This document shows, in pieces, positions 1 to 64,000 of a DNA stretch of 64,000 bases. Position 1 is the first letter of the stretch; each line of letters opens with the position of its first letter. The translations under genes were made by a program, and so were the position numbers. Origin of the DNA: Ignavibacteriota bacterium (GTDB lineage Bacteria; Bacteroidota; Ignavibacteria; Tepidaquicellales; Tepidaquicellaceae); contig JAPLFJ010000034.1 in the NCBI GenBank assembly GCA_026390735.1, positions 62,001-126,000 of the forward strand. The letters are read 5' to 3'. The notes beneath the pieces are model-generated. The model saw only the letters and a program-made list of their open reading frames with translations, searched no databases and was not told the DNA's origin.

Positions 1-88
1 TTGCAAACCGAAGAAATTTATAGCCTTTAATGAGTTTATACTTTTAAGTGTTTGATATGATTTGTATTTTATTGAAAATAGAATTTGT

Positions 89-1993
89 ATGAAAAAATTA
101 TTCTTGTTGTTTGTTTTATTGAATGCTGTGAGTCTTTTTTCACAGGATTTGTTTGTTCCGAAGGAGATTGTGAAGTCTGTGAGGAATGGAGTGAGGACGG
201 AAAACGGATTGCCCGGAAGCAAGTACTGGCAGAATTCGTCTGATTATAAGATAGATGTAAAGGTTGATTCTTATACGAAGATACTGAGCGGGAAAGAGGA
301 TATTGTATATTACAATAACAGTCCTGATGAACTGGATAAGCTCGTTCTGAGGACTTATCAGGATTTTTCCGTAGCGGGGAAATCGAGGGACTGGGAGATT
401 GGTAATGAAAATTTTTCGGATGGGATGATGATTTCTTCTTTAAAAATCAACGGAGAGATTGTTGATTTGAAGTCGAAGAGTGTTTCACGTGCAGGAACTA
501 ACCTTACGATAAAGCTGAATAATAAAATCGGAGCGGGTGCTACAACAAGTATATCTGTTGAATGGTCGTTTAAGTTGTTGAAAGATTTTCCGAGAATGGG
601 TATTTATGATTCAACTTCTTATATGGTAGGTTACTGGTATCCGCAGATGGCCGTTTATGACGATGTTGACGGATGGGATTTAACTGATTACAAAGGTACG
701 GTAGAGTTTTACAATGACTTCAGTAATTTTGATGTGAGTATTACGACTGACAGGCAGAATATGTGTGTATGGGCTACGGGTTTATTGCAGAATGCTGAGA
801 ATGTTTTTACGGCAAAGTATTTTGATGAATACAAATCGGGCATTGAAGGGAAAGCTTATTTTCAGGTTGACTGTTCGAAACTGAATAAGGAAAATCAGTT
901 AACAAAGAATGAAGGAAAGGTTATCTGGAATTTTAAGGCAACGGCTGTACCCGACTTTGCTTTTGCTATGAGCGACCATTACGTATGGAAGATGAAGAGT
1001 GTTGATGCAGGCGGCGGGAAGAAAACTAATTTGAACATAGCATTCAGACCAGGGGCAAATGCATTAAAGTATGATGTCTTTAATGTGGCTGATAAATTAC
1101 TGGATTATTTTGCGAACACGCTTCCCGGAGTCCCCTACCCGTATCCTTCTATGACAGTTTTTAACGGTGAAGGCGGTATGGAATTTCCGATGATGGTGAA
1201 TGACAGCGATACAGAAACGTGGGAATCCACTGTTTATCTTACATCTCACGAAATGTCGCATACATTCTTCCCGTTTTATATGGGAATTAACGAAAGGAAA
1301 TATGCCTGGATGGATGAAGGATGGGCTGTTTATCTTCCACAGGAATTTCAGACTAAGATGGGAAGGTTTGCACCTGATAATGCAGTAAGAGATACAAGCA
1401 GGAGTGATTCACGGGCAGCAAACGTTAAAGCTTATTTAAGAAATGCAGGGACGATAAATGATATTCCTATGCTTGCACCTTCAAATCAATTGAGGTCACT
1501 TTCTTACAGGCACAGTGCTTACAATAAATCGGCAATGGTTTATGATATATTAAGAGAAATGCTGGGTAGAGAAAAGTTTGGGAATGTACTAAAAGAATAC
1601 ATTAACAGATGGAACGGAAAACATCCGACGCCTTATGATTTCTTTAATACGTTCAGTGATGTATCTGGAGAGAATCTTGACTGGTTCTGGGGGAAGTTGT
1701 TTATGAAATACGGGTATGCTGATTTGAGGTTAAGCAGTGTAATACAGAATGATAATGGGATTGAGATAACGGTTGTAAATGCGGGAGGGATGCCTGTGCC
1801 GGTGGAATTATCGCTGTATGATAATGATAATAATGTGACGGTGATAAACAGAAATGTTTCTGAATGGAAATCAGGTGATACTATGGTTATTAAAGAAAGT
1901 GTTAAAGGAAAGATTAAGAAGGTTGTGCTGGGGAGTAAGTATGTGCCTGATGTGAATACGGGGGATAATGAATTGAATATTGAGTGGAAGTAG
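89..1993 (+). CDS. Secreted M1-family metallopeptidase
   Basis: Zinc aminopeptidase of the M1 (gluzincin) family, probably exported and acting on peptides outside the cytoplasm. The motif HEMSH at 1247-1261 is followed after 18 residues by the glutamate of WMDEGW, the exact HExxH-x18-E spacing of M1 enzymes. An EGGMEFP segment shortly before it matches the family's substrate-binding GGMEN region, with the Asn replaced. I start at the ATG at 89 because MKKLFLLFVLLNAVSLFS is a clean signal peptide; an in-frame TTG lies at 62. The product of about 634 residues ends in a small beta-rich domain after the catalytic part. It stands alone, followed by repeat DNA. The family call is safe; the substrate is unknown. 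Confidence 0.93.
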   Translation: MKKLFLLFVLLNAVSLFSQDLFVPKEIVKSVRNGVRTENGLPGSKYWQNSSDYKIDVKVDSYTKILSGKEDIVYYNNSPDELDKLVLRTYQDFSVAGKSRDWEIGNENFSDGMMISSLKINGEIVDLKSKSVSRAGTNLTIKLNNKIGAGATTSISVEWSFKLLKDFPRMGIYDSTSYMVGYWYPQMAVYDDVDGWDLTDYKGTVEFYNDFSNFDVSITTDRQNMCVWATGLLQNAENVFTAKYFDEYKSGIEGKAYFQVDCSKLNKENQLTKNEGKVIWNFKATAVPDFAFAMSDHYVWKMKSVDAGGGKKTNLNIAFRPGANALKYDVFNVADKLLDYFANTLPGVPYPYPSMTVFNGEGGMEFPMMVNDSDTETWESTVYLTSHEMSHTFFPFYMGINERKYAWMDEGWAVYLPQEFQTKMGRFAPDNAVRDTSRSDSRAANVKAYLRNAGTINDIPMLAPSNQLRSLSYRHSAYNKSAMVYDILREMLGREKFGNVLKEYINRWNGKHPTPYDFFNTFSDVSGENLDWFWGKLFMKYGYADLRLSSVIQNDNGIEITVVNAGGMPVPVELSLYDNDNNVTVINRNVSEWKSGDTMVIKESVKGKIKKVVLGSKYVPDVNTGDNELNIEWK

Positions 1994-2010
1994 AGATTTT
2001 CTTTGATAGG

Positions 2011-2050
2011 TTCACAGAGAACACAGAGATTTCACAGAGGACACAGAGAA
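2011..2050. repeat. Two tandem copies of a 20-bp CACAGAG-rich unit
   Basis: The units at 2011-2030 and 2031-2050 agree at 18 of 20 positions, and each has the form TTCACAGAG-ACACAGAG. The repeat is intergenic, between the M1 peptidase and the clpP terminator. The following stretch (about 2055-2098, with GCGGATTAACACTGA) looks like further degenerate repeat DNA. No coding potential is visible. Confidence 0.75.
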
Positions 2051-2142
2051 AGAAATTGAACGCGGATTAACACTGAAAGAACGGATTTTCGCTGATTGTT
2101 TTTTAGGGTTAGAGATGAGCTTAAGAGAATGTTTTATAAACA

Positions 2143-2176
2143 AAAAGAGGTTATAAGAAAGCTTATAACCTCTTTT
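2143..2176 (-). terminator. Intrinsic terminator of tig-clpP
   Basis: Perfect 15-bp stem (AAAAGAGGTTATAAG with its complement) around a 4-nt loop. On the minus strand it ends in a T-rich run. It lies just downstream of the clpP stop codon. Confidence 0.85.
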
Positions 2177-2193
2177 AAATTTATGAAAGGATA

Positions 2194-2868
2194 TTAGTCT
2201 TTTTTGGAGACTTCTCTTTTTCTGAGGATTGAGTCTATGAGTCCGTATTCTTTTGCTTCTTCTGCAGTCATATAATTATCGCGTTCGGCGTCTGCGAATA
2301 TTTTATCGATTGGCTGACCTGAATGCTGAGAAATGATTTCATAAAGCTGGTGTTTTATTCTGTCAATTTCTTTTGCCTGAATCATTATGTCTGTTGCCTG
2401 TCCCTGTGCTCCGCCTAATGGCTGATGCATCATTATCTTTGAATTAGGGAGTGCGATTCTTTTGTTCTTAGCGCCGCAAGTTAAGAGAAACTGTCCCATC
2501 GAGGCTGCCATACCAATACAGGTGGTCGATACATCACATCTGATGTAGTTCATTGTGTCGTATATTGCCAGACCTGCTGAGATGCTTCCACCAGGTGAAT
2601 TGATGTAGAGCATAATGTCTTTATCAGGATCTTCATACTCAAGGAACAATAACTGAGCTACAATCAATGATGCAATTTCGTCGTAGATTGGAGTTCCGAG
2701 GAATATTAATCTTTCTTTTAAAAGTCTTGAGTATATATCGTATGCGCGTTCCCCTTTCGATGTCTGTTCGACGACCATTGGAACGAGTTGATTTCTTGCC
2801 TGCGATGCTTTATCCAGACCTGCCATTATTTCGTGCTCTCTGGATTTTATAATGCTGTGAAAGTCCAT
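2194..2868 (-). CDS. clpP: ATP-dependent Clp protease proteolytic subunit ClpP
   Basis: Serine peptidase subunit that forms the barrel-shaped degradation chamber and works with ClpX/ClpA-type unfoldases in the cytoplasm. Nucleophile Ser123 (GMAASMG), His148 (MMHQP) and an Asp near 197 (ERDNYM) form the triad; the Ser-His spacing of 25 is the family's. NSPGGS is the oxyanion-region glycine motif. The start is supported by AAAGGA just upstream. The first 25 or so residues precede the mature core and may be a propeptide. It follows tig with a 4-bp gap, the common tig-clpP order. clpX, often next, is not in this window. Confidence 0.97.
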
Positions 2869-2872
2869 GTTA

Positions 2873-4210
2873 TTATTCCTTTTCTTCCTTCTTTTTATCT
2901 TTCTTTGCTTCTTTTTTAGGCTCTTTTTTCTTGTCTTCTGCTAATTTCTTGATTGATTTCTTAACTTCTTCGATTTCTGTAACCTTTGCATTTTCAATAA
3001 GAAAATCAATTACTTTCTTATCGATAATGTTGAGTCTGATTTCCTTGTTATCCTTATAGATTTCATACATTTTATCGGCGGGTAAGTTATATGGTTTACC
3101 TGCTTCTTCTGCGAATGCTCTTACGTCGTCGTCTGTAACTTCAATTTTTTCCTGCTGAATAATCTTGTCTTTAATGAGGAACCATTTGCCTGTGAAAGCG
3201 ACTTCGGCCCTGTTCTTTTTCTTAAAATCATCTTCATTAATATCGTGGCTATGTCCTTTATGTTCTGCTTTGTAACTCTTGAAATAATCTTCGAGCATTT
3301 CTTCAACGTACGACTCAGGAATTTCAAGGTCGTTAAGTTTCACGACTTCTGAAACGACTTTATTCTTTAAAGCTGTATAACCGTGTTCGTTGTATGCTTT
3401 ACCGATTTCTTCTTTCAGGTAAACTCTTAACGCTTCTTCAGTCTTAATATCATCTTTACCGGTCATTTTGAGAATAGTCTCTTCATTAATCTCAGGATAT
3501 ATGATCTTTTCTACTTTTGTACAGACTAATTTAACCTTTACGGGTTCACCCTGTTCGTTCTTGGTATCTATAGTTCTTTCTTCGTTTTCTTTTAAGCCTT
3601 TAATACCTTCGTAATACTCTTTAGACAGATATTCACTGCCGATAAAAAGTTTTACGTCTTTCTGTGAGTGACCTTCAATAACGTTTCCGGCTTCATCAAT
3701 TTCTTCAGTGTTTAAAGTGACCATATAATTATCATCGAGTGCTTTTCCGTCCATTTCATAAGTTGCGTTCTTAAGTTTCATATACTGAAGTTCTTCATCG
3801 ATTAAAGAATCGTCGACTGAATATTTGGTTTTAGTGAGTTCAATATCCTTAATCTGTTTAAGTTCAACAACAGGAATTACCTCAAAAGTCACTTTTACTA
3901 TTAACTTTTCCTTAGGTTTATAATCGAGGTCGAGCAAGGAACCTGTTCCGAAAATAGGGATATTGTTTTCAAGCAGATGATTTTTGAACACATCATTGGC
4001 AATTTCTTCCAGTGCACTGTATTCTACTGCATCCCAGTAAAGTTTTCTGACCATATCGAGGGGCACTTTACCTTTTCTGAATCCCGGAATCTGAGCTTTC
4101 TTTCTGTATTCTAAGAGTGCTTTTTCAAAATGCGGTTTAAGTTCTTCATAAGTTAAAACAGCGTCGAATTCTTTCTTACAATTTTCCTTGTCAATGATAT
4201 TTATATCCAC
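2873..4210 (-). CDS. tig: Trigger factor, ribosome-associated chaperone
   Basis: Chaperone that binds nascent chains at the ribosome exit tunnel. The N-terminal ribosome-binding domain carries the signature GFRKGKVP (residues about 43-50), followed by a divergent FKBP-like PPIase region and the long helical C-terminal domain. Its 445 residues are close to the family's 430-450. The tail is a highly charged Lys/Glu run (about 20 residues), which is low complexity. The start codon is GTG; the sequence from [10 protein letters not shown] aligns with the usual trigger-factor start, and no strong ribosome binding site is visible. First gene of a two-gene operon with clpP. Confidence 0.96.
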
Positions 4211-4279
4211 GGTAATTTGGTAAATTTGATTTTAAAACGTATAAGATACTTATTTAGGAAAGCATAAACAATGCATTAA

Positions 4280-4313
4280 AAAACACGGTTAATGCATAGA
4301 ATAACCGTGTTTT
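4280..4313 (-). terminator. Intrinsic terminator after the 4330-4941 lipoprotein gene
   Basis: A 12-bp stem AAAACACGGTTA pairs with TAACCGTGTTTT around a 10-nt loop. The minus strand continues with a run of six T. It separates the lipoprotein gene from tig. Confidence 0.85.
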
Positions 4314-4329
4314 AGAGTTAAAAACGAGC

Positions 4330-4941
4330 TTATTTGCTCCTGAATTCTTTGTCGATTACTGTTATCTCACCCGGATAAGTGATAGCTCCGAGGAAAGTGT
4401 CGATAGTCGGCTGAATCTTCAGGCTTAATCTTGCAGGAGAACCTGATTTCCCACCGATACCGAGTGCAAGCCCAACTAAATTTGTCAGTCCTTCATTCTT
4501 GAAGAACTGCATTAAATCCAAACTTATTCCTACAGGAATTGTTGCTGTCTGGCCAACACCAGGAATTGTAATAGGACCTGAAACATTACCTGTTATTGTT
4601 TCTGCATTATCTATAAGTAATCTCCATGCAACTGATTTAATCACGTCCGAAGAGTTTTTAGAGCCGCCCTCTCCATCAGGATTCTTCGCAAGAAGGTTAA
4701 GAGTAAAACTTGCAGGCAATTTACCTGATCCGACTGCTGAAGTTAATTTAACAAGGTCAAGTGCATTTATTGAGCTGAGACTTGAGACTCTGGAAACATC
4801 CACTCCCGATAAGTTCATACCTGAAACTGTTCCGAGTTTCCATTGCAGTCTCTGAGCGTTTGAAATGGCATCACTAATACCAGCACAACCTCCGTAAATA
4901 ATAGTACTAAGTACGACAAAGATTAAAACAAATTTTTTCAT
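4330..4941 (-). CDS. Putative lipoprotein, LEA-2/WHy-like
   Basis: The N-terminus MKKFVLIFVVLSTIIYGGC is a lipoprotein signal with lipidation at Cys19. The mature 185 residues are polar and beta-rich, with segments such as SFTLNLLAKNPD, WRLLIDN and IPGVGQTATIPVGISLDL. These resemble the beta-sandwich of LEA type 2/WHy proteins (a base-level structure, an 'N-A-KNP' strand, then an IPG-TATIPV strand). That likeness is by eye and tentative. It has its own terminator and no operon partner. Function unknown. Confidence 0.75.
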   Translation of the reverse strand: MKKFVLIFVVLSTIIYGGCAGISDAISNAQRLQWKLGTVSGMNLSGVDVSRVSSLSSINALDLVKLTSAVGSGKLPASFTLNLLAKNPDGEGGSKNSSDVIKSVAWRLLIDNAETITGNVSGPITIPGVGQTATIPVGISLDLMQFFKNEGLTNLVGLALGIGGKSGSPARLSLKIQPTIDTFLGAITYPGEITVIDKEFRSK

Positions 4942-4986
4942 GTTTAGTAATAATGGTTTTAAAGAATATTTATTGAATACATAACA

Positions 4987-6363
4987 TCAATCAATATTTA
5001 ATTGTTTCATAATTTTTCTAAATCCCTGAGTGGTTAATCCTGATAACTTAGCAGCAAGACTGACTTTACCATCAACTTTCTTGAGCAATGCAGTAAAGTA
5101 ATTAATCTTATTCTTAGTTTCAAAGTCCTTGTAAAACAGAAAATCCTCTAATGAATCCTCTGAGAAGACAGGCTCGATATTCTTCCCGCCTTTATTCCTT
5201 ACAATATTAGGAAAGTCCTTTAACTCAAGCACGTCACTATTAGTGTAAGAAAGAGCATTTTTTATAGAGTTGGATAATTCCCTGATGTTACCTTTCCACT
5301 CATAATTCCTGAATGCTTCAAGAACCTCATCGCTGAATTTATAATTATGCTGATTATACTGAGCAGAGTATTTACTAAGAAAATAATTTGACAGAGGTAT
5401 TACGTCTTCAACTCTGTCCCTTAAAGGAGGAACTTTCAGCGTTACACCCAATATTCTGTAATAGAAATCTTCTCTCATCCTTCCGTTTTTCACGAGATCC
5501 TCAAGGTTTTCATTCGTAGCCATAATAAGTCTTACATCAAGGTTCAACTCGCCTTTTCTGGAATCATGTCCGACACGAGTGATAGTTTTGTACTGCATAA
5601 AATGCAGAAGTTTCAGCTGTATGGCTTCGGGCAGGTTTGAAATCTCGGGTAAATATATGATTCCCTTATTAGCGGCTTCAAACTTTCCGATTTTCATCCT
5701 GTCAGCGCCCGTGAAAGCACCTTTCTCATGTCCAAAGAGTTCAGATTCAAGAACAGACTCGCTAAGGCTTCTAAGAGGAATCGGGATAAAAGGTTTATCT
5801 TTCCTGTTGCTTCTCTGATAGATTTGTGAAGCGACCATATCTTTTCCAACGCCTGTTTCCCCTACCAATAAAACATCAAAATCCCAGTTTGCAAGTTTAG
5901 AGATTTCAAAATTAATGTTCTTCATTTCATCGCAGGCAAAAATAAAAGTATCATCCGTAACCGATGCATTATTCTGAAGCCCGTCCACACGCAGTTTAAG
6001 GTTTTTCTGCTGCAGAGCCTGTTCAATCTTTTCCTTCATCAGGTCCACATGGAAATCCTTCGAAAGAAAATCGAAAGCACCGAGTCTCATTGCCTTTACA
6101 ACATATTCAGTATCATCGTATTCAGTTATGATAATAACAGGAAGGAGAGCATCAAAGTCATTATGGATTTTCTCCAGCATATCAAGACCAGGAATATCGG
6201 GTAACTGCAGGTCGAGCAATACTGCAGAGATATGATTCCTTTTCAGGATTTCAATTCCCTTGAACGAATTTTCTGCCCGGAATATTTTGTAAGAACCTTT
6301 TAGCAGAAGTTCAAGGTCTTCTGCAAATTTTACGTTATCATCAATAATCAGAACATTTTCCAT
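4987..6363 (-). CDS. NtrC-type sigma-54 response regulator with altered Walker B
   Basis: Three-domain regulator. Receiver domain: D8-D9 and phospho-acceptor D51 in LLDLQLPD. AAA+ domain from about residue 140: Walker A GETGVGKD, the sigma-54 contact loop GAFTGA, and the arginine region REDFYYR. C-terminal Fis-type helix-turn-helix (SLAAKLSGLTTQGFRKIM). The Walker B strand reads GIIYLPEI, with proline 239 (codon at 5647-5649) in place of the magnesium-coordinating Asp of the usual LDEI. ATP hydrolysis could therefore be impaired or altered. It lies 9 bp after the sensor kinase gene and almost surely partners it. Target genes are unknown. Confidence 0.93.
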   Translation of the reverse strand: MENVLIIDDNVKFAEDLELLLKGSYKIFRAENSFKGIEILKRNHISAVLLDLQLPDIPGLDMLEKIHNDFDALLPVIIITEYDDTEYVVKAMRLGAFDFLSKDFHVDLMKEKIEQALQQKNLKLRVDGLQNNASVTDDTFIFACDEMKNINFEISKLANWDFDVLLVGETGVGKDMVASQIYQRSNRKDKPFIPIPLRSLSESVLESELFGHEKGAFTGADRMKIGKFEAANKGIIYLPEISNLPEAIQLKLLHFMQYKTITRVGHDSRKGELNLDVRLIMATNENLEDLVKNGRMREDFYYRILGVTLKVPPLRDRVEDVIPLSNYFLSKYSAQYNQHNYKFSDEVLEAFRNYEWKGNIRELSNSIKNALSYTNSDVLELKDFPNIVRNKGGKNIEPVFSEDSLEDFLFYKDFETKNKINYFTALLKKVDGKVSLAAKLSGLTTQGFRKIMKQLNID

Positions 6364-6372
6364 AAATTGAAT

Positions 6373-9300
6373 TTATAATATATTAAGAATAATATTAAAT
6401 TTTGTTCCCTGTTTGAGATCATTATCAAGATAGAACTTACCGCCGTATTTCTGTATAACAGTGTTTGCATAACTTAACCCAAATCCCCTGTTTTTTCCTT
6501 TAGTTGAGATACCTTTCAGGAAGATTGAAGTTTTTATACTGTCAGGAATTCCACCGCCATAATCGATGAACTCAAGGACAAGGTTTTCTTTTTCCTGGTT
6601 GACGACCAGATCAATCCTGTCGGGTGATTTCGAATTATCCGCATCTGCATAAGCCTCAATTGCATTATCGAAGAATATCTTAAGTAAATCCACAAGTTCC
6701 CCTTTATTAAAAACAACTTTCGGGTTTGAAGTAAAATCCTTGTATGAGATTCTAAGTCTCGGATAAGTATCTGAATAGCTCCTGATCAGGCTATGGAAGA
6801 TTGACTCTATATCCGATGTAAAGTTATCATCGAATGAATTATTGATAACCTTCATTCTTGATTTGATCTTAACGATTGATTCAAGAATATTTTCAGTAAC
6901 CTGATTCATATTCTCGGAAGAATCGCGTTTCTTTATGGATTTACTGAGACTTTTAAGATTAACAAAAAGTTTTTCTGAGTACAATTCCAGTTCTTTAATA
7001 GCAGACAATACTTCATCATACATTGAAGTTTTCGGAAAATCGAAGTTCAGCCTGTTTAAAATAGATATTATGTATTCCAGCTGCGGGTAAACAGAATTAT
7101 CAAATTCATTTATTAAAGATACAAACCTGTTCAGAATTTCCTTCTCGGTATTTTTAAGTTGCGAGCCTTCATCGAAGATATAATGATAGTTTTTCATAAA
7201 CAGTGAAATCCTGTTCAGGCACGTAATAGAACTTTCGCCATGCTTAAAAACTTTAAGTTTAATGAGTAAATTAACGTATGGATTGATGATATTATCGAAT
7301 CTTTCGGATGTCCTTTCATAGTAAAGTTTGCCAATCTCCCAGATTACAGACTGAATCAATCTGTTCGGCAGCATCTTTGAATGAATTTCCACAAACAGCA
7401 CTGAACCATCCGCCTTAAGAAGTCTTCTTTTGGCAATGATTGTTTTACCGTCTAAAGCATCTATGAATCTGGGGTCTTCATAATTCGGGTCAGACGTATC
7501 GAATAAATCCATAATATTAATCTGAATCAGATTATGTTTAGTATAACCCAGCAGTTTACAGGCTATTGCATTAGCTCCTTTGATTGCACCCTTTGCGTCA
7601 AAAAGTATTGTACCGTCGAGTGCCTGCTCAATAACGACGCTGTAATCAGTCTTAAACCTCTGGATTTTCTCAAAAAACTTCTTTTCGGTTATATCTTCAT
7701 AAAGGTAAAACCTGCCAAGATATTCTCCGCCTTTATCGGCAAGGAGAGACGAGAACCTTCTTAAAGTTCTTCCGTTCAGGAAATTGATTTCATCCTCAAA
7801 TGTAATCTGATTATCAGGGTTTCCGTATTTTGCCGTAGACTGGATAAAGCTATCAGGATTAATAACGTTAACAGAACACATCCTTAATACTTCAGAACTT
7901 TTTATCTGTCTGCGGCTGATTTGATCAAAATACTCAGGGAAATTCCACAGTTCACAGAATTTCTCATTAACGTATAGAACCGAATCATCCTTCTTATTAG
8001 CCACATAATAGCCGTACCTAGTACTGTCAGTCATTATCCTTAATAGAGTTTCATTCCATGCAATTATATTTTCTTTATTCTTGAAATCTGTTATATCCTG
8101 AATAACTCCGCAGAAATAGTAATCGTCTCCGTCATAAACTTTTGACATAATATTCTCCACCCAGATAATATCATCGTTCGCCTTTCTGCATCTGTAATTA
8201 ATCTTAAAAGTATCTTTGGACTGAGAGGAACTCCATTTATTAAACTCATTCAGGTATTCGCTTATGTCTTCCTGAACAATGATTGATTCCAGAAAATTTT
8301 CTTTCATAAGAATTGACTCTGACGAATAGCCGAGAATTTTCTGGACGTTGGAAGAGATAAACGGGTTCCTGCCTCCGAATTCATAAAGGACTATGTTCGA
8401 AATATTATTAAGAATAGTTCCGAGTCTTAACCTGGAATTTACAAGTTCCTGGATTGCTTTTTTATTCTCGGAAATATCTTCTTTAATAAGAAGATAGTTG
8501 CCTATAACTCCTTTAACATTACTTACCGGTGAAATCAGTATATTTTCCCAGTACAGGTTACCGCTTTTAGTGACGTTAATCATCTGAGCACGCCACTCTT
8601 TGCCGGAAGAAATGATTTTCATAACCTCATCAAACTCATTCAATGTCATTTGCGGGGGTTTGATATCTTTCAGACTTTTCCCTTTAACTTCCTTAAGTTC
8701 ATATTCAGTGAGTTGAGTGTATCTGTTATTAATTGACTCTACGATTAAATCTTCATTCAGGATAGCAATAGCTGTTGCACTTGAATTGAGAGCGGAGGAG
8801 AGTTTCAGATTATCTAATTCAACTTTTACTTTTGCGGTTATATCCTGATAGATTAAAAGCCCTGCATTGATATTACCGTCAGAATCTTTTAAAGGTGCTC
8901 CGTACAGTTCAAGCAGCAGAACAGTTCCGTCTTTCCTGTTTCTTTCAAGATTGCTTTCGTAAATAGTACTGCCCTGGAATAAACTTATACATTTATTGTT
9001 ATAGGTAACATAATCTTCCTTTATAACAATCGGGTTAAACTTCCCGACGACTTCGGAAGCCTCCCAAGAGAATAAACGCGCTGCACCATCACTCCAGAAT
9101 TTCACTTTCCCGTCCAGATCAATAACAACAATTCCAAGCGGTGAGGAACTCAAGATAGTATTTAATAGCTCATTAGTTTCAGACAAAGAGGAAATTGATT
9201 CTTTTAATTCCGTGATATCCCTTCCGACTCCCTGAATCTCGACAATTCTGCCTTTCTCATCTTTAATCGCAACATCTTCCCAGTGTATCCATCTCCATCC

Positions 9301-9939
9301 ATCCACTGTAAAAGCCCGCTGTTCCACACTTACACGATACGGAGGCAGCTTAAGATTTTTCATTTCATTGAGAGTAGATTTTAAATCGTCCGGGTGGACC
9401 AGAGGCATGAAAGTATTACCTATTAGTTCTTCTTTTGATTTACCGAATTTTTTGCAGTATGCCTCGTTAGCAAAAACGAATCTGCCATTCATATCAACCC
9501 TGACAAGCATGCTTTTCTGAAGATTAACTATTCCCCTGTATCTTTTTTCACTCTCCTCAAGGGCAATACCCGTTTTTTTGTTTTCAGTAACATCAACTGC
9601 ACTGATTGATACATACCTTACTTTGTTATCCTCGCCAAAGATAGGATTATAAATATATTCAAAATAATATTGTTCATTATTCAAAGGGGATACAAACAGA
9701 AATTCTTTCCTGATAAAATTCCCCCTAAAAACATCTTTAAATATTTTCGCACTGGTAACTTTGTATTCTTCTCCGATTAAATCCAAAACAGGCATACCTT
9801 TGCACATCTCTACATTCATTAGCATCTTAATGCTTTTAAAAGCAAAATCATTAAAACTAATCAACTTGAAATCCTTATCTATCAACAGATAGGAATAAGG
9901 CGGTTTCTCTTCGGCATGTTTTTTAGTCTTTTGCTTCAT
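6373..9939 (-). CDS. Soluble multi-PAS sensor histidine kinase
   Basis: An 1188-residue cytoplasmic sensor without transmembrane segments. I count about seven PAS units, each ending in a PAC-like D-[IV]-T/S-E segment (near residues 120, 245, 372, 497, 617, 748 and the last about 865). A helical region (870-1050) follows, then a GHKL ATPase with N-box Asn1092 (FFDNAIEAY), G1 DYGGGIP and G2 RGFGLSY. No canonical phospho-acceptor H-box (HE-x-x-NPL) is seen; the nearest match is DNIINP with Asp882 where His is expected. First gene of an operon with the NtrC-type regulator. Signal and ligand are unknown; no haem- or flavin-binding residues could be assigned by eye. Confidence 0.9.
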   Translation of the reverse strand: MKQKTKKHAEEKPPYSYLLIDKDFKLISFNDFAFKSIKMLMNVEMCKGMPVLDLIGEEYKVTSAKIFKDVFRGNFIRKEFLFVSPLNNEQYYFEYIYNPIFGEDNKVRYVSISAVDVTENKKTGIALEESEKRYRGIVNLQKSMLVRVDMNGRFVFANEAYCKKFGKSKEELIGNTFMPLVHPDDLKSTLNEMKNLKLPPYRVSVEQRAFTVDGWRWIHWEDVAIKDEKGRIVEIQGVGRDITELKESISSLSETNELLNTILSSSPLGIVVIDLDGKVKFWSDGAARLFSWEASEVVGKFNPIVIKEDYVTYNNKCISLFQGSTIYESNLERNRKDGTVLLLELYGAPLKDSDGNINAGLLIYQDITAKVKVELDNLKLSSALNSSATAIAILNEDLIVESINNRYTQLTEYELKEVKGKSLKDIKPPQMTLNEFDEVMKIISSGKEWRAQMINVTKSGNLYWENILISPVSNVKGVIGNYLLIKEDISENKKAIQELVNSRLRLGTILNNISNIVLYEFGGRNPFISSNVQKILGYSSESILMKENFLESIIVQEDISEYLNEFNKWSSSQSKDTFKINYRCRKANDDIIWVENIMSKVYDGDDYYFCGVIQDITDFKNKENIIAWNETLLRIMTDSTRYGYYVANKKDDSVLYVNEKFCELWNFPEYFDQISRRQIKSSEVLRMCSVNVINPDSFIQSTAKYGNPDNQITFEDEINFLNGRTLRRFSSLLADKGGEYLGRFYLYEDITEKKFFEKIQRFKTDYSVVIEQALDGTILFDAKGAIKGANAIACKLLGYTKHNLIQINIMDLFDTSDPNYEDPRFIDALDGKTIIAKRRLLKADGSVLFVEIHSKMLPNRLIQSVIWEIGKLYYERTSERFDNIINPYVNLLIKLKVFKHGESSITCLNRISLFMKNYHYIFDEGSQLKNTEKEILNRFVSLINEFDNSVYPQLEYIISILNRLNFDFPKTSMYDEVLSAIKELELYSEKLFVNLKSLSKSIKKRDSSENMNQVTENILESIVKIKSRMKVINNSFDDNFTSDIESIFHSLIRSYSDTYPRLRISYKDFTSNPKVVFNKGELVDLLKIFFDNAIEAYADADNSKSPDRIDLVVNQEKENLVLEFIDYGGGIPDSIKTSIFLKGISTKGKNRGFGLSYANTVIQKYGGKFYLDNDLKQGTKFNIILNIL

Positions 9940-10078
9940 AGTTACAAATTAAGAAAATATAAACTTAAAAAATACATTATATTTTTTGCTATATAAGTTA
10001 TAACTATACATATATTACATTTATATAAAAATTCGGAAAATAGTCTGATATGGTTTATTTAGAAAATCCGGTCCGGGC

Positions 10079-10114
10079 AAAAAAATAGGAGAGCTGTTTC
10101 CCCGTCAGCCCTCC
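10079..10114 (-). terminator. Minus-strand terminator upstream of the sensor kinase
   Basis: On the minus strand GGAGGGCTG pairs with CAGCTCTCC (9 bp, one G-U) around a 9-nt loop, followed by TATTTTTTT. No protein gene feeds into it from the right; the nearest minus-strand gene is tRNA-Arg, 413 bp away. The remaining intergenic DNA (9940-10526) is AT-rich, with no ORF or known RNA that I recognise apart from the repeat at 10385. Confidence 0.65.
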
Positions 10115-10384
10115 TCATCTACCTCATTTATAAGGAGTGAAAGTATAGGTAGGTAAACTTATTAACTGTTTGATAAGTATAACAACATATTCCATTAATA
10201 AAATTCCCTGAATTATAAAATATTTCATAAATATTTTGAGCTTACTTATATACTGTTGTTTTTACTGCTAATTACATTTTAATGATTTATTGATTATTTT
10301 TTAAATACCATGAAATTAAAAGAAAAGAGGTTTCAAAAAGAGATCTCCGCGAATTAAACGAATGGCTCATAATTAGAAAAGGAA

Positions 10385-10458
10385 TAAGTTTTGAATTTGA
10401 TTGTGATTTGAGAGAAGTTGTACGCCCGGAATGATTTGAACGTCCGACCCACAGCTTA
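10385..10458. repeat. Duplicated 3' part of tRNA-Arg (copy 1)
   Basis: Seventy-four bases that repeat 10491-10564 with about five mismatches and an offset of exactly 106 bp. The repeat contains the 3' half of the tRNA-Arg gene (3' anticodon arm, T arm, acceptor 3' strand) plus about 35 bp of downstream flank. The 5' half of the tRNA is absent, and the T stem carries a mismatch, so this copy is a non-functional remnant. Confidence 0.85.
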
Positions 10459-10526
10459 TGTGGTTGATTGCATAGCGGACTTTGTTATCTTAAGTGTTGA
10501 ATTTGATTGTGTTTTGAGAGAAGTTG

Positions 10527-10600
10527 TACGCCCGGAATGATTCGAACATTCGACCCACAGCTTAGAAGGCTGTTGCTCTATCCAACTGAGCTACGGGCGC
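10527..10600 (-). tRNA. tRNA-Arg (anticodon TCT)
   Basis: 74-nt cloverleaf on the minus strand. The acceptor 5' strand GCGCCCG pairs with CGGGCGT (first pair G-U), with discriminator A. The D arm contains AGCTCAGTTGGAT. Anticodon stem ACAGC/GCTGT encloses loop CTTCTAA with anticodon TCT, reading AGA. T arm GAATG-TTCGAAT-CATTC. CCA is not encoded. Confidence 0.95.
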
Positions 10601-10871
10601 GTTTTGAACAATAATAAAAGTAATGATTATAAAATTTTCTTTCAAGTGAATAATTTTAATACTTTTAGTATAGTTGTAAAAGTCCATTTTAAGAAAAAGC
10701 CCTAAGATATTCCTCGTAAACAACGGGTTACACATCAGCCAGAAAATCTTACCGAGAAAAAGATTAGAATATTGCAACACACCTGTTTTTTCACTATTAT
10801 TTAAGCAATTATATAATACAATATTATCCCCTATAATTTTAATTGTATTAATTCATAACAAAGGAGAATTT

Positions 10872-11555
10872 ATGGAAAACTTAATTTTTACAAATTCAGC
10901 GTTAATAAGGGCTAATCAATGCAATAAGTCATATTATCTGAACCTCCACTATCCCGAGTTGAGGGATGAGGTACATGAAAACCACCGGTCACTGCTCGAA
11001 CGGAGGAAGATCATAGCAAAGTTAACCAATCATTTATTTCCAAAAGGCAAGTATGCGGGTATTGACGTGACAGGCAGTTGTGAGATGTCTTACGCTCACA
11101 CAAAGGATATTATAACTTCGGATGCGGAAACAATTTTTAATGCGTGCTTTAAATATAATGATATGTTCTGCTTTATAGATGTATTGCACAGAGACCGTGA
11201 CAAATGGAATGCTTTTGAGATATGGGATAAGAAAGACCCGAATTCCCATATAATACTTACCGGTACGTATCAGCATTTTATTTTACAGAAAAACGGTATT
11301 ACTTTAGGGAATTACTATTCAATTGTTTATAACACTACAAGGAACAATGATGACGTTATTGACTTAACATACGACATAGTTCCGATAAAAAATCAGGTTA
11401 CCGAATATCAGCAGAATTTATGTCAGAAATTATCAGAGATAAAAAAGTTAGCAAAACAGAACAGTATACCTGAAATCAATCCCGGGAAACATTGTTCTGT
11501 ACCGAATAAATGCGATTTTTACAATTACTGCAAATTTTCGGAGAACAACAACTAA
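10872..11555 (+). CDS. Small DUF2779/Cas4-like PD-(D/E)XK protein
   Basis: 227 residues resembling the N-terminal part of DUF2779 proteins: an early QC-x-KS-x-YL motif, a PELRDE segment, then an L-FP-G stretch. The C-terminal pattern HC-x5-C-x5-C with the early Cys17 could hold an iron-sulphur cluster, as in Cas4/AddB-type nucleases. The putative nuclease core is FIDVLHRDRDKWNAFEIW, where the usual D-(x)n-E-x-K ends in E-I-W, so the catalytic lysine is missing or displaced to the nearby DKK. Full DUF2779 proteins are about 500-650 residues; this one lacks the second half. AAGGAG lies 8 bp before the ATG. No cas genes are nearby. A role in nucleic-acid processing is inferred only. Confidence 0.7.
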   Translation: MENLIFTNSALIRANQCNKSYYLNLHYPELRDEVHENHRSLLERRKIIAKLTNHLFPKGKYAGIDVTGSCEMSYAHTKDIITSDAETIFNACFKYNDMFCFIDVLHRDRDKWNAFEIWDKKDPNSHIILTGTYQHFILQKNGITLGNYYSIVYNTTRNNDDVIDLTYDIVPIKNQVTEYQQNLCQKLSEIKKLAKQNSIPEINPGKHCSVPNKCDFYNYCKFSENNN

Positions 11556-11708
11556 CCAGATTACAATAAAGACTGCCTTTCGAAGGACTTAAAAGCTCAA
11601 TTATGATTATTGATTGCATTGACTTTCCTCCAAAATAGAATTATTTTATTGTTTGCACATTTTTTAGCATATTTTATTATTAAAGGAAATTTAATTCGGA
11701 GATAAATT

Positions 11709-13748
11709 TTGAAGAAGAATCTACTAAGAATCATTCTTACTGTTATATTTATTGCGGCCGCAATTATGTATTTATTACCAACTTATCAGGATTACCAGAT
11801 TGGCAAGCAGTTAGCCGGTCTGACAGGTCAGGATAGTCTGGATTTTGTCACTAAGAATGCGGACAAGATAAAGAAATCAAGAGACGGAAGGATTAAGCTC
11901 GGTCTTGACCTTAAGGGTGGTATGTATGTTGTACTTGACGTTGATGTCGTAAAGCTTTTACAGGATCTTACAAAGAAGAAAGACGACGCGACATTAAATC
12001 AGATACTTGATGATTTAAGGAATGTTCCTGAGACATCGGATATTCCATTGATGGAAATCCTGAAACAGAAGTTAAAAGAAAAAGGATTAAACCTGAAGTC
12101 TTTTTACGGTGAAGTGAGAGACAGCGAAGCTGATGTCGAGGCAAAGTTAAACAAGGAAGTCGACAACGCAATTGACAGAGCTGTTGAGATTGTCAGAAAC
12201 CGTATTGACCAGTATGGAGTAGCAGAACCGCAGATTCAGAAAATCGGCGGCAAAAGAATTATAGTTGAATTACCAGGTATTAATAATCCGGGTGAAGTAA
12301 GAAAACTTCTGCAGGGAACTGCGTTACTTCAGTTTCAATTGTTAAAAGACCCCGAATCTGCTGTTAAAGTCATGCAATCAATCAATAGTATACTGGTTGG
12401 AAAACAAATAACAGATTCAACGGGTACGAAAAGCAACAAACTTGATTCTTTAAAGAGCAAGGATTTAGTCACATCGAAAGATTCTACAAAGAAAGAATTA
12501 GCAGGAAAGAATGATATAAAGAAAGATACTACAAAGACGAAGAAAGATATTGCAAAGAAAGAAACCAACAAGAAAGATTCCACAAAGACAAATAAGAAGG
12601 ATTCCACGAAGAAAACTGATACTTCAAAACTTGCAGGTGATACAAGCAATTTAAAGGATACATCACAGGCAAACCTTTCAGAAGAAGAATTTAAACTTAA
12701 ATTCCCATTCTTCTATTTAGTCAGATTGAATGAACAGAGCGGGACGGCAGACGGTTACGTTAGAGAACAGGATAAGGAAAAAGTCGATTTAATATTAAAG
12801 AGAGAAGATGTAAAATCAATCATTCCTTCGGATGTTATGTTTGCATGGTCACAAAGATCATTTGAAACAGGCGGGGAAAAAATATTCACATTATATTGTT
12901 TAAAGAAAGACGCAGAATTAACAGGTAAGGTAATTGAAGATGCAAGATCGAACATCGATCCTCAGAGCAATACACCTATTGTTTCAATGTCAATGAGCAG
13001 TGAAGGTTCAGCCGACTGGGCAAGAATAACCGGTGCGAACATAAACAAAAGATGTGCAATCGTACTTGACAACGTTGTTTATTCAGCTCCTGTAATCAGG
13101 TCAAAGATTTCCGGCGGAAATTCACAGATTGAAGGTATGGGAAGCGTTCAGGAAGCAAAACTTCTTGAAATCGTTTTAAAGGCAGGTGCTTTACCTGCGC
13201 CATTGAAGATTGCAGAAGAAAGATCAATCGGACCATCACTTGGAGAAGACTCAATCAAAAAAGGCTTAACGTCTTCACTTGTTGCTTTATTATTAGTAGC
13301 ATTATTTATGATTGTTTACTACAGAACGGGTGGTTCTATTGCAGACCTTGCTTTAATTATCAACGTATTATTTGTTGTAGGTATTATGGCATCTTTTAAG
13401 GCAACTTTAACACTTCCGGGTATTGCAGGACTGGTACTTACACTTGGTATGGCAGTTGACACCAACGTACTTATATTTGAAAGAATACGTGAAGAAATGG
13501 GCTCAGGAAAGCCATTCAGAACCAGTGTTGACATCGGTTACAAGAAAGCTTTCTCTGCTATTATCGATGCTCACGTAACGAGTATAATCACAGGTATCAT
13601 ACTTTATCAGTTTGGTACAGGCCCTATTCAGGGATTTGCTTTAACTTTACTTTTTGGTTTAGCGGCAAACCTGTTTACAGCTATCGTGATTACACACTTT
13701 ATATTTGATATGCTGATTGAAAAAGGAAAACACGTAAGCATAGGTTAA
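11709..13748 (+). CDS. secD: Protein translocase subunit SecD
   Basis: Membrane component of the Sec translocase that helps pull preproteins across using proton motive force. An N-terminal membrane helix (residues 5-22) is followed by the LGLDLKGG motif, a large periplasmic domain, and five C-terminal helices containing the GMAVDTNVLIFERIREE signature. Start is TTG at 11709 with GGAG 8 bp upstream; no nearer ATG fits. At 679 residues it is longer than most SecD because of a Lys/Thr/Ser-rich insertion, about residues 240-320 (12425-12680). First gene of a secD-secF-STAS operon. Confidence 0.97.
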   Translation: MKKNLLRIILTVIFIAAAIMYLLPTYQDYQIGKQLAGLTGQDSLDFVTKNADKIKKSRDGRIKLGLDLKGGMYVVLDVDVVKLLQDLTKKKDDATLNQILDDLRNVPETSDIPLMEILKQKLKEKGLNLKSFYGEVRDSEADVEAKLNKEVDNAIDRAVEIVRNRIDQYGVAEPQIQKIGGKRIIVELPGINNPGEVRKLLQGTALLQFQLLKDPESAVKVMQSINSILVGKQITDSTGTKSNKLDSLKSKDLVTSKDSTKKELAGKNDIKKDTTKTKKDIAKKETNKKDSTKTNKKDSTKKTDTSKLAGDTSNLKDTSQANLSEEEFKLKFPFFYLVRLNEQSGTADGYVREQDKEKVDLILKREDVKSIIPSDVMFAWSQRSFETGGEKIFTLYCLKKDAELTGKVIEDARSNIDPQSNTPIVSMSMSSEGSADWARITGANINKRCAIVLDNVVYSAPVIRSKISGGNSQIEGMGSVQEAKLLEIVLKAGALPAPLKIAEERSIGPSLGEDSIKKGLTSSLVALLLVALFMIVYYRTGGSIADLALIINVLFVVGIMASFKATLTLPGIAGLVLTLGMAVDTNVLIFERIREEMGSGKPFRTSVDIGYKKAFSAIIDAHVTSIITGIILYQFGTGPIQGFALTLLFGLAANLFTAIVITHFIFDMLIEKGKHVSIG

Positions 13749-13786
13749 ATTAAACTAAAGAATTAAAAAATTATTAAATATTTGAA

Positions 13787-14728
13787 ATGAGACTTTTTAA
13801 ACATACAGATATAGATTTTCTTGGTAAAAGGAAAAAATTCTATGCAGTTTCCATAGTATTCATTATTGTGGGATTAGTTGTTTTATTCTTAAAAGGCATA
13901 CCGCTTGGTATAGACTTCCAGGGTGGTACAGAAATGCAGGTAAGGTTTAATGCACCAATAGAGGTCAGTGAATTAAGAGGTGCAATGGATAAAGCCGGTT
14001 TTGCAGGTATGGAAATAAAATCAATGGGTTCCGCATCTGATTATCTTCTCAGAACCCCGTTACAGGGTGAAGGACAGACAGTTGCTGATAAAATACAGAC
14101 AGGTATAAAAGAAAATATCGCAGGAAAAGATTTTCAGGTAATGAGGACAGATAAAGTAGGTCCTAAAATCGGTAAGGAATTAAGAACTAACGCTATATAT
14201 GCTATAGTATTTTCATTACTCGGTATTTTAATCTATCTTGCATTAAGATTCCAGTTTGTTTATGCAGTCGGCGCTGTTGTGGGTTTGTTTCACGACGTTC
14301 TTATAACAATATCTGCCGTTGCTATATTCGATGCTATTTTTCCACAGTTGCAACTTGAATTCAACCAGCAGATGCTTGCAGCGTTCTTAACACTTATTGG
14401 TTTCTCTGTAAACGATACGGTTATTATTTTTGACAGGATACGTGAAAACATAAAACTTTTCAAGAATGAAGATATCGAACAGGTAATGAATAAATCTGTT
14501 AACACTACTTTGAGCAGAACCATTATAACTTCGGGAACAGTATTTTTAACAGTACTTGTTTTATTTATATTCGGTGGTGAAGTATTAAGAGCTTTTGCGT
14601 TTACTTTTGCAGTGGGTGTTATAACGGGTACATATTCATCGGTATTCGTATCAAGTTCCATCGTCGTAGACTGGAAACACCGCATTATCGACAAGAACAA
14701 AGGAAGAGTCAGTTTATCAAAGAATTAA
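13787..14728 (+). CDS. secF: Protein translocase subunit SecF
   Basis: Partner of SecD. N-terminal helix, then the PLGIDFQGGTEMQV motif, a short periplasmic domain (about residues 40-130) and five membrane helices with the SVNDTVIIFDRIREN signature. 313 residues is the standard length. It follows secD by 38 bp and precedes the STAS-domain gene by 14 bp on the same strand. Confidence 0.97.
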   Translation: MRLFKHTDIDFLGKRKKFYAVSIVFIIVGLVVLFLKGIPLGIDFQGGTEMQVRFNAPIEVSELRGAMDKAGFAGMEIKSMGSASDYLLRTPLQGEGQTVADKIQTGIKENIAGKDFQVMRTDKVGPKIGKELRTNAIYAIVFSLLGILIYLALRFQFVYAVGAVVGLFHDVLITISAVAIFDAIFPQLQLEFNQQMLAAFLTLIGFSVNDTVIIFDRIRENIKLFKNEDIEQVMNKSVNTTLSRTIITSGTVFLTVLVLFIFGGEVLRAFAFTFAVGVITGTYSSVFVSSSIVVDWKHRIIDKNKGRVSLSKN

Positions 14729-14742
14729 ATTTGTGATATTAT

Positions 14743-15042
14743 ATGATAATTGAAAACCAGGAATATAAGGTAATTGCCATAAAGGAGGACAATCTTGGAC
14801 TGGCAAACAGCAATGACATTAAAAAAGCCATTGAAACAGAGTTGAGTAACGGAAATAAATATATCGCTCTTGACCTTAGTGAACTGAATTCAATTAACAG
14901 TGCTGGACTTGGTGTATTGATTGGAATACTTAACAAGGTTAAAGTACAGAATGGTACGTTAAAGATGCTCAACATAAACGAACGGATTATCAGCATTTTT
15001 AAAATAACAAAACTTGATTTAGTTTTTGAAATCGGTAAATAG
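14743..15042 (+). CDS. STAS-domain anti-sigma factor antagonist
   Basis: 99-residue single STAS domain of the SpoIIAA/RsbV type. The strand ALDLSELNSINSAGLGVLIG carries the family's phospho-acceptor serine, in the SAG motif. Such proteins release anti-sigma kinases when unphosphorylated, but no partner kinase or phosphatase is encoded in the window. It is translated with secDF (14-bp gap) and followed by a strong terminator, so it is the last gene of that transcript. AAGGAGG also occurs inside the gene near 14782, but the first ATG gives a full domain. Confidence 0.92.
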   Translation: MIIENQEYKVIAIKEDNLGLANSNDIKKAIETELSNGNKYIALDLSELNSINSAGLGVLIGILNKVKVQNGTLKMLNINERIISIFKITKLDLVFEIGK

Positions 15043-15066
15043 TAATTATTATTAAAACAGTTTTAT

Positions 15067-15092
15067 GCCATCCTGCCTGTAAGCAGGATGGC
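15067..15092 (+). terminator. Terminator after the secDF-STAS operon
   Basis: Perfect 10-bp inverted repeat GCCATCCTGC with a 6-nt loop, followed by ATTTTAATTT. It separates the operon from purA, whose ATG is 20 bp further. Confidence 0.85.
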
Positions 15093-15099
15093 ATTTTAA

Positions 15100-16386
<1,287 letters not shown>

Positions 16387-16600
16387 TTAAAGAATATCAA
16401 ATTTTTTTATTGATATTGAAAATTAATTTTCTTAACTTATTAAGAAATTAGCAATAGATTAATACTATCCATTTATTATTAAGGAATATAAATTATATTT
16501 TAATTACTCATTAGCTAACAATTATTTTATCATCTAAACAGTTTTAATTAACTTTAAGCAGAATTACTGCAAAAGTCCACCCGGACGGGAGAATCAATAA

Positions 16601-17158
16601 ATGAAAATTTATGTTGGTAACATTGCCAGAGAATCTACCGAAGACGAAGTAAAGGATCTCTTCACAAATTTCGGTACAGTAGAAAACTTCAAACTCATAA
16701 GGGACATAAACTCAAACCTTTTAAAAGGTTTTGGTTTTGTTGATATGCCTAATGACGAAGAAGCACAAAAAGCAATTGATGAATTAAACGGTCAGTTGTT
16801 CAAAGAGAGGCCTCTTACTGTAAGTCTTGCCAATCCGGCCGAGAAAAAAGCAACCAAGAAACCATTTGATAAAGGTAAAGGCGGATTCAATAAAGGTGGT
16901 GCAGGAAAAAGCAGTTTCAACAAAGGTGGAAGCGGTGGTGGTTTCAAGAGCGGCGGAAGCGGTGGTGGTTTCAAGAGCGGCGGGAGCGGTGGTGGATTTA
17001 AGAGCGGTGGAAGCGGTGGTGGTTTCAAGAGCGGTGGAAGCAGTGGTACAGGCAACTATAAAGGCGGCGGAAACAAACCTAACGGAAACAAAGAAGTCAA
17101 CGGCAACCGTGAAGGCGGAAACGAAGGCAGTAGCATATCCTATTTCAACAAATATTGA
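16601..17158 (+). CDS. Glycine-rich RRM RNA-binding protein
   Basis: Residues 1-78 form one RNA recognition motif, with RNP2 (KIYVGNI) and RNP1 (LKGFGFVDM). The rest is a Gly/Ser/Lys-rich tail containing four exact copies of a nine-residue unit SGGGFKSGG, then asparagine/glycine-rich sequence. Such proteins bind single-stranded RNA and in several bacteria are cold- or stress-induced RNA chaperones. The 214-bp gap upstream (16387-16600) is very AT-rich and holds no gene; it may supply a long leader. CGGGAG precedes the ATG. A bidirectional terminator follows. Confidence 0.93.
   Translation: MKIYVGNIARESTEDEVKDLFTNFGTVENFKLIRDINSNLLKGFGFVDMPNDEEAQKAIDELNGQLFKERPLTVSLANPAEKKATKKPFDKGKGGFNKGGAGKSSFNKGGSGGGFKSGGSGGGFKSGGSGGGFKSGGSGGGFKSGGSSGTGNYKGGGNKPNGNKEVNGNREGGNEGSSISYFNKY
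16931..17038 (+). repeat. 27-bp coding tandem repeat, four units
   Basis: Four in-frame 27-bp units (16931, 16958, 16985, 17012) encode SGGGFKSGG inside the RRM protein. The DNA units differ only by synonymous glycine codon changes, so copy number may vary between strains. Confidence 0.9.
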
Positions 17159-17173
17159 TTTTATTAAAATATA

Positions 17174-17203
17174 AAGAGTCAGACCTGTTCAGGTCTGACT
17201 CTT
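17174..17203. terminator. Bidirectional terminator between RRM gene and acs
   Basis: 13-bp inverted repeat AAGAGTCAGACCT with a GTTC loop, between convergent genes. The plus side is followed by a T-rich CTTCTT stretch and the minus side by TTTATATTTTAA. Confidence 0.85.
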
Positions 17204-17224
17204 CTTCTTACTGTTGTTTTATTC

Positions 17225-19111
17225 TTAATCTTCCAGAGTCGAGATATTCCCAGGATCCTGTCCTAGAGCTTTTGCTTTAAGCAATCTTCTCATAATCTTA
17301 CCACTTCTTGTCTTAGGCAATGAATCAACAAACTCAACGTTCTCAGGTCGTGCAATAGGCCCTACTTCATGTCCAACATGCTTTATTAATTCTTCTCTCA
17401 ATTCTTCAGACTTTTCCACACCTGCTTTAAGAATCACGTATGTATAAATAGCATTTCCCTTAACTTCATGAGGAAGTCCTATAGCCGCTGCTTCTGCAAC
17501 AGAATGATGGCTCACGAGTGCACTTTCAATTTCAGCAGTACCAAGTCTGTAGCCTGAAACTTTCAGTACGTCATCAGTTCTTCCGATAATCCAAAAATAT
17601 CCGTCCTCATCGCGTCTGGCTGAATCCCCCGTCAGGTACATTCCGCCATACTTCTTCCAGTATTTCTCTACATATGCCTCAGGAGAATTATATATTGTAC
17701 GCATCATAGAAGGCCACGGAGTTTTTATAACAAGAAAACCCTCTTCATTATCGGCAACAGATTTACCCTCTTCATCAAGAACATCCATCTTGATTCCAAA
17801 GAATGGTCTAGTCCCCGAACCTGGCTTCAGTGGTACGACAGGCGTCGGCGTTATCATAAACGCACCCGTCTCTGTCTGCCACCAAGTATCCATAATCGGG
17901 CAGCGTCCTTTACCAATAACATTATAGTACCACTTCCATGCTTCAGGATTTATTGGCTCTCCAACAGAACCAAGCAATCTAAGAGAGCTTAAATCGTGTC
18001 TGTTAGGCCAGGCATCACCAAACCTCATCAGTCCACGAATCGCAGTAGGTGCTGTGTACAATATTGTCACTCCATACTTTTCAATCAACTGCCACCATCT
18101 GTTCGGGAACGGATAATTTGGCGCACCTTCATACATGAGCTGCGTCGCACCATTAAGCAACGGGCCGTAAACTATATAACTATGACCTGTCACCCAGCCA
18201 GGGTCAGCTGCACACCAATACCGGTCTTCATCCTGAATATCAAAAACATACTTAAAAGTTGAATATGTCTGAACCATATAACCGCCGTGTGTATGTAAAA
18301 TGGCTTTAGGTTTACCGGTAGTCCCGGAAGTATAAAGCAAAAACAATGGATGCTCGGCATCGACTTTCTCTGCTTCATTCTTTGAATTAATTATCGGAAG
18401 TGAATTCAGTTCGTGATACCATATATCACGTCCGTATTCCATATTTACGGGTTCGCCTGTACGTTTTATTACAAGAACACTTACAACACTTGCAGCTCTA
18501 AGCAATGCCTCATCAGCAATAGCTTTAAGCGGAACAATTTTCCCTCTTTGATAAGCACCGTCAGCTGTAACCAGAACCTTGGAATGACTGTCTTCAAGCC
18601 TCTCGTGAAGTGCCTCGACAGAGAATCCACCGTAAACGACAGAATGAATGGCACCAATTCTTGCACAAGCAAGCATTGAAATCAGCAGTTCAGGAACACG
18701 CCCAAGATAAAGAGTGACTCTGTCACCTTTTACAACACCAAGACTCTTCAGCACATTAGCAAACTTTGAAACTTCCCTGTGCAGAGCAAAATAAGAAAAG
18801 ACTCTGCTCTCGCCTTTCTCACCTTCCCAGATAAGTGCCACTTTATTCTTCCTGTGAGTCTTCAAGTGCACATCCAGACAATTGTAGGCAATATTTGTAG
18901 TGCCCCCCGTGAACCATTTATAGAAGGGTTTAAACGAATCATCAAGAACTTTATCCCATTTCGAAAACCATTTCAGTTCCTTTGCTTCTTTATCCCAAAA
19001 ACCCTCAAGGTCTTTACTTGCAAAGTCATTTAATTTATCCCAATCCTTCACTCTCGAATTTTTCAATACTTCTTTAGAAGGATAAAATACTTCACCCGAT
19101 AATTCTTTCAT
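17225..19111 (-). CDS. acs: Acetyl-CoA synthetase
   Basis: AMP-forming acetate:CoA ligase, activating acetate for the TCA cycle or anabolism. The adenylation motif is YTSGTTGKPKAILHTHGGY, and the WWQTETG and YLTGDSARRDEDGYFWI motifs follow. The C-terminal KTRSGKIMRRLLK holds the catalytic lysine that is acetylation-regulated in many homologues. 628 residues, slightly short of the 640-650 typical. Single gene, divergent from the DUF4846 lipoprotein gene with a 117-bp shared promoter region. Confidence 0.97.
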   Translation of the reverse strand: MKELSGEVFYPSKEVLKNSRVKDWDKLNDFASKDLEGFWDKEAKELKWFSKWDKVLDDSFKPFYKWFTGGTTNIAYNCLDVHLKTHRKNKVALIWEGEKGESRVFSYFALHREVSKFANVLKSLGVVKGDRVTLYLGRVPELLISMLACARIGAIHSVVYGGFSVEALHERLEDSHSKVLVTADGAYQRGKIVPLKAIADEALLRAASVVSVLVIKRTGEPVNMEYGRDIWYHELNSLPIINSKNEAEKVDAEHPLFLLYTSGTTGKPKAILHTHGGYMVQTYSTFKYVFDIQDEDRYWCAADPGWVTGHSYIVYGPLLNGATQLMYEGAPNYPFPNRWWQLIEKYGVTILYTAPTAIRGLMRFGDAWPNRHDLSSLRLLGSVGEPINPEAWKWYYNVIGKGRCPIMDTWWQTETGAFMITPTPVVPLKPGSGTRPFFGIKMDVLDEEGKSVADNEEGFLVIKTPWPSMMRTIYNSPEAYVEKYWKKYGGMYLTGDSARRDEDGYFWIIGRTDDVLKVSGYRLGTAEIESALVSHHSVAEAAAIGLPHEVKGNAIYTYVILKAGVEKSEELREELIKHVGHEVGPIARPENVEFVDSLPKTRSGKIMRRLLKAKALGQDPGNISTLED

Positions 19112-19228
19112 ACAAATATTATGTTTAAGTTTAATAAAATAGTTGAATGTTTAAACAAACATTTAATATTATTGGTTTCAGAACAAAAAATCCATTGAAA
19201 AATTTATACAGCAGAACTATTATGAAGT

Positions 19229-20080
19229 ATGCAAAGAGTATACAACATAATAACAATTGTTCTGTTAATAGCATTAAGTACACTGCAATTACAATCTTGT
19301 GACAAGAAACAGGTAATAACTAAACCTATTGTCAGGGATTCATCAGGAAACACAGTTAAAACCAGGTTTAAGACTCCTGATAGATACACACGCGTATCAT
19401 CCGAAAAGAACTCATTTGCAGAATACTTGCAGAATCTTCCTCTAAAACCTGAAGGAACAAAAGTATTAAACTACGACGGCACTGAAAAACGTCCCGACGA
19501 TGTATATGCTGCAGTTATTAATGTTGATGTAGGTGATAAAGACCTCCAGCAATGTGCTGATGCCGTAATGCGCCTCCGTGCGGAATACTTATTTGCACAA
19601 GGAAAAATCGAGGATATTGAATTTAACTTCACAAACGGATTCATAGCAGAATATTCTAAATGGCGTCTGGGTTACAGAATCTCGGTCAGCGGGAATAAAG
19701 TCTCATGGATAAAAAAATCTGAAGAATCCACATCCTACAACGAATTCCGTAAATACCTCGACGTTGTATTTACATATGCAGGTACTTTATCACTGGAAAA
19801 GGAACTGACTCCAATTGATATCAGTGAAATCGAGATAGGTTCCGTATTTATAAAAGGCGGCTCACCCGGACATGCAGTTATAATAGTTGACCTGGCAGAG
19901 AACAAGACTACAGGCGATAAAGTATTCTTAATCGCACAAAGTTACATGCCTGCACAGGACATACAAATCCTTAAAAACCCAGACAGCAACTCACTATCAC
20001 CGTGGTATTCAACAAATATAGAGAATACTCTGGTTACTCGGGAATGGACTTTCAAGAAAACTCAACTAAAGAAATTTTAA
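19229..20080 (+). CDS. DUF4846 lipoprotein
   Basis: Recognised as DUF4846 from the segment FAEYLQNLPLKPEGTKV and the strongly conserved DVGDKDLQQCADAVMRLRAEYL. The N-terminus is a hydrophobic signal ending LQSC, suggesting lipidation at Cys24. Near the C-terminus, KGGSPGHAVIIVD has a His in a strand context reminiscent of NlpC/P60-like folds, and together with the early Cys in LQQC could be catalytic; that is speculation. Expressed divergently from acs. Function of the family is not established to my knowledge. Confidence 0.88.
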   Translation: MQRVYNIITIVLLIALSTLQLQSCDKKQVITKPIVRDSSGNTVKTRFKTPDRYTRVSSEKNSFAEYLQNLPLKPEGTKVLNYDGTEKRPDDVYAAVINVDVGDKDLQQCADAVMRLRAEYLFAQGKIEDIEFNFTNGFIAEYSKWRLGYRISVSGNKVSWIKKSEESTSYNEFRKYLDVVFTYAGTLSLEKELTPIDISEIEIGSVFIKGGSPGHAVIIVDLAENKTTGDKVFLIAQSYMPAQDIQILKNPDSNSLSPWYSTNIENTLVTREWTFKKTQLKKF

Positions 20081-20130
20081 TCTTATTGATAATCTTAAGA
20101 TTTGCAATAAGTATACTAAAATAGCTTATA

Positions 20131-20236
20131 CGGCAATCCGACGGCAAACAAGTATAAGTTAAACGGAAGTTAAACGGCAATCTACTATGAAACTTACGGC
20201 AATCAAAACATACGGCGATCAACTATGAAACTTACG
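20131..20236. repeat. Irregular ACGGCAA / ACTATGAAACTTACG repeats
   Basis: Intergenic stretch between the DUF4846 gene and iorB. ACTATGAAACTTACG occurs exactly at 20184-20198 and 20222-20236. An ACGGCAA-type heptamer (one variant ACGGCGA) occurs about five times around them. No ORF is seen. Confidence 0.6.
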
Positions 20237-20260
20237 AGAATGTACTGTTCAAAAACAAAA

Positions 20261-20291
20261 AACCCCCGCCGGATTTATACCTACGTGGGTT
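20261..20291 (-). terminator. Terminator of iorA-iorB
   Basis: On the minus strand AACCCACGTAGG pairs imperfectly (10 of 12) with CCGGCGGGGGTT and is followed by a run of T. It sits 25 bp after the iorB stop. Confidence 0.65.
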
Positions 20292-20315
20292 CTCTATAAT
20301 TTCAATTAATAAATA

Positions 20316-20900
20316 TTATTTCACAACATCAACTGCAAAGTCTCTTCCTGCGTTCAAAGCTTTCAGGTTGACATTTACGATATCTTCACCTTTTTTCCCA
20401 AATATAAAACGGATTGATTCTTCAAGATTCTCAAACGCAATATCGAGGAACGGTGAAGCTGCACCGAGTATTACCATATTAGCCGAACGCAACGAACCAG
20501 ATTCTCTGGCAATTTTATCGGCATCAAGAACTACATTATGATGCTGAGCTTTAATCTCATTAATTACATTCTCGATAGGAGGATAATTACTGAAATTAAT
20601 GAACGGCTTGGAGTTTGCTATAATCCATCCTTCTTTTGATAAGTATGGAAGGTATCTTAGTGATTCCATTGGTTCAACTGAGATAATCATATCAGCTTTT
20701 CCGAAAGGAATAAGGTCTGACATAACTTCTTTATCCGAAAGTCTTAAGTGAGACTGTACATCACCACCACGCTGGCTCATACCGTGAACTTCTGCCTGTT
20801 TTAAATGTAAGCCGAGGTTTACTGCTGCGACGCCGATAACCGTTGCGATAGAGAGAATCCCCTGTCCGCCAACACCTGCTAAAATAATATCTTTCTTCAT
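20316..20900 (-). CDS. iorB: Indolepyruvate:ferredoxin oxidoreductase, beta subunit
   Basis: Gamma-type domain of the 2-oxoacid:ferredoxin oxidoreductases. The N-terminus ILAGVGGQGILSIATVIG is the CoA-contacting glycine motif, and EVHGMSQRGGDVQSHLR is the family signature. With IorA it oxidatively decarboxylates aryl-pyruvates from aromatic amino acids to aryl-acetyl-CoA, reducing ferredoxin. 194 residues is normal. The start codon overlaps the iorA stop by 4 bp, so the two are translationally coupled. Confidence 0.95.
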   Translation of the reverse strand: MKKDIILAGVGGQGILSIATVIGVAAVNLGLHLKQAEVHGMSQRGGDVQSHLRLSDKEVMSDLIPFGKADMIISVEPMESLRYLPYLSKEGWIIANSKPFINFSNYPPIENVINEIKAQHHNVVLDADKIARESGSLRSANMVILGAASPFLDIAFENLEESIRFIFGKKGEDIVNVNLKALNAGRDFAVDVVK

Positions 20901-22510
20901 TTCGCTTCCTCCTTTGCCTTTGCTTCTTTCTTATGTTTACCGATTGTCTGAATACATTCTCTTCTCGGGATGATGACGGATACGCCTTCGTAATTAAGTT
21001 CATCCTGAATGACTTTCATATTTTCTTCGTGATATCTTCTCATCGGATTAAGAATGTTAATATGTTCTTCTTCAACTCCGAGACCTTTTACGATATCTTC
21101 AAGTCTTCCCATTGCAGCAGATGTCTGTCCGCCTGTCATACCTGTAGTAGCATTATCAAGTATAAATATAGTAACAGGAGTTTTATCGTTAACACAATCG
21201 AGCAAACCTGTAATACCTGAGTGAGTGAAAGTGGAATCACCTATTACAGCTACAGCAGGTCTGAGGCCTGCATCGGAAGCACCTTTTGCCATAGTGATAG
21301 ATGCACCCATATCAACGCAGGAATTGACTGAATTGTACGGAGGCAATGCGCCGAGAGTGTAACAACCGATATCAGCGAATACTCTGCCAGGTGTGTATTC
21401 AGCGAGTACTGCATTCAAATCAAGATAAGAATCGATGTGAGGACAACCGGCACAAAGTGATGGCGGTCTTGGGGTAACGAGAGAAGGTATTGGATTACCG
21501 ATAGTATCAGTAAGGCCTAAAGACCTTGCAACAATATTCGGGTTTAATTCTCCGTCACGTGGTACTTCGCCACTGAGTCTTCCCTGAATCTTAAGACCAA
21601 CGTTTAAGTAGCCTTTAAGCATTTCTTCAATCAAAGGAAATCCTTCTTCCAGAATCAGAAGTTCATCGCATTCCTTAGCAATCTTTTGTATAAGTTTATG
21701 AGGTAACGGATACTGTGATATCTTAAGAACAGGATGAGAACATTTACTGTCAACATAGTTTTCCATAAGATAGTTATAACCTATACCGCTTGCAATTATA
21801 CCGAGTTTTTTATTTTCGCCTTCAAAATATTTATTAAAACCTGATGTTTCAGATTCTGCTTCGAGAGGGACCTGTTTTTCAAGAAGGACTTTATACTGTT
21901 TTCTTGCGATTGCAGGGAGAAGCACGAATTGTGTTAAATTCTTTGGAAGTGATATTTCATTCTGTTCCCTTGAATCTTTTCTCTGTACACCTGCTCTTGA
22001 GTGAGCGAGTCTGGTAGTGATTCTGAGCATAACAGGGATTTTATATTTTTCAGATATATCAAAACCGTAATGAACCATATCGTATACTTCCTGCTGATTG
22101 ACAGGTTCGAGAACGGGAATAAAAGCGAATTTAGAGAGTATTCTTGAATCCTGTTCGTTCTGTGAAGAATGCATTGAAGGGTCATCTGCTGCGACAACAA
22201 TCATACCGCCGTTAGCACCTGTAATAGCTGAATTAACAAATGCATCAGCGGCAACGTTTAAACCTACGTGCTTCATACAAACCATAGTACGTTTTCCAGT
22301 GTATGACATTCCCAGAGCAGATTCATAAGCAGTCTTTTCATTAGAAGACCAGTTAGAACGGATGCCTTTCTGTTTTGCTTCTTTAGAATGCTGAACATAT
22401 TCAGTGATTTCAGTAGAGGGTGTTCCCGGATAGGCATAAATGCCTGAAATACCGGCGTCTATAGCGGCTTGAGCAATTGCCTCATCACCGAGTAAAACTA
22501 ATTTTTGCAT
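20897..22510 (-). CDS. iorA: Indolepyruvate:ferredoxin oxidoreductase, alpha subunit
   Basis: Thiamine-diphosphate subunit. The N-terminal pyrimidine-binding half has AYPGTPSTEI and the TGKRTMVCMKHVGLN region. The C-terminal half carries the CAGCPH motif and the ThDP signature GDSTFTHSGITGLLDCVND with the later NATTGMTGGQ. 537 residues; it stops right after VIIPRREC plus a charged tail, so it lacks the C-terminal ferredoxin domain of archaeal IorA (over 600 residues). Electrons must leave through another cluster or protein; I believe shortened forms are common in Bacteroidota. First gene of iorAB. Confidence 0.94.
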   Translation of the reverse strand: MQKLVLLGDEAIAQAAIDAGISGIYAYPGTPSTEITEYVQHSKEAKQKGIRSNWSSNEKTAYESALGMSYTGKRTMVCMKHVGLNVAADAFVNSAITGANGGMIVVAADDPSMHSSQNEQDSRILSKFAFIPVLEPVNQQEVYDMVHYGFDISEKYKIPVMLRITTRLAHSRAGVQRKDSREQNEISLPKNLTQFVLLPAIARKQYKVLLEKQVPLEAESETSGFNKYFEGENKKLGIIASGIGYNYLMENYVDSKCSHPVLKISQYPLPHKLIQKIAKECDELLILEEGFPLIEEMLKGYLNVGLKIQGRLSGEVPRDGELNPNIVARSLGLTDTIGNPIPSLVTPRPPSLCAGCPHIDSYLDLNAVLAEYTPGRVFADIGCYTLGALPPYNSVNSCVDMGASITMAKGASDAGLRPAVAVIGDSTFTHSGITGLLDCVNDKTPVTIFILDNATTGMTGGQTSAAMGRLEDIVKGLGVEEEHINILNPMRRYHEENMKVIQDELNYEGVSVIIPRRECIQTIGKHKKEAKAKEEAK

Positions 22511-22630
22511 ATACTTATATTATATTTAGGTATAAAATTCTTGGGGTTAATTAATAAAATTAGCGATTTTAAGAATGAATTGTAAGAGAAAAAGGAGGAG
22601 GAATAGAGTCATTAGAATAAATAAATTGTT

Positions 22631-22710
22631 CAACCCTTTCAGGGTTGGAGTGTGTTAATGTTCCACCGGCTTCGCCGGTGGTTATTCACATTAAACCCTT
22701 TCAGGGTTTA
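22631..22710. repeat. Triple palindromic element (variant A)
   Basis: Three hairpins in a row, each with TTC in the loop: CAACCCT/AGGGTTG at 22631-22647, CCACCGGC/GCCGGTGG at 22663-22681, and TAAACCCT/AGGGTTTA at 22692-22710. Architecture matches the two-palindrome elements at 26464 and 35048 although the stem sequences differ. It occupies the iorA/MFS intergenic region (22511-22758). Confidence 0.8.
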
Positions 22711-22758
22711 AAAGTAGAAGAATACAATAAATTATTACATTATGCATTAGAATAATTA

Positions 22759-24018
22759 TTATGCTGTTGCTTCCTTAACTTCAACTTTAAAACAATTCAT
22801 CCTGTTGATAAAAAAGATAACAACAATGAAGAGAAGCATTCCAATTACTCCTATTGCTGCTTCAGTATTCAGCATACCTTTAGAGTTCCAGTGTTCGTGA
22901 GCCCATCCATTAATGTATACCATAAAATATATCGGAGCATTGGAAAGTGAGGCAAAGATATTATATTTTGTTGCTGCAGCTCCTGTTCCGATAGCTTCGA
23001 GGGCAAAGGCAGTAAATCCTGCAAAAGTAAGTCCGGTGCTGACAGCATAAAGAGAAGTCCAGAAAATATACATCAATTCTGTTCTTGGAGAGAAACCCAT
23101 TCCGACTGCACAAAGTGCCTGCATGAGACCAAAAGCAATATATGCATACTTACGGTCCATACGGTCACATATCCATCCGCCCAGCAGACATCCTAAGGCA
23201 GAAATAATTCCGCCAGCTGTACCGACAACAAGAGAAACAGTATCTGAAGAAGCACTCCATTCACCTGCAAGAGCCGCCCAAAGGTTTGAAGCCGCTCCGG
23301 AACCGATAGGAAGAAAGCACAGGAATATAGCAGTAAAACCCGCTTTGGATCTAACAAGACTGATAATATCTTTATTGAGATTCTTAAGACTTTGACGAAA
23401 ACTAAAAACTCGAATAGTAGACTGTGGTTCGGATAAGAATAAAAGTCCGATACTTGAAAGCAAACAAGTTAATGCCAGCAGTGCCCCTGCCATCCAGTTT
23501 TCAGGAAGCCGTTCAGCGAGATAAAGTCCTGCACCTCCTCCAATACCCATTCCACCAAGACAACCAGCCTGCATCCATCCTCCTGCTCTGCCTTTCATAT
23601 CGGCAGGAGTATCATAAGCCATCATACTATCTGTTGACATTGCAAGAAAAGTAACGGCAAAGTTAGTAAGGAAAACTAAAACTATAAGCAGAGTCAGACT
23701 TTCCACCTTGACCGGGATAAGACTGATAAGAACAATTCCTGCAGCACTAACAAGGACTGACATCAAATACCATTTTTTGTTTGAAAGAGTCATATCAACC
23801 AGTGGTGCCCAGAGAAATTTGAGTATGTTGGGAAGAAGACTGGCTGCTACTAGAGCAGCTACATCATCCAGTGAAATACCCGCTTTTGAAAACATAAAAG
23901 CAAGTGTAACGGAAACAAAACCGAAGACAACACCAAACGGCGTGATAAGCAGCATAAAAATCCACGGATGGACATTCTTATCCTTAACGCCAAGATTTAC
24001 TAATTTGTTTGTTCTCAT
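22759..24018 (-). CDS. AmpG-like MFS permease
   Basis: Inner-membrane major facilitator protein of 419 residues with about twelve hydrophobic segments. The segment LPNILKFLWAPLVDMTLSNK is close to the KFLWAPLVD motif of AmpG-type muropeptide permeases, so import of peptidoglycan fragments is a reasonable guess. A MSTDSMMAYDTPADMKGRAGGWMQAG stretch also fits that subfamily. Divergent from maeB; the NamZ-type muramidase gene lies just beyond maeB. Substrate is not proven by sequence. Confidence 0.8.
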   Translation of the reverse strand: MRTNKLVNLGVKDKNVHPWIFMLLITPFGVVFGFVSVTLAFMFSKAGISLDDVAALVAASLLPNILKFLWAPLVDMTLSNKKWYLMSVLVSAAGIVLISLIPVKVESLTLLIVLVFLTNFAVTFLAMSTDSMMAYDTPADMKGRAGGWMQAGCLGGMGIGGGAGLYLAERLPENWMAGALLALTCLLSSIGLLFLSEPQSTIRVFSFRQSLKNLNKDIISLVRSKAGFTAIFLCFLPIGSGAASNLWAALAGEWSASSDTVSLVVGTAGGIISALGCLLGGWICDRMDRKYAYIAFGLMQALCAVGMGFSPRTELMYIFWTSLYAVSTGLTFAGFTAFALEAIGTGAAATKYNIFASLSNAPIYFMVYINGWAHEHWNSKGMLNTEAAIGVIGMLLFIVVIFFINRMNCFKVEVKEATA

Positions 24019-24167
24019 TTTTCTCTCTTTACCGAATTTTCATTTATTATATTCCCCTTTTAGAATATAACAATATTCACAAGAATAAATAGAGGTAATA
24101 AACTTTTTCTTAATTCATAATCAGGAATAGGATAATTTATACAATCAAATTAAAACTTCAATTTATA

Positions 24168-24175
24168 TATATTTG
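24168..24175 (+). promoter_or_regulatory. Putative Bacteroidota-type -7 box of maeB
   Basis: TATATTTG matches the TAnnTTTG consensus 23 bp before the maeB ATG. No convincing -33 TTG was found, so this is only a candidate. Confidence 0.35.
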
Positions 24176-24197
24176 TATAAATCAAAACCCCGAAACA

Positions 24198-26450
24198 ATG
24201 ATTAGAAAACAAGACGCACTCGACTACCACAAAAACGGCAGACCAGGCAAGATTGAAGTAGTTTCTTCAAAGCCATGTGCCACACAACGCGATTTATCGT
24301 TAGCATACACTCCCGGTGTAGCAGAGCCCTGCCTTGAAATTGAAAAGAATCCAGAAGATGCTTATCAGTACACTGCAAAAGGAAACCTGGTTGCTGTAGT
24401 ATCTAATGGGACAGCCGTGCTCGGGCTTGGAAACATAGGAGCACTAGCCGGCAAACCTGTTATGGAAGGTAAAGGAGTATTATTCAAAAGATTTGCGGAC
24501 GTAGATGTATTCGATATAGAATTAAACACAGAGGACCCTGACGAGATAATTAAAGCAGTAAAACTGCTTGAACCGACATTCGGCGGAATAAATCTTGAAG
24601 ATATAAAAGCACCTGAATGTTTCTACATTGAGGAAGAACTGAAAAAGATAATGGGCATCCCTGTGTTTCACGATGACCAGCACGGTACGGCAATCATCAG
24701 TGGAGCCGCATTGATAAACTCCCTTGAGATAGTTAACAAGAAAATCACTGAAGTTAAGGTTGTGTTCAGCGGAGCAGGTGCAGCGGGAATTGCGTGTGCA
24801 AAACTTTATGAGACACTTGGAGTAAGAAGAGAGAATATAATTTTATGTGACACAAAAGGAGTGGTTTACAAAGGCAGAAAAGACGGGATGAATAAGTACA
24901 AAGATTATTTTGCACAGGATACTGAACTCCGCACACTTGCCGATGCAATGAAGGGGGCAGATTGTTTCTGCGGTGTTTCGAAGAAAGGTGTACTGACGAA
25001 AGAAATGGTTAAGAGCATGGCAGACTCCCCTATTGTTTTTGCTATGGCAAACCCTGACCCCGAGATAACTTATCCTGATGCAAAATCGGTACGTGACGAC
25101 ATTATTATGGCAACAGGAAGAAGTGATTATCCAAATCAGGTAAATAACGTACTTGGATTTCCTTTTATATTCAGAGGTGCACTCGACGTAAGAGCATCGA
25201 CGATTAACAATGAAATGAAGATTGCAGCTGCAATAGCACTTGCAAAACTTGCGAAGGAAGACATACCTGATTCTGTTATACGTACATACGGCGGAAGTAA
25301 GATTGAATTCGGGAAGGAATACATAATTCCTAAACCATTCGACCCGAGAGTACTTCTTTGGGAAGCACCCGCAGTAGCTGAAGCAGCGATGTTTACAGGT
25401 GTTGCGAAGAATCCAATTCTTGACTTTGAAGAGTACAAAGATAAACTTGAGGCGAGACTTGGAAAGTCACGTGAAATAATGAGGTTCTTTATTCACAAGG
25501 CACAACACGTAAATAAGAAGATAGTATTTCCTGAAGGGGAAGAATCAAAGATACTCCGTGCAGCACAGATAATAATTGATGAAGGAATTGCAAAACCTGT
25601 ATTAATCGGTGACAAGGAAATGATTGTTCAGAACATCGTAGACTTGAACTTACATTTTGAGAGAGAAGACATTGAAATAATTGAGCCTGCTTTATCACCA
25701 AACCTTAAGAAGTACACTGACGATTTCTTTGAACTGAGGAAAAGAAAAGGTGTAACTTATATAGATGCGAAAAGACTTATAAAGAATCCGAACATTTTTG
25801 GAATGATGATGGTAAGAAGCGGCGATGCTGACGGATTGATATCAGGTTTAACACAGCATTATCCTGATACAGTAAAACCTGCGTTGCAGATAATTGGTAA
25901 GGCAGAAGGGACGAACACAGTAGCGGGTATGTATATGATGATATTCAAGAATCAGAGAGTATTTATTGCTGATGCAACTGTAAACATAAATCCTAATGCA
26001 GAACAGCTTGCAGAGATTGCGCTGCTTGTTGCTGATAAGGTAAAGAAACTCGGTGTAACACCGAGGATTGCAATGCTTTCATTCAGTAACTTTGGAAGTA
26101 CAAAGCATCCTTATTCGGATAAAGTGAGAGTGGCGACTGAGATTATAAAGAAGAAGAGACCAGACTTAGTGGTTGAGGGTGAGATGATGGCAGATACGGC
26201 ACTGAATCCTGAAATGATTTCGGAATATTTCCCGTTCAGCGACCTGAAAGAAAAGGCAAACGTACTTATTTGTCCTGACCTGACATCTGCAAACATTGCT
26301 TATAAGCTGCTTGCATGTCTTGGCAGTGCAGTTGCGATTGGTCCTATATTACTTGGAATAAAAAATCCTGTTTATTTACTCGGGCCGGGAAATTATGTTG
26401 ATGACATAGTGAATATAACAGCGATGGCGGTTTACGAGACGGAGAAGTAG
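24198..26450 (+). CDS. maeB: NADP-dependent malic enzyme with phosphotransacetylase-like domain
   Basis: Oxidative decarboxylation of malate to pyruvate. Residues 1 to about 410 are malic enzyme: [14 protein letters not shown], the [10 protein letters not shown] metal/substrate motif and the nucleotide fold at [15 protein letters not shown]. Residues about 430-750 are a phosphotransacetylase-like domain ([25 protein letters not shown]), generally regarded as regulatory (acetyl-CoA binding) rather than catalytic in MaeB. 750 residues is the usual length of the fusion. Single gene with a short leader. Confidence 0.96.
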
Positions 26451-26463
26451 TAAAGGAAGTTTA

Positions 26464-26520
26464 AACCGTTGAAACGGTTATTTTTTATTTGATATATTAT
26501 CTCCACGGATAAATCCGTGG
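26464..26520. repeat. Paired palindromic element (variant B)
   Basis: Hairpin AACCGTT-GA-AACGGTT (26464-26479) and, 23 bp later, CCACGGAT-AA-ATCCGTGG (26503-26520). The same pair recurs at 35048-35104. It lies between the convergent maeB and NamZ genes and might also act as a transcription stop. Confidence 0.85.
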
Positions 26521-26556
26521 GCTGAATTTAACTACAATTTGTACAAATAGTCTTAC

Positions 26557-27762
26557 TTAATACAATAAGTAGGGCTTTGTTTTTTCCTTAAAGTTCCGGG
26601 CTTCTTTATCTGCTTCGGCAACGATTTCGTTTAATGTATAACCATTGTCAATCATCGTACGGAGTTTATTTGTACCGACGAGTTTATCGATGAAGTTTTT
26701 GTTTATCCATCCGAACTTTGATGATGATTTCTTCAGAGCTATGAGAACTGCAACAGATGTCTCGAATGGTTTGAATTTAAACATATCGGTGACTTTTATT
26801 TTCACACCATAACAAACAACACTGACAAACTTCATAGCAGTGTATGATGGAAGTAAAGACTGGTCTGGAACGAATTCTGTCTTCTCAAATGAAATACCTT
26901 TTAAATCAAAGTCATTAAGATTCTTTAGTAGTGCGTCGCTGTTTACGAACGGCGAACCGAGCACCTGAAAAGGTGTGGATGTCCCGCGTCCTTCTGAAAT
27001 ACTCGTACCTTCGAGGAAACAGAGAGCGGGATAGAGTCTTGCGCTTTCGACAGAAGTAATACTTGGTGACGGGTTTATCCAATTGCTCATAAGATTCTCA
27101 TATTTAATATTACTGTCATAATCTTTCATCTTAATAACCTTAAACTTGTTATTCTGTACATACTCACCGTTAAGATAACTTGCCAGTTCCCCTATCGTTA
27201 AGCCGAAAATCACAGGCGTAGATATTTTCCCGACGAAGGAAGAAAAGTTTTCATCGAGCATGAATCCTTCAGTGTTATGAATATCAGCAACTGAAGGTCT
27301 GTCGCAAACGATGTATTCCTTGCCATACTTCTTTGCATCCTGCATAGTAAGGTACAAAGTGGAAGTGTAAGTATAAAAGCGAGCTCCAAGTTCCTGTATG
27401 TCAAAAATCAGAACATCCACATCATTAACATCATTTTTTGTGTAGGAATACTTACTTCCGTACAAAGAAGTGACTGGGATTTCTATGCCAGATGTTTTAT
27501 AAGTATCGTCTGCAGAGAAACCGTGTTCGGGAGTAAATACTCTTGTGACATTAACTTTACTTTCAACGAGCATATCGATAATATGCTTTCCTGTTTTATC
27601 GACACCAGTACTGTTTGTGATAATACCAACTTTTTTATCTTTCAGTAAATTCAGATTCTCTTTTACGAGCATTGTATTGCCTGTTTCGAAAGACAGGTTT
27701 GTAAACTGAGCAAAGACAGATGATGCGAAAACCAGCAATATAAATGTAAGGATATTTTTCAT
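26557..27762 (-). CDS. DUF1343 protein, NamZ-type exo-N-acetylmuramidase
   Basis: 401 residues of the DUF1343 family (now linked to exo-beta-N-acetylmuramidase NamZ, GH171), which trims MurNAc from peptidoglycan fragments. Diagnostic segments are KVGIITNSTGVD, VFTPEHGFSAD, DVLIFDIQELGARFYTYTST and the later PALCFLEGTSISEGRGTSTPF. The N-terminal MKNILTFILLVFASSVFAQ is a Sec signal, so it works in the periplasm or outside. The start codon overlaps the flippase stop (TGATG), so the two genes are coupled. The family is clear; enzyme specificity is inferred from characterised relatives. Confidence 0.9.
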   Translation of the reverse strand: MKNILTFILLVFASSVFAQFTNLSFETGNTMLVKENLNLLKDKKVGIITNSTGVDKTGKHIIDMLVESKVNVTRVFTPEHGFSADDTYKTSGIEIPVTSLYGSKYSYTKNDVNDVDVLIFDIQELGARFYTYTSTLYLTMQDAKKYGKEYIVCDRPSVADIHNTEGFMLDENFSSFVGKISTPVIFGLTIGELASYLNGEYVQNNKFKVIKMKDYDSNIKYENLMSNWINPSPSITSVESARLYPALCFLEGTSISEGRGTSTPFQVLGSPFVNSDALLKNLNDFDLKGISFEKTEFVPDQSLLPSYTAMKFVSVVCYGVKIKVTDMFKFKPFETSVAVLIALKKSSSKFGWINKNFIDKLVGTNKLRTMIDNGYTLNEIVAEADKEARNFKEKTKPYLLY

Positions 27763-29198
27763 CAGAAGAACCTCTTAATGATTTTAATGTCGACGATTTT
27801 AAGGACAAATATGAAGCTTGTAATTATTATAAAGATTGCAATCTTGAGCAACAGATAATCGAAGTACTTCAGGAAAAAGTAAGAGATGACTGTTGCAGCA
27901 AGAAGAATGAATATGAATAAAATCTTAGTGTACTCGTAATGGATTTTATAAAACTTCTGAGATGCGAAATAAATCCCGGCTGCCATTGTTATGTAACTTA
28001 GCAGTGTAGTGATTGCAGCACCCATCATCCCCATAACCGGGATAAGAATAAAGTTAGCTGCAACGTTTATTAAAGCAGCACCTCCTGTTATGTACGGCAG
28101 ATACTTTGTTTTCTTTTCGATATAAATTCCAGCCATAAGGTTGATGTAAATACCGTAGAAGATATACGAGAGTAAAACCAGCGGTACTATGCTAAGTCCG
28201 CCCCAATATGCTTTTCCGACGAGATAACCTTTATGCGGCAAAGGAATGGCGACAATATTATCTATGAACAGAGTAAGGAATATGAAGATCACTGATGCGA
28301 TAACGAGAAAGAGAGTCATAACTTTAGCGAACAGTTCCTTAGCATTCGGGTCTTTAGCATTCTGAAGAAAGAAAGGACGCCATGCAAACTCAAACATAGA
28401 GACAAAGAGCATCATAAATATACCCAGGCGGTAATTTGCCTGGAAGACTCCGACAGTATAATCGTTTGTTAATGCTGTAAGAATTGGACGATTAACTACC
28501 TGAATGATATTAGAACTGATACCTGCGGGAATGTATGGAAGTGAAAACTTAAGGAGTTCTTTAACGAGTTCTTTATTGAAAGAGATCTTAATATTTTTCC
28601 ACACAATCGGGAGCAGAAGAATGAAAGTGAGTCCTGAAGCAATCACGTTTGAGATAAAGACATACTCAATCCCCTTCTTTAATACAACTATGAACAGAAG
28701 ATTAAAGACAACTGTAGCGACTATGTTAACGAGTCTTATGGCTGCAAACTTCATTGGTTTATGCTGAAGGCGCAGATAAGCAAACGGCACTATAGTAACT
28801 GCATCGAAGAAAAGAATCAGTGCTGTATATTTTAAAAGTATTCCACGTGAAACATCAATCTGGAAAACCGAAGTTAGTCCTGTTGAGAATGCGAACAGGA
28901 TTCCTGACATCAGGAATGCATTAAGGAAAATACCTATATAAGGATGCGAGAAGTTTTCCTTTTCTGAACCGACTTCAAGAGTTGAAGCAAACTTAAAGTA
29001 GCCTGATTCAAGTCCGACAGTAAGGAATACGTTTAAAATTGCTATGTATGCATAGATGTTTGCAACTATTCCGAATTCAGCCGGAAGAAAAAGATTTGTA
29101 TAAATAGGAACGAACAGAAAATTCAGGAATCTTCCGAGTATGGTGCTTGTACCGTAAATCAGTGTATCTTTAGACAGTGACTTTAACTTATCAATCAT
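27762..29198 (-). CDS. MOP-superfamily polysaccharide/lipid flippase
   Basis: 478-residue membrane protein with about fourteen hydrophobic helices, of the Wzx/RfbX-like polysaccharide biosynthesis branch of the MOP superfamily. The start region DTLIYGTSTILGRFLNFLFVPIYTNLF is the typical first helix, and a second copy of the fold begins near residue 215 (NIIQVVNRPILTAL). It likely flips an undecaprenyl-linked glycan across the inner membrane. Coupled to the NamZ-type gene, hinting at a cell-wall role; no glycosyltransferases are adjacent, so substrate is unknown. Confidence 0.88.
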   Translation of the reverse strand: MIDKLKSLSKDTLIYGTSTILGRFLNFLFVPIYTNLFLPAEFGIVANIYAYIAILNVFLTVGLESGYFKFASTLEVGSEKENFSHPYIGIFLNAFLMSGILFAFSTGLTSVFQIDVSRGILLKYTALILFFDAVTIVPFAYLRLQHKPMKFAAIRLVNIVATVVFNLLFIVVLKKGIEYVFISNVIASGLTFILLLPIVWKNIKISFNKELVKELLKFSLPYIPAGISSNIIQVVNRPILTALTNDYTVGVFQANYRLGIFMMLFVSMFEFAWRPFFLQNAKDPNAKELFAKVMTLFLVIASVIFIFLTLFIDNIVAIPLPHKGYLVGKAYWGGLSIVPLVLLSYIFYGIYINLMAGIYIEKKTKYLPYITGGAALINVAANFILIPVMGMMGAAITTLLSYITMAAGIYFASQKFYKIHYEYTKILFIFILLAATVISYFFLKYFDYLLLKIAIFIIITSFIFVLKIVDIKIIKRFF

Positions 29199-29230
29199 GT
29201 TTATTTACCATACATATCATTAAAATAACA

Positions 29231-29262
29231 AAAGGTTATTCCTAAAATAAGGAATAACCTTT
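29231..29262 (-). terminator. Terminator after the 29282-29704 gene
   Basis: Perfect 13-bp inverted repeat AAAGGTTATTCCT with a 6-nt loop; the minus strand continues TTGTTATTTT. It isolates the exported-protein pair from the flippase gene. Confidence 0.85.
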
Positions 29263-29281
29263 ATATAAAAAATATAGAAAT

Positions 29282-29704
29282 TTATTGATTGATGACTTCT
29301 ATCAATGAACTTGTTACAGTCTGACCGTTTGCGTCGAGTAAGAATACTCTGTAGATTCCCGGGTCACTGAATTTCATATCGCTTGTTGAATTCTTAGCGA
29401 AATAAACATACTTCATTGTAGGTTCAATTACGTAAGTAAATTTCTTGTAATATTCAAAAGTTTTTGTTGTAACATTATATTTATCGAACTGAATAGTAAC
29501 GTTCTTTAAACCAAGCGCCGATTCGCATTTAACCATAACGGTTAAATAACCGGTAGTGAATCTATCGCTTATACCGACTTCACCATCATTACCATATGAT
29601 TCACAAAAATATAATACCGGTGTGCTCTGTGCATGTACATTTGATGTTACCCCAAACATAGCAAGTACTGCAAAGATTGAAAAAACCACATACAATTTCT
29701 TCAT
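29282..29704 (-). CDS. Exported protein, paralogue of the adjacent lipoprotein
   Basis: 140 residues with a signal peptide ending near NVHAQS. The mature part starts TPVLYFCESYGNDGEVGISD and continues RFTTGYLTVMVKC, with a C-terminal FSDPGIYRVFLLDANG strand. These three blocks align with the neighbouring upstream protein (30303-29758), so the two arose by tandem duplication. The fold looks like a small all-beta domain. I recognise no family. Same transcript as its paralogue (53-bp gap), followed by a strong terminator. Confidence 0.82.
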   Translation of the reverse strand: MKKLYVVFSIFAVLAMFGVTSNVHAQSTPVLYFCESYGNDGEVGISDRFTTGYLTVMVKCESALGLKNVTIQFDKYNVTTKTFEYYKKFTYVIEPTMKYVYFAKNSTSDMKFSDPGIYRVFLLDANGQTVTSSLIEVINQ

Positions 29705-29757
29705 TTTTTCTCCTTATGGTCTTATCAAGACCCTTTTAATTAATTTAACAATAAACC

Positions 29758-30303
29758 CTATTTCGGAACTATTTCAATTTCACCTGTGCAGATAGGACTG
29801 CCGTCTTTTTTCTGGCAAACAACTCTGTAAGTACCAGGTGAATCAAATTTCAAATTCTTTTTATCTGTAAAGTAAGTATAATCCCAGTCTGCCTGAACGT
29901 CAAACGGCACTGTTCTTATAATCTTTTCGCTAATATCATTTCCTGAGGCATCCTTAATCTTTGAAAGTTTAAGTTCAACTTTTCCTGTTCCAAGTTTTGT
30001 ACCCGATGGTCTTGTATCAACCATTACTGTTAACCAGCCAGGAGTGAATCTTTCGCTCACACCAACTTCTTCACCGTTTTTGTACTGCTCACAGAAATAA
30101 AGTTTTGATCCACCTTCTTTTTTAGATGAAGATTCTTTCTTGGTTTCTGTTTTTGTTTCTTCCTTCTTTGTTGTTTCTTCTTTCTTGTCGTCCTTTTTGG
30201 TTTCTTCCTTTGCAAGGTCTTTCAGTTTACCGCAAGCGACAACCAAAGATACAGTAAGAACAATAGCCAACAAAAAATTAAGCTTGTACTTCAAGTTCTT
30301 CAT
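29758..30303 (-). CDS. Lipoprotein, paralogue of the following exported protein
   Basis: 181 residues. The signal ends LVVAC, giving a lipidated Cys24. About 45 residues of Lys/Glu/Thr-rich linker follow, then a domain starting SKLYFCEQYKNGEEVGVSE-RFTPGWLTVMVDT and ending DSPGTYRVVCQKKDGS, which matches the downstream 140-residue protein block by block. The linker would hold the domain away from the membrane. Function unknown. First gene of the pair. Confidence 0.82.
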   Translation of the reverse strand: MKNLKYKLNFLLAIVLTVSLVVACGKLKDLAKEETKKDDKKEETTKKEETKTETKKESSSKKEGGSKLYFCEQYKNGEEVGVSERFTPGWLTVMVDTRPSGTKLGTGKVELKLSKIKDASGNDISEKIIRTVPFDVQADWDYTYFTDKKNLKFDSPGTYRVVCQKKDGSPICTGEIEIVPK

Positions 30304-30362
30304 AGCATAATGTTTTAGTTATTAAATAATAGTAAATAATTTAAGTTTTTATATATTTTATG

Positions 30363-31238
30363 TCAAGATATAAAATCTAACGACAAATCCAGTGACCGTA
30401 CAGAGTGAGTTAACGCCCCTACCGATATTATGTTAATTCCCTTTATTGAACTAAAGTTCCCGATTGTTCGATAATTGACCCCCCCGGACACTTCAATTTT
30501 GAAAGTCTTATTATTTAATTTTACAGCTTTCTTTATATTCTCTATCGTGAAATTATCCAGCATCACAATGTCTACAATTCCTTTGCCAAGTTTCAGGACT
30601 GTCTTAAGTTCATTTAAATCTTGTACTTCAATCTCTACTTTTAGTTCCCTTGAAACTTTGGATTTCTTAAGTTTCAATAATGTATTCTCGATACCTCCGT
30701 TTGCTTCGATGTGATTATCTTTTATGAGCATCATATCGTACAGACCGAAACGATGATTATCACCACCACCGATTTTTACTGCAAGTTTTTCGAACATCCT
30801 GAAATTAGGAGTTGTCTTGCGTGTATCAACTATTTTGATTGAAGGGTTATTCAGCTTTTTCGCCATGCTGTAAGTTGCGGTGGCGATTCCGCTCATTCGC
30901 TGTATGATGTTCAGGGAAAGTCTTTCTGCTTTCAGAAGACTCCTTGAAGTTCCGTTTATCTGAGCAATCCTTGCACACTTCTTAACTTTCTGACCTTCTG
31001 GACAAACAGTGTGAACGACAGTTTTCTGGTCAACAATTTTATGCACAAGTTTAAATATCTCCACGCCTGCAACCACACCCGGTTCTTTCATCATTAAATT
31101 TGCAACAGACATATTGTCTTTCGGGATTAATAAATCCGTAGTAACGTCACCCGTACCAACATCTTCTTTCAAAGCCTGCCTGATGATTTTCTCAGCAGCG
31201 TTAAAATCAAAATTACGATAGAATGTTTTGTTAGACAT
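30363..31238 (-). CDS. nadC: Nicotinate-nucleotide pyrophosphorylase (quinolinate PRTase)
   Basis: Converts quinolinate and PRPP to nicotinate mononucleotide in de novo NAD synthesis. Motifs: EDVGTGDVTTDLLI at the N-terminus, the substrate-binding DTRKTTPNFRMFEKLAVKIGGGDNHRFGLYDMMLIKDNH block, and the C-terminal EVSGGVN barrel strand. 291 residues is normal. It heads away from two downstream-like neighbours only on paper: the thioesterase and GlcD-like genes lie just upstream on the same strand (17 and about 1 bp gaps), so the three are probably co-transcribed. nadA and nadB are not in the window. Confidence 0.95.
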   Translation of the reverse strand: MSNKTFYRNFDFNAAEKIIRQALKEDVGTGDVTTDLLIPKDNMSVANLMMKEPGVVAGVEIFKLVHKIVDQKTVVHTVCPEGQKVKKCARIAQINGTSRSLLKAERLSLNIIQRMSGIATATYSMAKKLNNPSIKIVDTRKTTPNFRMFEKLAVKIGGGDNHRFGLYDMMLIKDNHIEANGGIENTLLKLKKSKVSRELKVEIEVQDLNELKTVLKLGKGIVDIVMLDNFTIENIKKAVKLNNKTFKIEVSGGVNYRTIGNFSSIKGINIISVGALTHSVRSLDLSLDFIS

Positions 31239-31255
31239 ATTATTAAGTGTTAAAT

Positions 31256-31663
31256 TTAATTATTTATTAATTTTCTTACAACGTCCATAAAATCCACAGG
31301 AGGTCTTACGGGTTTGAATCTTTTCATGTCGAGGAAAGAGTGTGTCGTATAACCAGTTACAACAAGCCTGTCCTCAACGAATATTTCATAGTCAATCTTT
31401 ATTCTCACGGTCGGCAAGTCTTTCAGGGTGGCCACGATGCGAATCATATCGTCATACCTTGCAGGCGTTTTGAAATTAATATGTGCTTCAACCAAAGGCA
31501 AAGCAATATTTTGTGCTTCGAGCTGAGGGTAGGGATAGCCCATTGAGCGCATCATTTCATTCCTGCCAACCTCAAAGAACTCAAGGTAGCGGATGTTGTT
31601 TACTACTCCCATCACGTCAGTATGGGCATAAAGTATCCTATATTGGGTTTCAAATGATATCAT
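31256..31663 (-). CDS. Acyl-CoA thioesterase, 4HBT hot-dog family
   Basis: 135-residue single hot-dog domain of the 4-hydroxybenzoyl-CoA thioesterase/YbgC type. The active-site block AHTDVMGVVNNIRYLEFFE carries the catalytic Asp and the start of the long helix; FKTPARYDD follows. Substrate cannot be told from sequence. Middle gene of a three-gene run with a GlcD-like oxidase (1-bp gap) and nadC (17-bp gap). Confidence 0.9.
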   Translation of the reverse strand: MISFETQYRILYAHTDVMGVVNNIRYLEFFEVGRNEMMRSMGYPYPQLEAQNIALPLVEAHINFKTPARYDDMIRIVATLKDLPTVRIKIDYEIFVEDRLVVTGYTTHSFLDMKRFKPVRPPVDFMDVVRKLINN

Positions 31664-31664
31664 A

Positions 31665-33062
31665 TTAATCTGTAAATATTTTGCCCGGGTTTAATATATT
31701 GTTCGGGTCGAATGTTTTCTTAATGTTCTTTAAAAGTTGTATTTCTTCTTTTGACAGTGCGATAGACAGAAACTCTTTCTGCGAATAGCCAATGCCGTGT
31801 TCGCCGGAGATTGTCCCGCCAAGCGCAACCGTGTGCTCGAAGATTTCCCTTATCGCAAGTTTCACGTTAGTGTTCCAGTATTCATCGCTGAGCTTTTCCT
31901 TCAGAATATTCACGTGCAGGTTTCCATCGCCTGCGTGTCCGTATGAAATTATTCTTATGTTGTATTTCTTTGAAACGTCCATTATTCCCTGAAGCAGTTC
32001 GGGCAGTTTCGCACGCGGGACAACTGTGTCTTCTTCCTTATAAGTGGAAATCGATTTCACCGCCTCGCCCACCGAGCGCCTCAATGCCCACAGTTCTTCC
32101 ATCTTGCCCCTGTCTTCAGCAAGAATGATGTCTGCGGCAGAAAACTTCTCCACCGTGTCGGCAATTACCTGTACGTCGGAGTTGAGCACGTCCATATTGT
32201 TTCCATCGAGTTCAATCAAAAGCTGTGCTTCGGCATCGCTGTTCGGAAAACTTTTCCCTAGCTGATTTTCAGAAGCCTTGATGGCATCCTTCGTAAGAAA
32301 TTCCAGCGCTGCGGGATTCACACCGCTTCTGTAAATTTCAGCCACAGAAGAAATGCAGTCCTTCACGTTATTGTAAGCAATCAAAAGTATCATCTTATGT
32401 TTCGGCAGAGCAAGCACACGGAAAACTATTTTCGTAACGATGCCAAGCGTGCCTTCACTTCCGCAAAGAAGCTGAGTGAGTGAGTAACCCGTAACGTTTT
32501 TAATTGTTCTGGAGCCAGTGAATATTATCTCACCGGTCGGAGTAACGAATTCGAGACCCAGAATGTAATTCCTCGTAACGCCATACTTTGCAGCACGCGG
32601 ACCGCCCGAACATTCGGCAACATTCCCGCCGATGAGACAGCTACCACGTGATGCAGGATCAACGGGATAGAACATTTCGACCTTTTCGAGTTCTTCCTGA
32701 AAAACTTGAGTGATAACTCCTGCCTGAACGACTGCCTGAAAGTTATGCTCATCAACCTCAAGAATTTTGTTGAACCTCTCCATCGAAATAACGATACCAC
32801 CGTATACGGGCAAAGCACCTCCCGAAAGACCAGTACCACCTCCGCGAGTGTAAACGGGAATAAGGTTTTCGTTTGCAAGTTTAAGAATCTCAGAGATTTC
32901 CTCTGCAATAGCGGGCTTTACAACAACCTCAGGCGGAAAAGAGAAGTCTTCGGTTTCATCGCGGGAATACTTATCGATATTCTCAACGTCTGTGAAGACA
33001 AATTCATCTCCTACAACATCTTTTAAACTTGTAATTATATGGGGCTTTAATTTGCTGTACAT
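31665..33062 (-). CDS. FAD-binding 2-hydroxyacid oxidase/dehydrogenase (GlcD-like)
   Basis: VAO/GlcD-family flavoprotein oxidising a 2-hydroxyacid such as glycolate or D-lactate. The PCMH FAD-binding signature is RGGGTGLSGGALPVYGG, and the FAD-linked oxidase C-terminal domain ends SGEHGIGYSQKEFL and DPNNILNPGKI. I use the ATG at 33062; an in-frame TTG lies two codons upstream. About 465 residues, normal. No GlcE/GlcF subunit or iron-sulphur partner is adjacent, so the electron acceptor is unknown. Confidence 0.93.
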   Translation of the reverse strand: MYSKLKPHIITSLKDVVGDEFVFTDVENIDKYSRDETEDFSFPPEVVVKPAIAEEISEILKLANENLIPVYTRGGGTGLSGGALPVYGGIVISMERFNKILEVDEHNFQAVVQAGVITQVFQEELEKVEMFYPVDPASRGSCLIGGNVAECSGGPRAAKYGVTRNYILGLEFVTPTGEIIFTGSRTIKNVTGYSLTQLLCGSEGTLGIVTKIVFRVLALPKHKMILLIAYNNVKDCISSVAEIYRSGVNPAALEFLTKDAIKASENQLGKSFPNSDAEAQLLIELDGNNMDVLNSDVQVIADTVEKFSAADIILAEDRGKMEELWALRRSVGEAVKSISTYKEEDTVVPRAKLPELLQGIMDVSKKYNIRIISYGHAGDGNLHVNILKEKLSDEYWNTNVKLAIREIFEHTVALGGTISGEHGIGYSQKEFLSIALSKEEIQLLKNIKKTFDPNNILNPGKIFTD

Positions 33063-33103
33063 AAACAAATATAAGAATAATTAAGCTAAATAGAAATTAG
33101 AAT

Positions 33104-33127
33104 TAGTTGTCAGTTGACAGTTGATAG
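33104..33127. repeat. AGTTGTC-type heptamer repeat, copy 1
   Basis: Three successive heptamers AGTTGTC-AGTTGAC-AGTTGAT in the gap upstream of the GlcD-like gene. Related runs occur at 36403, 39445 and 51164, always between genes. Confidence 0.6.
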
Positions 33128-33158
33128 ACATTTGATAAAAAGGGTAATGGTTTGATGA

Positions 33159-33196
33159 CCACCCCGTCCGCCTCGGCGGATATGAGACCGGAGTGG
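33159..33196. repeat. Imperfect palindrome with TCCGCC/GGCGGA core
   Basis: Core stem TCCGCC-TC-GGCGGA (33167-33180), flanked by partly matching CCACCCCG and CCGGAGTGG arms. GC-rich against an AT-rich background, 33 bp from the end of the zinc-ribbon gene. Confidence 0.55.
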
Positions 33197-33228
33197 GATT
33201 CAGAAGAGGATGAGGAATAACTATGCGG

Positions 33229-34920
33229 CTATTCTTCGGCTTCCTTTCTTTGTTTGGCATACTTTAATTTTTCCTGAGCAGCTTCCTTGCTTCGTTCTGA
33301 TTCATAGATGCATTTTAAATCTGGGGTAAAGACTTTCATAAAATCATAATACCTGAATGTATAGATTTTGCCGTCAGGAGAAATTGCGAGCAGCTTATCT
33401 TCGCTGAGGATTCCGCCATCGAGGATATCGTTTAACAAAGTGGTTACGTTTTTACCGTCGGGTGATATTTTTATCAGTTTGGATTTATTGTTTTGGTCAG
33501 AACCAAGTATGTATACGTTTCCTTTTGCATCTGTACAGGGTTTACAGTCCTTGTAATGAAGCCCGATGTCTTTGCTCCATACCTGTTCACCTTCCCTTGT
33601 GTACTTTGCAAGTTTTGCATCTGTGGAGCTTGTATCGTTCATATATACATATCCGTCGAAACCGAGATTCATAGTTGTAGAAGTCCCGGATACTCGTTTT
33701 GGACAGTTGCCAATTTCCTTAACACAGGGAGCCCAGTCTTCATCAGAAGGAATATCCACAGCATTGTTCCCTCCTTTGAAAAGTCTGCTGAACAAACCGG
33801 GGACTTCATTCTTCTGTGAAACAACTTTCCAGGCAGGTGCTCTGCTTCCATCGTCATAAAAACGAACGAAGGTGTTATTAATGATTGCGAGTATAGTGTA
33901 ATCGGAATCTGATATTAATGCACCACAGCCTTTCAGCGTAAAAGGATATGGGTTCGAGCGGCTAACTTCCGCGCCCTGAACGGTATTTAAATCAGACCCG
34001 TCATTAGTGGACAAAATCTTGAGTGAATGTTTGTTTTTATTCCAGAGAAGTAGTTTATTATTTCTTGAAACAGCGATACCTGTGTTTTCGTAAGCAAACT
34101 TTATATCATTTCGAATCCACCTTAATTTTAAATCGGGGGTCAAAGACCATACGGAGAAATCTTCTTTATCGTCATCAGCGCCCGCAACATAAATGTTTCC
34201 TTTTGAGTCGATAGTTACATCAGAAAGATGATACCATTGAGGCATAGGTGTTTCCTTCAATTCTTCTTTTGCCACTGCTTCCTTTTCGTTATTAATGATG
34301 TACCACCTGTCAACTGTAGGTGCAGGATGCAGCTCAAACCAGAGGTCATCTGGGAGATAAACGCTTGCTTCGCAGTACTGGCATTTAATCATACGCTTAG
34401 TACCGTCTATTTCAAGGTTAGCAGCGCAGGCAGGGCAGGTGAAGATAACAGGCTTAGAGGCTTCGGGCTTTTCCATTCCATGAATGTCGGTTTTCAACTG
34501 CCCGGAATCTTCAGCAACGATATACTTTGCAGAAGGGACAATTTCCTGAATGAACTTATCAGGTTTCCTTATTAATATTACGTTACCGCATTGAGTACAT
34601 TTATAATCCCCACCTTCGAACGAATCGTAAACAGCATCGGGTACCATAGTCTGACATTTAGCGCAGCGGGATTTTCTTCTGCCGAAAGTAACAGTAATCT
34701 GATAACCGCCTGAAAACATCTTAAGGGAATGTTTCTGTCCTTCGTTATACTTTCGGGCATCATTCATACTGTCAACTACCATCCCCTTCCATAGTTTGGC
34801 AGTGATAAAATTATCCTTCTGACAATGCTCACAGGTGATTTTACCCGTGAAAGCATTTATAAGAAGCGGGTTACCGCAATTCATACAAGCGGTCAACAAT
34901 TCGAAAAAGTATGTCTGCAT
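33229..34920 (-). CDS. Zinc-ribbon protein with C-terminal beta-propeller-like repeats
   Basis: 563 residues, no signal peptide. The first 200 residues hold three CxxC...CxxC zinc ribbons: CMNCGN with CEHCQK, CAKCQT with CTQCGN, and CPACAA with CQYCEA. From about residue 220 there are repeated strands of the form 'DSKGNIYVAG', 'GFDGYVYMND', 'DAKGNVYILG' and 'SPDGKIYTF', as in NHL/SMP-30-like propellers. ATG at 34920 is used, but the Met at residue 13 is an alternative. I know no characterised protein with this arrangement; a cytoplasmic sensor or scaffold is conceivable. Ends in a charged tail. Confidence 0.82.
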   Translation of the reverse strand: MQTYFFELLTACMNCGNPLLINAFTGKITCEHCQKDNFITAKLWKGMVVDSMNDARKYNEGQKHSLKMFSGGYQITVTFGRRKSRCAKCQTMVPDAVYDSFEGGDYKCTQCGNVILIRKPDKFIQEIVPSAKYIVAEDSGQLKTDIHGMEKPEASKPVIFTCPACAANLEIDGTKRMIKCQYCEASVYLPDDLWFELHPAPTVDRWYIINNEKEAVAKEELKETPMPQWYHLSDVTIDSKGNIYVAGADDDKEDFSVWSLTPDLKLRWIRNDIKFAYENTGIAVSRNNKLLLWNKNKHSLKILSTNDGSDLNTVQGAEVSRSNPYPFTLKGCGALISDSDYTILAIINNTFVRFYDDGSRAPAWKVVSQKNEVPGLFSRLFKGGNNAVDIPSDEDWAPCVKEIGNCPKRVSGTSTTMNLGFDGYVYMNDTSSTDAKLAKYTREGEQVWSKDIGLHYKDCKPCTDAKGNVYILGSDQNNKSKLIKISPDGKNVTTLLNDILDGGILSEDKLLAISPDGKIYTFRYYDFMKVFTPDLKCIYESERSKEAAQEKLKYAKQRKEAEE

Positions 34921-35047
34921 ATAGTTCGATTCATTTTTAAAGAAACAAAATAGTTTTTATGGAATTAAAAGCAAAGAGAGAAAGAGCAATTCAGAGTTCA
35001 GAATTATGAATGCAGAATTATAATAATGTTAACAGGGCAAAAGATTA

Positions 35048-35104
35048 AACCGTTGAAACGGTTGGAGAATAATTCCATTTACACCCCACGGATAAATCCG
35101 TGGG
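35048..35104. repeat. Paired palindromic element (variant B, second copy)
   Basis: AACCGTT-GA-AACGGTT at 35048-35063 and CCCACGGAT-AA-ATCCGTGGG at 35085-35104, as at 26464. The 34921-35226 gap holds only this element, a small GCATCC-GAAA-GGAATGT imperfect hairpin near 35175, and the 20-bp direct repeat below; no gene. Confidence 0.85.
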
Positions 35105-35150
35105 CTTTATTTAGAATCCGGAACTAAAATTATAACTTATTAATGGATAT

Positions 35151-35230
35151 TATTCTTATACTATTTTTAATTTAGCATCCGAAAGGAATGTCATAATTTG
35201 AAATTGATAGTATTCTTATACTATTTTTAA
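35151..35230. repeat. Exact 20-bp direct repeat spaced 60 bp
   Basis: TATTCTTATACTATTTTTAA is present at 35151-35170 and again at 35211-35230. The second copy contains the stop codon of the cysteine-synthase-like gene (35227-35229). Confidence 0.8.
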
Positions 35231-36339
35231 TGCTGTCTTATTCTTCTCGGGCATGGCGGAAGCTGAACTTCGTCTATATGTTCATAGTCGGCTTCGATGC
35301 AAGTGAGCGGGTCGCAGCAAGTGTGACACACGCGCTTGTATGCGTGGAAACCAAGAAGTTCAACATCGGGTGAGAGGAATCCGTCTTTCACGGGCTCCGT
35401 CTTCAGCAAGTCTGTGCTTAAATACTTTTTGTTATCATCACAGAAGACTGTAACAACTACGGCATCTTTACCCATTTCGTTTTGCTTCATTAGTGCGCCT
35501 ATAAAGTTTGCACCTGAAGAGATGCCTACTCCGATACCGAGTTCGGACGCAAGTTTCTGAGCCATAATGATTGCATCGCCGTCATCAACACTGATTATAT
35601 GATCAAGGTTATCGAGTTTAACAATTTCAGGAATGAATTCATCTGAGATTCCCTGTATTCTGTGCTTGCCAACTTTATGCCCTGTTGTCATTGTCGGAGA
35701 GTTAGCAGGTTCGAGCGGATGTATTTTAATTTCAGGATGAACCTCCTTAAGGTACTTCCCAACTCCCATAACTGTTCCGCCTGTACCAACGCCTGCGATG
35801 AATGCATCGGGCTTCAAACCTCTGAAACGTAGCTGCCACCAGATTTCAGGTCCGGTAGTTTCGTAATGTGCAGAAACATTATCGTCGTTAGAAAACTGTC
35901 TTGGCAGGAATGTGTTCGGATTAGCTTCAGCATATGCTTCAGACAATGCGATACTTCCGAGGAATCCGCCCTGCTCTTTGCTGACGAGGTTTATTTCAGC
36001 ACCAAGACTTTTTATTAATTCAATTCTTTCCCTGCTCATCCAGTCGGGCATATAGATAATAACTTTGTGACCAAGCGACCTGCCGATAGCGGAGAAGGAA
36101 ATGCCAGTGTTACCGCTTGTGGCTTCGATTATTTCATCGCCGCTTTTAAGAATACCTCTTTCGTATGCTTTCTTAATAATATGAAGAGCCATTCTGTCTT
36201 TGATACTGCCAGTCATATTAATGTTTTCTGCTTTGGCATAGATAGTTCTTTTCTCGCCTTTGTAGAAGAACTCAATAGCAAGCAAAGGAGTGTTACCGAT
36301 TAAGTGCGAAATGTTATGCAGTCTTGTGTTATTATCCAT
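35227..36339 (-). CDS. Cysteine-synthase-like PLP enzyme with Cys-rich tail
   Basis: Beta-replacement PLP enzyme of the CysK/CBS fold type II group. IGNTPLL starts the fold; the PLP lysine is in [17 protein letters not shown] binds substrate carboxylate; GVGTGGT binds the PLP phosphate. It ends about residue 320, followed by an extension with [10 protein letters not shown] and a last Cys in PPCPRR, five or more cysteines that could bind a metal. 370 residues, longer than CysK (about 310). Reaction could be O-acetylserine sulfhydrylation or a related beta-replacement. Single gene, divergent from the pyrimidine operon. Confidence 0.88.
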
Positions 36340-36402
36340 TATATTTTAGATTTTGAGAAAAATAGGAAATTAGAAATCGTAATACAATTTAGAAATGTGG
36401 AT

Positions 36403-36419
36403 TAGTTGTCAGTTGATAG
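36403..36419. repeat. AGTTGTC-type heptamer repeat, copy 2
   Basis: AGTTGTC-AGTTGAT in the divergent intergenic region upstream of the pyrimidine operon. Confidence 0.5.
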
Positions 36420-36471
36420 TTCACAATTGTTAAACCATCACTGAACGCAGGTCAGAACTATGGCAATACTG

Positions 36472-36479
36472 TAATTTTG
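36472..36479 (+). promoter_or_regulatory. Putative -7 box of the pyrimidine-degradation operon
   Basis: TAATTTTG fits the TAnnTTTG consensus. A start site a few bases downstream would give a leader of about 120 nt carrying the small ORF at 36525 and the hairpin at 36550. No clear -33 element. Confidence 0.4.
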
Positions 36480-36524
36480 GATTGTACATAAAATCTAAAA
36501 TGATTATTAAAGAGGTTCAATAAG

Positions 36525-36566
36525 ATGAAATTTGAATTTAAAAGACAGTATATCAGGGAAATATAG
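36525..36566 (+). CDS. Candidate 13-residue leader peptide
   Basis: ATG at 36525 with AGAGG 9 bp upstream starts an ORF of 13 codons (MKFEFKRQYIREI) and a TAG at 36564-36566. Its last codons form the left arm of the hairpin at 36550-36575 and its stop codon lies at the end of the hairpin loop. The geometry is that of a transcription-attenuation leader in front of the pyrimidine-degradation operon. No homology to known leaders is claimed; it could be chance. Confidence 0.4.
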   Translation: MKFEFKRQYIREI

Positions 36567-36580
36567 CCCTGATATTTTGT
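36550..36580 (+). terminator. Terminator-like hairpin in operon leader (possible attenuator)
   Basis: Perfect 9-bp stem ATATCAGGG/CCCTGATAT with an 8-nt loop, followed by TTTGTTTT on the plus strand. The minus side has no T run. It lies 29 bp before the mmsA-like ATG, and the gene upstream is divergent, so its natural role would be on the operon's own transcript. Just downstream GTTTTA/TAAAAC could form a further small hairpin. Confidence 0.6.
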
Positions 36581-36608
36581 TTTAACTAAAACGTTTTAAT
36601 ATTTTATT

Positions 36609-38072
36609 ATGGATAAACTAATTTATAAAGAAGTAAGAAATTTTATCGACGGAAAATTCGTATCAGGCGGTAAGAAGATGCTCGACGTTATATGCCCGCT
36701 CGACGGGAAAGTGATTTCAAAAGTGCCTTTGTCAGGCAAGGCGGAACTCGACGCAGCAGTTGATGCTGCTAAGAAAGCATTTCCTGCCTGGGCTGCGATT
36801 CCTATAAAGGAAAGAGTTCAGATATTTTACAGATACAAGACTATTCTTGAAAAGAATATAGAGGAACTGACATACGTTACTCATATTGAATGCGGAAAGA
36901 CTCTCGGCGAAGCAAGAGCAGAGGTTGAAAAGAGCATTGAACTGACAGAGTTTGCTTGTTCACTTCCGCAAATGCTTGGCGGAGAGATTCTGGAAGTAAG
37001 CAATGGTGTGGAATGCAGGATTGATTATCATCCTGTCGGAGTTGTAGCGTCAATTGCACCATTTAACTTTCCTCACATGGTACCTCACTGGACAATTCCT
37101 AATGCAATAGCTGCAGGAAATACAATGGTCTTCAAGCCGTCTGAAATTGTTCCGATAACTTCAAACCACATAGCAGAGATGCTGAAAGAAGCAGGACTGC
37201 CCGACGGAGTATTCAACATTGTAAACGGTGACAGGGAAATAGTTGAAGGAATCTGCGACCATCCGGGTATAAGTTCTGTATCGTTTGTTGGTTCCACTAA
37301 AGTTGCAAAGATTGTTTACGCAAGAGCGGCATCGAACTTCAAGAAAGTTGCAGCACTCGGCGGAGCGAAGAATCATTTAATAGTTTTACCTGATGCGAAT
37401 GTACAGATGACGGCATCGAATGTTGCTGCATCTATGACGGGCTGTGCAGGACAAAGATGTATGGCTGCTTCAGCGATGGTTGGAGTAGGACCTGTTGACC
37501 ATATTATAGAACAGCTTTGCGAAGAAGCAAGAAAGATTGTACCCGGGAAGAATCTTGGTTCGGTCATAACAAAAGCCGCAAAGGAAAGAATTGAAAAGTA
37601 TATAACAGATGCAGAAAAGCAGGGTGCAAAGATTTTAGTTGACGGAAGAAATGCGATAGTAGAAGGAAAAGAAGGCGGATATTATGTTGGTCCGACAGTA
37701 ATAGACAACGTAAAACCTGATATGCCGATTGCGAAAGAAGAAGTATTCGGTCCAGTGCTTGCGATTATGAGAGTGCAATCACTTGACGAAGCAATGGCGA
37801 TTGAAAACAGTTCAGAATACGGAAACGCAGCAGCGGTATTCACGCAGAACGGAAGTTACGCAAGAACAGTTATAGAAAAAGCATCGGCGGGAATGATTGG
37901 CGTTAACATCGGTGTGCCTGTACCGAGAGAACCATTTTCATTCGGCGGATGGAACGAATCGAAATTCGGAACGAATGATATTACAGGAAAGAGTTCTTTA
38001 GGATTATGGATGCAGCCGAAGAAGACAAGCATTAAATGGAATGCTGAAGCCAAAACAAACTGGATGAGTTAA
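36609..38072 (+). CDS. mmsA: CoA-acylating (methyl)malonate-semialdehyde dehydrogenase
   Basis: ALDH-family enzyme converting malonate semialdehyde to acetyl-CoA, or methylmalonate semialdehyde to propionyl-CoA, with CO2 release and NAD reduction. Catalytic Cys is in TGCAGQRCMAAS; the substrate-side block FNFPHMVPHWTIPNAI and the cofactor segment VSFVGSTKVAK are typical MmsA. 487 residues is normal. First gene of the pyrimidine-degradation operon, where it would perform the last step, after the transaminase encoded 18 bp downstream. Confidence 0.95.
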   Translation: MDKLIYKEVRNFIDGKFVSGGKKMLDVICPLDGKVISKVPLSGKAELDAAVDAAKKAFPAWAAIPIKERVQIFYRYKTILEKNIEELTYVTHIECGKTLGEARAEVEKSIELTEFACSLPQMLGGEILEVSNGVECRIDYHPVGVVASIAPFNFPHMVPHWTIPNAIAAGNTMVFKPSEIVPITSNHIAEMLKEAGLPDGVFNIVNGDREIVEGICDHPGISSVSFVGSTKVAKIVYARAASNFKKVAALGGAKNHLIVLPDANVQMTASNVAASMTGCAGQRCMAASAMVGVGPVDHIIEQLCEEARKIVPGKNLGSVITKAAKERIEKYITDAEKQGAKILVDGRNAIVEGKEGGYYVGPTVIDNVKPDMPIAKEEVFGPVLAIMRVQSLDEAMAIENSSEYGNAAAVFTQNGSYARTVIEKASAGMIGVNIGVPVPREPFSFGGWNESKFGTNDITGKSSLGLWMQPKKTSIKWNAEAKTNWMS

Positions 38073-38090
38073 TTTAAAGGGGAATAAAAA

Positions 38091-39440
38091 ATGTATAACA
38101 TAACAGAAGACAAGAACGAAATACTAAACAATAATCTGACCTACACATTAACATCGTGGTCAAAGCAAAAAGGATTAAAACCGCTTAACATCAAAAGTGC
38201 AAAAGGAATATACCTTTACGATTACGATGGAAAGAGATATACAGATTTTTCATCGCAGTTAGTATGCGTAAACATCGGCCACGGTCATCCGAAAGTTGCA
38301 GAAGCAGTCGCAAAACAGATGAGCGAAGTGAGCTATGTTTATCCCGGAATGGTAACTGCAGCACGCGGAGACCTCGGTAAAAAACTCGCAGAGATTTCAC
38401 CTGAGGGAATGAGCAAAACATTCTTCACACTCGGCGGTGCCGAAGCAGTAGAGAATGCGATTAAGCTTGCAAGAATTTATACAGGAAGACACAAGATAGT
38501 AACTTTTTATCAGTCGTACCACGGTGCGACATACGCAAGTGCGTCTGCAGGCGGCGACCCGAGAAAGCAGGCAATAGATTCACAACAACCGCCTAACTTT
38601 ATACACGTGGAGAATCCTTATTTCTACAGATGTCCGTGGCACAGCAAAACTCCCGAAGAGTGCACAGATAACGCAATCGCACATCTTGAAAGAGTATTGC
38701 AGTATGAAGGTCCGCAGAATGTAGCGGCAATAATGCTCGAAGGAGAATCGGGTTCATCAGGCTGCATTAAGTATCCTGTGGGTTACTGGAAGAAAGTGAA
38801 AGAGATTGCTGATAAGTATGGAATACTCACAATCGCGGATGAAGTAATGAGCGGGTTTGGCAGAACAGGTAAATGGTTCGGAATAAATCATCATGATGTA
38901 GTACCTGATATAATGCCGATTGCAAAAGGATTAACATCAGCATACATTCCACTTGGCGGAATAATTGTAAAAGATGAAATATCTAAAGCGTTTGACGATA
39001 AACCGCTTCCATTAGGACTTACATATTCTGCACACGCAGTTGCCTGTGCGGCAGCAAATGCAGTTCTGGATATTTACGAAGAAGAGAACCTTGTAGAAAA
39101 TGCAGCAACAATGGGGAAATACATTGAGGATAAAGTTGAAGAAATGAAGAAGATACATCCGTGTATCGGTGATTTCAGAAATACAGGTTTACTCGGCTGT
39201 CTTGAACTCGTGAAGAACAGAGAAACGAGAGAACCGATGGCAAGATGGAATGCCCCTCCTTCAGAAATGGAAGTAATGAATAAAGTAATGGGGAAGATTG
39301 CAGAACAGGGAATGTACACGATGGGCAGATGGAATCTTGTGTTTGTAGCTCCGCCGCTTTGCATTAATAAAGCCGAAGTTGATGAAGGTATGGAAATAAT
39401 ATCAAAAGCACTTTCGATAGCGGATGAATATTGTGTTTAG
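38091..39440 (+). CDS. Class III aminotransferase (beta-alanine/3-aminoisobutyrate transaminase candidate)
   Basis: PLP-dependent fold type I omega-aminotransferase, 449 residues. The Asp of ILTIADEVMSGFGRTG holds the PLP nitrogen and the Schiff-base Lys is in PIAKGLTSAYIPLGG. Context between mmsA and the uracil-degradation enzymes makes beta-alanine (and 3-aminoisobutyrate from thymine) the likely amino donor, giving (methyl)malonate semialdehyde. An alternative is a generic omega-amino acid transaminase. GGGG ribosome-binding-like sequence lies upstream of the ATG. Confidence 0.9.
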   Translation: MYNITEDKNEILNNNLTYTLTSWSKQKGLKPLNIKSAKGIYLYDYDGKRYTDFSSQLVCVNIGHGHPKVAEAVAKQMSEVSYVYPGMVTAARGDLGKKLAEISPEGMSKTFFTLGGAEAVENAIKLARIYTGRHKIVTFYQSYHGATYASASAGGDPRKQAIDSQQPPNFIHVENPYFYRCPWHSKTPEECTDNAIAHLERVLQYEGPQNVAAIMLEGESGSSGCIKYPVGYWKKVKEIADKYGILTIADEVMSGFGRTGKWFGINHHDVVPDIMPIAKGLTSAYIPLGGIIVKDEISKAFDDKPLPLGLTYSAHAVACAAANAVLDIYEEENLVENAATMGKYIEDKVEEMKKIHPCIGDFRNTGLLGCLELVKNRETREPMARWNAPPSEMEVMNKVMGKIAEQGMYTMGRWNLVFVAPPLCINKAEVDEGMEIISKALSIADEYCV

Positions 39441-39444
39441 ATAT

Positions 39445-39475
39445 TAGTTATCAGTTGTTAGTTGTCCGTTGATAG
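39445..39475. repeat. AGTTGTC-type heptamer repeat, copy 3
   Basis: Degenerate AGTTATC-AGTTGTT-AGTTGTC-CGTTGAT run inside the 105-bp gap between the transaminase and the transporter. The run continues as TTAGTTTTTAGTTAATAG to about 39509. Confidence 0.5.
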
Positions 39476-39545
39476 TTTTAAAATAGTTTTTAGTTTTTAG
39501 TTAATAGTTTATGGGGAATAAATTATTCGAACGTAAAAACAATTA

Positions 39546-41057
39546 ATGAAGATTGATCCAAACGAAATAACGGAGAAGGGAATGTCCTCTTCACTGCATA
39601 GTGAAGACCTGGCCCCTATTCCTGAGTCTAAAAGGACGTGGAATACGTGGAACTATACTGCGCTATGGATAAGTATGAGTTTATGCATTCCTACGTATAT
39701 GCTTGCGAGTTCACTAATCGAAGGAGGAATGAACTGGTGGCAGGCAATACTGACAATCTTCATTGGCAATACTATTGTGCTTTTACCTATGGTACTTAAC
39801 GGGCACGCAGGTGCAAAATACGGAATACCTTTTCCTGTTCTTGCACGTGCAAGTTTCGGAGTGAAGGGTGCAAACATTCCTGCAATACTTAGAGCGATTG
39901 TAGCCTGTGGATGGTTTGGAATACAAACGTGGATTGGCGGCTTTTCTATATATCAGGTAATAAGAGTCTGGGTTCCGTCATTTGAGAATCTGCCTGAGAT
40001 ATTTCCTCCGTCGCTTGGTTTGCATACAGGTCCTGCAATTTCATTTTTCCTTTTCTGGATACTGAATATGTATGTGGTATATCTTGGAGTTGACAGCATT
40101 AAGAAACTTCTCGTCTTTAAAGCATTCTTTTTACCAATTGCTGCAGTAGCTTTGCTTTACTGGGCAATATCAGCGGGTAACGGATTAGGTCCGATACTTG
40201 CACAGCCATCGAAGTTCAGTACGACTGGAGAATTTTTCCTATACTTCTTCCCTGCCCTGACTGGAATGGTTGGGTTCTGGGCAACACTATCACTTAACAT
40301 ACCTGACTTTACAAGATACGCGAAAAGCCAGAAGGCACAGGTAACTGGACAGATACTTGGCTTACCGCCATCGATGACATTGTTTTCATTCGTCGGTGTA
40401 GTTGTAACTTCTGCAACGTTTATAATCTACGGTCAGACAATCTGGGACCCTGTTATACTTGCGGCTAAATTCGACAGCAAGATACTTGTGAGTTTAGCGA
40501 TGATAAGTATTGCAGTATCAACACTTGCGACAAACATTGCAGCAAACATCGTAAGTCCTGCGAATGACTTCGCTAATTTATCGCCGTCGAAAATAGATTT
40601 CAGAAAAGGCGGATATATTACAGGAGTAATAGGGATACTAATACTACCCTGGAAACTTATAGAAGACCCGAGCGGATATATTTTCAAATGGCTGATTGCA
40701 TATTCAAGTTTACTAGGTCCGATTGGCGGAATAATGATATCGGATTACTTTTTCATAAAGAAGAAACAACTTGTTGTAGATGACCTTTACAAACTAAAGG
40801 GTATTTACACTTTCCAGAACGGGTTTAACAGGAATGCAGTGATTGCATTGATTGTGGGTATACTTCCTAATGTACCCGGATTTCTTACAACAATAAACCT
40901 GGTAAATAAAGATGCTATGCCTTTATGGATAGAAGACATTTACCATTATGCATGGTTCGTCGGATTCTTTGTTTCCTTTGTTGTTTATTATTTTCTGGAA
41001 AAGAATACAAATTCAATTAATAATTTAAATACTATAAATAATGTCAATACTGATTAA
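39546..41057 (+). CDS. NCS1-family nucleobase/hydantoin:cation symporter
   Basis: 503-residue inner-membrane transporter with about twelve helices. TWNTWNYTALWISMSLCIPTYMLASSLI is the NCS1 first-helix signature (NW...SL.IPTY), and LPVLARASFG-type sequence PFPVLARASFGVKGANIPAI follows. NCS1 proteins import uracil, cytosine, hydantoins or allantoin; the operon suggests uracil, thymine or dihydropyrimidines. Its 3' end overlaps the dihydropyrimidinase start by 17 bp. Confidence 0.93.
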   Translation: MKIDPNEITEKGMSSSLHSEDLAPIPESKRTWNTWNYTALWISMSLCIPTYMLASSLIEGGMNWWQAILTIFIGNTIVLLPMVLNGHAGAKYGIPFPVLARASFGVKGANIPAILRAIVACGWFGIQTWIGGFSIYQVIRVWVPSFENLPEIFPPSLGLHTGPAISFFLFWILNMYVVYLGVDSIKKLLVFKAFFLPIAAVALLYWAISAGNGLGPILAQPSKFSTTGEFFLYFFPALTGMVGFWATLSLNIPDFTRYAKSQKAQVTGQILGLPPSMTLFSFVGVVVTSATFIIYGQTIWDPVILAAKFDSKILVSLAMISIAVSTLATNIAANIVSPANDFANLSPSKIDFRKGGYITGVIGILILPWKLIEDPSGYIFKWLIAYSSLLGPIGGIMISDYFFIKKKQLVVDDLYKLKGIYTFQNGFNRNAVIALIVGILPNVPGFLTTINLVNKDAMPLWIEDIYHYAWFVGFFVSFVVYYFLEKNTNSINNLNTINNVNTD

Positions 41058-42420
41058 AAACGGAAGAGTAATTACTGCAACAGATGATTACTCAGCGGAT
41101 ATATTTATCGAAGGAGAAAAAGTTTCTCTTATCGGTAATAATCTGAATGTAAAAGCCGATGAGGTAATAAATGCAAAGGGCAAACTGGTAATGCCCGGGG
41201 GCATTGACCCGCACGTGCATCTTGAGATGCCTTTTATGGGAACGTTTTCAACTGATAATTACGAGACTGGAACACTGGCTGCTCTTCACGGCGGAACGAC
41301 TACAGTAATAGATTTTATAATACAGAAACAGGGTGACTCATTGAAAGCAGCTTACGATGAATGGACAGGAAGAGCAAACGGAAATGCTTACGGTGATTAT
41401 GCATTCCATTTGGCAGTAACAGATTTTAATGATGAGACTAAGAAGGAAATAGAATACTTCATAAACGAACTTGGTATTACATCGTTCAAGACTTTCATGG
41501 CTTACAAAGGTGCATTGATGATTGACGACAAACAGATGGTTGGACTGATGCATGAAGTGAAAAAACACGGAGGCATTGTAACGAGTCATGCAACAAACGG
41601 TGACATTATCGATTACCTCGTATCAAAGCATAAGGCAGAAGGAAAACTATCGCCTTTATACCATTATCTGTCGCAGCCCGAAGTTACAGAATCGGAAGCT
41701 ACAGGAAGGTTTACTGATATGGCATACAATACGGGAGTTCCTTCATACATAGTACATATGTCGTGCGAGGGTTCGCTTAATGCTTTAAGACGTTCGCAAC
41801 TAAGACACCAGAAAGTATATGCAGAGACCTGTGTACAGTATTTAATACTTGATGCTTCATTGTATGAAAAGAATTTTGAAGGAGCAAAATGGGTTATGAG
41901 TCCGCCGTTACGCGAGAAGAAAGACCAGACAGCATTATGGGGCGGAATAAGTCAGGGTTCAATACAGACCATCGCAACAGACCACTGTCCGTTTCACTGG
42001 GAACAGAAGTTAAACGGTAAAGATGATTTCTCAAAAATACCTAACGGTGCACCGGGAATAGAAAACAGGATGGAACTGATGTTCAGCGAGGGTGTGCATA
42101 CAGGAAAAATATCTCTTAATAAATACGTTGAGATTACTTCTACAAATTCAGCGAAGATATTCGGAATGTTTCCGCGCAAAGGTACAATAAGCATAGGTTC
42201 AGATGCTGATATAATTATATTCGACCCTAATGAAGAACACACAATATCAGTGAAAAGCCATCATATGAACGTTGATTATTCTGCATACGAAGGATGGGAA
42301 GTAAAAGGGAAATGCAAGCAGACAATACTCAGAGGTAAACTTGTGATAGACAACGGAGAAGTGAAAGCTAAAAAGGGTTACGGGCAGTTCATAAAGAGAG
42401 ATAAATTTAAAAACGTTTAA
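41041..42420 (+). CDS. Dihydropyrimidinase
   Basis: Cyclic amidohydrolase opening dihydrouracil/dihydrothymine to N-carbamoyl-beta-amino acids. First metal motif GGIDPHVHLEM; the bridging carbamylated Lys is expected in FKTFMAYKG; further metal ligands are in VTSHATNGD, VHMSCEG and IATDHCPF. The usual HAEN is HATN here. 459 residues is normal. D-hydantoinase activity is possible from sequence alone, but the flanking genes fix the pathway. Start at 41041 lies inside the transporter gene end, so translation is coupled. Confidence 0.94.
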   Translation: MSILIKNGRVITATDDYSADIFIEGEKVSLIGNNLNVKADEVINAKGKLVMPGGIDPHVHLEMPFMGTFSTDNYETGTLAALHGGTTTVIDFIIQKQGDSLKAAYDEWTGRANGNAYGDYAFHLAVTDFNDETKKEIEYFINELGITSFKTFMAYKGALMIDDKQMVGLMHEVKKHGGIVTSHATNGDIIDYLVSKHKAEGKLSPLYHYLSQPEVTESEATGRFTDMAYNTGVPSYIVHMSCEGSLNALRRSQLRHQKVYAETCVQYLILDASLYEKNFEGAKWVMSPPLREKKDQTALWGGISQGSIQTIATDHCPFHWEQKLNGKDDFSKIPNGAPGIENRMELMFSEGVHTGKISLNKYVEITSTNSAKIFGMFPRKGTISIGSDADIIIFDPNEEHTISVKSHHMNVDYSAYEGWEVKGKCKQTILRGKLVIDNGEVKAKKGYGQFIKRDKFKNV

Positions 42421-42441
42421 TAAATTTCAAATAATAAAGTT

Positions 42442-43308
42442 ATGCCAAGAAAAATTAAATCAGGGTTAATACAGATGTCGCTTCCGATGACGGAAGGCGA
42501 AGGAACCATTGCACAGATAAAAGAAGCAATGATACAGAAACATATTCCATACATAGAAGAGGCAGGTAAAAAAGGCGTACAGGTTTTATGCTTACAGGAA
42601 ATATTTAACACTCCATATTTCTGTCCGGGACAGGATAAGGCATGGTATGAATCTGCTGAACCAATGCCAGGACCAACGGTTGAGAGAATGCAGGAATATG
42701 CGAAAAAATACAGTATGGTAATAGTCGTTCCTATATTCGAAAAGGAACAAGCAGGCGTATTATACAATACTGCAGCCGTGATTGATGCAGACGGAACAGT
42801 ACTCGGTAAATACAGAAAGAACCATATACCTCATACTTCAGGATTCTGGGAAAAGTTTTTCTTTAAACCAGGCAACCTTGGATATCCGGTGTTTCAGACT
42901 AAGTACTGCAAAGTAGGAGTTTATATCTGCTACGACAGGCACTTTCCTGAAGGGGCAAGAATACTCGGATTGAACGGTGCGGAAATAGTATACAATCCAT
43001 CGGCAACAGTTACAGGTCTTTCACAATACTTATGGAAACTCGAGCAACCTGCACACGCAGCAGCAAACGGGTATTTCATGGGATGCATTAACAGAGTTGG
43101 TGTTGAGAAGCCATGGAGCATAGGTAAGTTTTACGGATCATCGTACTTCGTTGACCCGAGAGGACAGATATTTGCACAGGCATCAGAAGACAATGACGAA
43201 TTACTCGTTGCAGATTTTGACTTAGACATGATAGAAGAAGTGAGGGCCACCTGGCAGTTCTTCAGAGACAGAAGACCTGAAACATACAATAAATTAACCG
43301 AGTTATAA
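42442..43308 (+). CDS. Beta-ureidopropionase (nitrilase superfamily)
   Basis: Hydrolyses N-carbamoyl-beta-alanine (or N-carbamoyl-3-aminoisobutyrate) to the beta-amino acid, CO2 and ammonia. Catalytic triad: Glu in LCLQEIFNTPYFC, Lys in KYRKNHIPH, Cys in VGVYICYDRHFPEGAR. 288 residues. Homologous to N-carbamoylputrescine amidases too; operon context decides. The stop codon overlaps the preT start by one base (TAATG). Confidence 0.93.
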   Translation: MPRKIKSGLIQMSLPMTEGEGTIAQIKEAMIQKHIPYIEEAGKKGVQVLCLQEIFNTPYFCPGQDKAWYESAEPMPGPTVERMQEYAKKYSMVIVVPIFEKEQAGVLYNTAAVIDADGTVLGKYRKNHIPHTSGFWEKFFFKPGNLGYPVFQTKYCKVGVYICYDRHFPEGARILGLNGAEIVYNPSATVTGLSQYLWKLEQPAHAAANGYFMGCINRVGVEKPWSIGKFYGSSYFVDPRGQIFAQASEDNDELLVADFDLDMIEEVRATWQFFRDRRPETYNKLTEL

Positions 43309-44633
43309 TGGCAGAATTTAAGCGACCAACAAACGAACAGGAATTTGAGAATAATTTTTCTCCGATTAAAGTACTAATGAACAAATCAGAAGCAATTCTG
43401 GAAAGTTCAAAGTGCCTGTTCTGTTATGATGCACCCTGTACAAAGGCCTGTCCTACTCATATTGATATTCCGCTTTTCATAAGACAGATAAACAGCGGGA
43501 ATATGACAGGTTCAGCAATGACAATTTATGCATCGAATTATATGGGAAACCTGTGCGGTAAAGTATGTCCGGTTGAAGTGCTTTGCGAAGGTTCGTGTGT
43601 ATACGTGAATCAGGGCGTTAAGGCAGTTGAGATAGGAAGACTTCAGAATTACGCAACGCATAAAGTACTTTCGGAAAAAATACATATATTTTCTGAAGGA
43701 GAAAAAGTAAACAAGAAAGTTGCAATTATTGGCGGCGGACCTGCCGGACTTTCCTGTGCAAGCGAACTCCGTAAGGCTGGGATTGAAGTTGACATTTATG
43801 AAGGAAGGAAAATGGCTGCAGGACTTGCATTACACGGAATAGCTCCGTATAAGATTGCTAATGAAGATGTTCTGGAAGAATTGAATTATCTTCAGGAGCA
43901 GTTTCATTTCAACATTATATACAACAGTTTTATAAAAACCAAAGCTGATGTAGCAAAACTTGAAAAGGAATATGATGCAGTATTTCTTGGTATAGGAAAT
44001 TCAAGCACATCTGCGTTAAACATTCCGGGTGAAGACAAGAAGGAAGTTTATGGTGCAGTTGAGATAATTGAAGAATTAAGGATGAAGAAGAGTAACCTTG
44101 TTTACGGAAACAAAGTGATAGTATTCGGCGGTGGAAACACCGCTATGGATGCAGCATCTGAATCTGCAAGAATGGGGGCAGAGACAGTCTTACTTGCTTA
44201 CAGAAGGTCGAAGGAAAACATGGGGGCTTATGAATTTGAGTACGACCTTGCGAAGAGTGCAGGTGTAAAGGCATACTTCAACGTTGCTCCTGTAGAAATA
44301 CTCGGCGACGAAAAAGTTACAGGTGTTAAGTTTATAAAGACTGAGATAAAAGACGGGAAGCTGAAAACCATTGCTGGAAGTGAATTTACTGAAAAATGTG
44401 ATATGGTTATCAAAGCCACAGGTCAGTCAAGACACTTTGAATTATTTGATAATATAAGTAAGCTTGAAGTAGATGACCTCGGTAGAATTATCGTAGATGA
44501 AAATTTCCGTACAATGAATCCAAAATACTTTGCAGGCGGCGATGCAGTAAACGGCGGTAAGGAAGTTGTTAACTCAGTAGCAGAAGGAAAATTTGCTGCC
44601 TCCAGTATTATTAAACAATTAACTAAAATTTAA
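43308..44633 (+). CDS. preT: Dihydropyrimidine dehydrogenase, flavoprotein subunit PreT
   Basis: NAD(P)H-oxidising subunit of the two-part dihydropyrimidine dehydrogenase. The N-terminal helical iron-sulphur domain has CLFCYDAPCTKACPTHID and NLCGKVCPVEVLCEGSC. FAD fold IIGGGPAGLSCASEL at about residue 142 and nucleotide fold VFGGGNTAMDAASESARMG later. 441 residues. With PreA it reduces uracil/thymine (or runs in reverse). It overlaps the ureidopropionase gene by one base and is 26 bp from preA. Confidence 0.95.
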   Translation: MAEFKRPTNEQEFENNFSPIKVLMNKSEAILESSKCLFCYDAPCTKACPTHIDIPLFIRQINSGNMTGSAMTIYASNYMGNLCGKVCPVEVLCEGSCVYVNQGVKAVEIGRLQNYATHKVLSEKIHIFSEGEKVNKKVAIIGGGPAGLSCASELRKAGIEVDIYEGRKMAAGLALHGIAPYKIANEDVLEELNYLQEQFHFNIIYNSFIKTKADVAKLEKEYDAVFLGIGNSSTSALNIPGEDKKEVYGAVEIIEELRMKKSNLVYGNKVIVFGGGNTAMDAASESARMGAETVLLAYRRSKENMGAYEFEYDLAKSAGVKAYFNVAPVEILGDEKVTGVKFIKTEIKDGKLKTIAGSEFTEKCDMVIKATGQSRHFELFDNISKLEVDDLGRIIVDENFRTMNPKYFAGGDAVNGGKEVVNSVAEGKFAASSIIKQLTKI

Positions 44634-44659
44634 AGTAGAAATAAATAAGTTTTAAAAAT

Positions 44660-46021
44660 ATGAGTGCAAAATCATCAAAGAATAAACTGGCAAGTAATTT
44701 AGCCGGGATAAAATCACCTAATCCGTTCTGGTTAGCATCGGCACCGCCGACTAATTCGGGATATCAGATTATGAAGGCATTCGATGCTGGATGGGGCGGA
44801 GCTGTCTGGAAAACGATGGGCGTACCTGTTGTAAACACATCGAGCAGATACGGAGCAGTTTCGTACAAAGGGAACAGGATGTCCGGGTTTAACAACATCG
44901 AATTAATTTCTGACAGGACGCTTGCTGATAACCTTCGCGAAATTGAAGAGGTGAAGAAATACTTCCCCGATAATGCAGTAGTAGGTTCTTTGATGGTACA
45001 ATCTAAAGAAGAATGGCATCAGATTATAAAAGATGTTGAGAATGCAGGTGTTGACGGAATAGAACTTAACTTCGGATGCCCTCACGGAATGTGCGAAAGA
45101 GGAATGGGCTCTGCAGTTGGACAGGACCCCGAAGTACTTGCATTAATCACGTCGTGGGTAATGGAAGTTGCAAAGGTACCCGTAATAGTAAAGCTGTCAC
45201 CAAACGTTTCACATATTCAGGACCCTGCAATCGCGGCTAAGAAGGGCGGAGCAAATGCAGTATCACTCATAAATACGATTCAAAGTATAATAGGTGTTGA
45301 TATAGATAACTTTGTCCCCTATCCGACAGTCGACGGCAAGAGCACTAACGGCGGATACTGCGGACCTGCAGTAAAACCTATTGCACTTAACATGGTAAAG
45401 AATGTTGCAAAGATACCTGATTATAATTTACCGATATCAGGAATTGGAGGCATAGAAAACTGGAGAGATGCAGTAGAATTTATTCTTATGGGAGCAACCA
45501 ACGTTCAGGTATGCACAGCAGTAATGCATTACGGGTTTGGAATAATCAGAGAAATGGTATCAGGACTTGAACAATATATGTCAGACAAAGGGTTTAACTC
45601 AATAGATGAAATGGTTGGCAAAGCATTGCCTAATGTTCAAAAGTGGGAAAACCTCAACCTGAAGTATAAGATTATTGCGGAGATTGAAGAATCTAAATGT
45701 ATCGGATGTCAGTTGTGTTATATTGCATGTGAAGACGGTGCACATCAGGCGATTAAATTATCTGAAAACGGAGAGAGCAGAATTCCAAAGATTATAGAAG
45801 AGAATTGTGTCGGCTGCAATTTATGTTCGCTGGTATGTCCGGTTGAGAGTTGCATTTCGATGGTTCGTAAAGACAATGGTAAAGAAGAACTGACCTGGAC
45901 TGAACGAACTGAAAGAGGAGATATTCCAACTACATTTAACGATAAAATGGCAGGGGGACTCGGTCACTTCGTTCCTGAGCCAAAGAAAGCAATTGAATAC
46001 AGATTAAGTTCTAAGAAATAA
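44660..46021 (+). CDS. preA: Dihydropyrimidine dehydrogenase, catalytic subunit PreA
   Basis: FMN-containing TIM-barrel (dihydroorotate-dehydrogenase-like) with two C-terminal 4Fe-4S clusters (CIGCQLCYIAC and CVGCNLCSLVCP). Pyrimidine/FMN contacts include ELNFGCPHGM, KLSPNV, and GGYCGPAVKPIALNMV. Where mammalian enzymes have the catalytic Cys in 'ACGQDPE', this has AVGQDPE, which I recall also in bacterial PreA, while an extra Cys sits in HGMCERGMG. 453 residues. Last gene of the operon; it converges with an old-yellow-enzyme gene 8 bp away with no visible terminator. Confidence 0.95.
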   Translation: MSAKSSKNKLASNLAGIKSPNPFWLASAPPTNSGYQIMKAFDAGWGGAVWKTMGVPVVNTSSRYGAVSYKGNRMSGFNNIELISDRTLADNLREIEEVKKYFPDNAVVGSLMVQSKEEWHQIIKDVENAGVDGIELNFGCPHGMCERGMGSAVGQDPEVLALITSWVMEVAKVPVIVKLSPNVSHIQDPAIAAKKGGANAVSLINTIQSIIGVDIDNFVPYPTVDGKSTNGGYCGPAVKPIALNMVKNVAKIPDYNLPISGIGGIENWRDAVEFILMGATNVQVCTAVMHYGFGIIREMVSGLEQYMSDKGFNSIDEMVGKALPNVQKWENLNLKYKIIAEIEESKCIGCQLCYIACEDGAHQAIKLSENGESRIPKIIEENCVGCNLCSLVCPVESCISMVRKDNGKEELTWTERTERGDIPTTFNDKMAGGLGHFVPEPKKAIEYRLSSKK

Positions 46022-46029
46022 TAAAATTA

Positions 46030-47094
46030 TTACTGTCTTGCTCTGAGATATTGTTTTGGATAATCGATATCTGCGTTAAGTTTCTTTGCTGCTTCGAATG
46101 GCCAGTAAGGATTACGGAGCACTTCCCTTCCGAGAAGTGCAAGGTCTGCGTGGTTATCAGCGATAATTCCCTCTGCCTGTTCGGGCTGAGTTATCAGACC
46201 TACAGCACCTGTCAGAATATCGGCTTCACGTTTTATCTGTGATGCAAACGGCACCTGATAACCCGGGGCTACAGGAATCTTTGCACCGCTAACGTTACCA
46301 CCGCTTGAACAGTCAATTAAATCAACTCCTGCATCTTTGAGTAATTTTGCAAATGCTACTGAATCTTCTATACTCCAACCTCCATCAGTCCAGTCAGTAG
46401 AGGATATTCTTGCAAATAACGGAATGCCTTCAGGGATTACATCTCTTACTATCTTTGTTATTTCAAGTGCAAGTCTGCATCTGTTTTCAAAAGTCCCACC
46501 GTAATTATCTTTTCTGAAGTTTGATAGCGGTGACAGAAATTCGTGAACAAGGTATCCGTGAGCGAAATGAAGTTCGATTACTTTATAACCTGCAAGAATG
46601 CTTCTCATTGCTGCCAGACGGAAATCTTCGACAGCTTTATTAATATCATCAATTGTCATTTCTATGGGTTCAGTATACTTTTCTGAGAAAGCGACTGCTG
46701 ACGGAGCATAAGTTTTCCAGCCGCCGTCTTCTATTGAAGTTGAGCCATCAATTTCCCACCCTAAATGTGCGGAGGCTTTTCTACCTGCGTGAGCAAGTTG
46801 AATTCCCGGCACACAATTCTGTGAAGTCAGAAAATTCGTTATCTTTTTGTAGACGTATGTCTGTTCATCATTCCAGATACCGAGGTCACCTAAAGATATT
46901 CTTCCTTCGGGACACACTGAAGTTGCCTCCTGAATAATTAAACCTGCACCTCCCGTTGCACGCGTACCAAGATGTACTGTATGCCATTGAGTTGGAAAGC
47001 CTTCTACCGCAGAATACATGCACATAGGCGAAACAGCTATTCTGTTCTTAATTTCTACTTCACGAATCTTTAAAGGTGAAAATAATTTGCTCAT
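46030..47094 (-). CDS. NADH:flavin oxidoreductase, old yellow enzyme (YqjM-like)
   Basis: FMN-dependent ene-reductase. SPMCMYSA has the Cys that tunes FMN in YqjM-type enzymes; QLAHAGRKA, the active-site HFAHGYLVHEFLSPLSNFRKDNYGG and GGWSIEDSVAFAKLLKDAG follow. 354 residues is right for the thermophilic-like/YqjM class. Natural substrate unknown; enones or other electrophiles. Its stop is 8 bp from preA's on the other strand, and its promoter side faces the dienelactone hydrolase gene (126 bp). Confidence 0.93.
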   Translation of the reverse strand: MSKLFSPLKIREVEIKNRIAVSPMCMYSAVEGFPTQWHTVHLGTRATGGAGLIIQEATSVCPEGRISLGDLGIWNDEQTYVYKKITNFLTSQNCVPGIQLAHAGRKASAHLGWEIDGSTSIEDGGWKTYAPSAVAFSEKYTEPIEMTIDDINKAVEDFRLAAMRSILAGYKVIELHFAHGYLVHEFLSPLSNFRKDNYGGTFENRCRLALEITKIVRDVIPEGIPLFARISSTDWTDGGWSIEDSVAFAKLLKDAGVDLIDCSSGGNVSGAKIPVAPGYQVPFASQIKREADILTGAVGLITQPEQAEGIIADNHADLALLGREVLRNPYWPFEAAKKLNADIDYPKQYLRARQ

Positions 47095-47220
47095 AATCGA
47101 TATTTTATATTAATCAAAAATCAGAAATTAGAATAACAAATTAAAGTGTATAAATACGAGAGATTATATTTATGGAATTATAGAAGCAGATTTTAAGTTT
47201 TAAAAGTAAAGAAAGGTATT

Positions 47221-48000
47221 ATGAACATATACAAATTAATCATAGTAATAATTGTATTACTGATAACACAAAGAGGAATGACACAAATTCACACAGAGAA
47301 TATAGAATACAAGGACGGAGATTATGTTCTTGAAGGATACATCGCTTACGACGAATCGTTTACAGGAGAACGTCCCGGGGTTTTAGTCGTTCACGATTGG
47401 ATGGGAGTAGGAGAATATTCAAAGATGAGATGTGAGATGCTTGCTAAACTCGGATACTTTGCTTTTGCGGCTGACATATACGGCAAAGGTGTAAGACCAA
47501 CATCGCCTGAAGAAGCAGGTAAACAGGCAGGTAAGTATAAGGGTGACAGGAATCTGTTCAGGAGCAGAGTTAATGCCGCACTTGATGAGATGAAGAAACA
47601 AAAGCTGGTTAACAAATCAAAGATTGCGGCAATCGGATATTGCTTTGGCGGGACGGGAGTACTTGAACTTGGCAGAAGCGGTGCTGATATAAAGGGAATA
47701 ATAAGTTTTCACGGCAACCTTGACACTCCAACGCCGAACGATGCGAAGAATATAAAAGCGAGAATACTTGTATGTCACGGCGGAGCAGACCCGTTTGTAC
47801 CTGCGGAACAGGTGAAAGCATTTGATGAAGAGATGAAGAATGCAAACATAAACTATAAGTTTATTTCATACGAAGGAGCTGTCCACAGTTTTACTAATCC
47901 ATTTTCAGGAAACGACCCGTCAAAGGGAGCTGCATACAATGAAAAGGCTGACAAGGATTCCTGGGAAGATATGAAGAGTTTCTTTGCAGAGATATTTTAG
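47221..48000 (+). CDS. Exported dienelactone-hydrolase-family protein
   Basis: Alpha/beta hydrolase of the DLH family, 259 residues. Nucleophile Cys in IGYCFGGTGVLELGR, with Asp in HGGADPFVP and His in EGAVHSFTNPF completing the triad. An N-terminal hydrophobic stretch (residues 4-21, IYKLIIVIIVLLITQRGMTQ) looks like a signal peptide, so it probably acts in the periplasm, unlike classical DLH. Substrate unknown. ATG at 47221 with GAAAGG upstream. Confidence 0.9.
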   Translation: MNIYKLIIVIIVLLITQRGMTQIHTENIEYKDGDYVLEGYIAYDESFTGERPGVLVVHDWMGVGEYSKMRCEMLAKLGYFAFAADIYGKGVRPTSPEEAGKQAGKYKGDRNLFRSRVNAALDEMKKQKLVNKSKIAAIGYCFGGTGVLELGRSGADIKGIISFHGNLDTPTPNDAKNIKARILVCHGGADPFVPAEQVKAFDEEMKNANINYKFISYEGAVHSFTNPFSGNDPSKGAAYNEKADKDSWEDMKSFFAEIF

Positions 48001-48011
48001 GACTAATTTTA

Positions 48012-48079
48012 AATGCCGGCATTAATGTAAAGTGTACAACAATAATAAGAATAAGTTGTAACATACAGCAATGCCGGCA
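48012..48079. other. Nested inverted repeat between convergent genes
   Basis: AATGCCGGCATT at 48012-48023 (itself palindromic) can pair with AATGCCGGCA at 48070-48079; inside, TACAAC and GTTGTA form a second 6-bp stem. Followed by CATTTTAAAA. Possibly a bidirectional terminator for the hydrolase and cytochrome genes, though the long loop is unusual. Confidence 0.55.
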
Positions 48080-48107
48080 CCATTTTAAAACCCAACCAGG
48101 AAATTAA

Positions 48108-49088
48108 TCAATTTGTGCGTTCATATTTTGTAACTCTGTTTGGGATAGGAACTATAGTCCTCAAATAATCATAAATTGCCGATAAATCTTCATCGGTCAT
48201 ATTTGATAAGAAAGTCCATGGCATGACTGTATTAAACTCGCCTTGTTTTACTTCAGTTGGAATATATTTGTCTTTACTGAACGTACGGAATTTCTGAATA
48301 AAATTTTCCTTAGTCCAGCTTCCAATTCCAGTCTGCATATCAGGTGATATATTAGCCGACCTGACTGTAATTCCTCCGGGTAATTTAAATTCCCTTCCGC
48401 CTGCAAGATATTGATTCATTTGAAATTCACCTTTCACCTGTGGAGTGTGGCAATCGTTACATCCTGCACTGTTTGTTAAATACTTTCCATATTCGACAGT
48501 ATTCGATTTATCAGGCATTGGTGTCAAATCATTTTTTCCAGGTATTGACCTCATTATCAGATTAACCGGAAAGTTTACACTTCTTACAGGGACAGTATTT
48601 TCAATCGGTTTCAAAGTTTTCAAATAAGCAATTATTGCATACACATCGTTCTTATCCATTTTACCAATGTTCGGGTACGGCATTAACGGAAACAGCGGTT
48701 CATTATCTTTACTAACTCCTTCAGTGATCGCTCTGAATATTTCACCATCAGTCCAGCCTTTCAAACCAGCAGGAGTAATATTCTTTGCGAAAAATTTTCC
48801 AGGAAGTCCAAACTCTTCATTGAATTCAGAACCTCCTTTCCCGACTGTTCCTTCAACAAACGGTCCTGCCAATTTAGAGTAGTCACGTGATGAATGGCAA
48901 TCAGCACACCCGCACACATTATTAAACAAATACTCTCCGCGTTTGACCAGCTCGGGAGTGGATTCAATTCTTATATCCGGCGCTGCTGCTACTTTTGGAA
49001 AAGCATTCATAATGTAGAAGTAGCCTCCCGCAGCTCCTGCAATAAGTAACAGGAATACGAATAAAAGGACTTTAAATAGTTTTTTCAT
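48108..49088 (-). CDS. Membrane-anchored dihaem cytochrome c
   Basis: Two class I cytochrome c domains with haem motifs CADCH (in NNVCGCADCHSS) and CNDCH (in SAGCNDCHTP). Methionine ligands are likely in downstream segments such as PLMPYP and NTVMPW. An N-terminal helix (KVLLFVFLLLIAGAAGGYFYI) anchors it to the membrane, with the haems in the periplasm. I use the ATG at 49088 because AGGAG lies 8 bp upstream; an in-frame ATG at 49133 would add 15 hydrophilic residues before the helix. It resembles the cytochrome subunits of membrane dehydrogenases, but no dehydrogenase gene is adjacent. Confidence 0.92.
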   Translation of the reverse strand: MKKLFKVLLFVFLLLIAGAAGGYFYIMNAFPKVAAAPDIRIESTPELVKRGEYLFNNVCGCADCHSSRDYSKLAGPFVEGTVGKGGSEFNEEFGLPGKFFAKNITPAGLKGWTDGEIFRAITEGVSKDNEPLFPLMPYPNIGKMDKNDVYAIIAYLKTLKPIENTVPVRSVNFPVNLIMRSIPGKNDLTPMPDKSNTVEYGKYLTNSAGCNDCHTPQVKGEFQMNQYLAGGREFKLPGGITVRSANISPDMQTGIGSWTKENFIQKFRTFSKDKYIPTEVKQGEFNTVMPWTFLSNMTDEDLSAIYDYLRTIVPIPNRVTKYERTN

Positions 49089-49303
49089 TTTGTTGTTCTC
49101 CTCTTCCGTATTATTAAAATACGGATGTTGCATTTCATTTAACTTAATAAACTATAACCAATTTTTCCTTTATTTGTTTCCATAATAAATAGTTGAGGTG
49201 CTTAAACAGACGGGAAGGAACGAGCTATAAAAAACTTTATACTTAAATACAAATTACTAATTTTTCCATAAAAATCTGCATTTCATTTAGAAAACAAACT
49301 AAC

Positions 49304-49311
49304 TATATTTG
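49304..49311 (+). promoter_or_regulatory. Putative -7 box of the transcarboxylase operon
   Basis: TATATTTG fits TAnnTTTG. A start just downstream would be almost at the ATG of the small ORF at 49322. The rest of the 49089-49455 gap is AT-rich and shows no other gene. Confidence 0.35.
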
Positions 49312-49321
49312 TAATGTAGTT

Positions 49322-49459
49322 ATGAAACATCCTGCCCTAACAAGGCTACATATTGAAAATAAAATAGACAATTCAATTTCGTTATTTGGAGGAATAAAAC
49401 CGAAGTTTGAAACAAAATCCTATTCCCCAAAAGTAACTTTTTATAATAATATATCATGA
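49322..49459 (+). CDS. Candidate 45-residue upstream ORF
   Basis: An ORF of 45 codons beginning MKHPALTRLHIENKID, whose TGA overlaps the following ATG (ATGA at 49456). No ribosome binding site is visible, but the next gene has none either, so coupled translation is possible. No family recognised. Could be a chance ORF. Confidence 0.3.
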   Translation: MKHPALTRLHIENKIDNSISLFGGIKPKFETKSYSPKVTFYNNIS

Positions 49460-51159
49460 AGAAGAAATTATTAATAAGAGATTTAACACTCCGCGACGGT
49501 CAGCAATCTTCCTTTGCCACACGTATGACTCAGAAACAGATTGACAGAGTACTCCCGCTTTACAAAGATGCTAACTTTTATGCCGCAGAAGTATGGGGGG
49601 GTGCAGTTCCCGATTCAATTATGCGTTACCTTAATGAAGACCCTTGGGACAGACTCGATAAAATCAAAGCAGGTTTCGGCGACAAGACAAAACTTACAGC
49701 ACTTTCGAGAGGAAGAAATCTGTTCGGATATTCACCGTATCCTGAGGATGTGATTGAAGGGTTTAACAGATTAGCCATTAAAGGCGGTATAGACATTATG
49801 AGAATCTTTGATGCGCTGAACGACCTCGATAATATGCAGACAACTATTGATTACGTGAAAGCAAACGGCGGTATTGCAGACTGCGCAGTATGTTACACTG
49901 TTGACCCGCATTTTACTTTTGCAGACAGGGTTAAAGGAATATTTTCGGGTGTGAAGATTCCACCGAAGATTTTTACAGTTGATCACTTCGTAGAAAAATG
50001 CAAAAAGCTTGAAAGAATGGGTGCCGATATCATTACGATTAAAGATATGGCCGGACTCATCCCTCCTGATGTTGCATCACCATTGATAAAGAGATTAAAA
50101 GCAGAAACTAAAGTTCCTATAGACTTACACACACACTGTACACCGGGTTACGGACTTGCTTGTATTCTGGTTTCGATAGTAAACGGTGTAGACATTGTTG
50201 ATACAGTTATTGGAAATTTTGCAGGCGGTCCTGCTGCACCATCGTTTGAACTCGTTCAGATTTTCTGCGACAAGCTTGGAATTGAAACAGACGTTAACCT
50301 TGAAAAAGTAGTAGAGATTAACAAACATCTTTTTGAAATAAGAAAAGAACTCGATAAGTTTGACGAGGCGAAGCAGTTCCCTTACGATATTGATATTGCA
50401 AATTATAAATTAACAAAAGAGCAATCTGATTTATTCGACCGTGCTATTGATGCGGCAAAGAATGACAGGATTGACGAGACAACAAAATTATGTCAGGATA
50501 TTGAACTGATGTTTAACTATGCCGGGCCTGATGAGATAGTAAAAGCCGCGCAAATACCCGGCGGTATGTACACGAATATGCTTGCACAGTTAAAGCAGTT
50601 AAAACTTGACCATCTGCTTGAGAAGGTTTTGAAGACTGTTCCGAGAGTGCGACTTGATTCAGGTTTACCTCCGCTTGTGACTCCAACGAGTCAGATTGTC
50701 GGCGTACAGGCAGTTTACAGTGTTGTATCAGAAAACAAAGGCGAAGATTTTTATAACAATAAGTCAACTCAGTTCGTAAACCTTGTAAAAGGTGTTTACG
50801 GTACTACTCCTTATCCGATTAATCCTGATTTCAGGGAAATGATTTGCGGTACGAAGGAAGAAAGTCCGTACGATGTATCGAAGTACAGGAAACAGGACAA
50901 TCCTACTTTACCGGAATATGAAGACGTGAAACTTGCAAAAAACGAGAAGGAAGAATTACTTCTTGAACTTTTCCCTGCAGTAGCTGCAGGCTTTTTGAAG
51001 AATAAGAGAGAAGTTGAATACAAGAAGATACTTGCTGAATTAAGAGCCAAGGAAGAGATTGTGGAAAGACAGGTACACGCCGAAGCAGAGATTTATAATT
51101 CATTGAGCGATGACGAGAAGAAAACAAAGCTGCTTGAGGGGTTGTATAATAACTGGTGA
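49456..51159 (+). CDS. Carboxyltransferase, PycB/transcarboxylase 5S-like subunit
   Basis: TIM-barrel carboxyltransferase that moves CO2 between biotin and pyruvate/oxaloacetate. LRDGQQS with the metal-binding Asp, EVWGGAVPDSIMRYLNEDPWDRL, and the catalytic-lysine region DIITIKDMAGL; metal His in DLHTHCTPG. The C-terminal PYC_OADA domain follows to residue 567, without a fused biotin domain. The carrier is encoded separately downstream. In Propionibacterium the same subunit is the 5S part of methylmalonyl-CoA carboxytransferase; pyruvate carboxylase B or oxaloacetate decarboxylase alpha are alternatives. Confidence 0.92.
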   Translation: MKKKLLIRDLTLRDGQQSSFATRMTQKQIDRVLPLYKDANFYAAEVWGGAVPDSIMRYLNEDPWDRLDKIKAGFGDKTKLTALSRGRNLFGYSPYPEDVIEGFNRLAIKGGIDIMRIFDALNDLDNMQTTIDYVKANGGIADCAVCYTVDPHFTFADRVKGIFSGVKIPPKIFTVDHFVEKCKKLERMGADIITIKDMAGLIPPDVASPLIKRLKAETKVPIDLHTHCTPGYGLACILVSIVNGVDIVDTVIGNFAGGPAAPSFELVQIFCDKLGIETDVNLEKVVEINKHLFEIRKELDKFDEAKQFPYDIDIANYKLTKEQSDLFDRAIDAAKNDRIDETTKLCQDIELMFNYAGPDEIVKAAQIPGGMYTNMLAQLKQLKLDHLLEKVLKTVPRVRLDSGLPPLVTPTSQIVGVQAVYSVVSENKGEDFYNNKSTQFVNLVKGVYGTTPYPINPDFREMICGTKEESPYDVSKYRKQDNPTLPEYEDVKLAKNEKEELLLELFPAVAAGFLKNKREVEYKKILAELRAKEEIVERQVHAEAEIYNSLSDDEKKTKLLEGLYNNW

Positions 51160-51163
51160 TTTT

Positions 51164-51188
51164 TTAGTTGTCAGTTGTCAGTTGTTAG
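51164..51188. repeat. AGTTGTC-type heptamer repeat, copy 4
   Basis: Three units AGTTGTC-AGTTGTC-AGTTGTT in the 91-bp gap inside the transcarboxylase operon. This is the most regular copy. Confidence 0.65.
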
Positions 51189-51250
51189 AAAGAGCAAAAA
51201 GATAGTAGACGAACATTTTATAAAATATATTTTAATTTAACGGAGTTATA

Positions 51251-52810
51251 ATGTCAATCAACGATAAAATTAAAGAACTATTTGAGCTGAGAGACCAGGC
51301 CAGATTAGGTGGCGGTGAAAAAAGGATTAAAGCCCAGCACAGAAAGGGCAAGCTCACAGCACGTGAAAGAATTGACCTTTTGCTTGATGACGGCAGTTTT
51401 GAAGAATTTGATATGTTTGTTTCGCACAGATGTATTGATTTTGGTTTGGAAGAAGAGACATATTTATCAGACGGTGTTGTTACGGGATACGGAACCATTG
51501 ACGGAAGACTTGTTTACGTCTTCTCTCAGGACTTCACAGTATTCGGCGGTTCACTTTCTGAAATGTATGCACAGAAGATTTGCAAAGTGATGGATATGGC
51601 GATGAAAGTCGGCGCTCCTGTAGTCGGTATCAACGATTCAGGCGGTGCAAGAATTCAGGAAGGTGTGAAATCACTTGGCGGTTATGCTGATATTTTTCAG
51701 CGCAACGTTATGGCATCGGGTGTTATTCCGCAGATTTCAGCAGTGTTCGGTCCGTGTGCGGGCGGTGCAGTATACTCCCCTGCTCTCACAGACTTTATTA
51801 TAATGTCAAAGCAGACAGGATATATGTTTATTACAGGTCCGAAGGTTGTGAAAACTGTAACGGGCGAATCAGTAACCGATGAAGAACTCGGCGGTGCTTA
51901 TGTACACGCGACTAAATCAGGCGTTTCGCATTTCACGGTTAACAACGAAGAAGACGGAATTATGCTTACAAGAAAACTCCTTTCGTATTTACCGCAGAAC
52001 AATCTTGAAGACCCTCCGCAATACCCTTGCAGTGACCCGATTGACAGAGTTGAAGATTCGCTGAACGAAGTTATACCTGACAGTGCTAACAAACCTTATG
52101 ATATAATTGACGTGATAGACTCGATAGTAGACGACGGTGAATTTCTTGAAGTACAGGCAGGTTATGCAAAAAACATCGTAACAGGTTTTGCAAGAATGAA
52201 CGGTTCAACTGTCGGCATAGTCGGCAACCAGCCGAAGTTTCTTGCAGGTGTACTTGATATAGCAGCATCGCGCAAAGCAGCAAGGTACGTAAGGTTCTGC
52301 GATGCCTTCAACATTCCTATAGTTACACTCGTTGACGTACCGGGATACTTGCCCGGAACGGCGCAGGAATACGGCGGCATCATCATTCACGGTGCAAAAC
52401 TTTTATATGCTTATGCAGAAGCAACAGTTCCAAAAGTAACAATCATTCTGCGCAAGGCATACGGCGGTGCATACGACGTTATGGGATCGAAACATTTAAG
52501 GGGCGATTTAAACTACGCGTGGCCGTCGGCTGAAATTTCTGTAATGGGACCGAAGGGCGCGATTGAAGTTTTATATTTCAGAGAGTTAAAAGAAATCACA
52601 GACGATAAAGAGAAAGCAAAGTTCGTAGCAAAGAAGGAACAGGAATACAGGGAAAAATTTGCGACACCTTACGAAGCAGCAAAATATGGGTATATAGACG
52701 ACGTGATAGAGCCGCGCAACACAAGGTTCAGAATTATTAAAGCATTGCAATCTTTGGCAACCAAGAAACAAACCAATCCGCCGAAGAAACACTCAAACAT
52801 TCCATTATAG
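51251..52810 (+). CDS. Methylmalonyl-/propionyl-CoA carboxyltransferase (12S-like) subunit
   Basis: Acyl-CoA carboxylase beta family, 519 residues, two crotonase-like halves. [30 protein letters not shown] and the oxyanion glycines in [12 protein letters not shown] and [14 protein letters not shown] mark the N half; [17 protein letters not shown] and [19 protein letters not shown] mark the C half. Transfers carboxyl between biotin and (methyl)malonyl-CoA/propionyl-CoA. Clustered with the 5S-like subunit and biotin carrier as in transcarboxylase operons. GGAG lies 8 bp before the ATG. Confidence 0.95.
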
Positions 52811-52819
52811 GAGACGGAT

Positions 52820-53059
52820 ATGGGACTTTTAAATAAAAAGACAAAGAAGAAAGAAGATGCAAAGCCAGTTGCTTCAAAAACAACAGCGAAGAAATCTTCT
52901 GACGACGAAACAGCAGTTGCCATTGCAACGGCGATATATTTATACACTCAGCAACAGGTGAGCGAAAAGCAGGATTTGAAGATGACAATCAAAAGGATTG
53001 ATAAGCCATATTCACCCTGGAGTTCAAAAATTTATATGATGAGGAAGTGGCCTAGATAA
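52820..53059 (+). CDS. Small OadG/methylmalonyl-CoA decarboxylase-associated-like protein
   Basis: 79 residues: a Lys-rich start, then DDETAVAIATAIYLYTQQQ and a C-terminal PYSPWSSKIYMMRKWPR. The 'VAIATAI-LY ... PWSSK' pattern is what I associate with the small gamma/delta-like assembly subunits next to biotin carriers in Bacteroidota decarboxylase operons. No membrane helix is present, unlike true OadG. AGGAG lies 8 bp before the ATG, and it sits between the carboxyltransferase (9 bp) and the biotin carrier (48 bp), so it is a real gene. Probably tethers or stabilises the complex. Confidence 0.8.
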   Translation: MGLLNKKTKKKEDAKPVASKTTAKKSSDDETAVAIATAIYLYTQQQVSEKQDLKMTIKRIDKPYSPWSSKIYMMRKWPR

Positions 53060-53107
53060 GCGGCCCCGCTAAAGCAGCATTGATAAATCAAATTATAGTT
53101 TAAGAAT

Positions 53108-53554
53108 ATGAAACAGTTTAAAATAACAGTTAACAACAACCCATACGAAGTGAATGTGCTTTCGTTTGAAAACACAAAAGTAAAAGTGGAAGTAAACGGC
53201 AAGCCGTATGAAGTAGGTCTGGAAAAATCCGAGACAGCATCGAAGACACCAACACTCGTTAGGGAAAAAGCATCAACAACGAACGGAGGAGATTCATCTA
53301 AATCAACAGCGCTTACGAGCAGTCCGTCGGAAATGAAGGGTGCGGGAGTAATCAAGTCGCCGCTGCCTGGTACAATAATAAAGATATTCGTAAACGTAGG
53401 CGATGCAGTAAAAGTTGGTACGAATTTACTGACGTGGGAAGCCATGAAGATGGAAAACAATCTCACTTCAGACCGTGAAGGAAAAGTTAAAGCTATTAAA
53501 GTGAAGCCAGGAGATAACATACTCGAAGGTGATGTACTCGTAGAAATAGAATAA
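53108..53554 (+). CDS. Biotin carboxyl carrier protein (1.3S-like)
   Basis: 148 residues. The C-terminal 75 form a biotinyl domain with the modified Lys in the EAMKMEN motif, preceded by SPLPGTIIKIFV and followed by VKPGDNILEGDVLVEIE. The N-terminal 60 residues (FKITVNNNPYEVNVLSFE) are a small beta domain and a Ser/Thr-rich linker, as in oxaloacetate/methylmalonyl-CoA decarboxylase carriers. Last gene of the operon; a terminator follows. No biotin carboxylase gene lies nearby. Confidence 0.95.
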   Translation: MKQFKITVNNNPYEVNVLSFENTKVKVEVNGKPYEVGLEKSETASKTPTLVREKASTTNGGDSSKSTALTSSPSEMKGAGVIKSPLPGTIIKIFVNVGDAVKVGTNLLTWEAMKMENNLTSDREGKVKAIKVKPGDNILEGDVLVEIE

Positions 53555-53575
53555 TTGTAATTCCTTTCAAAAAGC

Positions 53576-53619
53576 AGAAGGGCAGAACTGTGATTGGGAA
53601 TGTTCTGTCCTTCTTTTTT
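53576..53619 (+). terminator. Terminator of the transcarboxylase operon
   Basis: 13-bp stem AGAAGGGCAGAAC with GTTCTGTCCTTCT (one G-U) around a 13-nt loop, followed by TTTTT. Confidence 0.9.
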
Positions 53620-53770
53620 ATGCAAATCTTATCATATTTTATCTGAAATGAGATAAAATATGCCGCAAATCACACAAATATTATTCTATTTTTCAGAATG
53701 TTAAAGCATTTGTAAATTAACGGATATTTTAATATTTTGAATATTAAAGTAAACATTTTAAACTATTTAA

Positions 53771-56248
53771 ATGAAGATAATATTTACACTTTTTATACTT
53801 TTGGTTGTAGTATCGAATGTATTCGGTCAGTACACAGAACAGCCTGATTATTCAAAATTACCATCGATAGTTTTTCCTCCTGCGAATTATTCTCCTTCGC
53901 CTTTAAACACTGAGAGCAGTACCATTACGACTTCGGACGGGTACGATAACTTTTTTCTAGGAGTGGATTTTGGTGAGCCACATATTGCTACCAATCCGAC
54001 AGACCCAAAAAACAGTGCAACTGCGTACAACATTAACAATTATTATGTGACGCTGAACGGAATTGACTGGGTGAAAAAGGGAGTTTCTTTTCCGAGTTCA
54101 TCTGCAATAGGCGACCCTGTTTTGACATATGACAGTTTAGGAAATTTATATTATGTACAGTTGTATCAGATTGGTTCTTTGTACGGCATCTGGGTTGCGA
54201 AGTCGACTGACAAAGGTCTGACGTTTGGAGCTGCAGTGAGTGCTACTTCAACGACCGTCGGTTTGAATGATAAAGAGTGGATTTGTGCGGACCAGACAGG
54301 CGGACCGTATTCGAATTATCTTTATCTTGGCTGGAGGCAGTTTGGAGCAACGGGTATGAGAGTTTCGAGAAGTACAGATTTTGGTGCTACGTGGTCGTCC
54401 CCTGTTACTATGACAGGAGACCAGGGTGCGTATGTTTGTGTTGGTGCGAACGGGAATGTACAGGGCGGGAATGTATATTTCGGATGTACGTCTGGAAGTA
54501 CGATAAGGGTTTATGTTTCTACAAATGGCGGTGCGAGTTTTAGTGCAGGCGTTTCGGCTGTGACCGGAATTGCGGGACCCGGAGTTACCTGTGCCGGAAG
54601 GAATACAATGAAGAGCTGCATCAGGACGGATTATATGCCGAGGATGGCAGCCGACAACAGTTACACATCTTCGAGGGGAAATGTTTATGTGGTTTATGCG
54701 GCAAACCCTGCTGGTGCTGACCTTGCGAGTATTTATTTGGCCAGGTCGACAAATTATGGAGTTACATGGAGCACACCAGTTGTTATAAACGATGATGCAA
54801 CAACGACAGACCAGTGGGAACCTGCGATTTCTGTGGACAAGAAATCGGGAAAAGTATTCGTATACTGGTTTGATTCAAGGAACGACCCTACTGGAAATCT
54901 TTTAACTGAGATGTGGGGAACACATTCAACTGACGGCGGAGTGACGTTTGCAACGAATTACAGAGTGTCTAACGTGCAGTTCAATCCGAACTCAATGGCA
55001 GTAGGTCAGCCCGGAGGCGAGAAATACATCGGTGACTACATAGGCAATTCGTCTGTAACATCTTCCACCTCTATGAATTCTTATATGGACGCAAGGTATA
55101 ACACACTCGGAAGTTTTGTTTCTTACGGACCTGACTTTGCGATGCAGACAAATTTAACCCAGAAATATTTAAACAACAACGATTCAGTAAGTATAACAGT
55201 AAAGGTACCATCGACAAGGGGGGGGTTTAATGAAAGAGTTAAATTTGTTTTATCATTAGATACTTTACCAGCAAGCGGTTCTATACAGTTAAGTTTTAAA
55301 AACGGCAAGGATACTATAACTGCATTTCCTGATTCAGTCAGGATTACGGCAAAGACTGTCGGCAGTGTAACTCCGAAGTCTTATTTATTAAACATTGTCG
55401 GAAGCGGAATCACGGGAATCCCTACTCACAGAAGGACAGTTGAATTAATCGTAAATTCATCTTATCTGAATGTAGGAACAAACAGAGAAGGAATCAGTGA
55501 TTTTAAAGTGAACGGCTCACAGTTTAACACAAGGCAGAATCTTTTGTTCGTGAACGGTACGAGCGCAACCATACAGGCATTGAGTCCGAAAGTATCGGGT
55601 GGTTACCAGTACACATACTTAAACTGGTCTGATGCGGGTGACACTACACACACAATAAACGTCACTGCACCATTCTCACTGACGGCAAATTACAAAGTTG
55701 CTTATAAGCTTGTTTTAAGTTCAATAGCCGGGAATACTTTCGGCGGCGGCCTCTTTTATGATTCAGCTGCGGCATTTACGTTTGGTGTAACGGGAAAGAT
55801 TGTGAATTACAACGGCAACAGGTATATGTTTAAAGGATGGACAGGCAGTGGTGCAGGCTCATACAACAGTCCTGACAGCACAGGTAATGACACAACAGTA
55901 ACTTTATTACTTTCAGGACCTATTGCAGAAACAGCAAGATGGACTCAGATAGTTGGTATTAGTAATTTAGGAACCGAAGTACCGAACGAATGGAAACTTT
56001 ATCAGAATTATCCGAATCCTTTTAATCCTGAAACAAAAGTAAATTTTGACGTATTAAAAGAAGAGGGTGTGAAGATAACTGTTTATGACGCACTCGGAAG
56101 AGAAGTGGAAACGCTGGTAAATGAGAAATTATCACCAGGGAGATACAACGTAACGTTTAACGGCGCGAAATATTCAAGCGGTATTTATTTTTACAGGCTG
56201 ACAAGCAACAGTTTTAAAGACATTAAAAAAATGTTATTAATTAAATAG
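53771..56248 (+). CDS. Secreted Asp-box protein with T9SS sorting domain (1)
   Basis: 825 residues. Signal peptide to about VFGQ. Residues 60-450 contain at least five Asp-box-like blades (STDKGLTFG, STDFGATWS, STNGGASFS, STNYGVTWS, STDGGVTFA), as in sialidase-like beta-propellers. Then beta-sandwich segments and an InlB-like block (FKGWTGSGAGS). The end, YQNYPNPFNPETKVNFDV to GIYFYRL, is a type A T9SS sorting domain, so it is exported and attached to the surface or released. No catalytic sialidase arginines could be assigned. Followed after 7 bp by a close paralogue. Confidence 0.92.
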   Translation: MKIIFTLFILLVVVSNVFGQYTEQPDYSKLPSIVFPPANYSPSPLNTESSTITTSDGYDNFFLGVDFGEPHIATNPTDPKNSATAYNINNYYVTLNGIDWVKKGVSFPSSSAIGDPVLTYDSLGNLYYVQLYQIGSLYGIWVAKSTDKGLTFGAAVSATSTTVGLNDKEWICADQTGGPYSNYLYLGWRQFGATGMRVSRSTDFGATWSSPVTMTGDQGAYVCVGANGNVQGGNVYFGCTSGSTIRVYVSTNGGASFSAGVSAVTGIAGPGVTCAGRNTMKSCIRTDYMPRMAADNSYTSSRGNVYVVYAANPAGADLASIYLARSTNYGVTWSTPVVINDDATTTDQWEPAISVDKKSGKVFVYWFDSRNDPTGNLLTEMWGTHSTDGGVTFATNYRVSNVQFNPNSMAVGQPGGEKYIGDYIGNSSVTSSTSMNSYMDARYNTLGSFVSYGPDFAMQTNLTQKYLNNNDSVSITVKVPSTRGGFNERVKFVLSLDTLPASGSIQLSFKNGKDTITAFPDSVRITAKTVGSVTPKSYLLNIVGSGITGIPTHRRTVELIVNSSYLNVGTNREGISDFKVNGSQFNTRQNLLFVNGTSATIQALSPKVSGGYQYTYLNWSDAGDTTHTINVTAPFSLTANYKVAYKLVLSSIAGNTFGGGLFYDSAAAFTFGVTGKIVNYNGNRYMFKGWTGSGAGSYNSPDSTGNDTTVTLLLSGPIAETARWTQIVGISNLGTEVPNEWKLYQNYPNPFNPETKVNFDVLKEEGVKITVYDALGREVETLVNEKLSPGRYNVTFNGAKYSSGIYFYRLTSNSFKDIKKMLLIK

Positions 56249-56255
56249 TATAAAA

Positions 56256-58775
56256 ATGAAAGCATTAAGACTCTCTCTTGCTGTATTTATAGTGATAAGT
56301 ACAGTATTAATAGCAAATTCAATTTTTTCGCAAAGTAATACAGGATATGATAATCCAAATGTTGACAGAATACCTTATAATCTGTTAAAGCAATCTCAGA
56401 TTAATTCGAATTATTCACCAACGTCGGTTACGTCTTCGGTAGTAACGACTGCTGACGGCTATGACAATTTCTTTTTAGGAGTTGATTTTGCAGAACCGCA
56501 TATTGCACTGAACCCTAACAATCCATTGCAGTATTTTACGGCGTTTAACACAAATGCCACTCATTACACAATGAACGGGTTAGACTGGTTTACAAATAAC
56601 CCTACTTTCCCCGGATTCACAATGATGGGTGACCCTGTAACAGCATATGACAGTCTTGGTAATTTGTATTATGACAATATGTATGGAGATGGTGCCAGCG
56701 CAATTTACGGTACCAAAATAGCAGTATCTTCGAATAACGGATTAACGTGGTCTTATGTTTCAGGCAATACGGGTGCCGATAAGAACTGGATAGCGGCTGA
56801 CCAGACAGGTGGTCCTTATGCAAATTACGTTTACGGAACAATGACTAACGGTAGTTCGTGCAATGTGATGAGAAGCACAAACAGAGGAGTTTCATTTCAG
56901 ACAGTTGCGAGTTTAACCCCGCACGGTTTACCGGGAGCAATGCCCTGCGTCGGACCGAATATGACGAATGGTAATTCGGGCGGATGTGTTTATGTAGTAA
57001 CTAATTCAGGAAGTTCTTTTGCTGCGACTTATTCATTCTTTGTTTCGACAAACGGTGGTGCATCATTCACTTTAAAGTCACAGCAGAATTTCACAGGATA
57101 CGTCGGAACAAACGTTGGCGGTCGTAACAGTGTTGAAAATATGAGAACCAGACCTTATCCGTTTATTACTGCGGATAACAGTTTCGGACCATACAGAGGA
57201 AGACTTTATTTAGTTTATTCAAACAATCAGCCTGCGGGAGACGGTAACAAACCTGATATATTCTGCAGATATTCAACCGACCAGGGTGCAACATTTTCAT
57301 CACCAGTTCAGATAAATGACGATGTAAACCCGACAACACATAATCAATGGCACCCCTCGGTATGGTGCGATAAACAAACCGGAAGACTTTTCGTAAAATG
57401 GCTTGATACAAGAAACTGTCCGACAAACGACAGCTGCGATGTTTATGCTTCGTTTACTACAAACGGCGGTGCAAGTTTTACAGCAAACCAAAGAGTAACC
57501 AATAAGAATTTTAAAATAGACTGTATAAGCTGCGGAGGCGGTGGAACGCCAAAGTATCTTGGTGATTACGACGCTATTACATCGTACGGAAAAACCTCAA
57601 TGATTGTATGGTCTGATTACAGACAGAGTTCATTCGGAAGTTATACTTCATACTTCCCTGACTATGCGATGAAATTAAACCCTACCAAGGCATACGCAGG
57701 AAACAATGACAGTGCGTTCGTAAGAGTGGTGGTTCCTTCGATAAAGAATTACAGTGATTACGTTAAGTTCACTGCTACGGTTGACACACTGCCTGCAGCG
57801 GGGACGATACAGTTAAGTTTTGTGAACGGTAAAGATTCTTTAACAGTATTTCCTGATTCTGTCACATTAAGAGTAAAAACAATAGGTTCAGTAACCCCGG
57901 GTGTTTACGGTATAATAATTACAGGCAAAGGACCGAACGGAATTCCTGTTCACCAGAGAATTCAGAATTTTGATATTAACGTTGCAACATTAAGTATAGG
58001 AACGAACAGAGACGGTGTCTGCGATTTCAAGATTAATACTGTACAGTACAACACAAGACAGATTTCAACATTCAACCTTGGTTCTTCATTAACACTTCAG
58101 GCATTGAGTCCTAAAGTTGTCGGAGGTACAAGGTACATCTATCAAAACTGGTCACAGGGCGGCGATACGACACAAACGTTTACAGTTAACAATGCAGCCA
58201 CATACACAGCAAACTATAAAGCACAATTCAGATTACTTCTGAATTCATCGATTGGAAATTCATTCGGCGGCGGTTTATTTTATGATTCAGCCGTTACATT
58301 CCAGTTTGGTGTAAACTCAAGATTCTTTACTACAGGCGGTCTGACTTACCAGTTTAAAGGATGGACAGGTGTCGGTACGGGTTCATACACAAGCCCTGAC
58401 AGTTCGGGACTTGATACGATAAGGAACATCGCAATCGGTAATGCAATCGTTGAAACGGCCAGATGGGTACAGATTCAGGTAGGCGTTCAGAATATCGGAA
58501 CAGAAATTCCTAATGAATTCAAACTTTACCAGAATTATCCTAATCCGTTTAACCCTGTAACAAATATTAATTTTGATATTGCAAAAGCGGGAATGGTACA
58601 GATAAAGGTTTATGATGTATTAGGAAAAGAAGTAGAAATACTTGCGAATGAAGTATTACAACCAGGAAGGTACAAAACATCTTTTGATGCGAACAGACTT
58701 TCGAGTGGAATATACTTCTACAGAATAACAACGAATGATTTCACAGATATAAAGAGAATGATGGTTATCAAGTAA
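56256..58775 (+). CDS. Secreted Asp-box protein with T9SS sorting domain (2)
   Basis: 839 residues, same layout as its upstream neighbour: signal peptide, the shared N-terminal block DGYDNFFLGVDF-EPHIA-NP, Asp-box blades (STNRGVSFQ, STDQGATFS, TTNGGASFT), the VKFTATVDTLPAAGTIQLSF module, the FKGWTGVGTGS repeat module and a T9SS tail (YQNYPNPFNPVTNINFDI ... GIYFYRI). It differs in the propeller loops, where extra cysteines occur (DTRNCPTNDSCD, IDCISCGGGG). Likely co-transcribed and exported together. Function unknown; glycan binding or hydrolysis is only a guess. Confidence 0.92.
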   Translation: MKALRLSLAVFIVISTVLIANSIFSQSNTGYDNPNVDRIPYNLLKQSQINSNYSPTSVTSSVVTTADGYDNFFLGVDFAEPHIALNPNNPLQYFTAFNTNATHYTMNGLDWFTNNPTFPGFTMMGDPVTAYDSLGNLYYDNMYGDGASAIYGTKIAVSSNNGLTWSYVSGNTGADKNWIAADQTGGPYANYVYGTMTNGSSCNVMRSTNRGVSFQTVASLTPHGLPGAMPCVGPNMTNGNSGGCVYVVTNSGSSFAATYSFFVSTNGGASFTLKSQQNFTGYVGTNVGGRNSVENMRTRPYPFITADNSFGPYRGRLYLVYSNNQPAGDGNKPDIFCRYSTDQGATFSSPVQINDDVNPTTHNQWHPSVWCDKQTGRLFVKWLDTRNCPTNDSCDVYASFTTNGGASFTANQRVTNKNFKIDCISCGGGGTPKYLGDYDAITSYGKTSMIVWSDYRQSSFGSYTSYFPDYAMKLNPTKAYAGNNDSAFVRVVVPSIKNYSDYVKFTATVDTLPAAGTIQLSFVNGKDSLTVFPDSVTLRVKTIGSVTPGVYGIIITGKGPNGIPVHQRIQNFDINVATLSIGTNRDGVCDFKINTVQYNTRQISTFNLGSSLTLQALSPKVVGGTRYIYQNWSQGGDTTQTFTVNNAATYTANYKAQFRLLLNSSIGNSFGGGLFYDSAVTFQFGVNSRFFTTGGLTYQFKGWTGVGTGSYTSPDSSGLDTIRNIAIGNAIVETARWVQIQVGVQNIGTEIPNEFKLYQNYPNPFNPVTNINFDIAKAGMVQIKVYDVLGKEVEILANEVLQPGRYKTSFDANRLSSGIYFYRITTNDFTDIKRMMVIK

Positions 58776-58795
58776 TAATTTTATGTTAAACGACA

Positions 58796-58830
58796 AAGCT
58801 GTCTCAGGAATGACTGAGGCAGCTTTTTTT
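58796..58830. terminator. Terminator between convergent genes
   Basis: 12-bp stem AAGCTGTCTCAG/CTGAGGCAGCTT (one G-U) around a 6-nt loop, then a run of T on the plus strand. Serves the Asp-box pair; the 58836 gene ends just beyond on the other strand. Confidence 0.88.
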
Positions 58831-58835
58831 ATTGA

Positions 58836-59546
58836 TTAAAATCCTTTAGCAAATGTATCAGACCATTCATAAAATTTATCGATAGTATTATAACGGACTG
58901 CGGCAAAATACATAATCCGTACTTTATACGATTTTATAAGGAGCAAAGAATCCTTATCGACAGTAATTTTACATTTTGTGAAGTCACCAGTCCGGCTGAG
59001 GCAAACATCTTCCGAGAATCTTAAAAGAGTAAAATCATCTGAAGTATATATATCTTTCCTGCCGAGATAAATGATACAGACACAATGGAAAGGCAGATCA
59101 GGCAGATTCAAAGCAGCCAAGTTAAGTTTAAATTCTGCGAAGACGGAATTTCTTTTCAGAGCAAAGGATTTCATTTTGAAGAAATAAATACGCGAATGAT
59201 ATTTATCGGGGACGAATTTATGGATAGGGGTAATGGAATTACGTAAATTAAGACCTTCGTAAGTAGTGATGGTGCCGTTAGTTTTAAGAATACGCGAGTT
59301 TTTATTAGCACCCAGTGAATTAGATTTATCCCACAGGTCATAAAGAATATCATCTGACTTAACAGCCTTAGCGAGTTTATTGTTAAGTTTAGTCCGCATA
59401 TGAGTTTTAAAGGAAGCTGCTGAATTGCTTTTATGGTAAATTAAAGGTCTTTCTGAGACCGATTCTTTGCCATACAGTTTTCTGTAAACCTTATTTCCAA
59501 GTTTACCATTGAACTTACCGAATTGATTTCCAACAGGTTTTGCCAT
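58836..59546 (-). CDS. Unrecognised protein with FGK-x-GKLGN N-terminus
   Basis: 236 residues, basic, no signal peptide. The start MAKPVGNQFGKFNGKLGNKVY resembles the glycine/lysine N-terminus of DUF6266-like Bacteroidota proteins (a 'GKVGNVV' motif), but the rest (beta-rich, KSFALKRNSVFAEFKLNL and later VRIMYFAAVRYN, WSDTFAKGF) is not one I can assign. Such proteins are found isolated or near phage- or conjugation-like genes; nothing of the kind is here. Monocistronic. Confidence 0.7.
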   Translation of the reverse strand: MAKPVGNQFGKFNGKLGNKVYRKLYGKESVSERPLIYHKSNSAASFKTHMRTKLNNKLAKAVKSDDILYDLWDKSNSLGANKNSRILKTNGTITTYEGLNLRNSITPIHKFVPDKYHSRIYFFKMKSFALKRNSVFAEFKLNLAALNLPDLPFHCVCIIYLGRKDIYTSDDFTLLRFSEDVCLSRTGDFTKCKITVDKDSLLLIKSYKVRIMYFAAVRYNTIDKFYEWSDTFAKGF

Positions 59547-59619
59547 ATCGATGAATTATATGTTTCCTTAAAAATACGGTAAATTGACCATAGATGAAAG
59601 AAAGAAATGACTTAGAAAC

Positions 59620-59662
59620 CCGCATTCACCCCGCTTTCACCCCGCAATCACTCCGCTTTCAT
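59620..59662. repeat. Degenerate 10-11 bp CCCGC-TTCA repeat, four units
   Basis: Units CCCGCATTCAC, CCCGCTTTCA, CCCGCAATCA and CTCCGCTTTCA in a row. GC-rich against the local background. It lies in the 258-bp gap between the 236-residue protein gene and the lipoprotein gene at 59805; the rest of the gap shows nothing recognisable. Confidence 0.6.
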
Positions 59663-59804
59663 GTTTTTACAGTGGAGGTATGCCAAATATTTTCTTTCTG
59701 ATTTTAATATCCGGGCCAGGAACAGAGATTAAACCTTTAATGCTTTGCCTTTGTCTTACAAACAGTATTTTAAATTAAAAACAATTTACTGAAAAGGATA
59801 CCGG

Positions 59805-60782
59805 ATGAGAGCAATAAAAAGGATATTAATTATAGTACCAATTATACTGACAGCATTATCAGGCTGTCAGAGAAATGCAGTTGAACCGACGAATATGACT
59901 GACAATGAATATGTGCAAGCAGTGATAAGCGGAGGTTACGACAATGACTACACGAACGAAGACAACATCATGATGCAGGAATACACTGACCTGAATGAAG
60001 GAGGAGCAGTATATGATAACGAATCAAACCCTCCAGCAAATCCATACGATTCTCTTTACAAATGGGGCAGAAGAATAACAGGGGTAAACAGAAATTACAA
60101 TATCGAGAATGAGGGTGATTCCCTTAAGAACGTAACAGTCACAACGACATTTGCAGGCAACTTCATTACAATAGGATATCAGGGCGGTATAAAAGATACG
60201 GCAGTAAAACCATACACTGAAGTACTGAAAAGGAAAGTCGTTTTCAAAAGAATAGCCAGTACTGAATATCCAAGAAGAAACTGGAGATTGTACAAAGTTT
60301 CAAATCTAGACGGAGAAACGACACAGCCTCAGACAGGTTCATCAAAAGTGCAGATAACAAAGGTAGAAATTTACAAGAACAATTCATCGACTCCGAATTA
60401 TGTTTTTAACGGACCCGACTTTACGGGTACATTATTCACGACAAAACTATTCGGCGGCGAGGGAATTCCGCAACTTGACAGAAATGACCTGGTTAAAGTG
60501 AAGATTTACACAACTTCCCAATCGGTTAAAACTGATTATGTAGCATTCCACTGGGCGAAGAATACTTACGGGTTCCACAGAATTCCGTTTACTTTGGAAA
60601 GTGAAACGGGTAGCGGACCATATTCCAGAATCTACACAAAAGACTTTAATATCTACGGTAGTCACAGAATCGGTGCACATAATGCATATTTCAGCGCAAA
60701 TACGAATGAATCATTGTATAATGATGATTTGAACGAATTTGCATCGGATTTAGTCGGTATACCTTTCAAAGTAACAAAATAA
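59805..60782 (+). CDS. Unrecognised lipoprotein
   Basis: 325 residues with a lipoprotein signal ending LSGC (Cys21). An acidic linker rich in Asn/Asp follows, with DNDYTNEDNIMMQEYTDLNEGG. The main part is beta-rich, including repeated 'VTTTFAGNFITIGYQGG' and 'QITKVEIYKNN' strands, and ends with FSANTNESLYNDDLNEFASDLVGIPFKV. Probably an outer-membrane-anchored beta-domain protein. AAAAGGA precedes the ATG. Own terminator downstream. Confidence 0.82.
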   Translation: MRAIKRILIIVPIILTALSGCQRNAVEPTNMTDNEYVQAVISGGYDNDYTNEDNIMMQEYTDLNEGGAVYDNESNPPANPYDSLYKWGRRITGVNRNYNIENEGDSLKNVTVTTTFAGNFITIGYQGGIKDTAVKPYTEVLKRKVVFKRIASTEYPRRNWRLYKVSNLDGETTQPQTGSSKVQITKVEIYKNNSSTPNYVFNGPDFTGTLFTTKLFGGEGIPQLDRNDLVKVKIYTTSQSVKTDYVAFHWAKNTYGFHRIPFTLESETGSGPYSRIYTKDFNIYGSHRIGAHNAYFSANTNESLYNDDLNEFASDLVGIPFKVTK

Positions 60783-60808
60783 TCACTCATTCCGAATAAG
60801 TGAGACAA

Positions 60809-60837
60809 AAAGGCAGGGTATTAATTATCCTGCTTTT
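60809..60837 (+). terminator. Terminator after the 59805 lipoprotein gene
   Basis: 9-bp stem AAAGGCAGG/CCTGCTTTT with an 11-nt loop, then further T. Confidence 0.82.
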
Positions 60838-60898
60838 TTAATTGAAGAAAAAGCTTATTTTTATGGTTAAACAATTATAAAGTAAACAATTTGGAATT

Positions 60899-61126
60899 TT
60901 GGAGCTGATTAGGGAAGAAAATTTCTTAATAAGTAATAAGCAATACACCGTTAAAGTTGAATTTGACGGTGAAAATTATATTGTATCCGGTTATCTGGAA
61001 GGAAATTTAGTAAACCAGACAAAGCGGAGTGCTCCCGGAAACAGCGAAACTTACAAACCTGACAGTATAGAGATAGAAAACTTAATATACCTGATAAAAG
61101 AAGATTTTAACGAACACGAACTGTAA
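60899..61126 (+). CDS. Small hypothetical protein upstream of YrdC-like gene
   Basis: 75 residues starting at a TTG (no ATG in the frame). Mixed charged sequence with VKVEFDGENYIVSGYLEGNLV, which looks like a short beta-hairpin domain, then a hydrophilic stretch and LIYLIKEDFNEHEL. Gap to the following gene is 12 bp, supporting a real gene in a two-gene transcript. A weak TTGGA lies 6 bp before the start. Function unknown. Confidence 0.6.
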   Translation: MELIREENFLISNKQYTVKVEFDGENYIVSGYLEGNLVNQTKRSAPGNSETYKPDSIEIENLIYLIKEDFNEHEL

Positions 61127-61138
61127 AATCCCCTATTA

Positions 61139-61753
61139 ATGCTCTTACATATCCATCCCGAGAACCCCGAAGAGAGAAAGATTAAAATTGTTACAGAATG
61201 TCTTAAGGACGGGGGCGTTATAATATATCCAACTGACACAGTTTATTCGCTTGGATGCGACATAAACAATCACCGTGCAATAGAGAAAATAAGCAGAATA
61301 AAGAATATTGATGTAAAAACTGCCAACTATTCACTTGTATGCTATGATTTAAGTCATTTGTCAGATTATGTTTTCAGCATTGATACTCCTTTGTACAGAG
61401 TGATGAAAAAGACATTACCAGGAGCTTTTACATTCATATTAAAAGCAAACAGTAACGTGCCAAAGATATTCAAGAATAAGAAGAAATCAGTAGGAATAAG
61501 AGTGCCCGACAATAAAATATGCAGAATGATTGTAAAGGAGTTAGGAAATCCAATTACTGCTACATCAATACACGATATATATGACAACGATGATTATATT
61601 ACGGATGCCGAGGAAATATACAGATTATTTGAGAACAGAGTCGACATAGTAATAGACGGCGGATACGGACACAAGACACCTTCAACTGTCTTCGATTGTT
61701 CTGACGGGGAGATAACCCTTGTAAGACAGGGTCTGGGAATATTTGAGTTATAA
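61139..61753 (+). CDS. L-threonylcarbamoyladenylate synthase, YrdC/Sua5/YciO family
   Basis: 204-residue YrdC-fold protein. GGVIIYPTDTVYSLGCDINN is the family's first block, followed by KISRIKN, the PGAFTFILKANSNVPKIF nucleotide-contact segment, GIRVPDN and the late PITATSIH. Full TsaC/Sua5 proteins make the threonylcarbamoyl-AMP for t6A37 of tRNA; the short length and TDTVYSLGCDIN variant place it near the YciO group, whose activity differs. Followed 3 bp later by the hairpin that ends the convergent ferredoxin gene. Confidence 0.88.
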   Translation: MLLHIHPENPEERKIKIVTECLKDGGVIIYPTDTVYSLGCDINNHRAIEKISRIKNIDVKTANYSLVCYDLSHLSDYVFSIDTPLYRVMKKTLPGAFTFILKANSNVPKIFKNKKKSVGIRVPDNKICRMIVKELGNPITATSIHDIYDNDDYITDAEEIYRLFENRVDIVIDGGYGHKTPSTVFDCSDGEITLVRQGLGIFEL

Positions 61754-61756
61754 AAA

Positions 61757-61780
61757 ACCCCGATAGTTTATTACCGGGGT
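61757..61780 (-). terminator. Terminator of the ferredoxin gene
   Basis: ACCCCG/CGGGGT 6-bp stem around a 12-nt loop, with TTTTTT on the minus strand. It sits directly after the YrdC-like stop codon. Confidence 0.75.
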
Positions 61781-61806
61781 AAAGGAAAACAAATGATAAT
61801 TTATTT

Positions 61807-62667
61807 TTACAACCACTCTTCTTCGATTACATCACCCTGAACACCAACTACTGAATATTTAACTGGTATTTTTCTTACCGAAGATGCAACAGCATTTTCC
61901 GCAAGTTGCAGCAATCCACCGCAACAAGGAACTTCCATAATTACAACATGTATTGTATTAATCTTTGATTCTTCAATCAATATTCTGAGTTTTTCCGAAT
62001 AAACCTGTTTATTCGAATCAAGTTTAGGACACGCAATTACAAGTTTCTTGTTCTTAAGGAATCTTGAATGAAAATTACTGATACTGAACGGAACACAATC
62101 TGCAGCGAGGAGTAAATCACAACCGTTGAAATGAGAAGCTGCGGGATTTGCAAGGTGCAGTTGAATAGGCCAGTGAGTTAACTCAGATGAAGATGATACT
62201 TCTTCCTTTTCGGCAATATCTGATTTAACGAAGGCCCTTTCTTTTGAACCAGGGCAGCCAGTGTGCTGAGGAGGATTATTGTTAATTACATTAATATTCT
62301 GATTAAAGAGTGATGATAGGTCGGCTTGAATATTGTTTGCTTTAAGGTATTCAACACCCTCCTTAAAATACTCCATTTCATTATGCTCCTTAAGGTGCTT
62401 AAGATGAGCAAGAATAACCTTCTCACCAAGTCTGGAGATTCTCTCAATAACTGCCAGTTCACTGTACGGCTCAGCTTCCCTTTCTTCGAGAATGATTGCC
62501 CCTTCAGGACAGGTTCCTATGCAGGCACCGAGACCATCGCAGAATAATTCACTTACAAGTCTTGCCTTACCATCAATCATCTGGAGTGCACCCTCGTGAC
62601 ATCCGTTAACGCATTCCTCGCATCCGTTACATTTTGCTTCGTCTATTGTTATGATTGTTCTTTTCAT
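61807..62667 (-). CDS. Ferredoxin-domain protein, 286 residues
   Basis: An N-terminal 2[4Fe-4S]-type domain: CNGCEECVNGCHEGA and CDGLGACIGTCPEGA. The second motif lacks the Cys at the second position (Leu instead), so that cluster is probably 3-Cys or unusual. From residue about 145 there is a second domain with CPGSKERAF, DLLLAADCVPF, LVIACPKLD and EVPCCGGLLQLAENA, a cysteine-rich layout typical of this anaerobe ferredoxin family. Redox partner unknown. Ends with VQGDVIEEEWL. Confidence 0.9.
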   Translation of the reverse strand: MKRTIITIDEAKCNGCEECVNGCHEGALQMIDGKARLVSELFCDGLGACIGTCPEGAIILEEREAEPYSELAVIERISRLGEKVILAHLKHLKEHNEMEYFKEGVEYLKANNIQADLSSLFNQNINVINNNPPQHTGCPGSKERAFVKSDIAEKEEVSSSSELTHWPIQLHLANPAASHFNGCDLLLAADCVPFSISNFHSRFLKNKKLVIACPKLDSNKQVYSEKLRILIEESKINTIHVVIMEVPCCGGLLQLAENAVASSVRKIPVKYSVVGVQGDVIEEEWL

Positions 62668-62855
62668 ATATTTAATACTTTATGTTTGTAATCAGATAAA
62701 TATATCTGTTTTGGTTATAATATTCAAGTCTGATTTAAACGTATAATTTATTTATTCCGGACAATTAATAGCAGCACTTTATTTTCATACTGTTTGTTTA
62801 TGATATTTTACGGGAATAATAATATTAGTATATTTACACAAATTAAAACCATAAT

Positions 62856-63302
62856 ATGTCATTAATAAAGGAATTCAGGGAATTTATAATGAAGGGCAAT
62901 GTGCTTGATTTAGCAGTTGCCGTAATCATCGGCGGAGCATTCGGGAAAATAGTTACTTCACTTGTAAACGATATATTAATGCCGCCAATAGGAATATTAC
63001 TTGGAAGAGTGGATTTCAAACAATTGAAGTTTGTAATACAAAGCAGTAAAGAGGCGGTAATGAACGGAACGCAGGTTGTATCCCCTGCTGTTACGGAAGT
63101 ATCATTAAACTACGGTGCATTCTTACAGAACACAATAGATTTTATACTGATTGGATTTTGTATTTTTATAGTCTTAAAAGCATATCAGAAAGTTACGAGG
63201 AAGAAAGAAGAAACACCTGCACCTCCTTCCGAGCCAAGCAATGAGGAAAAGTTACTGACAGAAATAAGAGATTTACTAAAAGATAAGAACCAGACAGAAT
63301 AG
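62856..63302 (+). CDS. mscL: Large-conductance mechanosensitive channel
   Basis: Inner-membrane osmotic-release channel. The first helix block EFREFIMKGNVLDLAVAVIIGGAFGKIVTSLVNDILMPPIG is canonical, and the second helix is AFLQNTIDFILIGFCIFIVLK. The C-terminal helix ends RDLLKDKNQTE. 148 residues is normal. Single gene, with a bidirectional terminator 20 bp after the stop. A TATATTTA box about 30 bp upstream is a weak promoter candidate. Confidence 0.97.
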   Translation: MSLIKEFREFIMKGNVLDLAVAVIIGGAFGKIVTSLVNDILMPPIGILLGRVDFKQLKFVIQSSKEAVMNGTQVVSPAVTEVSLNYGAFLQNTIDFILIGFCIFIVLKAYQKVTRKKEETPAPPSEPSNEEKLLTEIRDLLKDKNQTE

Positions 63303-63321
63303 ATTTCGTAACGAATAAATA

Positions 63322-63354
63322 AAAAGGGGAATCCATAATATGGGCTCCCCTTTT
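63322..63354. terminator. Bidirectional terminator mscL / M13 peptidase
   Basis: 9-bp stem AAAAGGGGA/TCCCCTTTT with a loop containing a further CAT/ATG pairing; T runs on both strands. It lies between convergent genes. Confidence 0.88.
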
Positions 63355-63373
63355 TTAATTTCACAAATATACA

Positions 63374-64000
63374 TTACCAGATCTGAACTCTTACGTTCTC
63401 ATTTCTGAAGAGTTTGTTACCGTCTTTAACGTTAAATGCACCATAAAACTCTTTTATGTTGGAATAAGGTCCGTTCACGCGCAGGAATGCTGGTGAATGA
63501 ACGTCTGTCATTATTCTTCTTGCGAGAGTTTCAGGTCTGTAATAAACAGCCCACGAATATGCATACCCGAGGAAATATCTCTGTAGTGCATTGAATCCGC
63601 CGATTTCCTTATTCGATTTCCCCTCTTCAGAATTCATCAGTGCTTCAATACCAATGACAAGACCTCCGAGGTCGGCAATGTTTTCGCCGAGTGTCGCTTT
63701 GCCGTTAACGTGCATCGAATCGAGAACGACATAATTACTGAACTGGTCGACCATTAACTGAGACTTCTTAACAAACTTAGTTGAATCCTCAGCTGTCCAC
63801 CATCCTTTGAGATTTCCAAACTCATCATACAGCCTGCCCTGGTCGTCGAAACCGTGAGTCATTTCATGTCCGATAGTACTTGCTCCAATAAATCCGTAAA
63901 GGAAAGCATCATCAACTTCACTCATTTTCTTACCGGGAACAGTCAGAATTGCTGCAGGGATAACTATTTCATTGTTAGATGGATTATAATAAGCATTGTA
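63374..64000 (-). CDS. M13 (neprilysin-like) metallopeptidase, 3' part
   Basis: Partial gene; the reading frame is open through the right edge of the window, so the N-terminal part lies outside. The visible 208 residues begin YNAYYNPSNNEIVIPAAIL, the substrate-binding strand of M13, then zinc motif HEMTH in GHEMTHGFDDQG and the third ligand Glu in GENIADLGG. The C-terminal VNGPYSNIKEFYGAF and final W are typical. Zinc endopeptidase of the cell envelope in relatives. A Met at 63925 should not be taken as the start. Confidence 0.94.
   Translation of the reverse strand, partial: YNAYYNPSNNEIVIPAAILTVPGKKMSEVDDAFLYGFIGASTIGHEMTHGFDDQGRLYDEFGNLKGWWTAEDSTKFVKKSQLMVDQFSNYVVLDSMHVNGKATLGENIADLGGLVIGIEALMNSEEGKSNKEIGGFNALQRYFLGYAYSWAVYYRPETLARRIMTDVHSPAFLRVNGPYSNIKEFYGAFNVKDGNKLFRNENVRVQIW

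Follow-up and report, generated by a model that had tools for sequence, protein, structure and literature searches.

In leader-peptide attenuators of the trp, his and pyrBI type, a terminator lies between the promoter and the first gene, and a short ORF runs into this terminator. The pyrBI operon is biosynthetic, and pyrBI-type control needs no antiterminator fold. PyrR-controlled attenuators also combine a pyrimidine-related operon with a leader terminator, and in riboswitches and leaders governed by antiterminator proteins (LicT/SacY, ANTAR) a conserved 5′ leader is followed by a terminator. Leader-peptide attenuation has been reported as likely upstream of amino-acid biosynthesis operons in a flavobacterium (PMC9723704), and leader terminators as such therefore have a precedent in the phylum. 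A narrow literature search returned no account of reductive pyrimidine catabolism being controlled by attenuation and little on leader RNAs in Ignavibacteria.

The leader described here shares each of these arrangements, the short ORF running into the terminator being that of the window, a 64,000-nt stretch of contig JAPLFJ010000034.1 from an Ignavibacteriota bacterium. We compared it with a second species of the same genus, L003, which we equated with genome G005 because both match at 97%. An earlier note on this DNA had proposed that translation of a 13-codon ORF controls a terminator hairpin in front of the operon. The features are as follows.

36472–36479, plus strand: −7 promoter box TAATTTTG of the TAnnTTTG type, the sole TAnnTTTG of the gap in both species
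36479–36520, plus strand: conserved and largely unstructured 5′ block, sharing 41 of its 42 nt with L003; candidate for sensing or binding
36500–36523, plus strand: short ORF encoding MIIKEVQ and a stop; the L003 version encodes MIIKEVQKF and a stop, with the ATG kept
36525–36566, plus strand: 13-codon ORF of the earlier note, without conservation in L003
36542–36583, plus strand: predicted intrinsic terminator, with core stem 36550–36558/36567–36575 and outer stem 36542–36548/36577–36583
36609–46021, plus strand: seven-gene reductive pyrimidine-degradation operon, from family matches
36390–36421, 33091–33122 and 39441–39500 in the window and 4656–4701 in L003: degenerate TTGTCAGTTGATAGTT-like repeats, which occur in several intergenic gaps of both genomes

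The first gene of the operon codes for a CoA-acylating (methyl)malonate-semialdehyde dehydrogenase, and the others for a class III aminotransferase, an NCS1 permease, a dihydropyrimidinase, a nitrilase-type amidohydrolase, a PreT-like subunit and the dihydropyrimidine dehydrogenase PreA. Matches above cut-off were obtained for TIGR01722, NF004718, TIGR00800, TIGR02033 (dihydropyrimidinase) and PRK08318/PreA, while similarity and context served to assign the PreT-like subunit and the amidohydrolase, likely a beta-ureidopropionase. The gene upstream of the leader (35227–36339) is on the minus strand and hence divergent from the operon, as the earlier note had it, and the elements that it listed within the leader are all present where it placed them. 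Besides the −7 box, these are an AGAGG at 36511–36515 ahead of the 13-codon ORF, the ORF itself (ATG at 36525, product MKFEFKRQYIREI), its TAG at 36564–36566, which closes an 8-nt loop, the perfect 9-bp hairpin around that loop (36550–36575, with arms ATATCAGGG at 36550–36558 and CCCTGATAT at 36567–36575) and, directly 3′ of the hairpin, the U tract TTTGTTTT, which is broken by one G. The 9-bp hairpin proved to be the core of a larger one: AAAGACA (36542–36548) pairs with the U tract to form the outer stem, and the extended hairpin comprises 16 pairs and one T-T mismatch. Its predicted folding energy is −19.1 kcal/mol (z = −5.7), and none of 200 shuffled sequences folded as well.

The TAnnTTTG consensus occupies positions −12 to −5 in Flavobacterium psychrophilum (PMC9723704); applying this placement to the box at 36472–36479, we infer that transcription starts near 36484. 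The 5′ block takes in the final base of the box as well as the beginning of the transcript. By eye, no −33 element was recognisable upstream of the box. Between the hairpin and the ATG of the first operon gene, 33 nt downstream, neither species has a further TAnnTTTG, so the operon RNA would have to pass the predicted terminator. Just 5′ of the first gene lies a palindrome, TAAAACGTTTTA (36585–36600), whose core AAACGTTT is kept in L003; it may represent a LacI-type site or no more than A/T-rich sequence around the start.

At the DNA level the first operon gene is 86% identical to its L003 counterpart, with 50% divergence at fourfold sites and differences at 188 of 487 third positions (about 39%), and none of its 45-nt windows has one difference or fewer. 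The leader region (36465–36608) is also 86% identical, with a single difference in the 42 nt of the 5′ block. Three other gaps compared with L003 were at the level of shuffled sequence (real/shuffled values of 0.33/0.31, 0.27/0.27 and 0.20/0.21). The −7 box aligns in L003 as TAnnTTTG with different letters at nn. Both arms of the core hairpin are unchanged (18/18 positions), the loop has 7 nt in L003 instead of 8, the U tract is kept, and the outer stem largely persists or gains in pairing (G-U to A-U, T-T to A-U), with loss of the outermost pair. This conservation is the decisive evidence, and chiefly because of it we count the hairpin as real; the alignment shows that, downstream of the −7 box and ahead of the first gene, the hairpin and U tract are selectively conserved. 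All comparative statements on the leader are drawn from two sequences. As a check, the earlier note had proposed to look in relatives for a conserved peptide and a covarying stem: the hairpin is kept in L003, the ORF is not, and no pair is altered on both sides between the two sequences, whose core arms are invariant.

As a background we used 344 kb of the source genome, made up of 280 kb of genome stretches and the window. A strict hairpin-plus-U definition retrieved 39 sites, of which 26 are closely 3′ of the end of a same-strand gene, thereby indicating that hairpins of this class are placed like working terminators in this genome. Two sites are inside genes and two in divergent gaps, one of the latter being the leader hairpin and the other lying behind a tRNA gene. 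A strict hairpin in the leader of a protein gene is thus unusual for this genome. A loose terminator pattern gave 11 sites compared to 13.1 expected in 18 kb, which is no enrichment over chance. Elsewhere in the window, a strong GC-rich hairpin, CCCACGGATAAATCCGTGGG, lies at 35085–35104 between two minus-strand genes, with a T-rich plus strand.

DNA homology recovered the leader in G005 alone among 29 family genomes, and a covariance model singled out only the two species from these and 294 class genomes; one extra match (E = 0.0075 per genome) is of a strength that chance alone should produce across 294 genomes. In the five genus genomes, the 5′ block is present in one copy per operon-bearing genome, and a pattern of its 3′ 25 nt had no match elsewhere. 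Within the genus, G005 is the sole other genome with the first operon gene at high identity; no close relative of it was seen in G002, G003 and G004, three of the four other genus genomes, and the operon is therefore patchy within the genus. At the dehydrogenase loci of about 70 relatives, 57 of 69 genes have a divergent neighbour or a gap of at least 100 as counted from mechanical ORFs, so that most of these genes begin a transcription unit. Near the dehydrogenase start at these loci, a hairpin like that of the leader was found only in L003, with unlike candidates upstream in L014, L039, L042 and L082, and the operons of relatives at 79% identity or less have neither such a hairpin nor the 13-codon ORF. 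By these searches, the leader is lineage-specific among the sampled genomes.

We read the leader as a transcription attenuator with an intrinsic terminator, at a probability of about 0.6, because it is conserved, its hairpin resembles a terminator and no promoter box lies between hairpin and gene; in both species a terminator-like hairpin with its U tract is conserved ahead of the first gene and downstream of the promoter. RNA synthesis would begin near 36484, and by default some polymerases would halt after the U tract near 36580, yielding an RNA of about 95 nt, while the others would continue into the seven-gene operon. Both actual termination at the hairpin and regulation of read-through are our inference. 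The likeliest place for sensing would be the 42-nt segment with which the leader opens, which is conserved and for the most part unstructured. About half of the probability of attenuation goes to binding of this segment by a trans-acting RNA-binding protein or small RNA, about a third to ribosomes on short ORFs running toward the hairpin, and the rest to a terminator that simply damps expression and involves no switch. What speaks against attenuation is that two sequences provide no covariation, that a G interrupts the U tract, that the more distant operons do not have such a hairpin and that, when the terminator was forbidden, no alternative antiterminator fold upstream of the hairpin was common to both species. 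A lineage-specific attenuator in which recognition of the 42-nt segment by some factor or small molecule decides read-through, as a new way of sensing uracil or nitrogen status, is a speculative and unlikely extension of this reading.

In the version of the earlier note, a ribosome on the 13-codon ORF would cover the left arm of the hairpin and prevent termination; a ribosome on a short ORF whose translation is coupled to that of MIIKEVQ could do the same. What stands of this proposal is a terminator conserved in the operon's own leader and likely early termination, but control by the peptide is unsupported. The ORF and hairpin have a suitable geometry in the window, but L003 has TTG in place of the ATG, loses the frame to a 1-nt indel about five codons in, and reaches its stop 3′ of the hairpin instead of in the loop, so that on this alignment there is conservation neither of a fixed peptide sequence nor of a stop placed in the loop. 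The ORF is also not enriched in codons that relate obviously to pyrimidines or beta-alanine, and the AGAGG is weak evidence because SD-like motifs are sparse in this genome (ahead of 34 of 257 genes, whose starts are rough, compared to 16 after shuffling). The seven codons of MIIKEVQ are common to both species with zero nucleotide changes; since third positions are included, this suggests constraint on nucleotides and not only on codons, and MIIKEVQ looks no different from a conserved block without coding function. The stop of MIIKEVQKF in L003, a TGA, overlaps a TTG (TTGA, 8570–8573), and the TTG frame runs through the terminator. Because a possible start codon, ATG or TTG, immediately adjoins the end of this first short ORF in both species, and because a second frame is open at least into the hairpin loop, we keep translation control in view as an unlikely sub-case, whose weight is part of that given to attenuation; the open frame of L003 is, however, not unlikely by chance.

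The same region could be a separate small RNA gene of about 95 nt that happens to precede the operon. Its unstructured 5′ part and terminator are canonical sRNA anatomy, and the other divergent-gap terminator of the 344 kb ends a tRNA gene, but the operon, with only the 33 nt between hairpin and ATG and no TAnnTTTG there, would then be left without a recognisable promoter of its own. We consider this quite improbable as a replacement for attenuation, with which it is compatible, since the RNA of an attenuated leader might double as an sRNA. We give similarly little credit to a DNA operator, in which a transcription factor would bind either the 26-bp dyad, ATATCAGGG-N8-CCCTGATAT, or else the block where transcription begins. 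The dyad is perfect and the conserved 5′ block is right at the transcription start; however, the change of spacing from 8 to 7 with identical arms, for which an RNA loop is more tolerant than a dimeric protein, favours an RNA hairpin over a rigid operator, the U tract is conserved as well, and no regulator gene adjoining the operon was recognised among the ORFs read. An operator role may nevertheless fall to the 5′ block. Finally, the long stem, with its 16 pairs extending through the U tract, might protect the mRNA or be processed within it without causing termination, but its resemblance to the terminators of the source genome, T-rich tail included, makes this highly improbable.

If attenuation is regulated, the leader would be a testable case in Ignavibacteria, and the conserved 5′ block marks where a signal may act. 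Rfam contains no family above its gathering score for the leader; the best match, the pan motif, was rejected with 16.5 bits, far below the cut-off of 36.2, its similarity also beginning upstream of the −7 box in unconserved sequence. Unlike riboswitches and LicT/SacY leaders, this leader thus has no Rfam family, nor does it have a conserved aptamer fold, and no CAT_RBD protein of the LicT/SacY antiterminators was found in the source genome (control genomes were positive). The search for ANTAR proteins was silent in control genomes too, and no paired hexaloop hairpins of the ANTAR type were seen in the leader folds. In contrast to PyrR attenuators, there is no Rfam match to the PyrR element at E up to 10, PyrR was not found in the source genome (control genomes were positive), and the operon is catabolic rather than biosynthetic. 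The latter also sets it apart from leader-peptide attenuators, as do an unconserved ORF without control codons and, in the two species, neither a conserved ORF start and stop at the hairpin nor an alternative antiterminator fold. Attenuation here would be control of an ordinary kind, applied to an operon that is less usual and sampled in two species.
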